From Bacteroidia bacterium (GTDB lineage: Bacteria; Bacteroidota; Bacteroidia; B-17B0; Aurantibacillaceae): DNA of 42,465 nt. The stretch lies in NCBI GenBank assembly GCA_025362575.1, contig JANYIQ010000103.1, positions 1 to 42,465 on the forward strand. The letters are read 5' to 3'. Below are positions 1 to 42,465 of the stretch, in pieces (position 1 is the stretch's first letter; the number at the start of each line of letters is the position of its first letter). Made by a program: the position numbers and the translations under genes. The notes beneath the pieces are model-generated. The model saw nothing but the letters and a program-made list of their open reading frames with translations. It ran no database searches and was not told where the DNA came from.

Positions 1-1448
1 TGCTTGAACATATAAAGCGGGCGTTTTGCGCCTGAAAAAGTGATCTCACGTTTTTTTATTCTGTATCTGCACACGGCAGCATCCATCCCATCATTAGTAA
101 CAATATTGCCGTGCTGTTTTAATGTTTCGTGCAGTTTTTTATCGAGCTGTGATAATATTCTGCCCGGATCTGTAACTCCCGAAAAATTAACGATCTGATT
201 TAAAAGAGAATTTCCTATTACCGTCATGAATGCACCGGGAACGCCATGGCCCGTACAATCTAACGCAGCTATTATTGCTTCATCATCTTTATGAGAGAAC
301 CAGTAAAAATCACCACACACCACATCTTTTGGTTTATAGAAAATGAATGAATTTTCAAAAACCTGAGTGATCATGTCGTCTGCAGGAAGAATAGATTCCT
401 GAATGCGTTTTGCGTAATTAATACTATCACGAATTTCGCGATAGGCAAATTCGAGTTTAGCGCTTTTTTCAATTACTTCTTTAGTTCTTTCGCTCACTTG
501 CATTTCCATGTTTTGTGAGTAGTTGTTCAAACTCTCTCGCATGTTTATAAGAGCATTCCCAAGCTGATCATTCTCGCTTAATTTAGTGTAATTCGCATGT
601 AAATTCCCATTTCCTATCTCATTAGCAAAAGCGGAAGTTTGCGCAAAACTATCGGAGAGTGCGTTTACCGAATGCGCCATATCTCCAACGGCATTTTTTT
701 GTAGATCCATTTTTTCTTTCGGTAATTCTCCTTTTGCAAGCTGTTGAATGATCTCTTTCATTTTAAGAACCGGCCTGCGAATTCCATTAGAGATAATGGA
801 AAGCGAAATAAATATAAAGATCAAAAGCCCTATTGAGGCCGATAACATTATTTTCATCATTCTTTCCGAGTCTTCCTGTATCTCGGTTTTCATGCGAAGC
901 GCTTCTTTACGGTTATTATAAATGATCCTTCCAAGTTGTTTTACTATGATCTGGCTTTTTGGCAGTATTTCACTTTCAACAAGATCTTCGCACTCAAATT
1001 TTTTCTTAGCGTTCTCATAATCATCAAAAGAAGCAAGCGTTTTCATGATGTTCTTCTCAACACGGATCAATTCCTGAAATTTTTGAAAAACACTTATTAA
1101 ACTATCGGTGCCAACTTTTGTGTCGAGCCGAAGCAAGTAAACATCGAGTTTCTTCTTAACCTGAGGATAACGAAACGAGATAAGGTTATCCAAACTTTTT
1201 TTATCATCAAAATTGTTTTGAAGATAGACCCAATTGGTAGCATACATTTTAGATTCGTTGATCACCAGGTTAAATTCTTCAAGTGCCTCTACATAAGGAT
1301 TGATCACCTCAGTCATTTCCGCGATCGTAGCTTTGTTTTTTTGAATGATGAAATAATTGAATACCACATTCGCAACCACAATGAAAATGATCAGCACAAA
1401 AGCCAAGGTTATTTTAGGAAATCCCGTATTTAAAAATCCAAGCTTCAT
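1..1448 (-). CDS. Membrane sensor with HAMP and SpoIIE-type PP2C phosphatase (3' end cut off)
   Basis: I translated this gene by hand; it runs off the left edge, so 482 N-terminal residues are visible. A membrane helix at about residues 12-35 is followed by a roughly 160-residue helical, presumably periplasmic sensor region, a second helix at about 198-222, a HAMP linker with a second HAMP-like stretch (about 222-310), a coiled coil (about 310-345) and the start of a SpoIIE/PP2C serine phosphatase domain. That domain shows the metal-binding GDFYW (379-383) and DCTGHGVPGAFM (397-408), and later NDGMDAA. Such proteins normally turn a periplasmic signal into dephosphorylation of an anti-sigma-antagonist-like partner; no partner gene is visible. 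The ATG at 1448 is the only one after an in-frame stop at 1461-1463. It is divergent from a TonB receptor-yfiR pair, which suggests a shared signalling job (inference). Confidence 0.88.
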   Translation of the reverse strand, partial: MKLGFLNTGFPKITLAFVLIIFIVVANVVFNYFIIQKNKATIAEMTEVINPYVEALEEFNLVINESKMYATNWVYLQNNFDDKKSLDNLISFRYPQVKKKLDVYLLRLDTKVGTDSLISVFQKFQELIRVEKNIMKTLASFDDYENAKKKFECEDLVESEILPKSQIIVKQLGRIIYNNRKEALRMKTEIQEDSERMMKIMLSASIGLLIFIFISLSIISNGIRRPVLKMKEIIQQLAKGELPKEKMDLQKNAVGDMAHSVNALSDSFAQTSAFANEIGNGNLHANYTKLSENDQLGNALINMRESLNNYSQNMEMQVSERTKEVIEKSAKLEFAYREIRDSINYAKRIQESILPADDMITQVFENSFIFYKPKDVVCGDFYWFSHKDDEAIIAALDCTGHGVPGAFMTVIGNSLLNQIVNFSGVTDPGRILSQLDKKLHETLKQHGNIVTNDGMDAAVCRYRIKKREITFSGAKRPLYMFK

Positions 1449-1489
1449 TTCATGGCCGCTTCAAGAGAAATGAAAAAAACAGCCCTATA

Positions 1490-1497
1490 CAAATATA
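1490..1497 (-). promoter_or_regulatory. Bacteroidota -7 box for the sensor-phosphatase gene
   Basis: On the minus strand this reads TATATTTG, an exact match to the Bacteroidota TAnnTTTG -7 element, about 40 bases before the ATG at 1448. I see no good TTG-type -33 element at the expected spacing, so the call rests on the -7 box and its position in a 130-base divergent intergenic region. Confidence 0.45.
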
Positions 1498-1578
1498 TTA
1501 TTTTTATGCTAATAATGCAGTTTGAGGATAAAACAGCCTTCTTTTCGAATAACAATTATTTTTTATATCTTTCCGTTC

Positions 1579-3633
1579 ATGAATAGAATAAGGGTTTTCT
1601 TTTATGCAACTGTTTTATGGTTTACAAATGCAAATCTTACTTTTGCGCAAACCGACACTGTTGCAGTAAAAAAAGATACGCTTGATTATTACGACATGTC
1701 TTTAGATCAGCTTTTAAAACTGAAAGCCCATGGCGTGCCAAGCGAACTCGAAAAACTGATCAATTCGCTTATCTCAGTTGCTTCTAAAAAACCGCTTAAT
1801 GTCCGCGAATCACCAAGCATCGTTAGTTTAATAACAGAAGAAGAAATTAAAAATTCCGGCGCACGCGACCTTATTGATGTATTAAGACTTGTGCCGGGCA
1901 TTGATTTTGGTGTCGATGTGGAAGGCCAGGTTGGTATTGGTGTGCGCGGAAACTGGGCGCACGAAGGAAAGGTTCTGGTTTTACTCGATGGGCAAGAAAT
2001 GAATGAGATCTTGTTTGCAACAACTCAATTCGGAAATCATTATCCAATAGAACAGATCAAAAAAATTGAAGTGATAAGAGGTCCTGGTTCTGCCATTTAC
2101 GGTGGTTTCGCAGAATATGGTGTTATCAACATCATCACACGTCAGGCAGAAGACATTAACGGATTAACTATTTCCGGAACATATGGTCAGATGGAAAAAG
2201 ATTACGGAAGAAGGAACGCAAATATTTCTATAGGAAAGAAGAACGGGGATTTTGCGTTTAGTCTTTCAGGTATGATCGGTCAGGGACAAAGAAGCGATCA
2301 AACATACACCGATTTTGCAGATACAAGTTATAACATGACCGGCAATTCAAGTTTGAATCCAAAATATTTTAATGCTGCGTTTGCATATAAGGGATTAAGT
2401 TTTCGTTGTATTGGTGATTTTTATGACACAAAAGTTGGAGATGGATATGGTAATGTTATTAAATCAGGAGCCGTTATAGAAAGTTTCAACTCCATATTTT
2501 ACGAACTTAAATATCCAATACAAATAAGCGAAAAATTTACGCTTACGCCACGCGTTAATTATAAAACGCAAACTCCTTGGTTAAGCCCAAGCTATGATCA
2601 GAAAACAGCGTACAACCGAAACGCCAATCGTGCCACCGGAAATTTAACAGCCTCGTGGAACATTAACAGGCATATTAATTTTGTTTTTGGAACAGAGACT
2701 TATCAGGACAAAGCAACGGATTATACCGACAGTAGTTTTTTTGCGAACAGAACACAACATGTGAGTTATTTTAATTATACTTTTTTCGCACAAGGATTAA
2801 TTAAAACACGCGTTGTTAATTTTATTGTGGGAGCGCGTTATGATAAACACAATGCTTATGGCGAAGCTTTTGTTCCAAGGATTGGGATCACAAAGAAATA
2901 CAACAAGTTTCACTTTAAGGCTTTGTATAGCGGCGCTTTCAGAGCACCAGCCATTGAGAACATTAATTACGCGGATTCAGGAGGAATAAGACCCGAATTG
3001 ACTCAGGTGCTTGAGTTGGAATTAGGTTATCAGGTAACACGGAAATCTATTTTAACAGCGAATGTATACGACATTACCACAAACAACCCAATAGTTTATT
3101 ATACAGATACAACCAACGCAGATCATTACACTAATTCAGGACATTCGGGATCGCAGGGAATAGAAGCAGAATACAGAATCAAAGATAAGTGGGGATATGT
3201 TGCTTTGAATTACGCATTTTACACAGTAGCTAACAAAGGAAAGATTCACGAGTATGAAGTAAGCCAAAGTAGTTCATCGCTTTTAGCTTTCGCAAATCAC
3301 CGGTTGAATTTGAACGCTTGTTGGAAAGTAGCAAAAGGATTGTCCTTGAATGCAACCGCATCTTATTACGGTTCCCGCTGGGCCTACACGTCTGTTGACA
3401 GTTTGGGCGCTTCGGCTTTAGAAAAAATAGATCCAACTTTTTTATTGAACTTTTTTGTGAAGTATGATACGCCTTTAAAAGGATTAAGTATTGGTGCAGG
3501 TTGTTACGACATATTAAACCAGAAATTTAAATACATACAACCTTATAATGGAGGCCACGCCATGTTGCCCGCTTCGTCACGTGAAATTGTTTTTAGAATG
3601 AATTATAACCTGAATTTTAAAAAGAAGAATTGA
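1579..3633 (+). CDS. TonB-dependent outer-membrane receptor
   Basis: A 684-residue TonB-dependent receptor starting at the ATG at 1579. A TTG at 1522 would only add 19 residues in front of a normal signal peptide (MNRIRVFFYATVLWFTNANL...FAQ), so I reject it. The mature protein has no carboxypeptidase-like N-terminal domain and goes directly into the plug (SPSIVSLITEEEI, then VLLDGQEMNE and VIRGPGSAIYGG), followed by a C-terminal beta-barrel rich in alternating aromatic residues and ending in a terminal strand (VFRMNYNLNF). Substrate is unknown. The stop overlaps the start of the YfiR-like gene, so the two are translationally coupled. Receptor plus YfiR pairs with a nearby HAMP sensor recur in bacteria (family knowledge), which makes a sensory role as plausible as nutrient uptake. 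A weak TATCTTTC -7-like box lies just before the ATG. Confidence 0.9.
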   Translation: MNRIRVFFYATVLWFTNANLTFAQTDTVAVKKDTLDYYDMSLDQLLKLKAHGVPSELEKLINSLISVASKKPLNVRESPSIVSLITEEEIKNSGARDLIDVLRLVPGIDFGVDVEGQVGIGVRGNWAHEGKVLVLLDGQEMNEILFATTQFGNHYPIEQIKKIEVIRGPGSAIYGGFAEYGVINIITRQAEDINGLTISGTYGQMEKDYGRRNANISIGKKNGDFAFSLSGMIGQGQRSDQTYTDFADTSYNMTGNSSLNPKYFNAAFAYKGLSFRCIGDFYDTKVGDGYGNVIKSGAVIESFNSIFYELKYPIQISEKFTLTPRVNYKTQTPWLSPSYDQKTAYNRNANRATGNLTASWNINRHINFVFGTETYQDKATDYTDSSFFANRTQHVSYFNYTFFAQGLIKTRVVNFIVGARYDKHNAYGEAFVPRIGITKKYNKFHFKALYSGAFRAPAIENINYADSGGIRPELTQVLELELGYQVTRKSILTANVYDITTNNPIVYYTDTTNADHYTNSGHSGSQGIEAEYRIKDKWGYVALNYAFYTVANKGKIHEYEVSQSSSSLLAFANHRLNLNACWKVAKGLSLNATASYYGSRWAYTSVDSLGASALEKIDPTFLLNFFVKYDTPLKGLSIGAGCYDILNQKFKYIQPYNGGHAMLPASSREIVFRMNYNLNFKKKN

Positions 3634-4175
3634 ACAACACGAAACATATAGCAACATTAAAAAAACTGCTTTTAGTAGTTTTGCTTTTGCGTGGAATTTA
3701 TTCAGGTAACTGTACCGCTCAGGAAACAGATTACAAAGCTTACACCTTATTTATTTATAATTTCATGAAATATGTTGAGTGGCCCGAAGCGCAAAGCAAA
3801 GGTGATTTTGTTTTAGCGGTGCTGGGAGATTCGCCAATTACCAAAGAACTTCAAACCCTGGCTTCAAGTAAAAAATTAAAGGGACGAAACATAATCATAA
3901 AAAAATGTAACACACCCGAAGAAACAGTCGGATGTAATTTGCTTTATATTTCGTCTTCTAAAAGTGCGAGTGTAAAAGCATTAAAGGAGCAAACCAAAGA
4001 CAAACCTATTTTAATTGTAGGAGAGCGTGAGGGCCTTGCAAAAAAGGGTGCAGGCTTAAGTTTTGTTACCATGGAAGACGATGAACTGAAGTTCGACATT
4101 AATAAAAAAGAGATCGAACAACATCAATTAAAAATTTCGAGTTCTCTGCTTAGTCTTGGGATCGTGATCAATTAA
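3630..4175 (+). CDS. YfiR-family (DUF4154) periplasmic protein
   Basis: A 181-residue exported protein: signal sequence at about residues 10-30, then the family hallmark YNFMKYVEWP (43-52) and the C-terminal block ILIVGEREGLAKKGAG (127-142) ... SSLLSLGIVI. In Pseudomonas, YfiR is a periplasmic repressor of the membrane-bound diguanylate cyclase YfiN (established); the ligand or partner here is unknown. The start must be the TTG at 3630: there is no in-frame ATG before residue 46, and only TTG keeps the signal peptide. The TTG overlaps the receptor's TGA (TTGA) and is preceded by AAGAAG, which could serve as a ribosome site. The end overlaps the stop of the convergent GNAT gene by four bases. 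It probably links the receptor to the divergent HAMP-phosphatase (inference). Confidence 0.87.
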   Translation: MNNTKHIATLKKLLLVVLLLRGIYSGNCTAQETDYKAYTLFIYNFMKYVEWPEAQSKGDFVLAVLGDSPITKELQTLASSKKLKGRNIIIKKCNTPEETVGCNLLYISSSKSASVKALKEQTKDKPILIVGEREGLAKKGAGLSFVTMEDDELKFDINKKEIEQHQLKISSSLLSLGIVIN

Positions 4176-4627
4176 AGGATCTTTTCCATTTTAATGTTTG
4201 CCCTTTCGTAATGCCCGGGCTCCATTTCTATTTCCACGAATCCGTATTTTTTATAGAGATAAAGCGCAGGAAGTAAACTGCGGTTAGAATAAAGAACAAG
4301 AGACCTGATCTGCTTTTCCTGAGCAAAACGAATGCAGTAATCCAGTAATAAATTACCGGCGCGCAAACCTTGATATTTAGCTGTTACAGCCATTTTTCCT
4401 AACTCAAAATGTTCCTCGGTGATCTTTAGTAAACAGGCTACACCAATAATTTCGTTATCATTATCGGCGTAAAAAATAAAACCGCCTTTATCAATGATCT
4501 CTTGTTTTGGATTAGAGAGTTGAACAACATCATTAGGCTCAACTTTAAAATGTTTCTCAAGCCATTCGTAATTCAACACCTTAATGGCCTCTTTGTGCTG
4601 TTCAGAATAATCGATTATTTTTATCAT
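4172..4627 (-). CDS. GNAT-family N-acetyltransferase
   Basis: A 151-residue, single-domain cytoplasmic GNAT protein. The fold signature is present: a central strand HFELGKMAVTAKY, the acetyl-CoA loop QGLRAGNLLLDYC (degenerate version of RxxGxG/A), then a helix and strand ending LYLYKKYGFVEIE. Substrate cannot be told from sequence. Its ATG overlaps the last base of the upstream gene's stop codon (TAATG), so it is probably translated together with the secreted NHL protein, an odd functional pairing. Its stop overlaps that of the convergent YfiR gene. Confidence 0.88.
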   Translation of the reverse strand: MIKIIDYSEQHKEAIKVLNYEWLEKHFKVEPNDVVQLSNPKQEIIDKGGFIFYADNDNEIIGVACLLKITEEHFELGKMAVTAKYQGLRAGNLLLDYCIRFAQEKQIRSLVLYSNRSLLPALYLYKKYGFVEIEMEPGHYERANIKMEKIL

Positions 4628-5964
4628 TATTCAATTACAATTTTGCCACTACTTTTTTGCATTTCGTTTTGAAACAAAATATAATGATAGAGTCCTTGTG
4701 GCAGATCTTTTGTTTGAATGGCATTTTCACCACCAACTATTTCCTGCTCGAAAACAATTTGTCCGATGGAATTCACTAAAATAAATTTAGACTTCACAAA
4801 TCCTGTATTTACAATAAACGAACCGTTGTTTGGATTTGGAGAAATTGAGATGGGATCAAAAAAAGCATTTAAATTTTCTACCCCTGCTAAACAATTGCTT
4901 TGACAGGTTTTTCGTATGCGATGATTGCCATCATCGGCAATGTAAAGATCACCAATGGCATCTATGGCTACACTGGTCGGAATGTTCAGTGCGGCAAGCG
5001 TTGCAAGACCACCGTCACCTCCATAACCTTGGGCTGCGCTTCCGGCAACAGTACTTATCTTACCTAAGGTGTTTATTTTTCGTACGCGGTAATTGTAAGA
5101 ATCAGAAATGTAAATGTTCCCTAGACCATCCAGCTCAACACCATAAGGTGCTTTTAATTGTGCTGATGTAGCATTTCCTCCATCACCGGCAAAACCATAA
5201 ACCCCGGTTCCTGCAATTGTGTTTATCAGTCCGCCTGAGTTTACTTTACGCACGCGGTTATTATTGCTGTCGGTTAGATAAATATTTCCTGAAGTATCCA
5301 CCGCTACATCCCAGGGAGTAGCAAGAGCTGCAGATGTTGCTGTTATATTCTCTGATGTAAGAGTACCGCCTCCAACAACGGTAGTTATTGTGTCGTTCTT
5401 TCCAACTTTTCGGATGCGGTCGTTGTTAGTATCTGCAATGTAAATATTTCCGGCGCGATCAACAGCCACACTTCCCGGAGAACTGAGTTTAGCAGATAAG
5501 GCCGGGCCACCATCACCTGAAAAACCTGCTGTAGTGGTTGAACCTGCAACAGTATTGATGTTACCCAACTTATCTATTTTGCGAATGCGATGATTGAACC
5601 TGTCGGCAAAAAAAACAGTACCGGCGGTATCCAGCGCTATGCCGCAAGGTTGATTTATTCTTGCGAGAGAAGCCGGACCGCCATCTCCCGAAAAACCGGC
5701 TGTTCCAGTTCCTGCAAAAGTGGTGATGATGCCTGAAGGAGTAATTTTTCGGATGCGGTGATTTTGCGTATCAGAAACATATATATTTCCGGAGGGATCG
5801 ATCGCGACCCCAATCGGAGAATTTAGTTGTGAAGAAAAAGCCGGTCCGCCATCTCCGGAATAGCCCTGATTGCCGTTACCTGCGAGGGTATATATTTTTT
5901 GAGCGCTTGCTGTAAAACCAAGAAAAGCAAGGAATGTAATTTTAAAAGCAGTTGATGTTCTCAT
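4627..5964 (-). CDS. Secreted NHL-repeat beta-propeller with T9SS sorting domain
   Basis: A 445-residue exported protein with a signal peptide (MRTSTAFKITFLAFLGFTASAQ). About residues 22-350 form six NHL-type blades of the pattern GxSGDGGPAxxAxL...GVAxDxxGNxYxAD...RIRK; the fourth is degenerate and lacks the SGDGG loop. A short Cys-containing linker (TCQSNCLAGVE) leads to a C-terminal T9SS type A domain (ISPNPNNGSFIV ... LPQGLYHYIL ... GKIVIE). The family is typically cell-surface or released and may bind proteins or glycans; function here is unknown. A candidate promoter on the minus strand pairs TTTG with TATTCTTT about 18 bases apart in the 99-base divergent gap shared with the hydrolase gene. 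Confidence 0.9.
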   Translation of the reverse strand: MRTSTAFKITFLAFLGFTASAQKIYTLAGNGNQGYSGDGGPAFSSQLNSPIGVAIDPSGNIYVSDTQNHRIRKITPSGIITTFAGTGTAGFSGDGGPASLARINQPCGIALDTAGTVFFADRFNHRIRKIDKLGNINTVAGSTTTAGFSGDGGPALSAKLSSPGSVAVDRAGNIYIADTNNDRIRKVGKNDTITTVVGGGTLTSENITATSAALATPWDVAVDTSGNIYLTDSNNNRVRKVNSGGLINTIAGTGVYGFAGDGGNATSAQLKAPYGVELDGLGNIYISDSYNYRVRKINTLGKISTVAGSAAQGYGGDGGLATLAALNIPTSVAIDAIGDLYIADDGNHRIRKTCQSNCLAGVENLNAFFDPISISPNPNNGSFIVNTGFVKSKFILVNSIGQIVFEQEIVGGENAIQTKDLPQGLYHYILFQNEMQKSSGKIVIE

Positions 5965-6022
5965 TTTAGATCTGATAAAAGAATAATGCCGACAACTAAT
6001 TTACAAAAAAATGCTCAATGTA

Positions 6023-6052
6023 TTTGGTTTAATTAGCGTTTATGTATTTTTG
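6023..6052 (+). promoter_or_regulatory. Bacteroidota-type promoter of the hydrolase lipoprotein gene
   Basis: TTTG at 6023-6026 and TATTTTTG at 6045-6052 are separated by 18 bases, matching the Bacteroidota TTG / TAnnTTTG arrangement exactly. Transcription would start near 6058, only a few bases before the ATG at 6064, so the leader is very short. Confidence 0.65.
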
Positions 6053-6063
6053 CATACAATACA

Positions 6064-6894
6064 ATGAAACATACCGCTTTAAATACAGTACTTTTTTCAA
6101 TAGCCTCCTCAATTATTTTAGGCGGTTGTTCTTTTCATCGTATTTCCAAAGCAAGGGACATTACATACGATAAAGCAACGAACTTGAAACTCGATGTTTT
6201 TTCTCCACGAAAAATAAAGGAACCAAAAGCGGTATTACTTTTTATACACGGTGGCAGCTGGCGCTCAGGCAAAAAATCGTTATACACTTTTTTTGGAAAA
6301 CGCTTAGCAAGGAAAGGAATTGTGGGTGTTGTGATGAACTATAGATTGAGCCCTTTAACCAATTATGAAGGAATGGCCATGGATGCAGCCAGCGCCGTAA
6401 AATGGATAAAGCAAAATATTTTTATATATGGTGGTGACAGCAGTAAAATATTTGTCTCGGGTCATTCGGCCGGCGGTCAAATGGCCGCATTAATCGCTAC
6501 AAATTCAGTTTATTTCGATTCTTTAAAGATCGCAAACCCTATAAAAGGAACAGTATTAATTGATGCCTTTGGTTTGAACATGGCTAGCTATTTTGAACGT
6601 TATAAACATCAAGGCTATTTAGCCGTATTCTCACAAGACCCGCTGGCCTGGAAGAAAGGATCGCCCCAGTTTCATCTGCATGAAGGCATGCCTCCTTTTT
6701 TAATGTATTTAGGTGATAGAACCTATCCTGAAATTACCAGACAGAATAATGAGTTTTACGAGGAACTGAAAAAGATCCAACCCGAAGCCAAACTCATCAT
6801 GAATAAAAGAAAACGTCACGAAACAATGATCTTTCAATTTTATAAGTCCAGGAATAAAAATTATAGATCGATAATTGACTTCATGGAAAAATAG
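6064..6894 (+). CDS. Alpha/beta-hydrolase (esterase/BD-FAE-like) lipoprotein
   Basis: A 276-residue protein with a lipoprotein signal (LGGC, Cys22), so it is likely anchored in the envelope. The alpha/beta-hydrolase core carries the oxyanion motif HGGSW (62-66), the nucleophile elbow GHSAGG with Ser135, and probable Asp218 (YLGDRTYP) and His252 (KRKRHETM) to complete the triad. This layout is that of acyl esterases and carboxylesterases related to BD-FAE and kynurenine formamidase (family knowledge). Substrate is unknown. It is monocistronic, with a strong upstream promoter, and convergent with the OmpA-like gene seven bases away. Confidence 0.88.
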   Translation: MKHTALNTVLFSIASSIILGGCSFHRISKARDITYDKATNLKLDVFSPRKIKEPKAVLLFIHGGSWRSGKKSLYTFFGKRLARKGIVGVVMNYRLSPLTNYEGMAMDAASAVKWIKQNIFIYGGDSSKIFVSGHSAGGQMAALIATNSVYFDSLKIANPIKGTVLIDAFGLNMASYFERYKHQGYLAVFSQDPLAWKKGSPQFHLHEGMPPFLMYLGDRTYPEITRQNNEFYEELKKIQPEAKLIMNKRKRHETMIFQFYKSRNKNYRSIIDFMEK

Positions 6895-6901
6895 GGCGGA
6901 T

Positions 6902-7792
6902 CTATTTTTCGAGAACTTTGATTTCTACTCGCCGGTTTATTTGCTGGTCATCAAAATTCTTTTCGGGCCATACTTTTGGGTGCGAGCCTCCAAAACCTTT
7001 GTAGCTCACACGCAAAGAGTCAATGCCTTTATTAAGTAAATAATTATAAATAGCATGCGCCCGATTTTCGGAGAGTTTATTTTCATGCGTGTCAAAATCG
7101 TTTCCGTCTTCGTCTCTTCCAATGCAACAAACATGACCTTGAATTTCTATTTTAAGGTTTTTATTTTCCTGCATGGTATTAAGTAATTTTTTTAAAGGCA
7201 CGATGGATTCTTTTCTGAGTACATGTCTGCCTGGTTCAAACACGAGGCCTTCAACAGTAACGGTTTCACCAACAGCGAGGTCTTCAACTTTTTTGTTTTT
7301 ATCTTCTTTCGGCTTTTCAATCACTTTTTCTTCGGGTATTTTTTCTCCGGCGGGCGGATCTTGAAGTCTCGCTTCACTTACATTTATAATAACAATAGGT
7401 TCGAAATAAATATCCACTCTTCTTTGTTTTGCTTCTCCATCAGGACTAGAATTATCCTTAGAGAATTTCTCCCCTTTGCCTTCGCAGGCATAAACATTTA
7501 TTTGTGACGGTGCGGCTTTTTTAAGGAGATAGTTTTTTGTTGATTCGGCGCGTTTTTTAGAAAGAGAAATGTTGTAATCATCATTACTTAAAAAATCGGC
7601 ATAACCATAAACGGCCACATCCAATAAAGCTCCGTTCAGCGATCTCAGCGCAGAATCTATCCTTGAAAAATTAGTTGCTGACTCGGTTTCATTAATACCA
7701 AAATAGAGGCGCAGGGTATCGGCCTTCTTTTGTGAAAAAGCAGCTACGGAAATAAGACAAAATGCCGAAAAAAATAAAAGCAAACGCTTCAT
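6902..7792 (-). CDS. Exported protein with two OmpA-like domains
   Basis: A 296-residue protein with a signal peptide ending AFSQ. Two OmpA-C-like domains lie in tandem. The first (about 25-130) keeps the peptidoglycan-binding pattern: GYADF, LSKKRAESTKNYL and QRRVDIYF. A Pro/Lys/Glu-rich linker (PPAGEKIPEEKVIEKPKEDK) leads to a second domain (about 170-296) with LSENRAHAIYNYLL and NRRVEIKVLEK. There the usual GHTD is GHVCC, followed by an Asp/Gly-rich insertion (DEDGNDFD) that resembles a calcium loop. There is no N-terminal beta-barrel, so it is periplasmic or outer-membrane-associated rather than a porin. A TATCTTTA box sits about five bases before the ATG, implying an almost leaderless transcript. 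Confidence 0.85.
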   Translation of the reverse strand: MKRLLLFFSAFCLISVAAFSQKKADTLRLYFGINETESATNFSRIDSALRSLNGALLDVAVYGYADFLSNDDYNISLSKKRAESTKNYLLKKAAPSQINVYACEGKGEKFSKDNSSPDGEAKQRRVDIYFEPIVIINVSEARLQDPPAGEKIPEEKVIEKPKEDKNKKVEDLAVGETVTVEGLVFEPGRHVLRKESIVPLKKLLNTMQENKNLKIEIQGHVCCIGRDEDGNDFDTHENKLSENRAHAIYNYLLNKGIDSLRVSYKGFGGSHPKVWPEKNFDDQQINRRVEIKVLEK

Positions 7793-7879
7793 TACTTAAA
7801 GATAACGAAAAAATTAGGGTTTTGTTACGTCTACAGACTTAAACTTTGTAATACGTATTTGTTAAGAAGCGAGCTTGTA

Positions 7880-9274
7880 TTAGAACGCAAACATATCTAC
7901 CACAAAGCCTGGAACAAGTCCGAGCACAAGCGTAATGGCGCTGGTAATAAGAATAACCATGTTAACCGACATTTCTGAAGCAACAGGCTCTTCGGTAGCA
8001 GCAGGTTTAAAGTACATTGCTATAATTACTTTAAAGTAGTAATAAACCCCAACCGCTGAAGTTAGAACTGCTAATATCAATAGCCATTTGTAGTGTGTTC
8101 CTATCATGTTGGTGAACACAAAATATTTTGCGAAAAATCCGGCAGTAACAGGAATACCCGCCAGAGATAACATGGCAATGGTCATGCAAGCCGCCAAAAA
8201 AGGATTGCGTTTTCCTAAACCGTTGAAAGCTTCGAAACTCTCATCTCCTTTTTTAGTAACGTTGTATACAACCGCAAAGCCGGCAATAGATCCAATGGAA
8301 TAGGCTAATGAATAATATAAAAGAGCTCCTAAAGTAGCATTGCTTCTTACGTTTGCTAGAATAACCATTAGCATAAATGCAGCATGACTAATGCTTGAAT
8401 AGGCAAGCATACGTTTCACGTTGGTTTGCATGGCGGCACTGAAGTTGGCGATCACAAGCGAAAGCGCAATAACACCCGCGAGTATAACGGTCCACAGCTC
8501 ACTCACACCTCCAAAGCCAATTAAAAACAAACGAAGTATTGCGGCGAAAGCAGCAGTTTTTACAACTGTACTCATTAAAGCAGTAATTACAGTAGGAGAA
8601 CCCTGGTAAACATCCGGTGCCCAGAAGTGAAAAGGAGCGGCAGATACTTTGAAACACATTGCAATTAATAAAAGTACCACGCCTACATAAAAGAACATTG
8701 GCATCATACCAGGAGCCGTTCCTGAAATTTTAGCACGGATCTCCATAAGATCGAAACTGCCCGTAGCGCCATATATCAGAGCAATTCCAAATAATAAAAA
8801 GCCACTTGCAAATGAACCCATGATCAGGTATTTAAATCCGGCTTCATTGGAGGCTAAATTCTTTTTACGGCTTGCCGCCAGAACATAAAGAGGAATGCTC
8901 ATGATCTCAACACCTAAAAACAAAGTGGTCATGTTTTTAAAGGCAGTAAGCATTAAGGCACCGGTAAGAGCAAACAGAACCAAAGCAAAGTGATCGGTTA
9001 CGTTTGTATCATTCTCAAAATAGTCGTTAGCCATAATGAACCAGAAAAATGCTGTAGCTAAAATAACGCCGCTGAAAGCAATAGCCACCTTATCGAAAGC
9101 GATCATGTTTCCGAAGGCAGCAATATTTAAACTATTGTTCCATTCCATGAAGTTGGCAACGTAAGCACCTAATATGCCTAACAAAACCATTGGAAGCAAT
9201 ACTTTTTTAACCTTAAAGATTTCGGCAAGCATTGCTAATATGCCTAATCCACTAACTATAAACAGACCTTTCAT
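7880..9274 (-). CDS. nuoN: NADH-quinone oxidoreductase subunit N
   Basis: A 464-residue antiporter-like membrane subunit of complex I and the last gene of the operon. It belongs to the Mrp-type proton-pumping family: the broken-helix region with FKVSAAPFHFWAPDVYQGSP carries a conserved Lys, and KTAAF follows in the next helix. Length and hydrophobicity fit the usual 14-helix NuoN. It follows nuoM by 15 bases. No clear terminator follows; only a short AAGC/GCTT palindrome lies just past the stop, before the next gene on the same strand. Confidence 0.96.
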   Translation of the reverse strand: MKGLFIVSGLGILAMLAEIFKVKKVLLPMVLLGILGAYVANFMEWNNSLNIAAFGNMIAFDKVAIAFSGVILATAFFWFIMANDYFENDTNVTDHFALVLFALTGALMLTAFKNMTTLFLGVEIMSIPLYVLAASRKKNLASNEAGFKYLIMGSFASGFLLFGIALIYGATGSFDLMEIRAKISGTAPGMMPMFFYVGVVLLLIAMCFKVSAAPFHFWAPDVYQGSPTVITALMSTVVKTAAFAAILRLFLIGFGGVSELWTVILAGVIALSLVIANFSAAMQTNVKRMLAYSSISHAAFMLMVILANVRSNATLGALLYYSLAYSIGSIAGFAVVYNVTKKGDESFEAFNGLGKRNPFLAACMTIAMLSLAGIPVTAGFFAKYFVFTNMIGTHYKWLLILAVLTSAVGVYYYFKVIIAMYFKPAATEEPVASEMSVNMVILITSAITLVLGLVPGFVVDMFAF

Positions 9275-9289
9275 ATACTAAATTTCCTT

Positions 9290-10756
9290 TTACTTATTCA
9301 TCAACATCATAATACTCTTTGTGCCTTCTTCTGCCAGATCATTCAATGGTTTTGGATAAACACCAAAAGCAATAACCGCAGCACAAACTACGATCAAAAC
9401 AACTTTATCGCTAACAGCAAGCGAACCAAATTCCATGGCGTTGTTCGGCTTCTCTCCAAGCATAATGCTTTGGTAACTGCGCAACATATATACGGCGCCT
9501 AAGATCACGCTTAATCCGGCAAAGGCCGCCATGTAAGCACTATATTGATACAAACCGTTCAATAATAAGAACTCACCAATGAAACCATTCGTTAAAGGAA
9601 GCGCAACAGAGCCTAACAAAATAATTAGGAAGAGAACCGCAAACTGTCCGTTCATGTTTCGAATGCCACCTAACTTTTCAATTTCTCTGGTGCCGGTATG
9701 ACGAACTAAAATATCAGCAATTAAAAATAAACCTACCACATTAACACCGTGACCTAACATCTGAACCACCGCACCCTGAATACCCTGCTGATTAGCAGAT
9801 AAAATTCCTGCAGCAATTAAACCAACGTGAGCAATTGAAGAGTAAGCGATCAAGCGCTTGTAATCTTTTTGAACGATGGCAATGCAGGATGCATAAACAA
9901 TACCGAATACTGATAAACCAATAGCAACACCACCCCATTTTTCTAAAGCCAAAGGCGTCATTGGTAATAACCATTTAATAACTCCAAAAGTTCCCATCTT
10001 TAACATGATGCCCGAAAGCAGCATGGTGCCTTGTGTTGGCGCTGTAACATAGGTGTCGGGTTGCCATGTGTGTAAAGGAAAAATAGGCATCTTAATGGCA
10101 AAGGCAACAAAGATCATCCAGAAAACAGCGCTTTGTTGATTTACGTTTAAACTGTGTCCCGCATTATAAAGATCTTGAATGGCCCATGATCTTGCTCCGC
10201 CACCAACTGCAGTGTGATTATATAAATAGATCAAACCAAGTAACATGAATAATGATCCGAATAAGGTGTAAACAAAAAACTTAAACGTAATTCTTGCACG
10301 ATCATCACCACCCCACAATAAACAAATAAAGTAAATAGGAATTAAAGCTAACTCCCAGAATACATAGAATAAAAATCCGTCATTAGCCGTGAACACACCA
10401 ACTAAAGCCATTTGCATAATTAAGATCAAACCATAAAATGCATTTGGTTTATTGTATTGAGTCTGGAAGGAAGAAAGAATGATAAGTGGAACTAAAAAAG
10501 TAGTAAGTAAAACTAAAAGCAAACCAATACCATCTATTCCAACAGAAAAGTGAATTCCCAAAGATTGGATCCAGTTACAATTTAAACTTAGAGAATTAAA
10601 ATTGGGGTTGGTTTTGTATTGCATGAATACAACCAGCGACAAAATAAATTCGGCTATTGATGCTCCTAAAGCAAGCGTTCTTGCGCCATTGCCTTTGACC
10701 AAAAAGACCAAAAGGCCGGCCACCAGGGGTAATACTATTAATAATCCGGTTAACAT
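9290..10756 (-). CDS. nuoM: NADH-quinone oxidoreductase subunit M
   Basis: A 488-residue antiporter-like proton-pumping subunit. Visible hallmarks are the Glu-containing helix YVFWELALIPIYF, the Lys helix FAIKMPIFPLHTWQPDTY, and MLKMGTFGVIKWLLP. It sits between NuoL and NuoN in the membrane arm (known). It lies 15 bases after nuoL, and codon use and gene order show it belongs to the single nuo transcript. Confidence 0.96.
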   Translation of the reverse strand: MLTGLLIVLPLVAGLLVFLVKGNGARTLALGASIAEFILSLVVFMQYKTNPNFNSLSLNCNWIQSLGIHFSVGIDGIGLLLVLLTTFLVPLIILSSFQTQYNKPNAFYGLILIMQMALVGVFTANDGFLFYVFWELALIPIYFICLLWGGDDRARITFKFFVYTLFGSLFMLLGLIYLYNHTAVGGGARSWAIQDLYNAGHSLNVNQQSAVFWMIFVAFAIKMPIFPLHTWQPDTYVTAPTQGTMLLSGIMLKMGTFGVIKWLLPMTPLALEKWGGVAIGLSVFGIVYASCIAIVQKDYKRLIAYSSIAHVGLIAAGILSANQQGIQGAVVQMLGHGVNVVGLFLIADILVRHTGTREIEKLGGIRNMNGQFAVLFLIILLGSVALPLTNGFIGEFLLLNGLYQYSAYMAAFAGLSVILGAVYMLRSYQSIMLGEKPNNAMEFGSLAVSDKVVLIVVCAAVIAFGVYPKPLNDLAEEGTKSIMMLMNK

Positions 10757-10771
10757 AAATTCGTTCTCAAA

Positions 10772-12658
10772 CTATATTATAAAAGTGAATAATAAAATCA
10801 ATACAATGCCCATTACCATGCTTACTACATAAAAACCAATGTTTCCGGTTTGCAATAAACGAACAGCGCTTCCTAAACCTTTTACTGTACTTCCAACTCC
10901 GTTCACAATGCCATCCACAACCTGAAGATCAATGAACTTGTAAAATAATGTTGAAATAAGATCTAATGGTTTACGAATTACCATGTCATAAAACTCATCA
11001 ACATAATACTTATTATAGATAACTTTTTGCCAAGGTTTTAATTTATCTTCACTCGCAGCGGGCAACACTTTATTAGTGATGAACATGGCGTGAGCAAAAT
11101 AAATTACGGTAACGGCAGATAAAGTTGCTAAGCCCATTAACATCCACTCAGTATCGTGATTTAATATGCTTGGATTTTTGTGCGCAATGATGGGATCCAA
11201 ATAATCACCGATCCAATTTGTTTGATGCCAGAATTCAGGCAAGCCTAATAACCCTCCCAGAACCGATAAAGCTGCTAATACCATTAAAGGAACGGTCATG
11301 CTGCTTGGTGATTCATGTAAATGATGTTCTTGTTCGTGTGTGCCTCTGAAGTTTCCAAAGAAAGTTAAGAATAACATTCTGAACATATAGAATGCGGTTA
11401 ACATGGAAGTGATCATTCCTAAGAACCATAATACTTTGCTATGCTCATAAACGTGAGCCAGTATTTCATCCTTTGAAAAGAAACCTGAGAAAGGAGGGAT
11501 ACCGCTGATTGCAATTGTTCCTATTAACATGGTGATGTAAGTGATCTTGATCTTTCCTTTCAATCCGCCCATTTTACGAACATCCTGCTCGCCGCCCATG
11601 GCATGAATAACAGAACCGGCGCCCAAGAATAATAAAGCTTTAAAGAACGCGTGAGTGGTTACGTGAAACACAGATGAACTATACGCGCCTACGCCTAATC
11701 CTAAAAACATTAAACCTAATTGCGATACAGTAGAGTAAGCCAGAATTTTTTTGATGTCGTTTTGCAATAAACCAATTGTTGCAGCAAACAGCGCAGTTAA
11801 CACACCTACAATGGCGACTGTTTCCGAAGCTACGTCTGAAATAGAATAAAATACGTTAGAACGAACGATCATGTAGATACCGGCTGTAACCATTGTGGCC
11901 GCGTGAATTAATGCAGATACGGGTGTTGGTCCTGCCATCGCATCCGGTAACCATGTATATAAAGGTAACTGAGCACTTTTACCGCAGGCACCAACAAATA
12001 ATAATAAAGCAATTGAGGTTACTACTTCAGGACTTCCAATACCGGCTTTAGAAAAAACATTTCCGTAAGAGATGCTTCCGTAAGTTACAAAGATCAATAG
12101 AATACCTAATAAAAATCCTAAGTCACCAATGCGGTTCATTACAAATGCTTTTCTTGCCGCGTTGTTGTAAGCGGTATTTTTGAACCAGAAGCCGATCAGT
12201 AAATAAGAGCACAATCCAACGCCTTCCCAACCCACAAACATAATTAAGTAGTTATTGCCCATTACTAACAGCAACATGAAGAACACGAATAAATTCAGGT
12301 AGGTAAAAAATCTTGAGAAACCTTCGTCCTCATGCATGTAACCAATAGAGTAAATGTGGATCAAAAAGCCTATTCCTGTAATGATCAATAAAAATAAAGA
12401 AGACAAAGGATCGTATAAAAATTCAAACGGAATTTTTAAGGTGTCGGAACTGATCCAGGAGAACAATTCGAAAACGATCGATTTATTGGCGGCATGCTGC
12501 AATTCAATGAATGCTAAAACAGAAACCACAAAAGAAGCCAGCACGCTGATCGAAGCAATGGAGCCCGACATGCCTTTACTCATTTTTTTCCCGAAGAAAC
12601 CGTTGATCAAGAATCCGATCAAGGGAAACAAAGGAACTAATGCAATTAATTTAATCAT
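10772..12658 (-). CDS. nuoL: NADH-quinone oxidoreductase subunit L
   Basis: A 628-residue distal proton-pumping subunit. It shows GWEGVGLCSYLLIGFWF (key Glu), GKSAQLPLYTWLPDAMAGPT (key Lys) and SALIHAATMVTAGIY. The extended C-terminus after residue 480 includes a His/Glu-rich loop (EQEHHLHES) and a final hydrophobic stretch, as expected for the lateral helix that braces NuoM and NuoN. It is eight bases after nuoK. Confidence 0.96.
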   Translation of the reverse strand: MIKLIALVPLFPLIGFLINGFFGKKMSKGMSGSIASISVLASFVVSVLAFIELQHAANKSIVFELFSWISSDTLKIPFEFLYDPLSSLFLLIITGIGFLIHIYSIGYMHEDEGFSRFFTYLNLFVFFMLLLVMGNNYLIMFVGWEGVGLCSYLLIGFWFKNTAYNNAARKAFVMNRIGDLGFLLGILLIFVTYGSISYGNVFSKAGIGSPEVVTSIALLLFVGACGKSAQLPLYTWLPDAMAGPTPVSALIHAATMVTAGIYMIVRSNVFYSISDVASETVAIVGVLTALFAATIGLLQNDIKKILAYSTVSQLGLMFLGLGVGAYSSSVFHVTTHAFFKALLFLGAGSVIHAMGGEQDVRKMGGLKGKIKITYITMLIGTIAISGIPPFSGFFSKDEILAHVYEHSKVLWFLGMITSMLTAFYMFRMLFLTFFGNFRGTHEQEHHLHESPSSMTVPLMVLAALSVLGGLLGLPEFWHQTNWIGDYLDPIIAHKNPSILNHDTEWMLMGLATLSAVTVIYFAHAMFITNKVLPAASEDKLKPWQKVIYNKYYVDEFYDMVIRKPLDLISTLFYKFIDLQVVDGIVNGVGSTVKGLGSAVRLLQTGNIGFYVVSMVMGIVLILLFTFII

Positions 12659-12666
12659 AAGAACTT

Positions 12667-12978
12667 TTAATTTTTCAAATTACTTAATAGATCGGTATCA
12701 ATAGTTTTAATATTTCTGTAGATCATACTCAAAATTGCCAGGCCCACAGCAACCTCTGCCGCCGCAACGGCCATAACGAAGAAAACAAATACTTGTCCGC
12801 TTGCGTCGTTATGTAAAGTAGAAAAAGCCACGAGTAATAAATTGACGGCGTTTAGCATTAGTTCAATGCACATAAAAATAATGATGGAGTTGCGACGCGC
12901 CATTACGCCCACCGCTCCAATGATAAATAACACCGTGCTTAGCAGGATGTAATAGTTTATTGATATTCCGTTTAACAT
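12667..12978 (-). CDS. nuoK: NADH-quinone oxidoreductase subunit K
   Basis: A 103-residue three-helix membrane subunit, full length for NuoK. The two membrane Glu residues of the proton path are present: Glu39 in [10 protein letters not shown] and Glu75 in AAAEVAVGL, matching the E36/E72 pair of the E. coli subunit. A 70-base gap containing a repeat separates it from nuoJ. Confidence 0.95.
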
Positions 12979-12984
12979 TTTATT

Positions 12985-13048
12985 AAGTTTAGAGCTGAGG
13001 GTTTAGAGTTTAGAGCGTCACTATCAACACTCAACACTTTACTCTCAA
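12985..13048. repeat. Imperfect inverted repeat in the nuoK-nuoJ gap
   Basis: The left arm (12985-13015) is built of GTTTAGAG units (AGCTGAGGGTTTAGAG...); the right arm (13025-13048) is a run of CAACACT/CTCTCAAC units that can pair with it imperfectly. It fills nearly all of a 70-base gap in an otherwise tight operon. A similar unit is found at 18293-18329. Confidence 0.5.
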
Positions 13049-13561
13049 CTAATTTATTTCTTTTTTACCGATCATAATTGACCCAACCAATGCTGCCAAT
13101 AATAATATGGAAGCAATTTCAAATGGGAACAAAAACTCTGTGAATAATACCCTACCTAAATTCTTTACCAAGCCGATCTGTGAACTCCCGTGTTGAGCAA
13201 TTCCCAACTGCCCGGCACCTTTTAAAGAGCCAACCAAAACAAATAATAGCATTCCGCCCGCAACTGCTGCAATTATCTTACTTAACCAGGTGCGCTGAGG
13301 TTCTGTATCTTCATTCAAGTTCATTAACATGATCACAAACAAGAATAATACCATGATGGCTCCGGCATAAACCACAATGTGCACCACTGCTAAAAACTGC
13401 GCATTTAATAATAAGTAATGACCGGCAATGCAGAAGAAGGTCATAACCAGATATAAAACACTGTTTACAGGGTTGCGACTAAATACTACCATTAAACCAA
13501 ACATAATTGCAAGGAAAGAGAGTATCCCGAATAGCCACTGAGTAATTGTATAACCTAACAT
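13049..13561 (-). CDS. nuoJ: NADH-quinone oxidoreductase subunit J
   Basis: A 170-residue five-helix subunit, with the conserved helix VVYAGAIMVLFLFVIMLMNL, the site of the pi-bulge that moves during turnover (family knowledge). It starts three bases after the nuoI stop codon and ends with TAG at 13049. Confidence 0.95.
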   Translation of the reverse strand: MLGYTITQWLFGILSFLAIMFGLMVVFSRNPVNSVLYLVMTFFCIAGHYLLLNAQFLAVVHIVVYAGAIMVLFLFVIMLMNLNEDTEPQRTWLSKIIAAVAGGMLLFVLVGSLKGAGQLGIAQHGSSQIGLVKNLGRVLFTEFLFPFEIASILLLAALVGSIMIGKKEIN

Positions 13562-13564
13562 ATT

Positions 13565-14173
13565 TTAATGCTTATCTTTAATTTGTTTTTTCCCGTCCCA
13601 CATAGTATTGTGTTTTAATCCCGGTAATTTTTTAAATGCTGCTACTTCTAAGGTTTGACGTTTGCTTACATCAATGCGTTTATCTGTCTTCTCAACCAAT
13701 TTATCTTTACCGTAAACAAAATCATCACGCTCAAATTCCGTATCCACAATTCTGTCAGTTAAGAAAATTGCTTCTTTAGGACAAGCTTCTTCACATAATC
13801 CGCAGAAAATGCAGCGGAGCATGTTTATTTCGTAAGTCTTTGCGTATTTTTCTTCTCTGTATAAATTCTCTTCCCCCTTTTTGCGTTCCGCGCTTTCCAT
13901 GGTAATTGCTTCGGCAGGACAAGCCACTGCACATAATCCACAGGCAGTACAACGCTCAGCGCCGTTATCATCTCTTTTTAAAACATGTTGTCCGCGATAA
14001 ACCTCAGCCCTTGGGCGTTGCTCATCGGGATATTTAACGGTTGCCCTTCTTTTAAATAAATGGCTAAGCGTAATGCTCATCCCTTTTATTATTCCGGGCA
14101 AATAAAGTTTTTCGGAAACGGATTGCTCCTTATTCGAAACCACTTTACTTCTATTAGTTAATTGTAATGCCAT
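13565..14173 (-). CDS. nuoI: NADH-quinone oxidoreductase subunit I (two 4Fe-4S clusters)
   Basis: A 202-residue peripheral-arm subunit carrying clusters N6a and N6b: CTACGLCAVACP (Cys75, 78, 81, 85) and CIFCGLCEEACP (Cys121, 124, 127, 131). It passes electrons from NuoG to NuoB. Residues 1-20 are a poorly conserved leader; residues 21-60 hold the amphipathic region that docks on NuoH. It lies 11 bases downstream of nuoH. Confidence 0.96.
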   Translation of the reverse strand: MALQLTNRSKVVSNKEQSVSEKLYLPGIIKGMSITLSHLFKRRATVKYPDEQRPRAEVYRGQHVLKRDDNGAERCTACGLCAVACPAEAITMESAERKKGEENLYREEKYAKTYEINMLRCIFCGLCEEACPKEAIFLTDRIVDTEFERDDFVYGKDKLVEKTDKRIDVSKRQTLEVAAFKKLPGLKHNTMWDGKKQIKDKH

Positions 14174-14184
14174 TTTTTATTTGA

Positions 14185-15240
14185 TTAAAAATGAATATTG
14201 CCTCTAAAATATTCAACAACCACAGTAAGTGCTAAATTCAATAATGACAAAGGCAACAGAACCTTCCACCCCAAATTCATTAACTGATCATAACGGAAAC
14301 GCGGCAAGGTCCAGCGAATCCACATAAATACACAAATGAAAATAAATATCTTAGTGAAGTAGGCACCAAATCCAATTAAGGCAATTAACCAGGAGCCTTC
14401 CTGTAATCCGATCGCGTTATAAAATTCGTGTGCAAAAGGGAAATTATATCCGCCAAAATAAAAGCCCGCCATGATCGCAGATGAGATGAACATATTCGTG
14501 TATTCTGCAAACAAGAACAACCCTAATTTCATGGAAGAATATTCTGTGTGATAACCCCCAACTAATTCGCTTTCACATTCAGGTAAATCAAAGGGCGCAC
14601 GATTGGTTTCTGCCAAGGCGCACACAAAGAAAATTAAAAAGCCTAACGGTTGATACACGAAATTACAAACGCCTGCATCTTGCTGAGCCAAAATTTCACG
14701 CAAGCTTAAAGTACCGCCTGCAGTGATAATTAAGGCAATTACTGAAATACCCATGGCAACTTCGTAACTGATCATTTGCGATGAAGCACGAATAGCTCCT
14801 AATAAAGCATACTTATTGTTAGAAGCCCAACCACCGATCATGATACCATAAACACCAATACCAACCACACCAAACAAATAAAGGATCCCGATATTAATGT
14901 CGGTTACCTGAAACGCATATGTTTTGCCTCCAATGATAACATCCGGTCCCCAGGGAATAACGGCGCCAGTCATTAGTGAGGTAAGCATGAATAAACTCGG
15001 ACCAAGAATAAACAAGAAACGATTCGATACGTTTGGAATGATCTCTTCTTTAAAGAACATTTTTCCGCCGTCGGCTAACGGTTGCAATAATCCGAACGGG
15101 CCAGCTCTATCCGGCCCAACACGATCCTGCAGGAAAGAAGCGAATTTACGCTCCCACCAGGTTGAGTATGCTGCAACGCCTAATGAAAAAGCGAAAACAG
15201 CAACGCAAAGAATTCCTTTATATATAAGTAAACTGATCAT
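14185..15240 (-). CDS. nuoH: NADH-quinone oxidoreductase subunit H
   Basis: A 351-residue eight-helix subunit that forms the quinone entry chamber. Signature blocks are ERKFASFLQDRVGPDRAGP, the acidic loop NRAPFDLPECESELVGGYH and the C-terminal FMWIRWTLPRFRYDQLM. Its ATG is preceded by a 138-base gap with a structured repeat, the longest junction in the operon. Confidence 0.96.
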   Translation of the reverse strand: MISLLIYKGILCVAVFAFSLGVAAYSTWWERKFASFLQDRVGPDRAGPFGLLQPLADGGKMFFKEEIIPNVSNRFLFILGPSLFMLTSLMTGAVIPWGPDVIIGGKTYAFQVTDINIGILYLFGVVGIGVYGIMIGGWASNNKYALLGAIRASSQMISYEVAMGISVIALIITAGGTLSLREILAQQDAGVCNFVYQPLGFLIFFVCALAETNRAPFDLPECESELVGGYHTEYSSMKLGLFLFAEYTNMFISSAIMAGFYFGGYNFPFAHEFYNAIGLQEGSWLIALIGFGAYFTKIFIFICVFMWIRWTLPRFRYDQLMNLGWKVLLPLSLLNLALTVVVEYFRGNIHF

Positions 15241-15298
15241 ATGTTCAATCTCTTTTTAAGAGTAATTTTTTTATTTTTTCTTCTGCCTGTCTCTACTT

Positions 15299-15372
15299 CC
15301 CTCTCCTTTGGAAATCCTTAGGATTCGATGGCGTATTTAAAATTAAACACTTGCCATCAAAGGGACCGAGGG
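15299..15372. repeat. REP-like compound hairpin between nuoG and nuoH
   Basis: Outer arms CCCTCTCCTTTG (15299-15310) and CAAAGGGACCGAGGG (15358-15372) pair with a three-base bulge. Inside lie a small palindrome AATCCTTAGGATT (15313-15325) and GATGGC/GCCATC arms (15327-15332, 15353-15358). The whole could fold as a branched structure. It looks like a REP or small non-autonomous element lodged in the operon; a processing or attenuation site is the alternative. Confidence 0.5.
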
Positions 15373-15378
15373 TGAGGC

Positions 15379-16362
15379 CTAAGGTCTTTTATCAATATTC
15401 ATAAAACCTAAAGCTTTCTGTTGCTTTAAAGCCTGTAATTTTAATTCGTTCAAATGCTCGTAATGATTTTGTGAGATAACTGAATTACGACTAATGTGCG
15501 ACGGCCCTTCAATTACCCAGTCAGATGTTTTTTTATGATCATAACGACAGTCGTTACAAATAAATTCATGCACCTCGTCCCACTGATCTTTACGGGCAGT
15601 AACACGAAGAACCTCATCACCCTTTAACCATACGCGTGTTTTACCGCAGCACTTATCGCATTTACGATGCGCATCAACGGGCTTAGTAAACCAAACACGA
15701 CTTTTAAATCTAAATGTTTTGTCAGTTAAAGCACCAACAGGACAAACATCAATAACGTTTCCGGAGAAATCATTATTAATGGCTTTATCGATATAAGTAG
15801 AAATTTCAGCGGCATCGCCACGGTGAATAGCACCGTGAACACGACCATCTGTAATTTGTTCGCAAACTTTTACACAACGATAACATAAAATACAACGGGT
15901 CATGTGTAATTTAATTTTATCGCCAATATCGATCATGTCGTATTCACGACGTTTAAATTCGTAACGTGTTTTTACAGATCCATTCTCGTAACCAAGATCC
16001 TGTAATTTACATTCTCCGGCCTGATCGCAAACCGGGCAATCTAAAGGGTGATTAATTAATAAAAATTCAACAACACCTTTTCTTGCTTCTAAAATTTCGG
16101 GAGAGGTAAAATTCTGAACAACCATTCCGTCCATAACTTCTGTTCTGCAAGATGCAACAGGTTTTGGCATTGGATTAGGATTTGCAGTAGAGCCTTGAGT
16201 AACTTTTACAATACAGGTACGGCAATATCCACCCGATGTTTTCAGCTTAGTATAATAACACATGGCAGGCGGAGCAACCTCCGGACCAATCATGCGGGCA
16301 GCTTGTAGAATGGTGGTGCCTTTTGGCACATCAATTTCTATTCCGTCGATAGTTACTTTCAT
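15379..16362 (-). CDS. nuoG: NuoG-like subunit, short form (Fe-S part only)
   Basis: A 327-residue NuoG that keeps the N-terminal Fe-S module and lacks the long molybdopterin-oxidoreductase-like region (E. coli NuoG is about 900 residues). Visible ligands: N1b Cys35, 47, 50, 72; N5 His105, Cys109, 112, 118; N4 Cys157, 160, 163, 207. A further Cys group, CDKCC (235-239) and CNDC (269-272), falls where some bacterial enzymes carry the extra cluster N7. The reading frame is intact, the stop is clean, and no leftover of the missing domain is found downstream, so the short form is not a fresh truncation. Its start overlaps the nuoF stop by one base. I recall short NuoG forms from other Bacteroidota, so this is probably lineage-typical. 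Confidence 0.92.
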   Translation of the reverse strand: MKVTIDGIEIDVPKGTTILQAARMIGPEVAPPAMCYYTKLKTSGGYCRTCIVKVTQGSTANPNPMPKPVASCRTEVMDGMVVQNFTSPEILEARKGVVEFLLINHPLDCPVCDQAGECKLQDLGYENGSVKTRYEFKRREYDMIDIGDKIKLHMTRCILCYRCVKVCEQITDGRVHGAIHRGDAAEISTYIDKAINNDFSGNVIDVCPVGALTDKTFRFKSRVWFTKPVDAHRKCDKCCGKTRVWLKGDEVLRVTARKDQWDEVHEFICNDCRYDHKKTSDWVIEGPSHISRNSVISQNHYEHLNELKLQALKQQKALGFMNIDKRP

Positions 16363-17702
16363 TACGCGACAACTTTTTTATTTAACCTATCATAATGACT
16401 TATGTCAACAAACTTTTTGCTTTTTGCTATCTCTAAAAACTCATGTTTAAAATGACGTATAGCTGCCGCAACAGGCCAGGCCGCCGCTTCACCCAAAGGA
16501 CAAATTGTTTTTCCTTCGATCTTACTTTGAATATCCCAAAGTAATTCTACATCACTTTCGCTAGCGGTGCCATTTAAAAACTTCTTCAATATTTTTTCCA
16601 TCCAACCGGTTCCTTCACGGCAAGGCGAACATTGTCCGCAACTTTCGTGATGATAAAAACGGGCGAACGTAAATAAATTCTTTACAATACTGGTGTCTTC
16701 ATCCATTACAATGAAACCACCCGAACCTAGCATTGTGCCGGTTTGAAAACCTCCATCGCTTAAACTTTCGTAGGTCATTAAGCGCGGCTCACCTTTTGCA
16801 GTCTTTAAAATTAATTCTGTTGGAAGGATCGGAACAGAAGAACCTCCAGCAACAACGGCTTTCATTTTTTTGCCATTGCGAATACCGCCGCAATATTCTT
16901 CACTGTAAATGAAATCTTCAACAGTAATTCCTAATTCAATTTCATAAACCCCAGGCTTATTAATATGACCTGAAGCAGAAATTAATTTTGTTCCGGTTGA
17001 TTTGCCAATACCGATCTTTGCATATTCTTCTCCGCCTCCATTTACAATGGGAACAACAGCCGCAATAGTTTCTACGTTATTCACAACCGTTGGGCAGCCC
17101 CATAAACCCGCCACCGCAGGAAATGGTGGCTTAATACGTGGATTACCACGCTTGCCTTCCAGTGATTCCAACAAAGCAGTTTCTTCACCGCAAATGTAGG
17201 CGCCTCCTCCAACCTGCACGTAACAGTCGTGAGAGAAATTAGAACCTAAAATGTTTTTTCCTAACCAGCCGGCAGCATAAGCTTCCTTAATGGCGTTTTC
17301 AACAATTCGCGCAACATAAAAATATTCGCCGCGAATGTATATGTAAGATGATTTTGCGCCTAATGCATAAGAAGAAGTGATCATTCCTTCGATTAAAGCA
17401 TGAGGAATTTTTTCCATTAAATAACGATCCTTGAAAGTACCGGGTTCCGATTCGTCGGCGTTACAAACCAAATAACGTTCTACGCCTTCCGGCTTAGCCA
17501 AAAAGCTCCATTTTAATCCTGTTGGGAAACCGGCGCCACCGCGACCACGTAAGCCTGATTTTTTAACCTCATCAGTTACCTGATCAGGAGTCATGGTTTT
17601 CAGTGCTTTCTCAACGGATGCATAACCACCATGAGCACGGTACACTTCCAGGGTATTGATGCCCGGAACTTTATCGTTATGTATTAATAGTTTCTTTCCC
17701 AT
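16362..17702 (-). CDS. nuoF: NADH-quinone oxidoreductase subunit F (NADH/FMN)
   Basis: A 446-residue subunit that oxidises NADH through FMN. The nucleotide site [13 protein letters not shown] (50-62) and [10 protein letters not shown] (85-92) are intact. Cluster N3 ligands are Cys355, Cys358, Cys361 and Cys401 ([25 protein letters not shown]). It begins eight bases after nuoE. Confidence 0.97.
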
Positions 17703-17710
17703 TACAAATG

Positions 17711-18292
17711 CTATAGGGTATTATTATAATCCAGATCTGTGTAACTTCTTAATTTGTTCTCGCTTTTATATTTCTCAATTAACTTATCTACTTTATCGTA
17801 AGTTAAATTTTCGTGATAGCTTGCACCGCATTGTAACATCGGTGCTGTTCCGCATGAACCCAAACACTCAGCAGTTTTTAAAGTGAACATTCCGTCTTTA
17901 GTTGTTTCACCAACTTTGATATTTAATTTCTTCTCAATGTATTTTACAATGTCTTCGGCACCATTTAACCAGCAAGAACTGGTTTGGCAAACTTCAAAGG
18001 TGCATTTACCAACCGGCTTCAAATTATACATGGTGTAAAAAGAGGCAACTTCAAAAACTTCAATGGGTTTAATTTTTAGAACAGAGGCAACATAATCCAT
18101 CGTTTCAGGACTTAACCATCCGCCAAATTCCGCTTGCGCAACGTGCAACACGGGAAGCAATGCCGATTTAATATGCTTTTCAGGATAACGACTGATAATA
18201 TCCTTAACGGTTTCCATAGCCGCATCACTGAATTTTAGTTCAGCTCTTTTTTTGGCGTCGAAATGTTGTGTTCCGTGTACTTGTGCTCCCAT
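17711..18292 (-). CDS. nuoE: NADH-quinone oxidoreductase subunit E (2Fe-2S)
   Basis: A 193-residue thioredoxin-fold subunit that binds cluster N1a through Cys102 and Cys107 (CQTSSC) and Cys143 and Cys147 (CLGSC). The length is slightly above the E. coli protein, with a tail of about 25 residues after the fold. A 64-base gap with a repeat separates it from nuoD. Confidence 0.95.
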   Translation of the reverse strand: MGAQVHGTQHFDAKKRAELKFSDAAMETVKDIISRYPEKHIKSALLPVLHVAQAEFGGWLSPETMDYVASVLKIKPIEVFEVASFYTMYNLKPVGKCTFEVCQTSSCWLNGAEDIVKYIEKKLNIKVGETTKDGMFTLKTAECLGSCGTAPMLQCGASYHENLTYDKVDKLIEKYKSENKLRSYTDLDYNNTL

Positions 18293-18329
18293 TGTTTAGT
18301 TTATAGTTGAGGGTTCGTAGTTCGTAGAG
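18293..18329. repeat. TTTAG/TTCGTAG repeat in the nuoE-nuoD gap
   Basis: The stretch holds TTGAGGGTTCGTAGTTCGTAG, with the direct repeat TTCGTAG-TTCGTAG. It lines up with CTGAGGGTTTAGAGTTTAG in the nuoK-nuoJ gap in the same orientation. The TTGAG here can pair with CTCAA at 18336-18340. Confidence 0.4.
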
Positions 18330-18356
18330 CCACGAGCTCAAAAGTATTTTTAATTT

Positions 18357-19646
18357 TTACGCGTCGAGTTCTCCCGCAATTACATTCATACTACTCATTG
18401 TGATAATTGCATCGCTCAACATTCTTCCTTTTATCATTTCAGGATAAGCCTGATAATAAATGAAACATGGTCTGCGGAAATGCAAACGATACGGTGTTCT
18501 TCCGCCATCACTTACCAGATAAAATCCTAACTCACCGTTTCCGCCTTCCACACAATGATAAACCTCTCCTTTTGGAACTTCGCTTTCACCCATCACAATT
18601 TTAAAGTGATATATTAAAGCTTCCATATTATTATAAACCTCTTCTTTTGGTGGTAAATAAAAAGAAGGAATGTTTGCGTGTGTTGGACCATCCGGCATGT
18701 TTTTTAAAGCCTGCTCAATGATGCGCAACGACTGCCACATTTCTTCCTGACGAACCATGAAACGATCGTACGTATCTCCTGCAGTTCCAATCGGAACAAT
18801 GAAATCAAAATCCTGATAAGATGAATACGGATTCATTACACGCACATCATAATCAACTCCTGCTGCGCGTAAATTCGGTCCGGTGAAACTATATTCTAAA
18901 GCTAATTCTGCGCTGATCGGTCCGCAATTTACAGTACGGTCCATGAAAATTTTATTGCGCTCTAATAAATTAGCGAACTCTTTTAAGCCTTTAGGATATT
19001 CCTTGATGAAGTTGCGAATTAACTCCCAGGTTCTTGGCGAAAAATCTTTATCGAAACCACCAATGCGGCCAATGTTAGTTGTTAAACGCGCGCCGCAAAT
19101 CGATTCAAAAATGTCGTAAATTTTTTCACGCCACTGGAAAATGTATAGGAAGCCTGTCATGGCACCTGTATCCACACCAATAACTGAATTACAGATCAAG
19201 TGATCGGCAATACGTGATAATTCCATGATGATGACACGCATGTATTCTGCGCGTTTTGGCATTTCGGCTTTTATTAATTTCTCAACCGTCATGTGCCATC
19301 CAAAATTATTTATTGGCGAAGAACAATAATTTAAACGGTCGGTAATGGTTGTGATCTGATAAAAAGGACGGCGCTCTGCTAATTTTTCGAAAGCGCGGTG
19401 AATGTAACCAATTGTTGAAACGGCATCATGAATGATCTCTCCGTCCATTTGAAGAACGTTTTGAAAAATACCATGAGTTGCCGGATGTGTTGGTCCAAGG
19501 TTAAGTGTAGAAAACTCTTTTTCTTCAACCATGTTCTCAGGGTCGAAAGCAGGGGTAACAAGCTTTTCTTTCTTCTTGGTTTTAGGAGCTGTGGTTTCTG
19601 CAACCACTTCTTCTGCGGTAATATTTTTATTTTGTTTCTTAGCCAT
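18357..19646 (-). CDS. nuoD: NADH-quinone oxidoreductase subunit D
   Basis: A 429-residue, [NiFe]-hydrogenase-large-subunit-like protein that lines the quinone site with NuoB. It shows LNLGPTHPATHG (site His residues), GYIHRAFEKLAE and DRLNYCSSP. It carries an unusual Lys/Thr/Glu-rich N-terminal extension of about 45 residues before the conserved core. NuoC is separate rather than fused. It starts two bases after the nuoC stop. Confidence 0.96.
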   Translation of the reverse strand: MAKKQNKNITAEEVVAETTAPKTKKKEKLVTPAFDPENMVEEKEFSTLNLGPTHPATHGIFQNVLQMDGEIIHDAVSTIGYIHRAFEKLAERRPFYQITTITDRLNYCSSPINNFGWHMTVEKLIKAEMPKRAEYMRVIIMELSRIADHLICNSVIGVDTGAMTGFLYIFQWREKIYDIFESICGARLTTNIGRIGGFDKDFSPRTWELIRNFIKEYPKGLKEFANLLERNKIFMDRTVNCGPISAELALEYSFTGPNLRAAGVDYDVRVMNPYSSYQDFDFIVPIGTAGDTYDRFMVRQEEMWQSLRIIEQALKNMPDGPTHANIPSFYLPPKEEVYNNMEALIYHFKIVMGESEVPKGEVYHCVEGGNGELGFYLVSDGGRTPYRLHFRRPCFIYYQAYPEMIKGRMLSDAIITMSSMNVIAGELDA

Positions 19647-19648
19647 GT

Positions 19649-20152
19649 TTATCTTCCAAACATTTTATCACTCTTATCATCTCGTGTTTGATCTTCCAAC
19701 GGATATTCTTTTCTTAAAGGATAGATATCCATTTCATCAACATTCAAAATACGCTTTAAATTCGGATGACCTTTAAATTTAACTCCGTAAAAATCGTAGG
19801 TTTCGCGCTCCATCCAATTCGCAGCTTTCCAGATGTTGGTAGCTGTTGGAATTTCAGGATGTGTCATGGGGAAAAAAGTTTTTACCCTGATGCGTAAATT
19901 TTTTGGGAGGTTGTGCAAGTGATAGATCACGCCAAGATGTTTTTCATCTTCGGTTTGAAAACCGCACAGGTCTGTAAGAAAATGAAAATTCAGATCAGAG
20001 TCGTTTTTAAGGAACGAAAGCACTTCGTGAATTTTTTCTTTATTAATTGTGAAAACAGGAAAATCGTAAAGCATTTCAGAATGCTCGAGGCTTCCGTGAA
20101 AATGCTCGGTTAATTTTTGATTGACGCTGTTCAATAATTCTTCTTTGGTCAT
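19649..20152 (-). CDS. nuoC: NADH-quinone oxidoreductase subunit C
   Basis: A 167-residue peripheral-arm subunit (30-kDa subunit homologue). The signature NWMERETYDFYGVKFKGHPN is followed by LKRIL and the C-terminal PLRKEYPLED. It is unfused to NuoD. It overlaps neither neighbour, with five bases to nuoB and two to nuoD. Confidence 0.95.
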   Translation of the reverse strand: MTKEELLNSVNQKLTEHFHGSLEHSEMLYDFPVFTINKEKIHEVLSFLKNDSDLNFHFLTDLCGFQTEDEKHLGVIYHLHNLPKNLRIRVKTFFPMTHPEIPTATNIWKAANWMERETYDFYGVKFKGHPNLKRILNVDEMDIYPLRKEYPLEDQTRDDKSDKMFGR

Positions 20153-20157
20153 ATTAT

Positions 20158-20727
20158 TTATTCTATGCCGTAACTGTTCAGTAATTTTTTATACTCGTCA
20201 GAGTTGCGTCGACGCAAAGATTCGTTCTTGGCTAACTCCTGAATTTTCATAACACCTTCTAAAATTTGCTCAGGGCGTGGCGGACAACCCGGCACGTAAA
20301 CGTCAACAGGAATAATACGATCGATGCCTTGTAACACAGAGTAAGTGTCAAAAATACCACCACTACTGGCACAAGCTCCAACAGAAAGAACCCATTTCGG
20401 TTCAGCCATTTGTTCGTATACCTGACGTAAAATAGGGCCCATTTTTTTTGCGATGGTTCCCATTACCATTAACATATCTGCCTGACGCGGCGAAAAACTT
20501 AAACGCTCTGAACCAAAACGTGCTAAATCGTAATCGCTAGCCATGGTAGCCATAAATTCGATACCGCAGCACGATGTGGCAAAAGGTAAGGGCCACAAAG
20601 AATTTGCGCGCGCTAAACCAATTACATCTTCGAGCTTGGTTGCAAAAAATCCGGGACCTTCAAGTCCTTCGGGACTTTTAGCGATCTCTAATTTTGTGCG
20701 TTTTATAATTTGTTTATCTTTTGCCAT
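20158..20727 (-). CDS. nuoB: NADH-quinone oxidoreductase subunit B (cluster N2)
   Basis: A 189-residue subunit carrying the terminal 4Fe-4S cluster N2, which reduces quinone. Ligands are the vicinal Cys53-Cys54 ([10 protein letters not shown]), Cys119 ([10 protein letters not shown]) and Cys148 (VPGCPPRPE). The N-terminal 30 residues are variable and precede the conserved core. A 93-base gap with a perfect 15-base inverted repeat lies between it and nuoA. Confidence 0.97.
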
Positions 20728-20740
20728 TTAATAAAGTTTA

Positions 20741-20802
20741 GAATTTTAGATTTTTTGATTTTTAGAGTTGTGATCTCTGCCTATTCTAAAAATCTAAAAT
20801 TC
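20741..20802. repeat. Perfect 15-base inverted repeat in the nuoA-nuoB gap
   Basis: GAATTTTAGATTTTT at 20741-20755 is the exact reverse complement of 20788-20802. Inside the loop a second AGAG/CTCT hairpin (20764-20777) can form. A GC-poor stem with no T-run directly behind it argues against a classical terminator; it may be a repeat element or an RNA-stability site in the nuo message. Confidence 0.55.
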
Positions 20803-20820
20803 ATTCAATCAAAAATTAAT

Positions 20821-21195
20821 TTAGTCTTCCCACTTAAGTGCTTTTTTAGCCAGCATGTAATAAAACCCGATCAATAAAAGCGCTATAAACGAGAACATCT
20901 CAATAACACCTAACATTCCAAGCTCTTTAAAATTTACGGCCCATGGATACATAAAAATTACCTCTACGTCGAATAGCACAAACAAAATAGCAACTAAAAA
21001 GTATTTAACGGCAAATGGTACGCGGGCATTACCCTTGGTTTCGATACCGCACTCAAAAGAATCGAGTTTGATCTTAGTGTTCCGTTTAGGGCCTAAAAGA
21101 TGTGAGGCAACCATTGTTGTTACCACAAATCCCGCCGCAACCATGAACATTAAAACAATGGGTAAATAATCAAGAGGCGAACTGGCTGATTCCAT
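20821..21195 (-). CDS. nuoA: NADH-quinone oxidoreductase subunit A
   Basis: A 124-residue, three-helix subunit and the first gene of the operon. It has the matrix-side loop with DSFECGIETKGNARVPF and the acidic helix LFVLFDVEVIFMYPW. I found no convincing -33/-7 pair in the 231 bases upstream, so the operon promoter is unplaced. Confidence 0.95.
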   Translation of the reverse strand: MESASSPLDYLPIVLMFMVAAGFVVTTMVASHLLGPKRNTKIKLDSFECGIETKGNARVPFAVKYFLVAILFVLFDVEVIFMYPWAVNFKELGMLGVIEMFSFIALLLIGFYYMLAKKALKWED

Positions 21196-21369
21196 AAAAA
21201 CACAGTATTAAATCAAGATGTAAGATTAACTATTTTTACCTAAACCATCAAACATTCAGGCGAATTTTTTGAGGAAAATAGGGCTTATAAGTTTCCAAAT
21301 GTAACAGCTTTGTTTTGTGGCTATTACTTCCCTGAGAAGAGATCTGGTTCTTCAGTAAGATGAAATAAA

Positions 21370-21406
21370 AAAGCCGAAATCAGTAGATAAACACTGTTTC
21401 GGCTTT
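21370..21406 (-). terminator. Rho-independent terminator of the metzincin gene
   Basis: AAAGCCGAAA (21370-21379) and TTTCGGCTTT (21397-21406) form a perfect 10-bp stem with a 17-base loop; on the minus strand the stem runs into TTTTTTA. It lies about 20 bases past the stop of the 990-residue protein gene. Confidence 0.8.
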
Positions 21407-21426
21407 AATTATTTTGATAGCAAAAT

Positions 21427-24399
21427 TTAGTCTCTGATTACCTTCACAATGGATTCTTTTAACCCACCCTGCTTGATGTGTACAAAGTATATTCCTTTTG
21501 AATAAGCGCTTAGATCAAGACTTACAGCATCAACCTCATTAAGGTTTTTGCTCATTACTTCCTGTCCGATGGCGTCGTAAACTACAACTTTTCCGCTACT
21601 TGGTTTACCAAAATTGATGGTGATGTTATTTTGTGTAGGGTTTGGATAGACACTGATTGCTCCTGAGCCTGTCGAATTTGTTTCAATTCCAACGCAAGTT
21701 GAAACGGTTACAGTGATTGGAACTGAAACAGTACAACCCGAGGCAGTTCCTGAAACTGTATAATTAGCTGTTACAGTTGGGCTAACCACTAAAGGATTTG
21801 TAGTTGTCCCACCGGGATTAAACGTATAGGTTGAGGCGCCGCTTGCGGTAAGCGTAGAAGATTGACCAACGCATATAGAGCCTGGATTTGAAGTTACATT
21901 GATAACAGGCGATGGAGTAATAGAAACACTTGTGCTTGCCGAATTTGTACATCCACTAGCAGAAGTTATAGTACATGTATAAATACCACCAGAGCATGTG
22001 GTAACATTAGGAATGGTAGGGTTTTGTGTAGCGCTTGTAAATCCGCAAGGGCCACTCCACATAAAGGTTACTGCGGCAGTAGGACCACAAACTAAGTTTA
22101 AATTTTGTCCTGCACACACCGGACTATTAGAACCAAGACTAGGCGCCGCAGGAGGCGAATTTACAAACACATTTGTTGTAACACTATTCTTACATCCGTT
22201 AGCATCCGTAACACTACATGTATAGGTGCCAGCATTAGAAAGTGCAGCCGATGGTATTGTTGGATTTTGCACCATCATTGTGAAGCTTGATGGCCCTGTC
22301 CAAGTATAAGTTACACCGGCGGAACCCGTAAAATTAATAGTTTGACCAACACAAACCGGAGAGTTATTGCTTGCGGTAGGAGTTGGCAAAGGATTAACCA
22401 GAACGTTTGTAGTAGCTGAAGCGGTACATGAACCCGCGGCAACGACTAGATTGTAAGTGCCACTCATTGTTACCGTTGCGGCGGGGCGAGTAGGGTTTTG
22501 TATATTGGAAGTAAAAGTTCCCGGCCCGCTCCAGGTATATGATGCGGCCGCGCTGGCATTAAGTTGAATGGTTGCTCCAACGCAATATGGCCCTGTATTA
22601 GAAGCCGTAACGGTGGGATTAGCTAAAACAGAAATTGTTTTTGTTAAAGTAGCTGAGGTACCAAATCCATTAGTGGCATTATGTGCGATGGTATAAACTC
22701 CAGGCGCAGCATAACTTACCACCTGATTCTGCAAAGTAGAAGTTGCAGGTGCGCCGCCGGTTAAGGTCCACGACCAGGCTGTTGGCGAGCCTGCCGAAAC
22801 ATCAGTAAGTGTAATCGATTGTCCTGCACAAATAGTTGCAGAAGGCGCAATATTAAATGCCACCGTTGGAGCTCCTGCTGCGCAAGCAGATGCACTGATA
22901 GCGGTCATTACAGGCTTTGCACAAACACCGCCACTAGTGTTTCGAGTCATAACTGCATTACCTCCGGCAATGTCATCAACATTTAAAACACGCTTACTTA
23001 CTGCATTGGCAATTGAATAATTCATCACATCAGTTGCGATAATAACGTGCGATAATTGGTGCCCGTGACCTAATTCGTGAAGTGTTACCGATTCAAAATC
23101 GTACTGTGCGCCTGCCGGAGCAGCGGGGCCATATTGCCAATTAGTAGCATCATCAAAACAAATATCTAATTCGGAAACATAAAAGGCAACAACAGTTCCG
23201 GTGATACAACCGCTGAAATAGCTTGTACAACGGCCAAGTACACCTGCCGGTAATTCGGCACCAATATCAAAACGAATAACGTTAACCCCGTCAAAAGCAA
23301 TGGTATTTGTAGCAACCGGTGCTCCTAAAGCCCAGTTAATTAAGGTGGCACAACGCCACGATTGAAACGCTCTTTGAAAAGCAGCTTTTGGCGCCGCCAT
23401 GACATCAAAACCGGTATACATTTGCCAGGTAATACCGCCCAAACCGTTAAGATTAACGTGGCGTGTATTATAAATGGCGTTTCCGGTTGTATAGTAAACA
23501 TTCAAATGACCATAAGTTATCGTCAACGTTTGCGCACTCAAAGTTGGTGTACCCGCAACCACAACACGTATTTGTCCTGTACCCGCAGTACCGCTAGTAG
23601 TAAGCGTTCCGCCCGAAGATGTTTTTGTTGGAACCTCCACCACAATCTGGTTGGCGCTCCACGATAAATATTGTGTGGCATGCGGCTGTACGTATCCGGC
23701 GCCGGCATCAGCGTCCGGAAACTCTACGTAAGAAGTACCCTGAGTTGCACCAAAGCCGGTTCCTGTAACGGTAAGGCTTGTAGCCGTTCCTGCAGTAATG
23801 GTGGTGGGAGAAATACCTGTTATGGCCGCGATAGAATTTGAGGAATTAGGTTTTTGAGCAGAACCCTTGATATTGGGCTGTAATACAACAGCGGCAGTAC
23901 CTGTAGCCTGTTGAACAAACTCATAAAGATCGTTCTCAACGGAAGGATAAGTGTTAAACATATCGGTTGCTGAGCTCGAATTCTGGTCGTATTTAATAAA
24001 ACCCTGAGCATCGGCATAAACCGAATAAATTGACTTTTTGAATTGAGAAGCTTGACTGCTTGGATTTAAAACGAACATACCTGTTTGACCTACATTTAGT
24101 TGCAAAGACGGTTCCACGGTTTGTTTGAAAAGATCGATCTGGCCACCTTCAGTAATTACTTCTAATTGATAAGAAACTGCGGAGCCTTTAAACACTTTAT
24201 ATACTTCCAATAAGTTAGAGGTATATATATAATTGTGTTCAGCGTTCCAAAAGGAACGTTTGTTTATTACAGTGCCCTCAACAATTAAGGAACTGTTACT
24301 CACTCTGCTGTTAAGGCTTACAGGAACCATTGAACATTGCGAGCTGGCGTTATGGTTCAAAAGAACTAATGCGAAAAAAGAAAGTAAAAAATTTTTCAT
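21427..24399 (-). CDS. T9SS-secreted metzincin-like metalloprotease with PKD/Ig-like repeats
   Basis: A 990-residue exported protein. Order: signal peptide (1-21), an N-terminal domain of unknown type (to about 165), an IPT/TIG-like domain (about 190-295), then a protease domain with the zinc site HELGHGHQLSH (His441, Glu442, His445, His451) and a downstream Met459 (DVMNYS) that fits a Met-turn. The usual Gly of HExxHxxGxxH is Gln. A PKD-like domain (about 510-590) and four Ig-like repeats (about 590-900, ending around CSGGIYTCTIT and its homologues) follow, then a T9SS type A sorting domain (VYPNPTQNN ... GIYFVHIKQGG). It probably acts at the cell surface or outside; substrate is unknown. 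It has its own terminator and no operon partners. Confidence 0.88.
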   Translation of the reverse strand: MKNFLLSFFALVLLNHNASSQCSMVPVSLNSRVSNSSLIVEGTVINKRSFWNAEHNYIYTSNLLEVYKVFKGSAVSYQLEVITEGGQIDLFKQTVEPSLQLNVGQTGMFVLNPSSQASQFKKSIYSVYADAQGFIKYDQNSSSATDMFNTYPSVENDLYEFVQQATGTAAVVLQPNIKGSAQKPNSSNSIAAITGISPTTITAGTATSLTVTGTGFGATQGTSYVEFPDADAGAGYVQPHATQYLSWSANQIVVEVPTKTSSGGTLTTSGTAGTGQIRVVVAGTPTLSAQTLTITYGHLNVYYTTGNAIYNTRHVNLNGLGGITWQMYTGFDVMAAPKAAFQRAFQSWRCATLINWALGAPVATNTIAFDGVNVIRFDIGAELPAGVLGRCTSYFSGCITGTVVAFYVSELDICFDDATNWQYGPAAPAGAQYDFESVTLHELGHGHQLSHVIIATDVMNYSIANAVSKRVLNVDDIAGGNAVMTRNTSGGVCAKPVMTAISASACAAGAPTVAFNIAPSATICAGQSITLTDVSAGSPTAWSWTLTGGAPATSTLQNQVVSYAAPGVYTIAHNATNGFGTSATLTKTISVLANPTVTASNTGPYCVGATIQLNASAAASYTWSGPGTFTSNIQNPTRPAATVTMSGTYNLVVAAGSCTASATTNVLVNPLPTPTASNNSPVCVGQTINFTGSAGVTYTWTGPSSFTMMVQNPTIPSAALSNAGTYTCSVTDANGCKNSVTTNVFVNSPPAAPSLGSNSPVCAGQNLNLVCGPTAAVTFMWSGPCGFTSATQNPTIPNVTTCSGGIYTCTITSASGCTNSASTSVSITPSPVINVTSNPGSICVGQSSTLTASGASTYTFNPGGTTTNPLVVSPTVTANYTVSGTASGCTVSVPITVTVSTCVGIETNSTGSGAISVYPNPTQNNITINFGKPSSGKVVVYDAIGQEVMSKNLNEVDAVSLDLSAYSKGIYFVHIKQGGLKESIVKVIRD

Positions 24400-24572
24400 A
24401 GATTCATTAATTTTAAAATCATTCTAAAGTAAAAAAAAATAAGCTTAAAAACAAATAATTAGCTCATAATTTGAGACCAAACTGATTTAACACCCGACTG
24501 TTTATTAAAAAACGAGATAAAAAATTAAGACAAGGATTAAAAAAATAGCTTTAATGAAATTTATACTACTCT

Positions 24573-25925
24573 ATGGCAAAAACTTCTGTAACCAAATCTC
24601 CTGAATCCAGAAAAATATTTGTTCTCGACACTTCAGTAATAATTTACGATCACACGGCAATTAAAAACTTCAAAGAGCACGACGTGGTTATCCCCATAAC
24701 CGTTTTAGAAGAGCTTGATAATTTTAAAAAAGGTAACGACACCAAAAATTATGCGGCCCGCGAATTTACAAGATACATTGATAAACTTTCGGGAAGCAAT
24801 ACCCTGCAGGACTGGACACGCATCAATGGAAAATCGCACGGCTATTTCAAAATAGAATTAAATTATTCTAAAAAAATAAATACCGAAAAAGTTTTTGACG
24901 AACGAAAAGGTGATCACCGCATTTTAAACACAGCACTTTATGTTGTGGAAAGTAACCCGGGACGAAAAGTAATTCTTGTTACAAAAGACATTAACCTTAG
25001 AATAAAAGCAAAATCATTCAACCTTCAGGCAGAAGATTATGAGACCGGAAAGATCAAAACGGTTGACGAATTGTACACCGGATGGAGCGAGATACAGAAG
25101 GTGAGCCCTGAAAAGATAGCTGCTATTTACCAAAAAGGAACAAGCCCCGCGAAAGAAATACTAAAAAAAGAAACATCTCTTCCAAACCATTATTATGTTT
25201 TAAAGAACGGTTCACAATCTGTTCTGTCTCGATACAATAAAGAAGATGAAACGTTTCGCCGCGTTGTAAAAACCGCGGCGTTTGGAGTAATTCCTAAAAA
25301 TGCTGAACAGGCTTTTGCTTTGGATGCAATTATGAATCCAGACATAAAATTGGTTTCTATTCAGGGTGTTGCCGGAACCGGAAAAACGCTGTTATCTTTA
25401 GCAGGTGCTTTAGAATTAAGAAGAAATTATCATCAGATCTATCTGGCGCGACCAATTGTTCCTTTGAGCAATAAAGATATTGGGTACTTACCCGGCGATG
25501 TGAATTCTAAGTTAAATCCATACATGGAACCGCTTTGGGATAATTTAAAATACATCCGCAGTTTGTTCAGCGAAAAGGACAAAGAACATAAACAACTTAA
25601 CGAAATGGTCGAGAGCCAGAAACTAGTGGTTTGTCCTTTAGCCTATATCCGAGGCCGCAGTTTAAGTAATGTGTTTTTTATTGTAGATGAGGCACAGAAT
25701 TTAACACCTCATGAGGTAAAAACAATCATTACACGCGCAGGAGAAAACACAAAAATTGTATTTACAGGCGATGTTCACCAGATCGACACCCCGTATTTAG
25801 ATGCGCAAAGTAACGGATTAAGCTATTTAATTGAGAAGGTAAAGGGGCAGCATTTATACGCGCACATTACCCTTGAAAAAGGAGAACGAAGCGAATTGGC
25901 GAACCTGGCAAATGATCTGTTATAG
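24573..25925 (+). CDS. PIN-PhoH family ATPase (PhoH2 type)
   Basis: A 450-residue cytoplasmic fusion. A PIN ribonuclease domain (about 14-160) has the acidic FVLDTSVIIYD (Asp19), and ITVLEELDNFKKG in the next strand; a PhoH ATPase domain (about 240-450) has Walker A GVAGTGKT (about 264-271), Walker B with DEAQN (372-376) and FTGDVHQID. PhoH2 proteins studied in other bacteria unwind and cut RNA (known); a role in RNA turnover or stress is inferred. A TAGCTTTA box lies about 20 bases before the ATG. It is monocistronic. Confidence 0.93.
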   Translation: MAKTSVTKSPESRKIFVLDTSVIIYDHTAIKNFKEHDVVIPITVLEELDNFKKGNDTKNYAAREFTRYIDKLSGSNTLQDWTRINGKSHGYFKIELNYSKKINTEKVFDERKGDHRILNTALYVVESNPGRKVILVTKDINLRIKAKSFNLQAEDYETGKIKTVDELYTGWSEIQKVSPEKIAAIYQKGTSPAKEILKKETSLPNHYYVLKNGSQSVLSRYNKEDETFRRVVKTAAFGVIPKNAEQAFALDAIMNPDIKLVSIQGVAGTGKTLLSLAGALELRRNYHQIYLARPIVPLSNKDIGYLPGDVNSKLNPYMEPLWDNLKYIRSLFSEKDKEHKQLNEMVESQKLVVCPLAYIRGRSLSNVFFIVDEAQNLTPHEVKTIITRAGENTKIVFTGDVHQIDTPYLDAQSNGLSYLIEKVKGQHLYAHITLEKGERSELANLANDLL

Positions 25926-26025
25926 ATTTAACCATCCGCTAAAAAGCCTCAACAAAATACTTATGGAAAGAGCCTGATATGCGTCATTCGGGCCAAATTT
26001 TTTCAATACAAAGCGGTTTTTATTG

Positions 26026-26033
26026 TAGTTTTG
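26026..26033 (+). promoter_or_regulatory. Bacteroidota -7 box for the FAD oxidoreductase gene
   Basis: TAGTTTTG matches TAnnTTTG exactly and lies 18 bases before the ATG at 26052. The region about 20 bases upstream is T-rich but has no clear TTG. Confidence 0.5.
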
Positions 26034-26051
26034 TAGCCTCATTCCTTTATT

Positions 26052-27293
26052 ATGCAATCAGAACAAGTAGATGTATTAGTTATTGGCGCAGGTCCTGCCG
26101 GAACAATTGCCGCAAGTATTATTAATAAGGCAGGCTTCAAAGTAAAAATTGTAGAGAAAGAAAAATTCCCGCGATTTGTTATTGGTGAGAGTTTATTGCC
26201 GCGAAGCATGGAAGCTTTGGAAGAGGCAGGATTGTTAGATGCCGTAAAAGCAAAAGGATTTCAGGAAAAATTCGGAGCAAAATTCGTAAGAGGAAACGAA
26301 GTATGTGATTTTAATTTCGGAGATCAGTTCACCGAAGGATGGAAATGGACCTGGCAGGTTAAGCGCGCCGATTTTGATCTTACCTTAGCCGAAGAAGCAA
26401 AACGCCAAGGTGTTGATGTGAATTTTGAAACTGCAGTTAGCGCCATTAAATTTAACGGAACAAATTCAGCAACAACCGTTATTAATAAAGACGGAAGTGA
26501 ATCAACCATCAATGCAAAATTCATTGTTGATGCAAGTGGTTATGGCCGCGTTATTCCTCGCTTATTTAATTTAGATCGTCCGAGTAATTTACCAAGCCGT
26601 AAAACATTATTTTCGCACATAAAAGATCCGGATCGCTTACAATATGATGAGCCAAACCGAATCATGGTTGTTGTGCACGAACCCGAAACGTGGATCTGGG
26701 TAATTCCTTTTTCCGACGGAATAACTTCTGTTGGTTTTGTGGCGAACCCTTCCTTCTACGAAAAAACAAAACACATGCAGCCCGAAGAACAACTTCGTTT
26801 TTTAATTAACAGCGATCCGCATATTAAGAAACGTTTTGGAGATAAGGAATTCATGTTCGAACCGCGCACCATCGAAGGATGGAGTGTAACCACTGATAAA
26901 TTTTACGGAGATGGTTTTGTTTTGACGGGGAATGTAACAGAATTCTTAGACCCCGTATTTTCTTCGGGAGTTACTTTAGCGGCAGTTTCGTCTCAACGTG
27001 CAGCCAAATTAGTGATCAAACAATTAAAAGGAACTAAAGTAGATTGGGAAGAGGAGTTCATGAAACCAACAACTGTTGGTGTTGATACTTTCAGAAGTTA
27101 TGTGATGGGATGGTACGACGGAACTTTACATGAAATATTTTTCGCAAAAGAAATTAACCCTGATTTTAAAAAACAAATTTGTTCGGTTTTGGCCGGATAC
27201 GTTTGGGATACCACAAATCCTTTTGTGAAAAAACACGACAGAGCTTTAAAATCTCTGGCGGAGGTTATTCGATTAAGCAAAACGCCGGCGTAG
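26052..27293 (+). CDS. FAD-dependent oxidoreductase of the flavin halogenase family
   Basis: A 413-residue single-chain flavoprotein. The FAD-binding GAGPAG (12-17), FPRFVIGESLLP (39-50) and FLDPVFSSGV (298-307) are typical of the geranylgeranyl reductase/flavin halogenase superfamily. The halogenase signature WxWxIP is present as WIWVIP (214-219). Lys73 and Lys77 (QEKFGAKFV) lie where halogenases place their catalytic Lys. This makes a phenol- or pyrrole-type halogenase or a close non-halogenating relative possible; the sequence does not settle it. No flavin reductase, carrier protein or pigment genes sit beside it. It has its own -7 box and is convergent with the transglycosylase gene, six bases away. 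Confidence 0.82.
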   Translation: MQSEQVDVLVIGAGPAGTIAASIINKAGFKVKIVEKEKFPRFVIGESLLPRSMEALEEAGLLDAVKAKGFQEKFGAKFVRGNEVCDFNFGDQFTEGWKWTWQVKRADFDLTLAEEAKRQGVDVNFETAVSAIKFNGTNSATTVINKDGSESTINAKFIVDASGYGRVIPRLFNLDRPSNLPSRKTLFSHIKDPDRLQYDEPNRIMVVVHEPETWIWVIPFSDGITSVGFVANPSFYEKTKHMQPEEQLRFLINSDPHIKKRFGDKEFMFEPRTIEGWSVTTDKFYGDGFVLTGNVTEFLDPVFSSGVTLAAVSSQRAAKLVIKQLKGTKVDWEEEFMKPTTVGVDTFRSYVMGWYDGTLHEIFFAKEINPDFKKQICSVLAGYVWDTTNPFVKKHDRALKSLAEVIRLSKTPA

Positions 27294-27299
27294 AATTAA

Positions 27300-28370
27300 T
27301 TATTTTTTCGCCACAACTTTCTCTTCTACGTATTCAACTAAGTTCATGCGCTTGTCCATTTCGATCATGGCAGCTAAAACCAATTGTGAATAATTCTGCG
27401 AGGCAGATTTAAAATGATTCGTCTTGGTGTGCCACAACGTATAGATCACATCCATGCCTGGTTTAGTTGGCATAAAACTGAATACGGCTTTTCTTACATT
27501 ACCGGCTCCGGCATGGTAAGAGTGCATTACCAATAATCTGAACCAAAGATCTGTTTCTTTATATTGTAAATGAAGCGAATCCAGAATTTGTTTTGTGTAT
27601 GGAATGCACAAGGTTTTTATTAAGCTTGATGCCGCATAAGCAGAACGATCAAAATCGGCTCGCTCATCAATTTGCTTGTTAACCTTTAAACCAAACATCC
27701 TGGCAACATCTTTCATTAATTGAAAAGAACCGTAAGCACCGGCATTCGATTTCTGTAATTTATTTGGGCTTTCAATTAGCAGTATGGCCTGTGCATACCA
27801 GGGATCAACACCGTTGGCAACAAAAGCATTTATGCCCTTGTCAAACTTTTCGAAGGCTTTTTCAAAATCATAAAAGAAACTTTTTCCCGGAACAACAAGA
27901 ACGTGCGCCGTTGAATCGAGATTAAAAACGATCCTTACACTATCTCGGTAGGCTTGTTTTCCAATATCGTTCTTATCTGCCCAATCGTCTTTATGAAATT
28001 TATCTACAACTTGTCTATTATCGCCAACGCTTATTAAAGATGAATCTTTGTGCAACTTCATGATCTGTCTCCAAAATTTAACTTGTGCCAGAGTGTCGCA
28101 ACGATTTTCGTAGATCTGTTTATCGAAAATGTAATTCACACTGAATTTGGATACAGGGTGACACACTCCTGTAACGCTGGAGCAAAGGTCTGTTTCAATG
28201 GTTACCACCGCCTCGTCGTTACTTTTTAGAGGTTGCGCTGTAACAGAGCTGAACCAAACAGTTAAAAAGGCGATATGGAAATAAAACTTCATTATTTTAA
28301 AAGCTATGAAAATTAAGATTAAAATCGAAGCTATCAGACCAACAATAACGCCTTTTTTCAACACTGACAT
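27300..28370 (-). CDS. SLT-type lytic transglycosylase
   Basis: An exported peptidoglycan-cleaving enzyme of about 356 residues. The lysozyme-like domain (about 185-330) has the catalytic Glu in AILLIESPNKL, then NAGAYGSFQLM and HSYHAGAGNV, equivalents of ESxxxxxAxSxxGAxGxMQ and AYNAGxxxV. Three starts are possible. The ATG at 28370 gives MSVLKKGVIVGLIASILILI..., and I choose it because the hydrophobic run upstream of the next ATG looks coded and a promoter-like TTTTG and CACCTTTG pair lies just in front. The ATG at 28292 would give a plain signal peptide (MKFYFHIAFL...TAQ). An upstream start at 28436 would run through the neighbouring inverted repeat and is unlikely. Confidence 0.84.
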   Translation of the reverse strand: MSVLKKGVIVGLIASILILIFIAFKIMKFYFHIAFLTVWFSSVTAQPLKSNDEAVVTIETDLCSSVTGVCHPVSKFSVNYIFDKQIYENRCDTLAQVKFWRQIMKLHKDSSLISVGDNRQVVDKFHKDDWADKNDIGKQAYRDSVRIVFNLDSTAHVLVVPGKSFFYDFEKAFEKFDKGINAFVANGVDPWYAQAILLIESPNKLQKSNAGAYGSFQLMKDVARMFGLKVNKQIDERADFDRSAYAASSLIKTLCIPYTKQILDSLHLQYKETDLWFRLLVMHSYHAGAGNVRKAVFSFMPTKPGMDVIYTLWHTKTNHFKSASQNYSQLVLAAMIEMDKRMNLVEYVEEKVVAKK

Positions 28371-28399
28371 GTGATAATTTCTACAAAGGTGCAGAATTT

Positions 28400-28440
28400 T
28401 TTGCCACCAAAACACCAAGGCACCAAATTGCACCAAACAA
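28400..28440 (+). repeat. Left arm of the GxxExxY inverted repeat
   Basis: It begins TTTGCCACCAAAACACC and continues with further CACCAA units. It pairs with 28887-28927. On the minus strand it may supply the TTTTG part of a promoter for the transglycosylase gene. Confidence 0.65.
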
Positions 28441-28459
28441 ATTGTAAATTATTTAAATC

Positions 28460-28873
28460 TTACTTAGCAAATCGCTTAATGCCTGAGCCTATTTTAGAAA
28501 CATTAAAATTGATCAAATAGCCCAATCGATTATTGGTTAATTTCAAATGACTTAAAACTTGTGCTTCCCAAACGGGGTTTATTTGGTCAACCGCTTTCAA
28601 TTCACAAATCACCTTGTTTTCAACCAAAACATCAAGCCTCAAGCCCTCTTCAAATGAAATACTTCCGTAAACAATTGGAACGTCAACTTGCCTTTTAACA
28701 TTTAAACCCATATTAGTTAATTCATGACAGAAACAAACCTCATAAACTTTTTCTAATAATCCGGGACCTAACTCTTTATGTACATTATAAGCTGCTTGTA
28801 CTATTTTGGTGCCTATTTCATCGAGGCTTTTCGGAATTAGCTCAAATTCTTTTTTTATCTCTTTCACTACCAT
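28460..28873 (-). CDS. GxxExxY protein (PD-(D/E)XK nuclease-like fold)
   Basis: A 137-residue protein with the family-naming motif G38-LLE-KVY44 in ELGPGLLEKVYE, and a nuclease-like core with Asp81 (RLDVLV) and Glu91-Leu-Lys93 (VICELKAV), the PD-(D/E)XK pattern. The C-terminal block WEAQVLSHLKLTNNRLGYLINF is typical. The biochemical role of this family is not established; nuclease activity is only suggested by the fold. It is flanked on both sides by the 41-base inverted repeat, and has no visible partner gene. The ATG at 28873 fits the family's usual start. Confidence 0.88.
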   Translation of the reverse strand: MVVKEIKKEFELIPKSLDEIGTKIVQAAYNVHKELGPGLLEKVYEVCFCHELTNMGLNVKRQVDVPIVYGSISFEEGLRLDVLVENKVICELKAVDQINPVWEAQVLSHLKLTNNRLGYLINFNVSKIGSGIKRFAK

Positions 28874-28886
28874 TCTTTATAAATTA

Positions 28887-28927
28887 TTTTTTGGTGGGCT
28901 TTGGTGTTTCTGTGTCTTGGTGGCGAA
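28887..28927 (-). repeat. Right arm of the GxxExxY inverted repeat
   Basis: Read on the minus strand it begins TTCGCCACCAAGACAC; it is the imperfect reverse complement of the left arm. It starts 13 bases upstream of the GxxExxY ATG and ends just after radA. Confidence 0.65.
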
Positions 28928-28941
28928 ACGGCGAGCCGATT

Positions 28942-30330
28942 TTAACCGAACAACATACCAAACACCTCTTCTATTTTATTTACGAAAATAATTTCTATCG
29001 TAAATAATTTCGGATTCAGTCCTTTTTTGTTAAAAGACGAAATGAATATTTTTTCGAAACCCAGTTTTTGAGCTTCGCTGATGCGTTGTTCTATTCGGTT
29101 AACAGGACGAATTTCTCCCGTTAATCCTACTTCTGCGGCAAAACAAACAGTTTGAGGAATGGGAAGATCTTCGTTGCTCGACAATATTCCACATACCAAG
29201 GCAAGATCAATTCCCGGATCCTCTACTTTAATACCACCGGCAATATTTATGAAAACATCTTTAACCGCTAATTTAAACCCGCAACGTTTCTCTAAAACAG
29301 CGAGCAACATCGATAATCTTCTCAGATCGAATCCGGTTGAAGAACGTTGTGGCACTCCATAGGCAGCGCTGCTTACCAGGGCCTGTGTTTCAATTAACAT
29401 AGGGCGATTACCTTCCATGGTTGCCGAAATGGCAACTCCGCTTGTAGCATGTTCGCGGTTGGTAATTAATATTTCTGAAGGATTAGTTACCTCTCTTAAT
29501 CCATCACCATTCATTTCATAAATACCCATTTCGTTGGTGCTTCCAAAACGATTTTTAGTGGCACGCAACAAACGGTAAATATGATTGCGGTCGCCTTCAA
29601 ATTGAAGTACCGTATCAACCATATGTTCCAAAACTTTTGGTCCGGCTAAACTGCCTTCTTTAGTAATGTGTCCGATCATAAAAACCGGAGTATTGGTTTC
29701 TTTTGCAAAACGCAAAAATTCTGCGGCGCACTCACGAACCTGCGAAACACTGCCCGGACTGCTTTCCACATAGGCGGTGTGTAAAGTCTGAATAGAATCG
29801 ATAATTACCAGCTGAGGTTCGATCTCGGCAATTTGCTGAAAAATATTTTGAGTGTTAGTTTCTTGTAAAATAAAACAAAGGTCAGTTGTTACGCCAATTC
29901 GTTCGGCGCGCATTTTAATTTGCTGCTCACTTTCTTCACCGCTTACGTAAAGTATTTTCAGGTTCTTTAAACGCAAGGCGAGTTGCAACATTAAAGTAGA
30001 TTTACCAATGCCAGGCTCTCCTCCAAATAATACCAAACTTCCCGGAACAATACCTCCGCCTAATACGCGGGTTAATTCTTTTCCCGGAACAGCAATGCGG
30101 GGATAATCCTGCAGGCCAATTTCCTGTAAAAGAATGGACTTATTATTGATCTTAGGGTCTTTACTTGCAGAAAATAACTGCAAGCGATCGTTCTTTGTTT
30201 CTTTTTTCAGGATCTCTTCAACAAGAGTATTCCACTCGCCGCAACTGCCGCATTTGCCAACCCACTTATTGTGCTGGGTGCCGCAACTCTGACAAAAAAA
30301 TGTTTTTTTAACTTTTGCTACTGTACTCAT
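28942..30330 (-). CDS. radA: DNA repair protein RadA/Sms
   Basis: A 462-residue recombination helicase that extends D-loops during homologous recombination and transformation (known). It has the zinc finger Cys13, Cys16, Cys27, Cys30, Walker A GEPGIGKS (104-111), the RadA-specific KNRFG (259-263), and a C-terminal Lon-like domain (VKDVFINIAGGIKVEDPGIDL). Full length for the family. A TAATTTTG -7 box about nine bases before the ATG predicts a nearly leaderless transcript, with a palindrome 21 bases further upstream that is also found at the transposase repeats. Confidence 0.96.
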   Translation of the reverse strand: MSTVAKVKKTFFCQSCGTQHNKWVGKCGSCGEWNTLVEEILKKETKNDRLQLFSASKDPKINNKSILLQEIGLQDYPRIAVPGKELTRVLGGGIVPGSLVLFGGEPGIGKSTLMLQLALRLKNLKILYVSGEESEQQIKMRAERIGVTTDLCFILQETNTQNIFQQIAEIEPQLVIIDSIQTLHTAYVESSPGSVSQVRECAAEFLRFAKETNTPVFMIGHITKEGSLAGPKVLEHMVDTVLQFEGDRNHIYRLLRATKNRFGSTNEMGIYEMNGDGLREVTNPSEILITNREHATSGVAISATMEGNRPMLIETQALVSSAAYGVPQRSSTGFDLRRLSMLLAVLEKRCGFKLAVKDVFINIAGGIKVEDPGIDLALVCGILSSNEDLPIPQTVCFAAEVGLTGEIRPVNRIEQRISEAQKLGFEKIFISSFNKKGLNPKLFTIEIIFVNKIEEVFGMLFG

Positions 30331-30338
30331 TATGAATA

Positions 30339-30384
30339 CAAAATTAGTTCAGGTTATAGCAATTGATTGCTATAGATTGTAGCA
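30339..30384 (-). promoter_or_regulatory. radA -7 box with upstream palindrome
   Basis: On the minus strand, TAATTTTG (30339-30346) matches the Bacteroidota -7 element. Exactly 21 bases upstream is a TGCTAC-N5-ATAGCA palindrome (30368-30384; one G-T type mismatch). The same palindrome and spacing occur at 33451-33496 and 34212-34257. It may be an operator. The TTG-like -33 element is not at the ideal distance. Confidence 0.45.
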
Positions 30385-30450
30385 TTTTGCTTTTTTACCG
30401 CAAAATATGCCCGAAATGCCCATAAATAGGACAAAAATAAAACCCGGGTT

Positions 30451-30481
30451 TTTGTTTATAGCTAAGAATGAACTATCTTTA
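30451..30481 (+). promoter_or_regulatory. Promoter of the YceI-SBBP operon
   Basis: TTTG (30451-30454) and TATCTTTA (30474-30481) are 19 bases apart, the normal Bacteroidota arrangement with one mismatch in the -7 box. The start of transcription would be near 30488, about 10 bases before the ATG. Confidence 0.55.
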
Positions 30482-30497
30482 GTATCACTGTTTAGCA

Positions 30498-31319
30498 ATG
30501 AAAACAAAAAGCCTTCAAATAACCATTACTGCTTTGGTAATTGCAACAATTGTTTTTTTTAGTTGCCGTAAAAAAGATACTGTAACGGTTTTGGATAATG
30601 CACCAATTACCGGAAATGGTTTAGTAGACATTTCATGGACCTTTGATAAACCTCACAGCAATGTAAATTGGGAGTCGAAATATTTAGATTGGTCTTCAGG
30701 AATGCTTACCGGCCGTTTTGATAATTTTAATTTCAACCCAAAATTTTCATTCAACGAAGCAGACCTTAGTAAATGCAGTATCAATGCCTGGGTGCAATTA
30801 TCTTCAGTTAACTCAGGCGAACCTGCCCGCGATGCAATAGGAAAATGCATCAGAAGTTATATGGGAATTACGTATTTAGATTCTATGAAAACGATCACCA
30901 ATGCAAATACTGATTCGGCCTGGTTCAAAAGCACAAGTTTTATAAAGTCAGGAACAGGTTATGTTGTTTTTGGAAACATGCGTTTTAATAAATACCGTGC
31001 ACCAAGTGGATTTGCCGATGGAACTCCAATTATAAAACCCGCCATTATGTATTTGGTTTATAATGGCACCGCCGATTTTGATGTGGATGGAGATAAAGTG
31101 AACGATCGCTATCGTGCTTCTTTCAGCGCCAAGCTAACATTTAAGCGCTCTGATTTTATGGATACAAGGTCTGTTGTGCAATGGGTTCCTGTTCCTACAT
31201 TAGCAGATCAAACAGGAAATTTAAGTGCTGTTAACAATACAACTTATGGTGTTTGGACAACTAACATTGCCGACGAAATGAGTTTTAATTTCAACGCACA
31301 ATTCTATAAAAATCATTAA
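30498..31319 (+). CDS. YceI-like lipoprotein
   Basis: A 273-residue lipoprotein (lipobox Cys23, FFSCRK). After the anchor the sequence follows the YceI lipocalin-like pattern: DISWTFDKPHSNVNWESKYL, GMLTGRFDNFNF, a charged AR-DAIGKCIRS helix equivalent to the RDxHLRS segment, then WFKSTSFI and YVVFGNMRF. YceI-family proteins bind isoprenoid-like amphiphiles in a barrel (family knowledge); ligand here is unknown. A polar Asn/Asp-rich insertion (ADFDVDGDKVNDRYR) precedes the last strands. It is first gene of a three-gene operon with seven bases to the next. Confidence 0.75.
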   Translation: MKTKSLQITITALVIATIVFFSCRKKDTVTVLDNAPITGNGLVDISWTFDKPHSNVNWESKYLDWSSGMLTGRFDNFNFNPKFSFNEADLSKCSINAWVQLSSVNSGEPARDAIGKCIRSYMGITYLDSMKTITNANTDSAWFKSTSFIKSGTGYVVFGNMRFNKYRAPSGFADGTPIIKPAIMYLVYNGTADFDVDGDKVNDRYRASFSAKLTFKRSDFMDTRSVVQWVPVPTLADQTGNLSAVNNTTYGVWTTNIADEMSFNFNAQFYKNH

Positions 31320-31326
31320 GCCCTAA

Positions 31327-31704
31327 ATGAAATTAAAAAGGATCATAGCCCTGTGTTTTTTAGTAGTGGTTTTTGTTGGATGCAAAAAAGCAGCGGGGCC
31401 GGGCGGAAAGAATACAATTAGTGGAGTGATAACATTTAAGAACGGAACAAGCGGAACGAATGATGCTGCGCCTATGGCAACTGTTTCTATTGCCTACGGA
31501 ACAAGCGAATCAACAACAGAATTCGATCAAACCATTTTAACCGACATTAACGGAAACTATAAAATTGAAGGGTTGAAAAAAGGAAGTTATTTTATAAAAG
31601 CAGGATATACTGATGCGCACGGATTCAATTATCAGCATCCCGGAGGCTCAGTAGTTTTTAATAATAAAAAGAAAAAAGCGGAATTAAATATTAATCTTGA
31701 ATAA
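31327..31704 (+). CDS. Small lipoprotein with carboxypeptidase-regulatory-like fold
   Basis: A 125-residue lipoprotein (lipobox Cys19, VGCKK). The mature part looks like one Ig-like carboxypeptidase-regulatory domain: ISGVITFKNG, an extended loop, TDINGNYKIEGLKKGSYFIKAGY and a final strand. Such domains occur in surface protein complexes; no activity can be assigned. Tightly spaced in the operon (seven bases each side). Confidence 0.75.
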   Translation: MKLKRIIALCFLVVVFVGCKKAAGPGGKNTISGVITFKNGTSGTNDAAPMATVSIAYGTSESTTEFDQTILTDINGNYKIEGLKKGSYFIKAGYTDAHGFNYQHPGGSVVFNNKKKKAELNINLE

Positions 31705-31710
31705 ACTAAA

Positions 31711-33384
31711 ATGAATACAATGAGATCTACATTAAAATTTTATGCGCAGATCATTATTTTGATCGCCGGGTTACAAAACGGTTTTGCACAAGCGCCAAAC
31801 TGGCAATGGGCTCATGGTGCAGGAATGACGGGAAGCGAAGCAGCACAGGGCACCGCCATTGATGGGTTCGGCAACATGTGTTCTATTGGTTGGTATACCA
31901 GCGCTAACATAACTTTTGGCCCCGTAACCCTAACAAATGCCGGTTCAGGAACCGGAGATGTTTTTTTAGTAAAACACGATGCAGCTGGAAATGCGCTTTG
32001 GGCTAAAACTTTTGGCGGAATAGATGGTGATGTTGGAAATGGAATTTCAGTTGATGCTTCAGGAAATATTTATATTACTGGATGGTATAGCAGTCCAACC
32101 ATTACGTTTGGAACGTATACTTTAACGAACAGCGGCTCAAGCACCAGCGATATTTTTATTGTGAAACTAAATCAGGCAGGAACAACACTATGGGCAAAGA
32201 ATGCCGGAGGCGCTTTGGCCGACAGAGGACTTTCAATAAAGTTTGATGCCTCAGGAAATGTTTTTGTTACAGGTGGGTTTAGCAGTGCAACAGCAAATTT
32301 TGGCAGCACGGTTTTAACTAACGCCGGAACATCTAACGATTTTTTTATTGCAAAATATGATACAAATGGAAATGAGTTGTGGGCAAAAAGCGCAGGTGGC
32401 TCATCACCCGATGTTGGTTACAGCGTTGCTACCGACACATTAGGAAACGCATATGTTACAGGAATGTTCTCCAGCACATCTATTAATTTTGGAACCGGAG
32501 CACTTACAAATGCAGGAGCTGCAACACAAGATCTTTTCGCGGTAAAGTATAATGCATCAGGAACCGCTGTTTGGTCGTCGCGCCACGGAGGCAGTGCCGA
32601 TGATTATGGAAACGGAATTGCAGTTAAAAAAAATAATGTTTACATAACCGGTGGTTTTGTAAGCCCTTCAATTTCTTTTGGCGGAACAACATTGAATAAT
32701 GCAGGAACAGCAACAAGCGATGTGTTAACCGTAAAATTTGATCTGGCCGGAAACACTATTTGGGGAGCCGGGGCCGGCGATATAGATTCAGAAGCAGGAA
32801 ACGCTATTGCGCTGGATGCTTTTGGAAATGTATTTATTTGCGGATACTATGGCAGCAATACCTTGATGTGGGGAACCAATAGTTTAACAAACAACTCGCC
32901 CGGTACCCGCGAAGTTTTTGTTGCCTCATATACTTATGGCGGAGCAACAGGCTGGATCGCGAGTGCAACCGGTGGTGTTTACGACGAAATAGGATATGGT
33001 GTTGCAGTGAATGGTGCAGGTACTGATGTTTATGCGGCAGGCATGTTCAATAGTTACACCGGAACATTTGGTACAAACAGCATAAGCAAAGGTTGCGGAG
33101 ATGATGTTTTTGTAGCTAAATTAATAGCCCCCGCTATGGTAGGAATAAAAGAAGAGATCCTAAAAGATAAGTTGTTGGTTTATCCGAATCCAACTACCGG
33201 AAAATTTATGGTAAAAGCCGCAGGAAAAATAACGATTTATAATGCTTTAGGAGAAATTATTTTAACTGAGAAACTAACCGGCTTTGATCAGTTGGATCTT
33301 TCGTGTCAACCAAAAGGGGTTTATTTATTTCAAATAAGCGATAGCAAAAATGCACAACACACAGGAAGAGTAGTGGTAGAGTAG
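31711..33384 (+). CDS. T9SS-secreted SBBP-repeat beta-propeller
   Basis: A 557-residue secreted protein with signal peptide (MNTMRSTLKFYAQIIILIAGL...FAQ). Six or seven repeats of about 60 residues follow the pattern GNxYxTGxFSSxxIxFGxxxLTNxG...DxFxxKxxxxGxxLWAKxxGG, i.e. SBBP propeller blades. A C-terminal T9SS domain (LLVYPNPTTGKFMVKAAG ... GVYLFQISD) follows. The first in-frame ATG at 31711 is used; a second at 31720 is equally possible. It is last gene of the operon with the two lipoproteins; a cell-surface assembly is plausible but not shown. Confidence 0.85.
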   Translation: MNTMRSTLKFYAQIIILIAGLQNGFAQAPNWQWAHGAGMTGSEAAQGTAIDGFGNMCSIGWYTSANITFGPVTLTNAGSGTGDVFLVKHDAAGNALWAKTFGGIDGDVGNGISVDASGNIYITGWYSSPTITFGTYTLTNSGSSTSDIFIVKLNQAGTTLWAKNAGGALADRGLSIKFDASGNVFVTGGFSSATANFGSTVLTNAGTSNDFFIAKYDTNGNELWAKSAGGSSPDVGYSVATDTLGNAYVTGMFSSTSINFGTGALTNAGAATQDLFAVKYNASGTAVWSSRHGGSADDYGNGIAVKKNNVYITGGFVSPSISFGGTTLNNAGTATSDVLTVKFDLAGNTIWGAGAGDIDSEAGNAIALDAFGNVFICGYYGSNTLMWGTNSLTNNSPGTREVFVASYTYGGATGWIASATGGVYDEIGYGVAVNGAGTDVYAAGMFNSYTGTFGTNSISKGCGDDVFVAKLIAPAMVGIKEEILKDKLLVYPNPTTGKFMVKAAGKITIYNALGEIILTEKLTGFDQLDLSCQPKGVYLFQISDSKNAQHTGRVVVE

Positions 33385-33404
33385 ATTATTCGTAATTTGC
33401 CGGC

Positions 33405-33507
33405 CGCCCTTCCGTGGACTCTCTATTCCAACGAATCAAAAAGGATAGAACAAAATTAATGTGAAGAAAAGAAATTGATTGCTACAGATCTTAGCATTTT
33501 TAGAAAT
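33405..33507. repeat. Direct repeat 1 flanking the Y1 transposase
   Basis: This ~103-base unit is about 90 percent identical, with one gap, to 34165-34268; the central 47 bases (33444-33490) match exactly. It holds a minus-strand TAATTTTG box (33451-33458) and a TGCTACAGATCTTAGCA palindrome (33480-33496; one mismatch). It starts about 20 bases after the SBBP stop. Confidence 0.85.
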
Positions 33508-33529
33508 GACGGCAATTAATTTGGAACTG

Positions 33530-33612
33530 GGCCCTCAAAGGGTGCTCTAATCCCAAAGGGATGGTATTGTTGTAAAACTATCGTGTGGAAAAAATAAAAA
33601 TCCCGAAGGGAT
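33530..33612. repeat. REP-like palindromes on the 3' side of the Y1 transposase
   Basis: ATCCCAAAGGGAT (33550-33562) and ATCCCGAAGGGAT (33600-33612) are short perfect palindromic stems around a 3-4 base core; GCCCTCAAAGGG (from 33531) is a looser third. The last touches the transposase stop. This is the usual setting of REP-associated transposases. Confidence 0.75.
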
Positions 33613-33616
33613 GATA

Positions 33617-34078
33617 TTATTCAAACCACTCAAATAAATATTCTTTTTTATGTTCTATATTAAATTCGTTTAGAAAACGCTCATATTCTTCCTTGAATGT
33701 TTGCTTCTTATGATGCGCTTCCTGGTTTAAAATGTAATTATAAACGTTTTCAACCTGTGAGTTTGAATATGAAAAAGCACCGAAGCCTTCCTGCCATTGA
33801 AATTTTCCTTTTATAAAGCCGCATTCATTGACGAATTTGGAAGAGTTGTTCTTAACATCGCGCATCAGGTCAGACACAGAAATAGATGGCTTCAACCCTA
33901 TGAAACAATGAATGTGATCTTCTACACCGTTTACGATAATGGCTTTTTGTCCTTTTCCGGTTATGATTCCTGAAATATACTTGTGTAAATCTTTACCCCA
34001 GGCCTTGCTTATAAGATTTTCTCGTCCTTTTACTGCGAATACTGTTTGAATATAAATCTGTGAAAATGTTCCTGCCAT
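33617..34078 (-). CDS. REP-associated tyrosine transposase (IS200/IS605 Y1 family)
   Basis: A 153-residue, single-strand DNA transposase of the Y1/HUH type. It shows the HUH metal motif EDHIHCFI (His55, His57) and the nucleophile region VYNYILNQEAHH, where Tyr115 fits the YIxNQ consensus. Other matches are the N-terminal YIQTVFAVKGRE and WQEGFGAFSYS. It is full length and looks intact. REP-like palindromes sit on both sides, and the direct repeat upstream offers a -7 box that could drive it. No TnpB gene is present. Confidence 0.92.
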   Translation of the reverse strand: MAGTFSQIYIQTVFAVKGRENLISKAWGKDLHKYISGIITGKGQKAIIVNGVEDHIHCFIGLKPSISVSDLMRDVKNNSSKFVNECGFIKGKFQWQEGFGAFSYSNSQVENVYNYILNQEAHHKKQTFKEEYERFLNEFNIEHKKEYLFEWFE

Positions 34079-34087
34079 AATTGTATC

Positions 34088-34178
34088 ACCCCTTTGGGGT
34101 TTAATTAGTTTTATTTTGTGCTTTTAGAATATTGTCAGCCCTTCGGGCTTATTTACTTAATTATCGCCCCCTCCGGGG
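34088..34178. repeat. REP-like palindromes on the 5' side of the Y1 transposase
   Basis: ACCCCTTTGGGGT (34088-34100), AGCCCTTCGGGCT (34137-34149) and CCCCCTCCGGGG (34167-34178) are three short stems with a CCC/GGG core. They lie in the transposase leader and vary in sequence but not in form, as for REP families. Confidence 0.72.
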
Positions 34179-34268
34179 ACTCTCTATCCCGACAAATCAG
34201 AAATGATAGAACAAAATTAATGTGAAGAAAAGAAATTGATTGCTACAGATCGTAGCATTTTCGGAAAT
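34165..34268. repeat. Direct repeat 2 flanking the Y1 transposase
   Basis: Partner of 33405-33507. The exact 47-base core is 34205-34251. It carries a minus-strand TAATTTTG (34212-34219) 134 bases before the transposase ATG, and the perfect palindrome TGCTACAGATCGTAGCA (34241-34257) 21 bases upstream of that box. Confidence 0.85.
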
Positions 34269-34287
34269 TATGTTTTTAAGGGTTTGA

Positions 34288-34360
34288 GGTCTTGCGTCGT
34301 TTTTTGCTAAGTCCAAAAATAACATTTGAGCAGCCCTGCGCAAAAAAATGGAGCAAGACC
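34288..34360. repeat. Long imperfect hairpin downstream of the DUF2971 gene
   Basis: GGTCTTGC at 34288-34295 pairs with GCAAGACC at 34353-34360, and the following T-rich and A-rich tracts extend the stem to about 20 pairs with a few mismatches. The loop is about 32 bases. It lies right beside the GTTACCAGC repeat and is like the folded recombination sites of gene cassettes in shape, but not in core sequence. Confidence 0.5.
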
Positions 34361-34363
34361 GCT

Positions 34364-34372
34364 GTTACCAGC
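34364..34372 (+). repeat. Left 9-bp inverted repeat of the DUF2971 cassette
   Basis: GTTACCAGC, five bases outside the DUF2971 stop codon. It is the exact reverse complement of 35192-35200. A hairpin GCTG-TTAC-CAGC overlaps it. Confidence 0.6.
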
Positions 34373-34377
34373 TGTTT

Positions 34378-35187
34378 TTAATGATTTGTCAAAGCTTTAA
34401 GATTAATTTTGAATTTGTTTCTATCTAGTTCAGCTTGAAATATTTTTGCAGTAGGATATTTTTTGTTCCTCAAGTCAGTAATTTCTTTTTTATGTTCATC
34501 ACTCATTGATGCGCCAAATATTATTTCTTGAATGAAGTCAGTAGGCATAACAACCACAGACCTAGGCTTGAAGGAAATGAATCTTATTTCGTCTTCATAT
34601 TCCCAATGTTTGGATTTTGTCGCCACCAACTTTAATAAATATTTATTACTGTCTTCATGTTTTACAAACATTGGTCTTTTCGGAAATGAATTTGAGTAAT
34701 CAATGCTTTTTAGTTGTGTAAAATTGATTAATGACAAAGCACTTTTATTTATGCCAACACAAAAACCCTTATGACTGTTTGCATAGTGAGACCACATTAA
34801 TATGTCCGTTTTATTTTTTGTCATTGAAAATATCCCAAAAGTATTGATAAGATATTCTTTTAGTCTATCGTGAGCTTCGTTCCAAAATTTTTCTGATCGA
34901 TAGTCCGTAGCCTTCATTTTTTCTTTTGACTCATCAGCTAGTTCGCCGTGGGAAAGATGTTGGTTTGCACTGGTTGCAATTAATTTTGAAAGGATATTTT
35001 CGTCCGTTAATTCACTTTTACGATATATGAAAGGTAATGTCGCACCGAAAGGATCATTGAATTGGTTAGCAGATGCAAAATATATTTCAGAGTCGGTCAG
35101 AATTCTTTTTTGGTAAGAATTGTCCCAGCCGCCATACTTATATAAAGTCTTTGGAATATTTTTTGAGTGCTCAATCACGTGGGTCAA
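34378..35187 (-). CDS. DUF2971 domain protein
   Basis: A 269-residue cytoplasmic protein of unknown function. DUF2971 landmarks: LYKYGGWDN near the start, SANQFNDPF (39-47), ILMWSHYANSHKGFCVGI and the C-terminal KHWEYEDEIRFISF. No enzyme activity is known to me for this family; it is often found in variable genome regions. There is no ATG near the start: the frame opens with TTG at 35187, with GTG at 35178 as an alternative. The gene fits almost exactly between GTTACCAGC and GCTGGTAAC, with five and four bases to spare, suggesting a mobile cassette. No partner genes. Confidence 0.8.
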   Translation of the reverse strand: MTHVIEHSKNIPKTLYKYGGWDNSYQKRILTDSEIYFASANQFNDPFGATLPFIYRKSELTDENILSKLIATSANQHLSHGELADESKEKMKATDYRSEKFWNEAHDRLKEYLINTFGIFSMTKNKTDILMWSHYANSHKGFCVGINKSALSLINFTQLKSIDYSNSFPKRPMFVKHEDSNKYLLKLVATKSKHWEYEDEIRFISFKPRSVVVMPTDFIQEIIFGASMSDEHKKEITDLRNKKYPTAKIFQAELDRNKFKINLKALTNH

Positions 35188-35191
35188 AATT

Positions 35192-35200
35192 GCTGGTAAC
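35192..35200 (-). repeat. Right 9-bp inverted repeat of the DUF2971 cassette
   Basis: GCTGGTAAC, four bases upstream of the TTG start of the DUF2971 gene; exact reverse complement of 34364-34372. It lies next to a CGCCA/TGGCG hairpin. Confidence 0.6.
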
Positions 35201-35210
35201 TAATTATACC

Positions 35211-35225
35211 CGCCAAAAAATGGCG
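35211..35225. repeat. Short hairpin outside the DUF2971 cassette
   Basis: CGCCAAAAAATGGCG: a 5-bp stem around a five-A loop, between the DUF2971 cassette and the CHAT gene stop. It might end the CHAT transcript or belong to the cassette boundary; the sequence does not decide. Confidence 0.4.
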
Positions 35226-35263
35226 CATATTAAAATTACAAAATTTTAAACGAAATTACAATT

Positions 35264-38089
35264 CTACTTACTCAACATTACAAAAGCAGCCCAGTATAAA
35301 GGTTCTTTGTATTTTGTTTTGAGTTGTTTTTGCGCATCGGCAAAAGCCTGTTGTTTGTTGCCTGATTTGCTGTAGTTAGAATAGAATAGGGTCATCAATT
35401 CCATCGTTGCCTCATCACTCACGCTCCACAAACTCATAATGATAGAGTGGGCGCCCGCAATTAAGAACGAACGTTGCAATCCAAAAACACCTTCGCCTTG
35501 TTTAACCGAGCCCAGGCCTGTTTCGCAAGCGCTTAAAACAACCAGATCGGTTTTATCTAAATTTAAACTCAAAGCTTCGTAAGCGGTTAAAATTCCGTTA
35601 TCGGCGCTTGTGCTTCTGTAATTTTCGTCAAATACATTTTCGCAATTGGCTAAAAGCACGCCGCTTCTTAACAAAGGATTTTGTTTGGCAACACTTAGAT
35701 CAACTCCTAAAATTTTACTGGTTTCTACTTCGCTTACATCCGCCAAAAAATAACCGTGCGTTGCAATGTGTAATACCGATGGCGACTTAACATTTTTTAC
35801 TTCTGTTTCGGTTGCCTTAGTTCCAATTAAAACGGTGTTCTTAATCCCCGATGCATTTAAAATCTTCTGTATGTTCTTTACTTCTGCCTCTGTACCCGGC
35901 AATTGTGCTATCATGTCGTTCTTACCATAAGTAGGATTGCCAATTAAAAAAGCAGATGCCGGTTTTTTATTGGTCGCTGCAGTTTGCTTAATGGAAATAA
36001 GATCTTTTGTGTTGCCAACAAATTGTATGTTGTATTTATCGGCAACATAAACTCCTGCTGCGTCTTTTAGGGCGTTAATGCTTAACTGATGGTATAAACC
36101 ATCTAACGACAAATAAACTTTTTTAATGCCTTTTAATTTCTCATCCAGTAATTTCCAGGTAATGGCGTAGGCTTCATTCTCAGGCTTACGGTTAATGATC
36201 TTATCGCGGAAATTTTTTACTCCGTTTTGTATGCTCTCAAAACTTCCTAATTCAATTAATGTTGTTTCGCCGCCACTTACAATAAGCGCCACATATTTTG
36301 ATTTGCCTGTAAAACCGTTGAGGTATTCATTCTCTTCTACGATTTCCACCGCAGCTTCGTCGGCGGCCAATGTTTTTGATACAGTTTCAAAATTAATGTT
36401 TGCTGCTTCATTACCTTCTTTGAACAAAGCACTTTTTTCAGATAATGTTCGTTCCAGATTATTGGCACGGCTTTCTAAACTATCTAAATTAATGTGCTCT
36501 TCTTTTAATTCTTCTTTAGTTAAAGAGTAGGCCGTATTCAAATTTTCTTTGGTTTCCAGCCAATCATTATAAGTTTTTTGAAGCTCGGCATCCTCGCTTC
36601 CTGCAATAATGCTTCTTATTTTAGATGATGTGCTTAACAGAAATCCCTTGGTGTTGATCAAAGTATTGTAAAACGGAATTAGCAGATCGGGCTGTTTTGC
36701 ATAATTGGCAATCACAAAAGAATAATAACGATGTAATCTATTGTTTGTCTTTTCCCAATACAAGGTTTTTTCATTTTCGTTTAGGGATTGAAAAAAAGTA
36801 TTGATGTAGTTTTGGGTATTGATCAGTACGACTTCGTAGTTTGTTTTGGCTTCGGCAATTTGCCCGCCGGCCCATTGCGATAAAGCAAGATCTTCAAGCG
36901 ATTGAATATAGTTAGGATGGTTCTCACCATAAATGCTTTTCTTTTTAGCAACAACTTTTGCAAGTAATTCAATTGATTTTGGAATGTTATTGCTGAAGCG
37001 GTAAAAATTCCCAAGGTCTTCCATACAGGAAAGCGTAGAGGGATGATCTTCGCCTAATTTCCGTTTATCAATATCAACAGCGCTGGTCAATAGCTTCTCA
37101 ACCTGATCGGGCTTGCCCATTTCTAAATATAAACTTGCCAAGCCTCTTTTTAAATGTGCAAGATCGGGATGAGCGCCCAGTTTTTTTTCTTTGACCGCAA
37201 TGGCACTTAAATATAATTTTTCGGATTCGGTGTATTTTTTTTGTAGGCGATAAATGTTAGCCTGATTAATTTCTAATTTAATATAGCCCGAAGAATTGTC
37301 TTTCAGAACTTTCGCGGCGTATTGCATGGAAGTTTGAATATCGCTTTCTGCAACATTTAGTTTTGCCATATCGGCATGCGCCATGGCAAGGTTGTTGTAA
37401 ACTAAGGCTAAGCCAAGATCATCGTTTGTGGCTTTTAGTATTTCAATAGCTTCATTGAATTGTTTTTCGGCACCTGTATATTCACCAAGATCTTTTAATA
37501 AAACGCCTTTGTTATTCAAAGAAACAACATACATGGTTTTGTTCTCGCCGTCTTTTCGTAATTCAATGGCCTCATCAATAAATGGTTTAGCTTTGGTATA
37601 TCTTCCGGTGGATTGATAAAGTAATCCTAAGTTGCTTATTACCTGCGAATAGTTTTGTCCGCTTTTTGTACCGTTCGATTCGTAAAAGAATTTTGCGTTC
37701 TTGAAACTACTTTCCGCTAAATGATATTTATTGGTGGCCATGAACATTTCGCCATTATGATTACTGGCATAGGCTTTATCTTCAGCTGAAATGTCGTTGC
37801 CATCGTAAAAACTTTTAGCGTTATTAATGCTGTTTCCAACGGCGCTTCCTTTTTCTTTGTTCTCAAAAGTGCCGCTATTATCTATGAAAGAAATAGCATA
37901 ATTGAAATTGCTTTCATCAAAATCTTTTCTCGATTTATCGAGCGATTCGTGTAATTTGTTTTTGCTGCGGTCTTTTAACTCTTGAGCAATGGTGTTATTC
38001 TGTGAATTCAATTTGTCTTTTAATCCGCCTAAATTAAATTGGGCAAATGAAGAAGAGGAAATAGAAATAAGTAAAATTATCTTTTTCAT
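35264..38089 (-). CDS. Exported TPR-CHAT protein (caspase-like peptidase fold)
   Basis: A 941-residue protein with a signal peptide (MKKIILLISISSSSFAQ). Residues about 105-420 are TPR repeats of the kinesin-light-chain type (e.g. LNNKGVLLKDLGEYTGAEKQF, SNLGLLYQSTGRYTKAKPF). A coiled-coil-prone stretch (about 500-580) leads to the CHAT peptidase domain with the His-Cys dyad His778 (HIATHG) and Cys855 (LSACETG), then GEGVFGLQRSFLIAGA and a terminal PLYWAAFVMLS. Both catalytic residues are kept, so it is probably active. CHAT proteases cut partner proteins in several systems (known), but here the signal peptide puts it in the periplasm or outside; no substrate is visible. Confidence 0.88.
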   Translation of the reverse strand: MKKIILLISISSSSFAQFNLGGLKDKLNSQNNTIAQELKDRSKNKLHESLDKSRKDFDESNFNYAISFIDNSGTFENKEKGSAVGNSINNAKSFYDGNDISAEDKAYASNHNGEMFMATNKYHLAESSFKNAKFFYESNGTKSGQNYSQVISNLGLLYQSTGRYTKAKPFIDEAIELRKDGENKTMYVVSLNNKGVLLKDLGEYTGAEKQFNEAIEILKATNDDLGLALVYNNLAMAHADMAKLNVAESDIQTSMQYAAKVLKDNSSGYIKLEINQANIYRLQKKYTESEKLYLSAIAVKEKKLGAHPDLAHLKRGLASLYLEMGKPDQVEKLLTSAVDIDKRKLGEDHPSTLSCMEDLGNFYRFSNNIPKSIELLAKVVAKKKSIYGENHPNYIQSLEDLALSQWAGGQIAEAKTNYEVVLINTQNYINTFFQSLNENEKTLYWEKTNNRLHRYYSFVIANYAKQPDLLIPFYNTLINTKGFLLSTSSKIRSIIAGSEDAELQKTYNDWLETKENLNTAYSLTKEELKEEHINLDSLESRANNLERTLSEKSALFKEGNEAANINFETVSKTLAADEAAVEIVEENEYLNGFTGKSKYVALIVSGGETTLIELGSFESIQNGVKNFRDKIINRKPENEAYAITWKLLDEKLKGIKKVYLSLDGLYHQLSINALKDAAGVYVADKYNIQFVGNTKDLISIKQTAATNKKPASAFLIGNPTYGKNDMIAQLPGTEAEVKNIQKILNASGIKNTVLIGTKATETEVKNVKSPSVLHIATHGYFLADVSEVETSKILGVDLSVAKQNPLLRSGVLLANCENVFDENYRSTSADNGILTAYEALSLNLDKTDLVVLSACETGLGSVKQGEGVFGLQRSFLIAGAHSIIMSLWSVSDEATMELMTLFYSNYSKSGNKQQAFADAQKQLKTKYKEPLYWAAFVMLSK

Positions 38090-38110
38090 GCTGTGAATTT
38101 AAAAATACAC

Positions 38111-38140
38111 TAATCTGTGAATATCCGTGAAATTTGTGGC
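38111..38140. repeat. Three imperfect 10-base tandem units upstream of the CHAT gene
   Basis: TAATCTGTGA, ATATCCGTGA and AATTTGTGGC in a row in the 55-base gap between holB and the CHAT gene. The middle TTGTG/CCGTG core is spaced one helical turn apart. Confidence 0.4.
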
Positions 38141-38144
38141 AAAA

Positions 38145-39266
38145 TCACTTCAAATTAATAAGCTCATTGGTTTTCAGTAAAAGATCTAAGAACAAAATCT
38201 TTGGATTGGCATTGCGTTCAATATAGTAATAGGAACTGTTAAACTCTTCGGCTAATTTTTCGTAATTTTTTTGAGAAACAAAGGGCGCAAATTTCTCTAA
38301 GAATTGTTTTTCGTTTCCGCTTAAACGAACAAGATCCTTAGAGCCGAAATTGTACATTAAACTGTCTCTGAAAATTTCGAGCGAATATTGTAAGAATTGT
38401 TTTTGTTTTTCTCTTCCCGTTGCCGCGTTGGCATCCACCCATTGCAAAGCCTTGTCGCAATCGAACCTCAAGGCTAAGCGCATGAAATCCTGGAAGTGCT
38501 GCAAAAAAGAAAGCTGTTCATCGTTTTGAGTTAACAAATGCTTCGCTTCGTTATAACTGCCATCGCATAATAAAGCCGCTTGTTTTGCAACTTCAGCATT
38601 TACTTTGTAAGTATTTACTAAAGCGCTAATAATATCTTTTTCGTCAATTTTGAAAAAAGGAATTTGCTGTACGCGCGAAAAAATAGTTGGCAATAACTGA
38701 TCCGGATTATTGCTCACTAAAATGAACATGGTTTGATCAGGTGGTTCCTCTAATACCTTTAATAATGTATTGGCTGCTGCAGCATTCATTTTCTCAGGCT
38801 GCCAGATGATCATTATTTTATAAGAACCTTCAAAGCTGGTATAACTTAATGTACGGATGATGCTGTTACTTTCTTCTACCGGAATTAATGGCTGCTTATT
38901 TTCAGCACCTAAAAAATCGAACCAATTGTGCAGTGACATGTATGGGTTTTCCAAAAACGCCTCTCTGAACTCTTTTATTACTGCCACACTGGTTGGTACA
39001 TCCTTACTTTTTGCTATGGGATAAACAAAATGCAGATCGGGATGAATGAGCTTACTTACTTTTAAGCAAGTTGGACAAAGGCCACAGGCCTCTCCGTTTT
39101 GCCTGGTATTACAATAAATTAATTGTGCAAAAGCAATAGCAGCCGGTAAATTTCCGCAACCTTCAGGTCCCGAAAATAAAAGCGCATGCGGAATTCGGTT
39201 TTCGTTCACCATTTTGTGTAAACGACCTTTAACCTCGTGCTGCCCTACCAATTCGCTTAATAACAT
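38145..39266 (-). CDS. holB: DNA polymerase III delta' (clamp-loader) subunit
   Basis: A 373-residue AAA+ clamp-loader subunit. The Walker A is degenerate (GPEGCGN, 33-39), as expected for the non-hydrolysing delta' protein, and a zinc ribbon follows (Cys52, Cys61, Cys64, Cys67). NTLLKVLEEPPDQTMFIL and the IFSRVQQIPF segment, in the place of the SRC arginine finger, complete the family pattern. It is downstream of dprA by 18 bases. Confidence 0.94.
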   Translation of the reverse strand: MLLSELVGQHEVKGRLHKMVNENRIPHALLFSGPEGCGNLPAAIAFAQLIYCNTRQNGEACGLCPTCLKVSKLIHPDLHFVYPIAKSKDVPTSVAVIKEFREAFLENPYMSLHNWFDFLGAENKQPLIPVEESNSIIRTLSYTSFEGSYKIMIIWQPEKMNAAAANTLLKVLEEPPDQTMFILVSNNPDQLLPTIFSRVQQIPFFKIDEKDIISALVNTYKVNAEVAKQAALLCDGSYNEAKHLLTQNDEQLSFLQHFQDFMRLALRFDCDKALQWVDANAATGREKQKQFLQYSLEIFRDSLMYNFGSKDLVRLSGNEKQFLEKFAPFVSQKNYEKLAEEFNSSYYYIERNANPKILFLDLLLKTNELINLK

Positions 39267-39284
39267 ACTGTAAAGATAGCAGTA

Positions 39285-40400
39285 TTAGTCAATAATTGAA
39301 TACATTTTACCGGGCGAGGATTTAATAATATTGGAGAACTCTAACTGTAATAAAAGTGATGCTACTTTGCTGATCGGGAAATTACTGGCATAGCTTATTT
39401 CATCCATGTGCAATTTTTTTTTGATGGTAAACGCATCTACAATTTTCTGCTCTTCAGGACTAAGGTCTATCAATAAGGGAATTTGTTTGCTCTCCGATTT
39501 TTTGACTTTTTCCTCTGCAGCCCAGTTCATAACATAAAAAAGATCGGCAGCACTTTCCATTAAGGCGGCGCGATTGCTTTTAATGAAGCCGTTGCAACCT
39601 TCGCTGTAAGGATCAGTGGTACGGCCGGGAAAAGCAAATACGTCTTTATTATAACTATTAGCAATGGTGGCGGTGATCAAACTTCCGCCTTCGCGCTTAC
39701 TTTCAATAACTACCAAAGCATCGCACATTCCGGCAACAATACGATTGCGTTTCGGGAAATTAACGGCATCGGGTTTCGTGCCACTTTTAAAGTCAGTTAA
39801 TACTCCTCCTTGTTTCATCATTTTAGTGGCAGTGCTTTCGTGCACCGCGGGATATATGCGATCTAAACCGTGAGCTACAACACCAACGGTATCCAGATCA
39901 TTCTGTAATGAAAATTTGTGAGCGAGCACATCAATACCATAAGCCAAGCCGCTTACTACTAAAATACCACTGCCTTTTAATTCGGCAATGAATTTTTCAA
40001 CCCTCTCTTTCCCATAATCACTGGGTTCGCGGGTTCCAACCACCGATACAATTCTTTCAGCGTTTAAATTGGCATTGCCTTTGTAGTAAAGTAAAACGGG
40101 ACTATCATTACAATATTTCAGCCGCTGTGGGTAATCAACGTCCGTAAAAAACAAAGTCCTGATGTTGTTTTCTTCAATAAAACGCATTTCTTTTTCTGCG
40201 CTTTTTAATAAAAAAGAACTATTTGCAATTGACCCTGCAACGTATTCTCCGATTCCGGCAATCTTTAACAGATCGGCTTTTTTTGTTTCGAAAATGGTTT
40301 TGGTATTGCCGCAGTATGCTAATAGGTTCTTAGCCAACACATCGCCAACACCATCAATCGAAGTAAGAGCTATTTGATACAGTAATTCGTTTTGTAACAT
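39285..40400 (-). CDS. dprA: DNA processing protein DprA
   Basis: A 371-residue protein that loads RecA onto incoming single-stranded DNA during transformation (known). After a helix-hairpin-helix-like N-terminus (IDGVGDVLAKNLL, IAGIGEYVAGSI) comes the Rossmann core: VSVVGTREPSDYG, GLAYGIDVLAH, FPKRNRIVAG and EGGSLITATIAN. A winged-helix tail (about 310-371) closes it. Together with radA in this window it supports a competence or recombination capacity. It is divergent from the receptor gene, 49 bases apart. Confidence 0.95.
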   Translation of the reverse strand: MLQNELLYQIALTSIDGVGDVLAKNLLAYCGNTKTIFETKKADLLKIAGIGEYVAGSIANSSFLLKSAEKEMRFIEENNIRTLFFTDVDYPQRLKYCNDSPVLLYYKGNANLNAERIVSVVGTREPSDYGKERVEKFIAELKGSGILVVSGLAYGIDVLAHKFSLQNDLDTVGVVAHGLDRIYPAVHESTATKMMKQGGVLTDFKSGTKPDAVNFPKRNRIVAGMCDALVVIESKREGGSLITATIANSYNKDVFAFPGRTTDPYSEGCNGFIKSNRAALMESAADLFYVMNWAAEEKVKKSESKQIPLLIDLSPEEQKIVDAFTIKKKLHMDEISYASNFPISKVASLLLQLEFSNIIKSSPGKMYSIID

Positions 40401-40449
40401 TTGATTTGAGAAATATCTTTTTTATATTGTGGTTTTATATTTTGCCCGA

Positions 40450-42465
40450 ATGAACAAAATTACGACACTTTTTATATTATTTTGTTTGCTGTTAAAAATT
40501 AATTTTTACGGTCAGGATAAGGGATTTATAAAAGGGAAGGTTTTAGATAAGACCAATAAGGATACGCTTTTTGGCGCTATCATTGCGATCGACTCCAAGA
40601 ACGGGGCCAGCTCCAACGACAAAGGCGATTTTTTAGTAACTACCGCCGCAGGTTCGCATGTTATAGAATGTAACATGACCGGATATAAACGCGAGAAGCA
40701 AACGGTTACTGTTGTTGCGGGAGACACATTAAAACTAAACTTTAGTTTGGGCGATGGAAACAACATGCTGGATGAAGTAGTTGTATCAGCCGGAAAATTC
40801 GAGCAGAAATTGTCTGATGTGACCGTAAGTATGGAGGTGATAAAACTTGCTTTAATAGAAAACAAGAACACAACTTCTTTGGATATTATCATGAATCAGG
40901 TGCCGGGTGTAACTGTGTCTGATGGACAGGCAAGCATTCGTGGCGGAAGTGGATTTGCTTATGGTGCCGGAAGTCGGGTTCTAATGCTGGTTGATGAAAT
41001 GCCAATGATTAGCGCAGATGCCGGAGATATTAAATGGAATTATTTACCACTCGAAAATTTAGAACAGGTTGAGGTAATAAAAGGCGCATCCTCTGCTTTG
41101 TTCGGATCTTCTGCTTTGAACGGTGTTATTAATATGCGAACCGCTTATGCGAAAGACAAACCAAGCACTACCGTTTCTGAATTCATTAGCGTTTACGACG
41201 CACCTAAAAGTCAGTATAAGTGGTGGAAAGGTTCTTCGCAACAACAAAAAGGCGTTAACTTTTCGCACGCACAGAAATTCGGAAACTTAGATCTTGTTTT
41301 GGGAGGGCATGTTTATGATGATGATGGTTACCGATATATGGAAAGTGAAAAACGCGTTCGTTTTAATACCAATTTAAGATACAATTTTAAAAAAGCACCC
41401 GGACTTTCCATTGGTGTAAACACGAACATGATGGATGTGCAGGGCGGACTTTTCTTTTTATGGCTTCATGCAGATTCGGCTTATATCCCGCAGAATCACG
41501 ATGCGCAGCAGTATAAGAACAAGCGCTTTAATATAGACCCTTTTATTACTTACTATTTTGGTAATGGAAATAAACTGAGTTTCAGGAATCGCTATTTCAA
41601 AACACTTAATACTAATAATAAAAATCAGGAAGCAAAAGCCGAATTGTATTATAATGAATTGCAATATCAGAAACGCTGTAAAAACAATTTCAATATTACA
41701 GCAGGTTTAGTTTTCATGCAACAGCAAATTTATTCTGATTCACTTTATGGAAGACATACGGGAGAAAATAAGGCGGGCTATTTGCAACTCGATAAAAAAA
41801 TAAGAAAGCTAACTTTATCTTTAGGCTTGCGCGGCGAATATTATCGTGTGGATACAGCACACACAAGAGGCTACGTAAGTGAAAAAATAAAAGATCTTCC
41901 TTTTCAGCCGGTTCTGAGGGCCGGCGCAAATTATCAATTGTTCAATTATACTTTTTTGAGAACCTCATTCGGACAAGGCTATCGATTTCCCAGTGTGGCC
42001 GAAAAATTTATTGGAACAAGTGTAGGCGCATTAAAAATTTATCCAAATACATCGTTGCAACCTGAAAGAGGCTGGAGTGCAGAGTTAGGGATTAAACAGG
42101 GATTCAAACTTGGAAGATTCAAAGGCTTTTTGGATGTGGCCGGTTTTTGGACAGAGTATAAAAACATGGTTGAGTTTGTGTTTGATGTTTATATGCCGGG
42201 CGGTCACGATACAATAAAAGTTCAGGTTATTGATGCTGTAAAGTATGCGGGGTTTAAATCGCAGAACGCGAGTAACGCGCAAATAAAGGGTGTTGACATG
42301 AGTTTATCGGGTACCGGAAAAGTGGGCAATGTGGATGTGAGTTTGTTCACAGGCTTTACATACATCGATCCAATTAATCCAAAATACAATTCTAAGAAAG
42401 ACACTCTCGGTTTGCCATATCTAAACACATTAAAATACCGTAACCGTTATTTGTTTAAAAATGAT
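40450..42465 (+). CDS. TonB-dependent receptor with carboxypeptidase-regulatory-like domain (3' end cut off)
   Basis: I found this by hand; it reads openly to the window edge (672 residues visible). It has a signal peptide (MNKITTLFILFCLLLKINFYGQ), then a carboxypeptidase-regulatory-like Ig domain (about 27-105; GKVLDKTNKDTLFGAII ... KGDFLVTT), the plug (about 107-232; LDEVVVSAGKFEQ, VLMLVDEMPM, VEVIKGASSALFGSSALNG) and much of the barrel. Such architecture is that of SusC/RagA-like or general Bacteroidota TonB receptors; no SusD partner is seen in the visible part. Substrate unknown. Confidence 0.92.
   Translation, partial: MNKITTLFILFCLLLKINFYGQDKGFIKGKVLDKTNKDTLFGAIIAIDSKNGASSNDKGDFLVTTAAGSHVIECNMTGYKREKQTVTVVAGDTLKLNFSLGDGNNMLDEVVVSAGKFEQKLSDVTVSMEVIKLALIENKNTTSLDIIMNQVPGVTVSDGQASIRGGSGFAYGAGSRVLMLVDEMPMISADAGDIKWNYLPLENLEQVEVIKGASSALFGSSALNGVINMRTAYAKDKPSTTVSEFISVYDAPKSQYKWWKGSSQQQKGVNFSHAQKFGNLDLVLGGHVYDDDGYRYMESEKRVRFNTNLRYNFKKAPGLSIGVNTNMMDVQGGLFFLWLHADSAYIPQNHDAQQYKNKRFNIDPFITYYFGNGNKLSFRNRYFKTLNTNNKNQEAKAELYYNELQYQKRCKNNFNITAGLVFMQQQIYSDSLYGRHTGENKAGYLQLDKKIRKLTLSLGLRGEYYRVDTAHTRGYVSEKIKDLPFQPVLRAGANYQLFNYTFLRTSFGQGYRFPSVAEKFIGTSVGALKIYPNTSLQPERGWSAELGIKQGFKLGRFKGFLDVAGFWTEYKNMVEFVFDVYMPGGHDTIKVQVIDAVKYAGFKSQNASNAQIKGVDMSLSGTGKVGNVDVSLFTGFTYIDPINPKYNSKKDTLGLPYLNTLKYRNRYLFKND

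Follow-up and report, generated by a model that had tools for sequence, protein, structure and literature searches.

GxxExxY genes between inward-directed arrays of short units: a candidate insertion element with a lineage-dependent repeat word

In the stretch of 42,465 nucleotides analysed here as a whole (the window; contig JANYIQ010000103.1 of the Bacteroidia bacterium assembly GCA_025362575.1), a gene of the GxxExxY family lies between two inverted arms built of short repeated units. The reading preferred in the current study, to which a probability of roughly 0.55 is given, is that this unit is a copy of an insertion element of ~450-600 bp, in which the GxxExxY gene stands between inward-directed arrays and the encoded protein acts on these arrays. 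The element is probably self-mobilising. Comparison between genomes showed the putative element to insert as a unit into short intergenic gaps, gene-less solo arms and foldbacks (roughly 75-100 bp) to occur at some of the same sites, and the copy-specific spelling of the units (the word) to go with the protein lineage, while the frame letters common to the family and the protein itself are both kept.

The unit in the window, its protein and its copies in the host genome

The features of the window that bear on this reading are the following.

28399..28928, minus strand: whole element as measured by its arms, 530 bp
28887..28928, minus strand: 5' arm, upstream of the GxxExxY gene; inverted array of units near CACCAAG, CACAGAA, CACCAAA, CACCAAA
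28460..28873, minus strand: GxxExxY protein gene, 137 aa, PD-(D/E)XK nuclease fold according to profile match and predicted model
28399..28440, plus strand: 3' arm, downstream of the GxxExxY gene; units CACCAAA, CACCAAG, CACCAAA, CACCAAA
33617-34078, minus strand: ORF of an IS200-like Y1 transposase, ~5 kb from the GxxExxY unit; its inverted flanks (region 33592-34150) are of the CCCGAAGGG type
38108..38140, minus strand: solo gene-less array in the GxxExxY frame (CACAAAT, CACGGAT, CACAGAT), intergenic

A repeat search recovered the inverted repeat as real, with 42-nt arms matching at 32 of 42 positions (76% complementary) and 446 nt between them; the preliminary description, which gave 31 of 41, was right to within one base. 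The ORF list places the GxxExxY ORF as the sole gene enclosed by the arms. The unit lies between radA and the start of a transglycosylase gene, the outer arm edges being 13 nt from the end of the radA ORF (28942) and 28 nt from the probable transglycosylase ATG (28370); the TTG start listed for the latter gene (28436) would run through the 3' arm. Because no clean empty site for this copy was found among the radA loci of 29 relatives, the exact ends of the element in the window are not fixed.

The flanks of the gene gave a local-alignment score of 22. In 2000 order-2 Markov resamplings this score was never reached, and among 265 other placements along the window it was reached once. Since that single placement corresponds to the flanks of the IS200-like Y1 transposase, it serves in effect as a positive control. 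Among mismatched 5' and 3' flanks of GxxExxY loci in the genus, 1.7% of 650 pairs reached 22, some of them with a common word. The A-rich nature of the intergenic DNA and the one equally high placement could be taken to suggest chance or a low-complexity repeat, but the outcome of the resamplings, the identity of that placement and the presence of the same architecture in most sampled loci leave this reading a negligible probability, and on the comparative sequence data it may be regarded as already refuted.

The window protein matched TIGR04256 with 138.6 bits (curated cut-off 35) and PF13366 (PDDEXK_3) with 132.7 bits (curated cut-off 22). Residues G18, G20, E23, Y26, D63, E73 and K75 (numbering within the aligned domain) were invariant in 28 of 28 diverse sequences; E23, which belongs to the GxxExxY motif, D63, E73 and K75 are the catalytic residues among them. 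The PD-(D/E)XK fold was predicted by a domain model with the window protein first in the alignment (pLDDT 96.5). The best structural match among those listed was the Cas4 protein SSO0001, with a Z score of 10.0 and an rmsd of 3.2 for 96 aligned residues. Hjc Holliday-junction resolvases followed with Z scores of at most 7.9, the value for 1gef (83 residues, rmsd 2.9). Foldseek alone gave no match for the model at E below 0.001, and a sequence search of solved structures gave one match, at E 0.55. A few of the 28 members weakly matched Cas4 and candidate-defence models. Judged from the coding sequences, the GxxExxY protein is under purifying selection: nine of ten orthologous pairs gave dN/dS values of 0.02-0.13, most of them with dS approaching or exceeding saturation, and the tenth, in which changes were few, gave 0.56.

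The host genome contains eight GxxExxY genes, all of them between inverted repeats of 20-49 nt, and the flank score of each was reached by 3.3% or fewer of mismatched flank pairs. By eye, the units are directed from the outside inwards in all eight copies, and six words are spelled: CACCAAA (the window), CACTAAT, CACGGAG, TACGAAT, a GGAAC/ACGGA type and CGCAGAT. The last is common to three copies (L003, L005 and L006) that are close in sequence and have a joint block upstream of the start codon. Five of the eight copies passed the frame chain described below on both sides. The window's copy (L002), L007 and L008 failed it, and their own words are nevertheless plain; the window's copy departs from the frame CRCNRAK at the last letter and fails the frame count.

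Frame and word of the arrays in wider samples

A GxxExxY gene was present in 152 of 296 sampled genomes of the phylum, with up to 12 copies each. From these a phylum set (A) of 116 loci was taken, 115 of which were scored (L026, a fragment, was omitted), and a mixed set (B) of 80 loci was fetched by protein from named genomes, having been found with conserved peptides and being skewed to near relatives of A3. Flank scores above the 95% level of mismatched 5' and 3' flanks were obtained for 89 of the 115 phylum loci, against 4.5% of the null. With the motif CRCNNAK, picked by eye from set A, at least two inward units on each side within 200 bp were found at 96 of 115 loci in set A and 51 of 80 in set B; in the outward sense the same criterion gave 12 of 115 and 12 of 80. 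Within 200 bp of the gene, the density of the inward motif was 14-17 per kb and that of the outward motif was also raised (5-7 per kb), compared with 2-3 per kb in either sense at 700-900 bp.

Chains called with a weight matrix ran inwards in both arms at 90 of 115 loci (set A) and 57 of 80 (set B), and neither arm passed at seven and three loci, respectively; this count is not a blind test, both sets having contributed to the weight matrix and to the choice of a purine for letter 5. After thinning to <70% protein identity, both arms were inward in 61 of 87 loci, the raw counts not being independent because the sets have at least two loci in common and hold orthologous groups. Outward chains passed above the 5% control level, in 22 and 21 of 115 loci (5' and 3', set A) and in 26 and 27 of 80 (set B). 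At L068, L071, L094 and L095 arms were seen back to back (...GTGGT then ACCAC...) just outside the elements, like joined element ends, which may explain this excess.

As a control, 29 radA loci were used (L139 omitted): none had both arms, one exceeded its own 95% null and none scored above 17. Inverted repeats are thus general around GxxExxY genes, as the preliminary description had proposed. Outside the main phylum, both arms scored above 14 in 18 of 22 loci from Planctomycetota, Verrucomicrobia, Chloroflexota, Acidobacteria, Cyanobacteria, Proteobacteria, Treponema and Omnitrophota, the failing loci being L173, L218, L223 and L235. Four GxxExxY loci were found on viral contigs, one of which passed the strict count; a phage search gave no match at E 1e-5, and a plasmid search matched eight records.

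The unit frame was C-[AG]-C-N-[AG]-A-[GT] (CRCNRAK), with units mostly 8-12 nt apart (mode 9), a median of three units per arm and both arms chained at 116 of 199 loci. Letters 1, 3 and 6 and the two-way choices at letters 2 and 7 were fixed by the search motif, whereas the purine at letter 5 was free of it and was present in 727 of 755 units. The two arms of a locus agreed at 6.17 of 7 letters, compared with 5.18 (sd 0.055) when arms were permuted. The ACCAA signal, which the preliminary description placed beside GxxExxY genes in other bacteria too, is near this frame and proved to be only the word of the window's copy, common to its nearest relative. That relative among the 199 loci is L020 of genome G002, 78% identical in protein and at a different site, whose 3' flank has the same rare word CACCAAA.

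Across 138 loci, word similarity tracked protein identity with a Spearman coefficient of 0.35, compared with at most 0.133 in 500 permutations. The correlation was 0.385 for 64 loci thinned to <70% identity (largest permutation 0.171) and 0.366 for 27 loci thinned to <60%, a value reached by one of 500 permutations. On the protein tree of the 138 loci, 61 whole-word changes were counted, against 81 or more in 100 shuffles. The comparisons indicate that the array word is inherited with the protein, yet changes often. One word per genome was considered and rejected: when 44 same-genome pairs from set A, the set for which genomes were assigned, were binned by protein identity, their similarity was lower than that of other pairs in two bins and slightly higher in three.

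In ten orthologous pairs, letters 1, 3, 6 and 7 differed in 10 of 236 cells and letters 2, 4 and 5 in 38 of 177; spacers differed in 36 of 122 cells and the surrounding flank in 748 of 3587. These counts are based on 18 of the 20 arms, with units picked in one member per pair, and three of the pairs belong to the same orthologous group. Units that face each other in the folded arms were alike at 6.19 of 7 letters and unopposed units at 6.05, and mismatches between arms comprised 69 G-U and 73 A-C, i.e. no excess of G-U. Since opposed units are hardly more alike and no wobble bias exists, the unit itself, rather than a paired hairpin RNA, seems to be what is conserved, and a reading of the flanks as RNA hairpins was set aside.

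Filled, empty and gene-less sites

The flanks of four elements of G002 were searched in seven congeners. Genome G001, with flank matches 94-98% identical, lacked all four, so that empty sites, for which the preliminary description had suggested a search, do exist in sister species. One joint was exact: L025 has 490 bp that are absent from L241, and at this sole exact joint no target-site duplication was present. At the other three joints between G002 and G001 the differences were 464, 612 and about 550 bp, with 5, 15 and 45 bp left in G001, which blurs them; inserts at the compared sites measured 464-612 bp.

The L020 site was empty and array-free in six of six congeners, and the L025 site was cleanly empty in G001 and G003, and also in G007 as judged by the spacing of flank matches. 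G000 and G005 miss the upstream neighbour at the L025 site too and were therefore not counted as empty. Across the sites compared, L279 and L264, which are without the upstream neighbour, were excluded from the clean empty sites, L244, L268 and L347 matched on one side only, and L272 carries other sequence at its site. The L011 site was filled in G007 (L016); G003 has a solo arm there and G005, by eye, a weak one, whereas nothing is present in G001 and G000, and G004 contains other sequence. The L023 site, where the gene of G002 has an in-frame stop, was gene-free in five of five congeners; G003 carries a gene-less foldback there, and G000 a weak solo arm. In a second family, G243 holds the gene at the site of L067, and gene-less foldbacks of three other spellings occupy it in G330, G326 and G301, with a gene-bearing copy in G329. 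The copy in G329 (L333) is adjoined by a seeming extra arm, perhaps a partial duplication. Insertions lay close behind the upstream gene, with a median of 15 nt from the preceding ORF to the first unit (125 loci).

None of the 29 radA loci of relatives carries a GxxExxY ORF; the copy in the window is therefore not fixed at its site, and fixation across the genus, one of the two results named beforehand as fatal to a mobile unit, was no more obtained than the other, a lack of inverted repeats around further GxxExxY genes. A transglycosylase gene lies within reach of radA in one of these loci, L140 of G309, which belongs to another genus. The gap there contains a 170-aa ORF and, directly behind the radA stop, a gene-less foldback of ~7-nt units (L140 2870-2945; GTAACAA, GTAGCAG and GTAGTAA plus their mirror) that is by eye of the four-helix kind treated below.

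Arrays were also counted in one 400-kb stretch of G002. Eight were called there and 0, 3 and 4 in the null runs; the threshold is insensitive, as the three GxxExxY copies known from that stretch were missed. Hundreds of REPs accompany RAYT transposases, and eight arrays in 400 kb are far fewer, although by this insensitive count.

The filled and empty sites bear on a further alternative, in which ordinary RNA hairpins, as terminators or processing sites, flank a resident operon gene and gene loss accounts for its patchiness. Neighbours were co-directional in 93 of 116 GxxExxY loci, as for the ordinary gene radA (16 of 26), and a few loci are kept across species, both of which would fit such a gene. 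However, the near equality of opposed and unopposed units and of G-U and A-C mismatches speaks against hairpins, and three of the four G002 sites were without the gene in every other congener examined, leaving this explanation very improbable. Neighbour orientation had also been considered as a special sign of the element, and was dropped because the radA control is likewise mostly '++'.

The gene-less arrays raise a further alternative, in which the nuclease cuts arrays already present in gaps and repair from a gene-bearing copy, with the arrays as homology, brings in the gene. Three of four informative relatives hold a gene-less foldback at the L067 site where G243 has the gene, the L011 and L023 sites contain solo or mini arrays, the gap behind radA in L140 is occupied by a gene-less foldback, albeit one of a different kind, and the fold is akin to Hjc and Cas4, all consistent with homing of this type. 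Pure homing does not fit the L020 and L025 sites, however, since no earlier array was present there in the congeners examined (for L025 this refers to G001 and G003, the two congeners with clean flanks), and the words at shared sites differ among relatives. Homing is accordingly considered unlikely, and insertion of the element as a unit is preferred.

Mechanism, parallel elements and known systems

According to the preferred reading, the GxxExxY protein, as a Cas4/Hjc-like PD-(D/E)XK nuclease, would bind the word of its own lineage in both arms and cut at the bound units. Repair after cutting would lead either to loss of the element or to its copying into new gaps, in the manner in which a RAYT is thought to serve its REPs. 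The common word of the two arms would be held by recognition by one protein, perhaps also by conversion between arms, with the free letters drifting from lineage to lineage. A dimeric nuclease acting on two facing units would suit the modelled fold.

Genes of other families stand between inverted flanks of their own. Loci of four-helix-bundle genes (S23/IVS-type, TIGR02436), ten from the host and 29 from the phylum (L027-L036 and L301-L329), scored above the 95% null in 30 of 39 cases and above the 99% null in 20. Their units are by eye ~6-8 nt long and include TCAGTAA (e.g. L323), GTTGAGA, GCTATTA and others. Very long inverted repeats were seen around the four-helix gene of L317. Seven host GIY-YIG genes and one DUF559 domain (in an 811-aa frame) gave seven of eight loci above the null, seven of 11 GIY-YIG matches having been used (L368-L371, long frames or fragments, were omitted). 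Inverted repeats enclose the host GIY-YIG genes of L361-L364 and L367; in four cases they read near GTCATnnnGA, and L363 has a different kind. At the site where G243 has the GxxExxY gene of L121, relatives hold a DUF559 gene or a GIY-YIG gene (L349/L358, L350), each by eye between its own inverted repeats. The occurrence of these three families at one site suggests that several kinds of element compete for the same intergenic gaps.

Whether the gene moves the element or is carried by it is the main point on which explanations differ. The unit might be a foldback or MITE-like structure moved by another enzyme, such as an IS transposase or host recombination, with the GxxExxY gene as a passenger whose nuclease serves, for example, defence or repair. 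We know of no transposase activity in the GxxExxY family, the IS200-like Y1 transposase with inverted flanks of its own lies nearby in the window, and the weak Cas4 and candidate-defence matches could point to such a role, so the gene may be a passenger. The word nevertheless follows the GxxExxY lineage across genomes, the 44 same-genome pairs showed no consistent excess of similarity over other pairs of the same protein identity, contrary to what a single host enzyme would produce, and four-helix and GIY-YIG genes bear their own kinds of inverted flanks; carriage by another enzyme is therefore judged rather unlikely. Instead, given the invariant catalytic residues, the purifying selection and the tracking of the protein by the word, the gene itself may mobilise the element and not be its cargo, and the term non-autonomous in the preliminary description is unproven. 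The mobile unit of that description is supported by the sister sites without the element and by the generality of the inverted repeats.

The system closest in its working, by analogy, is RAYT/REPIN. Excerpts of PMC3116915 and PMC8266576 describe inverted short repeats next to the gene of a small nuclease, further repeats that stand in intergenic gaps without the gene, and a repeat type that evolves with the protein, all of which have counterparts in the GxxExxY arrays. RAYTs are HUH Y1 transposases, however, whereas GxxExxY proteins belong to the PD-(D/E)XK fold, and the Y1 protein of the window, probably a REP-associated transposase, is separate. As the defining Y1 transposase is absent, the GxxExxY element is not a member of RAYT/REPIN. 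REP palindromes also occur in high copy, whereas GxxExxY arrays have few units with a copy-specific word, and, unlike RAYT/REPIN, there are several gene-bearing copies per genome.

Of the features of insertion sequences and transposons, terminal inverted repeats are present, as are filled and empty sites (at four of four sites for G002 compared with G001, not at the window's copy), and a target-site duplication is absent from the one exact joint. MITEs have no coding capacity, whereas the window's unit encodes a protein; the gene-less foldbacks in relatives would fit a MITE. Eukaryotic foldback (FB) elements have inverted arms of short tandem units, like the arms described here, but these are much longer and the coding content is other or none.

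The intervening sequences (IVS) of 23S rRNA with an S23/four-helix protein are, according to PMC4990558, similarly patchy inserts of a few hundred bp with one small ORF and complementary ends. They lie inside rRNA genes and are excised by RNase III, whereas the GxxExxY element lies between protein genes (radA and the transglycosylase in the window), has no RNA-pairing signature and encodes a nuclease. A link between a PD-(D/E)XK protein and a MITE is described in part of PMC4853749 for YhgA-type putative transposases and the hupL MITE of Thiomargarita; that protein belongs to PFAM12784, and the MITE has a 19-bp inverted repeat and 10-bp direct repeats and, in that portion of the text, no unit array. 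The heptamer arrays of Beggiatoaceae (TAACTGA), reported in excerpts of PMC4679880 also from five Bacteroidetes, are likewise short-period and intergenic, but are described there as direct repeats, are read as regulatory and are not linked in those excerpts to a named S23/four-helix gene. They resemble the four-helix arrays (TCAGTAA at L323) more than the GxxExxY ones, and four-helix elements are a possible source of such intergenic arrays.

GxxExxY is mentioned in a survey of RTs (PMC8934634); excerpts of further papers concern a MITE of Porphyromonas (PMC4596501) and heptamers in Xanthomonas (PMC4692102). Among the open-access matches listed, no title, abstract or excerpt described arrays that enclose GxxExxY genes or four-helix genes standing alone, and on this scope the GxxExxY element seems to be undescribed.

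It is tentatively proposed, at odds we would ourselves put below even, that GxxExxY, S23/four-helix, GIY-YIG and perhaps DUF559 genes belong to a general, so far unrecognised bacterial class of 'frame-and-word' elements. Each family would have its own frame in the inverted flanks and each copy its own word in both arms. The protein would read this word and the two would drift together, which would turn lineages into separate, non-interfering mobile elements competing for the same gaps.

For the GxxExxY family, whose function is unknown, the results provide a context and a likely substrate. Many short intergenic arrays (of the CTCTGTG, ATCTGCG and CTTTGTG types) may also have their origin in such elements, and in view of the four-helix parallel the same could perhaps hold for heptamer arrays previously read as regulatory. 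If the recognised word has diversified often within one fixed frame, these elements would constitute a natural data set for learning protein-DNA specificity.
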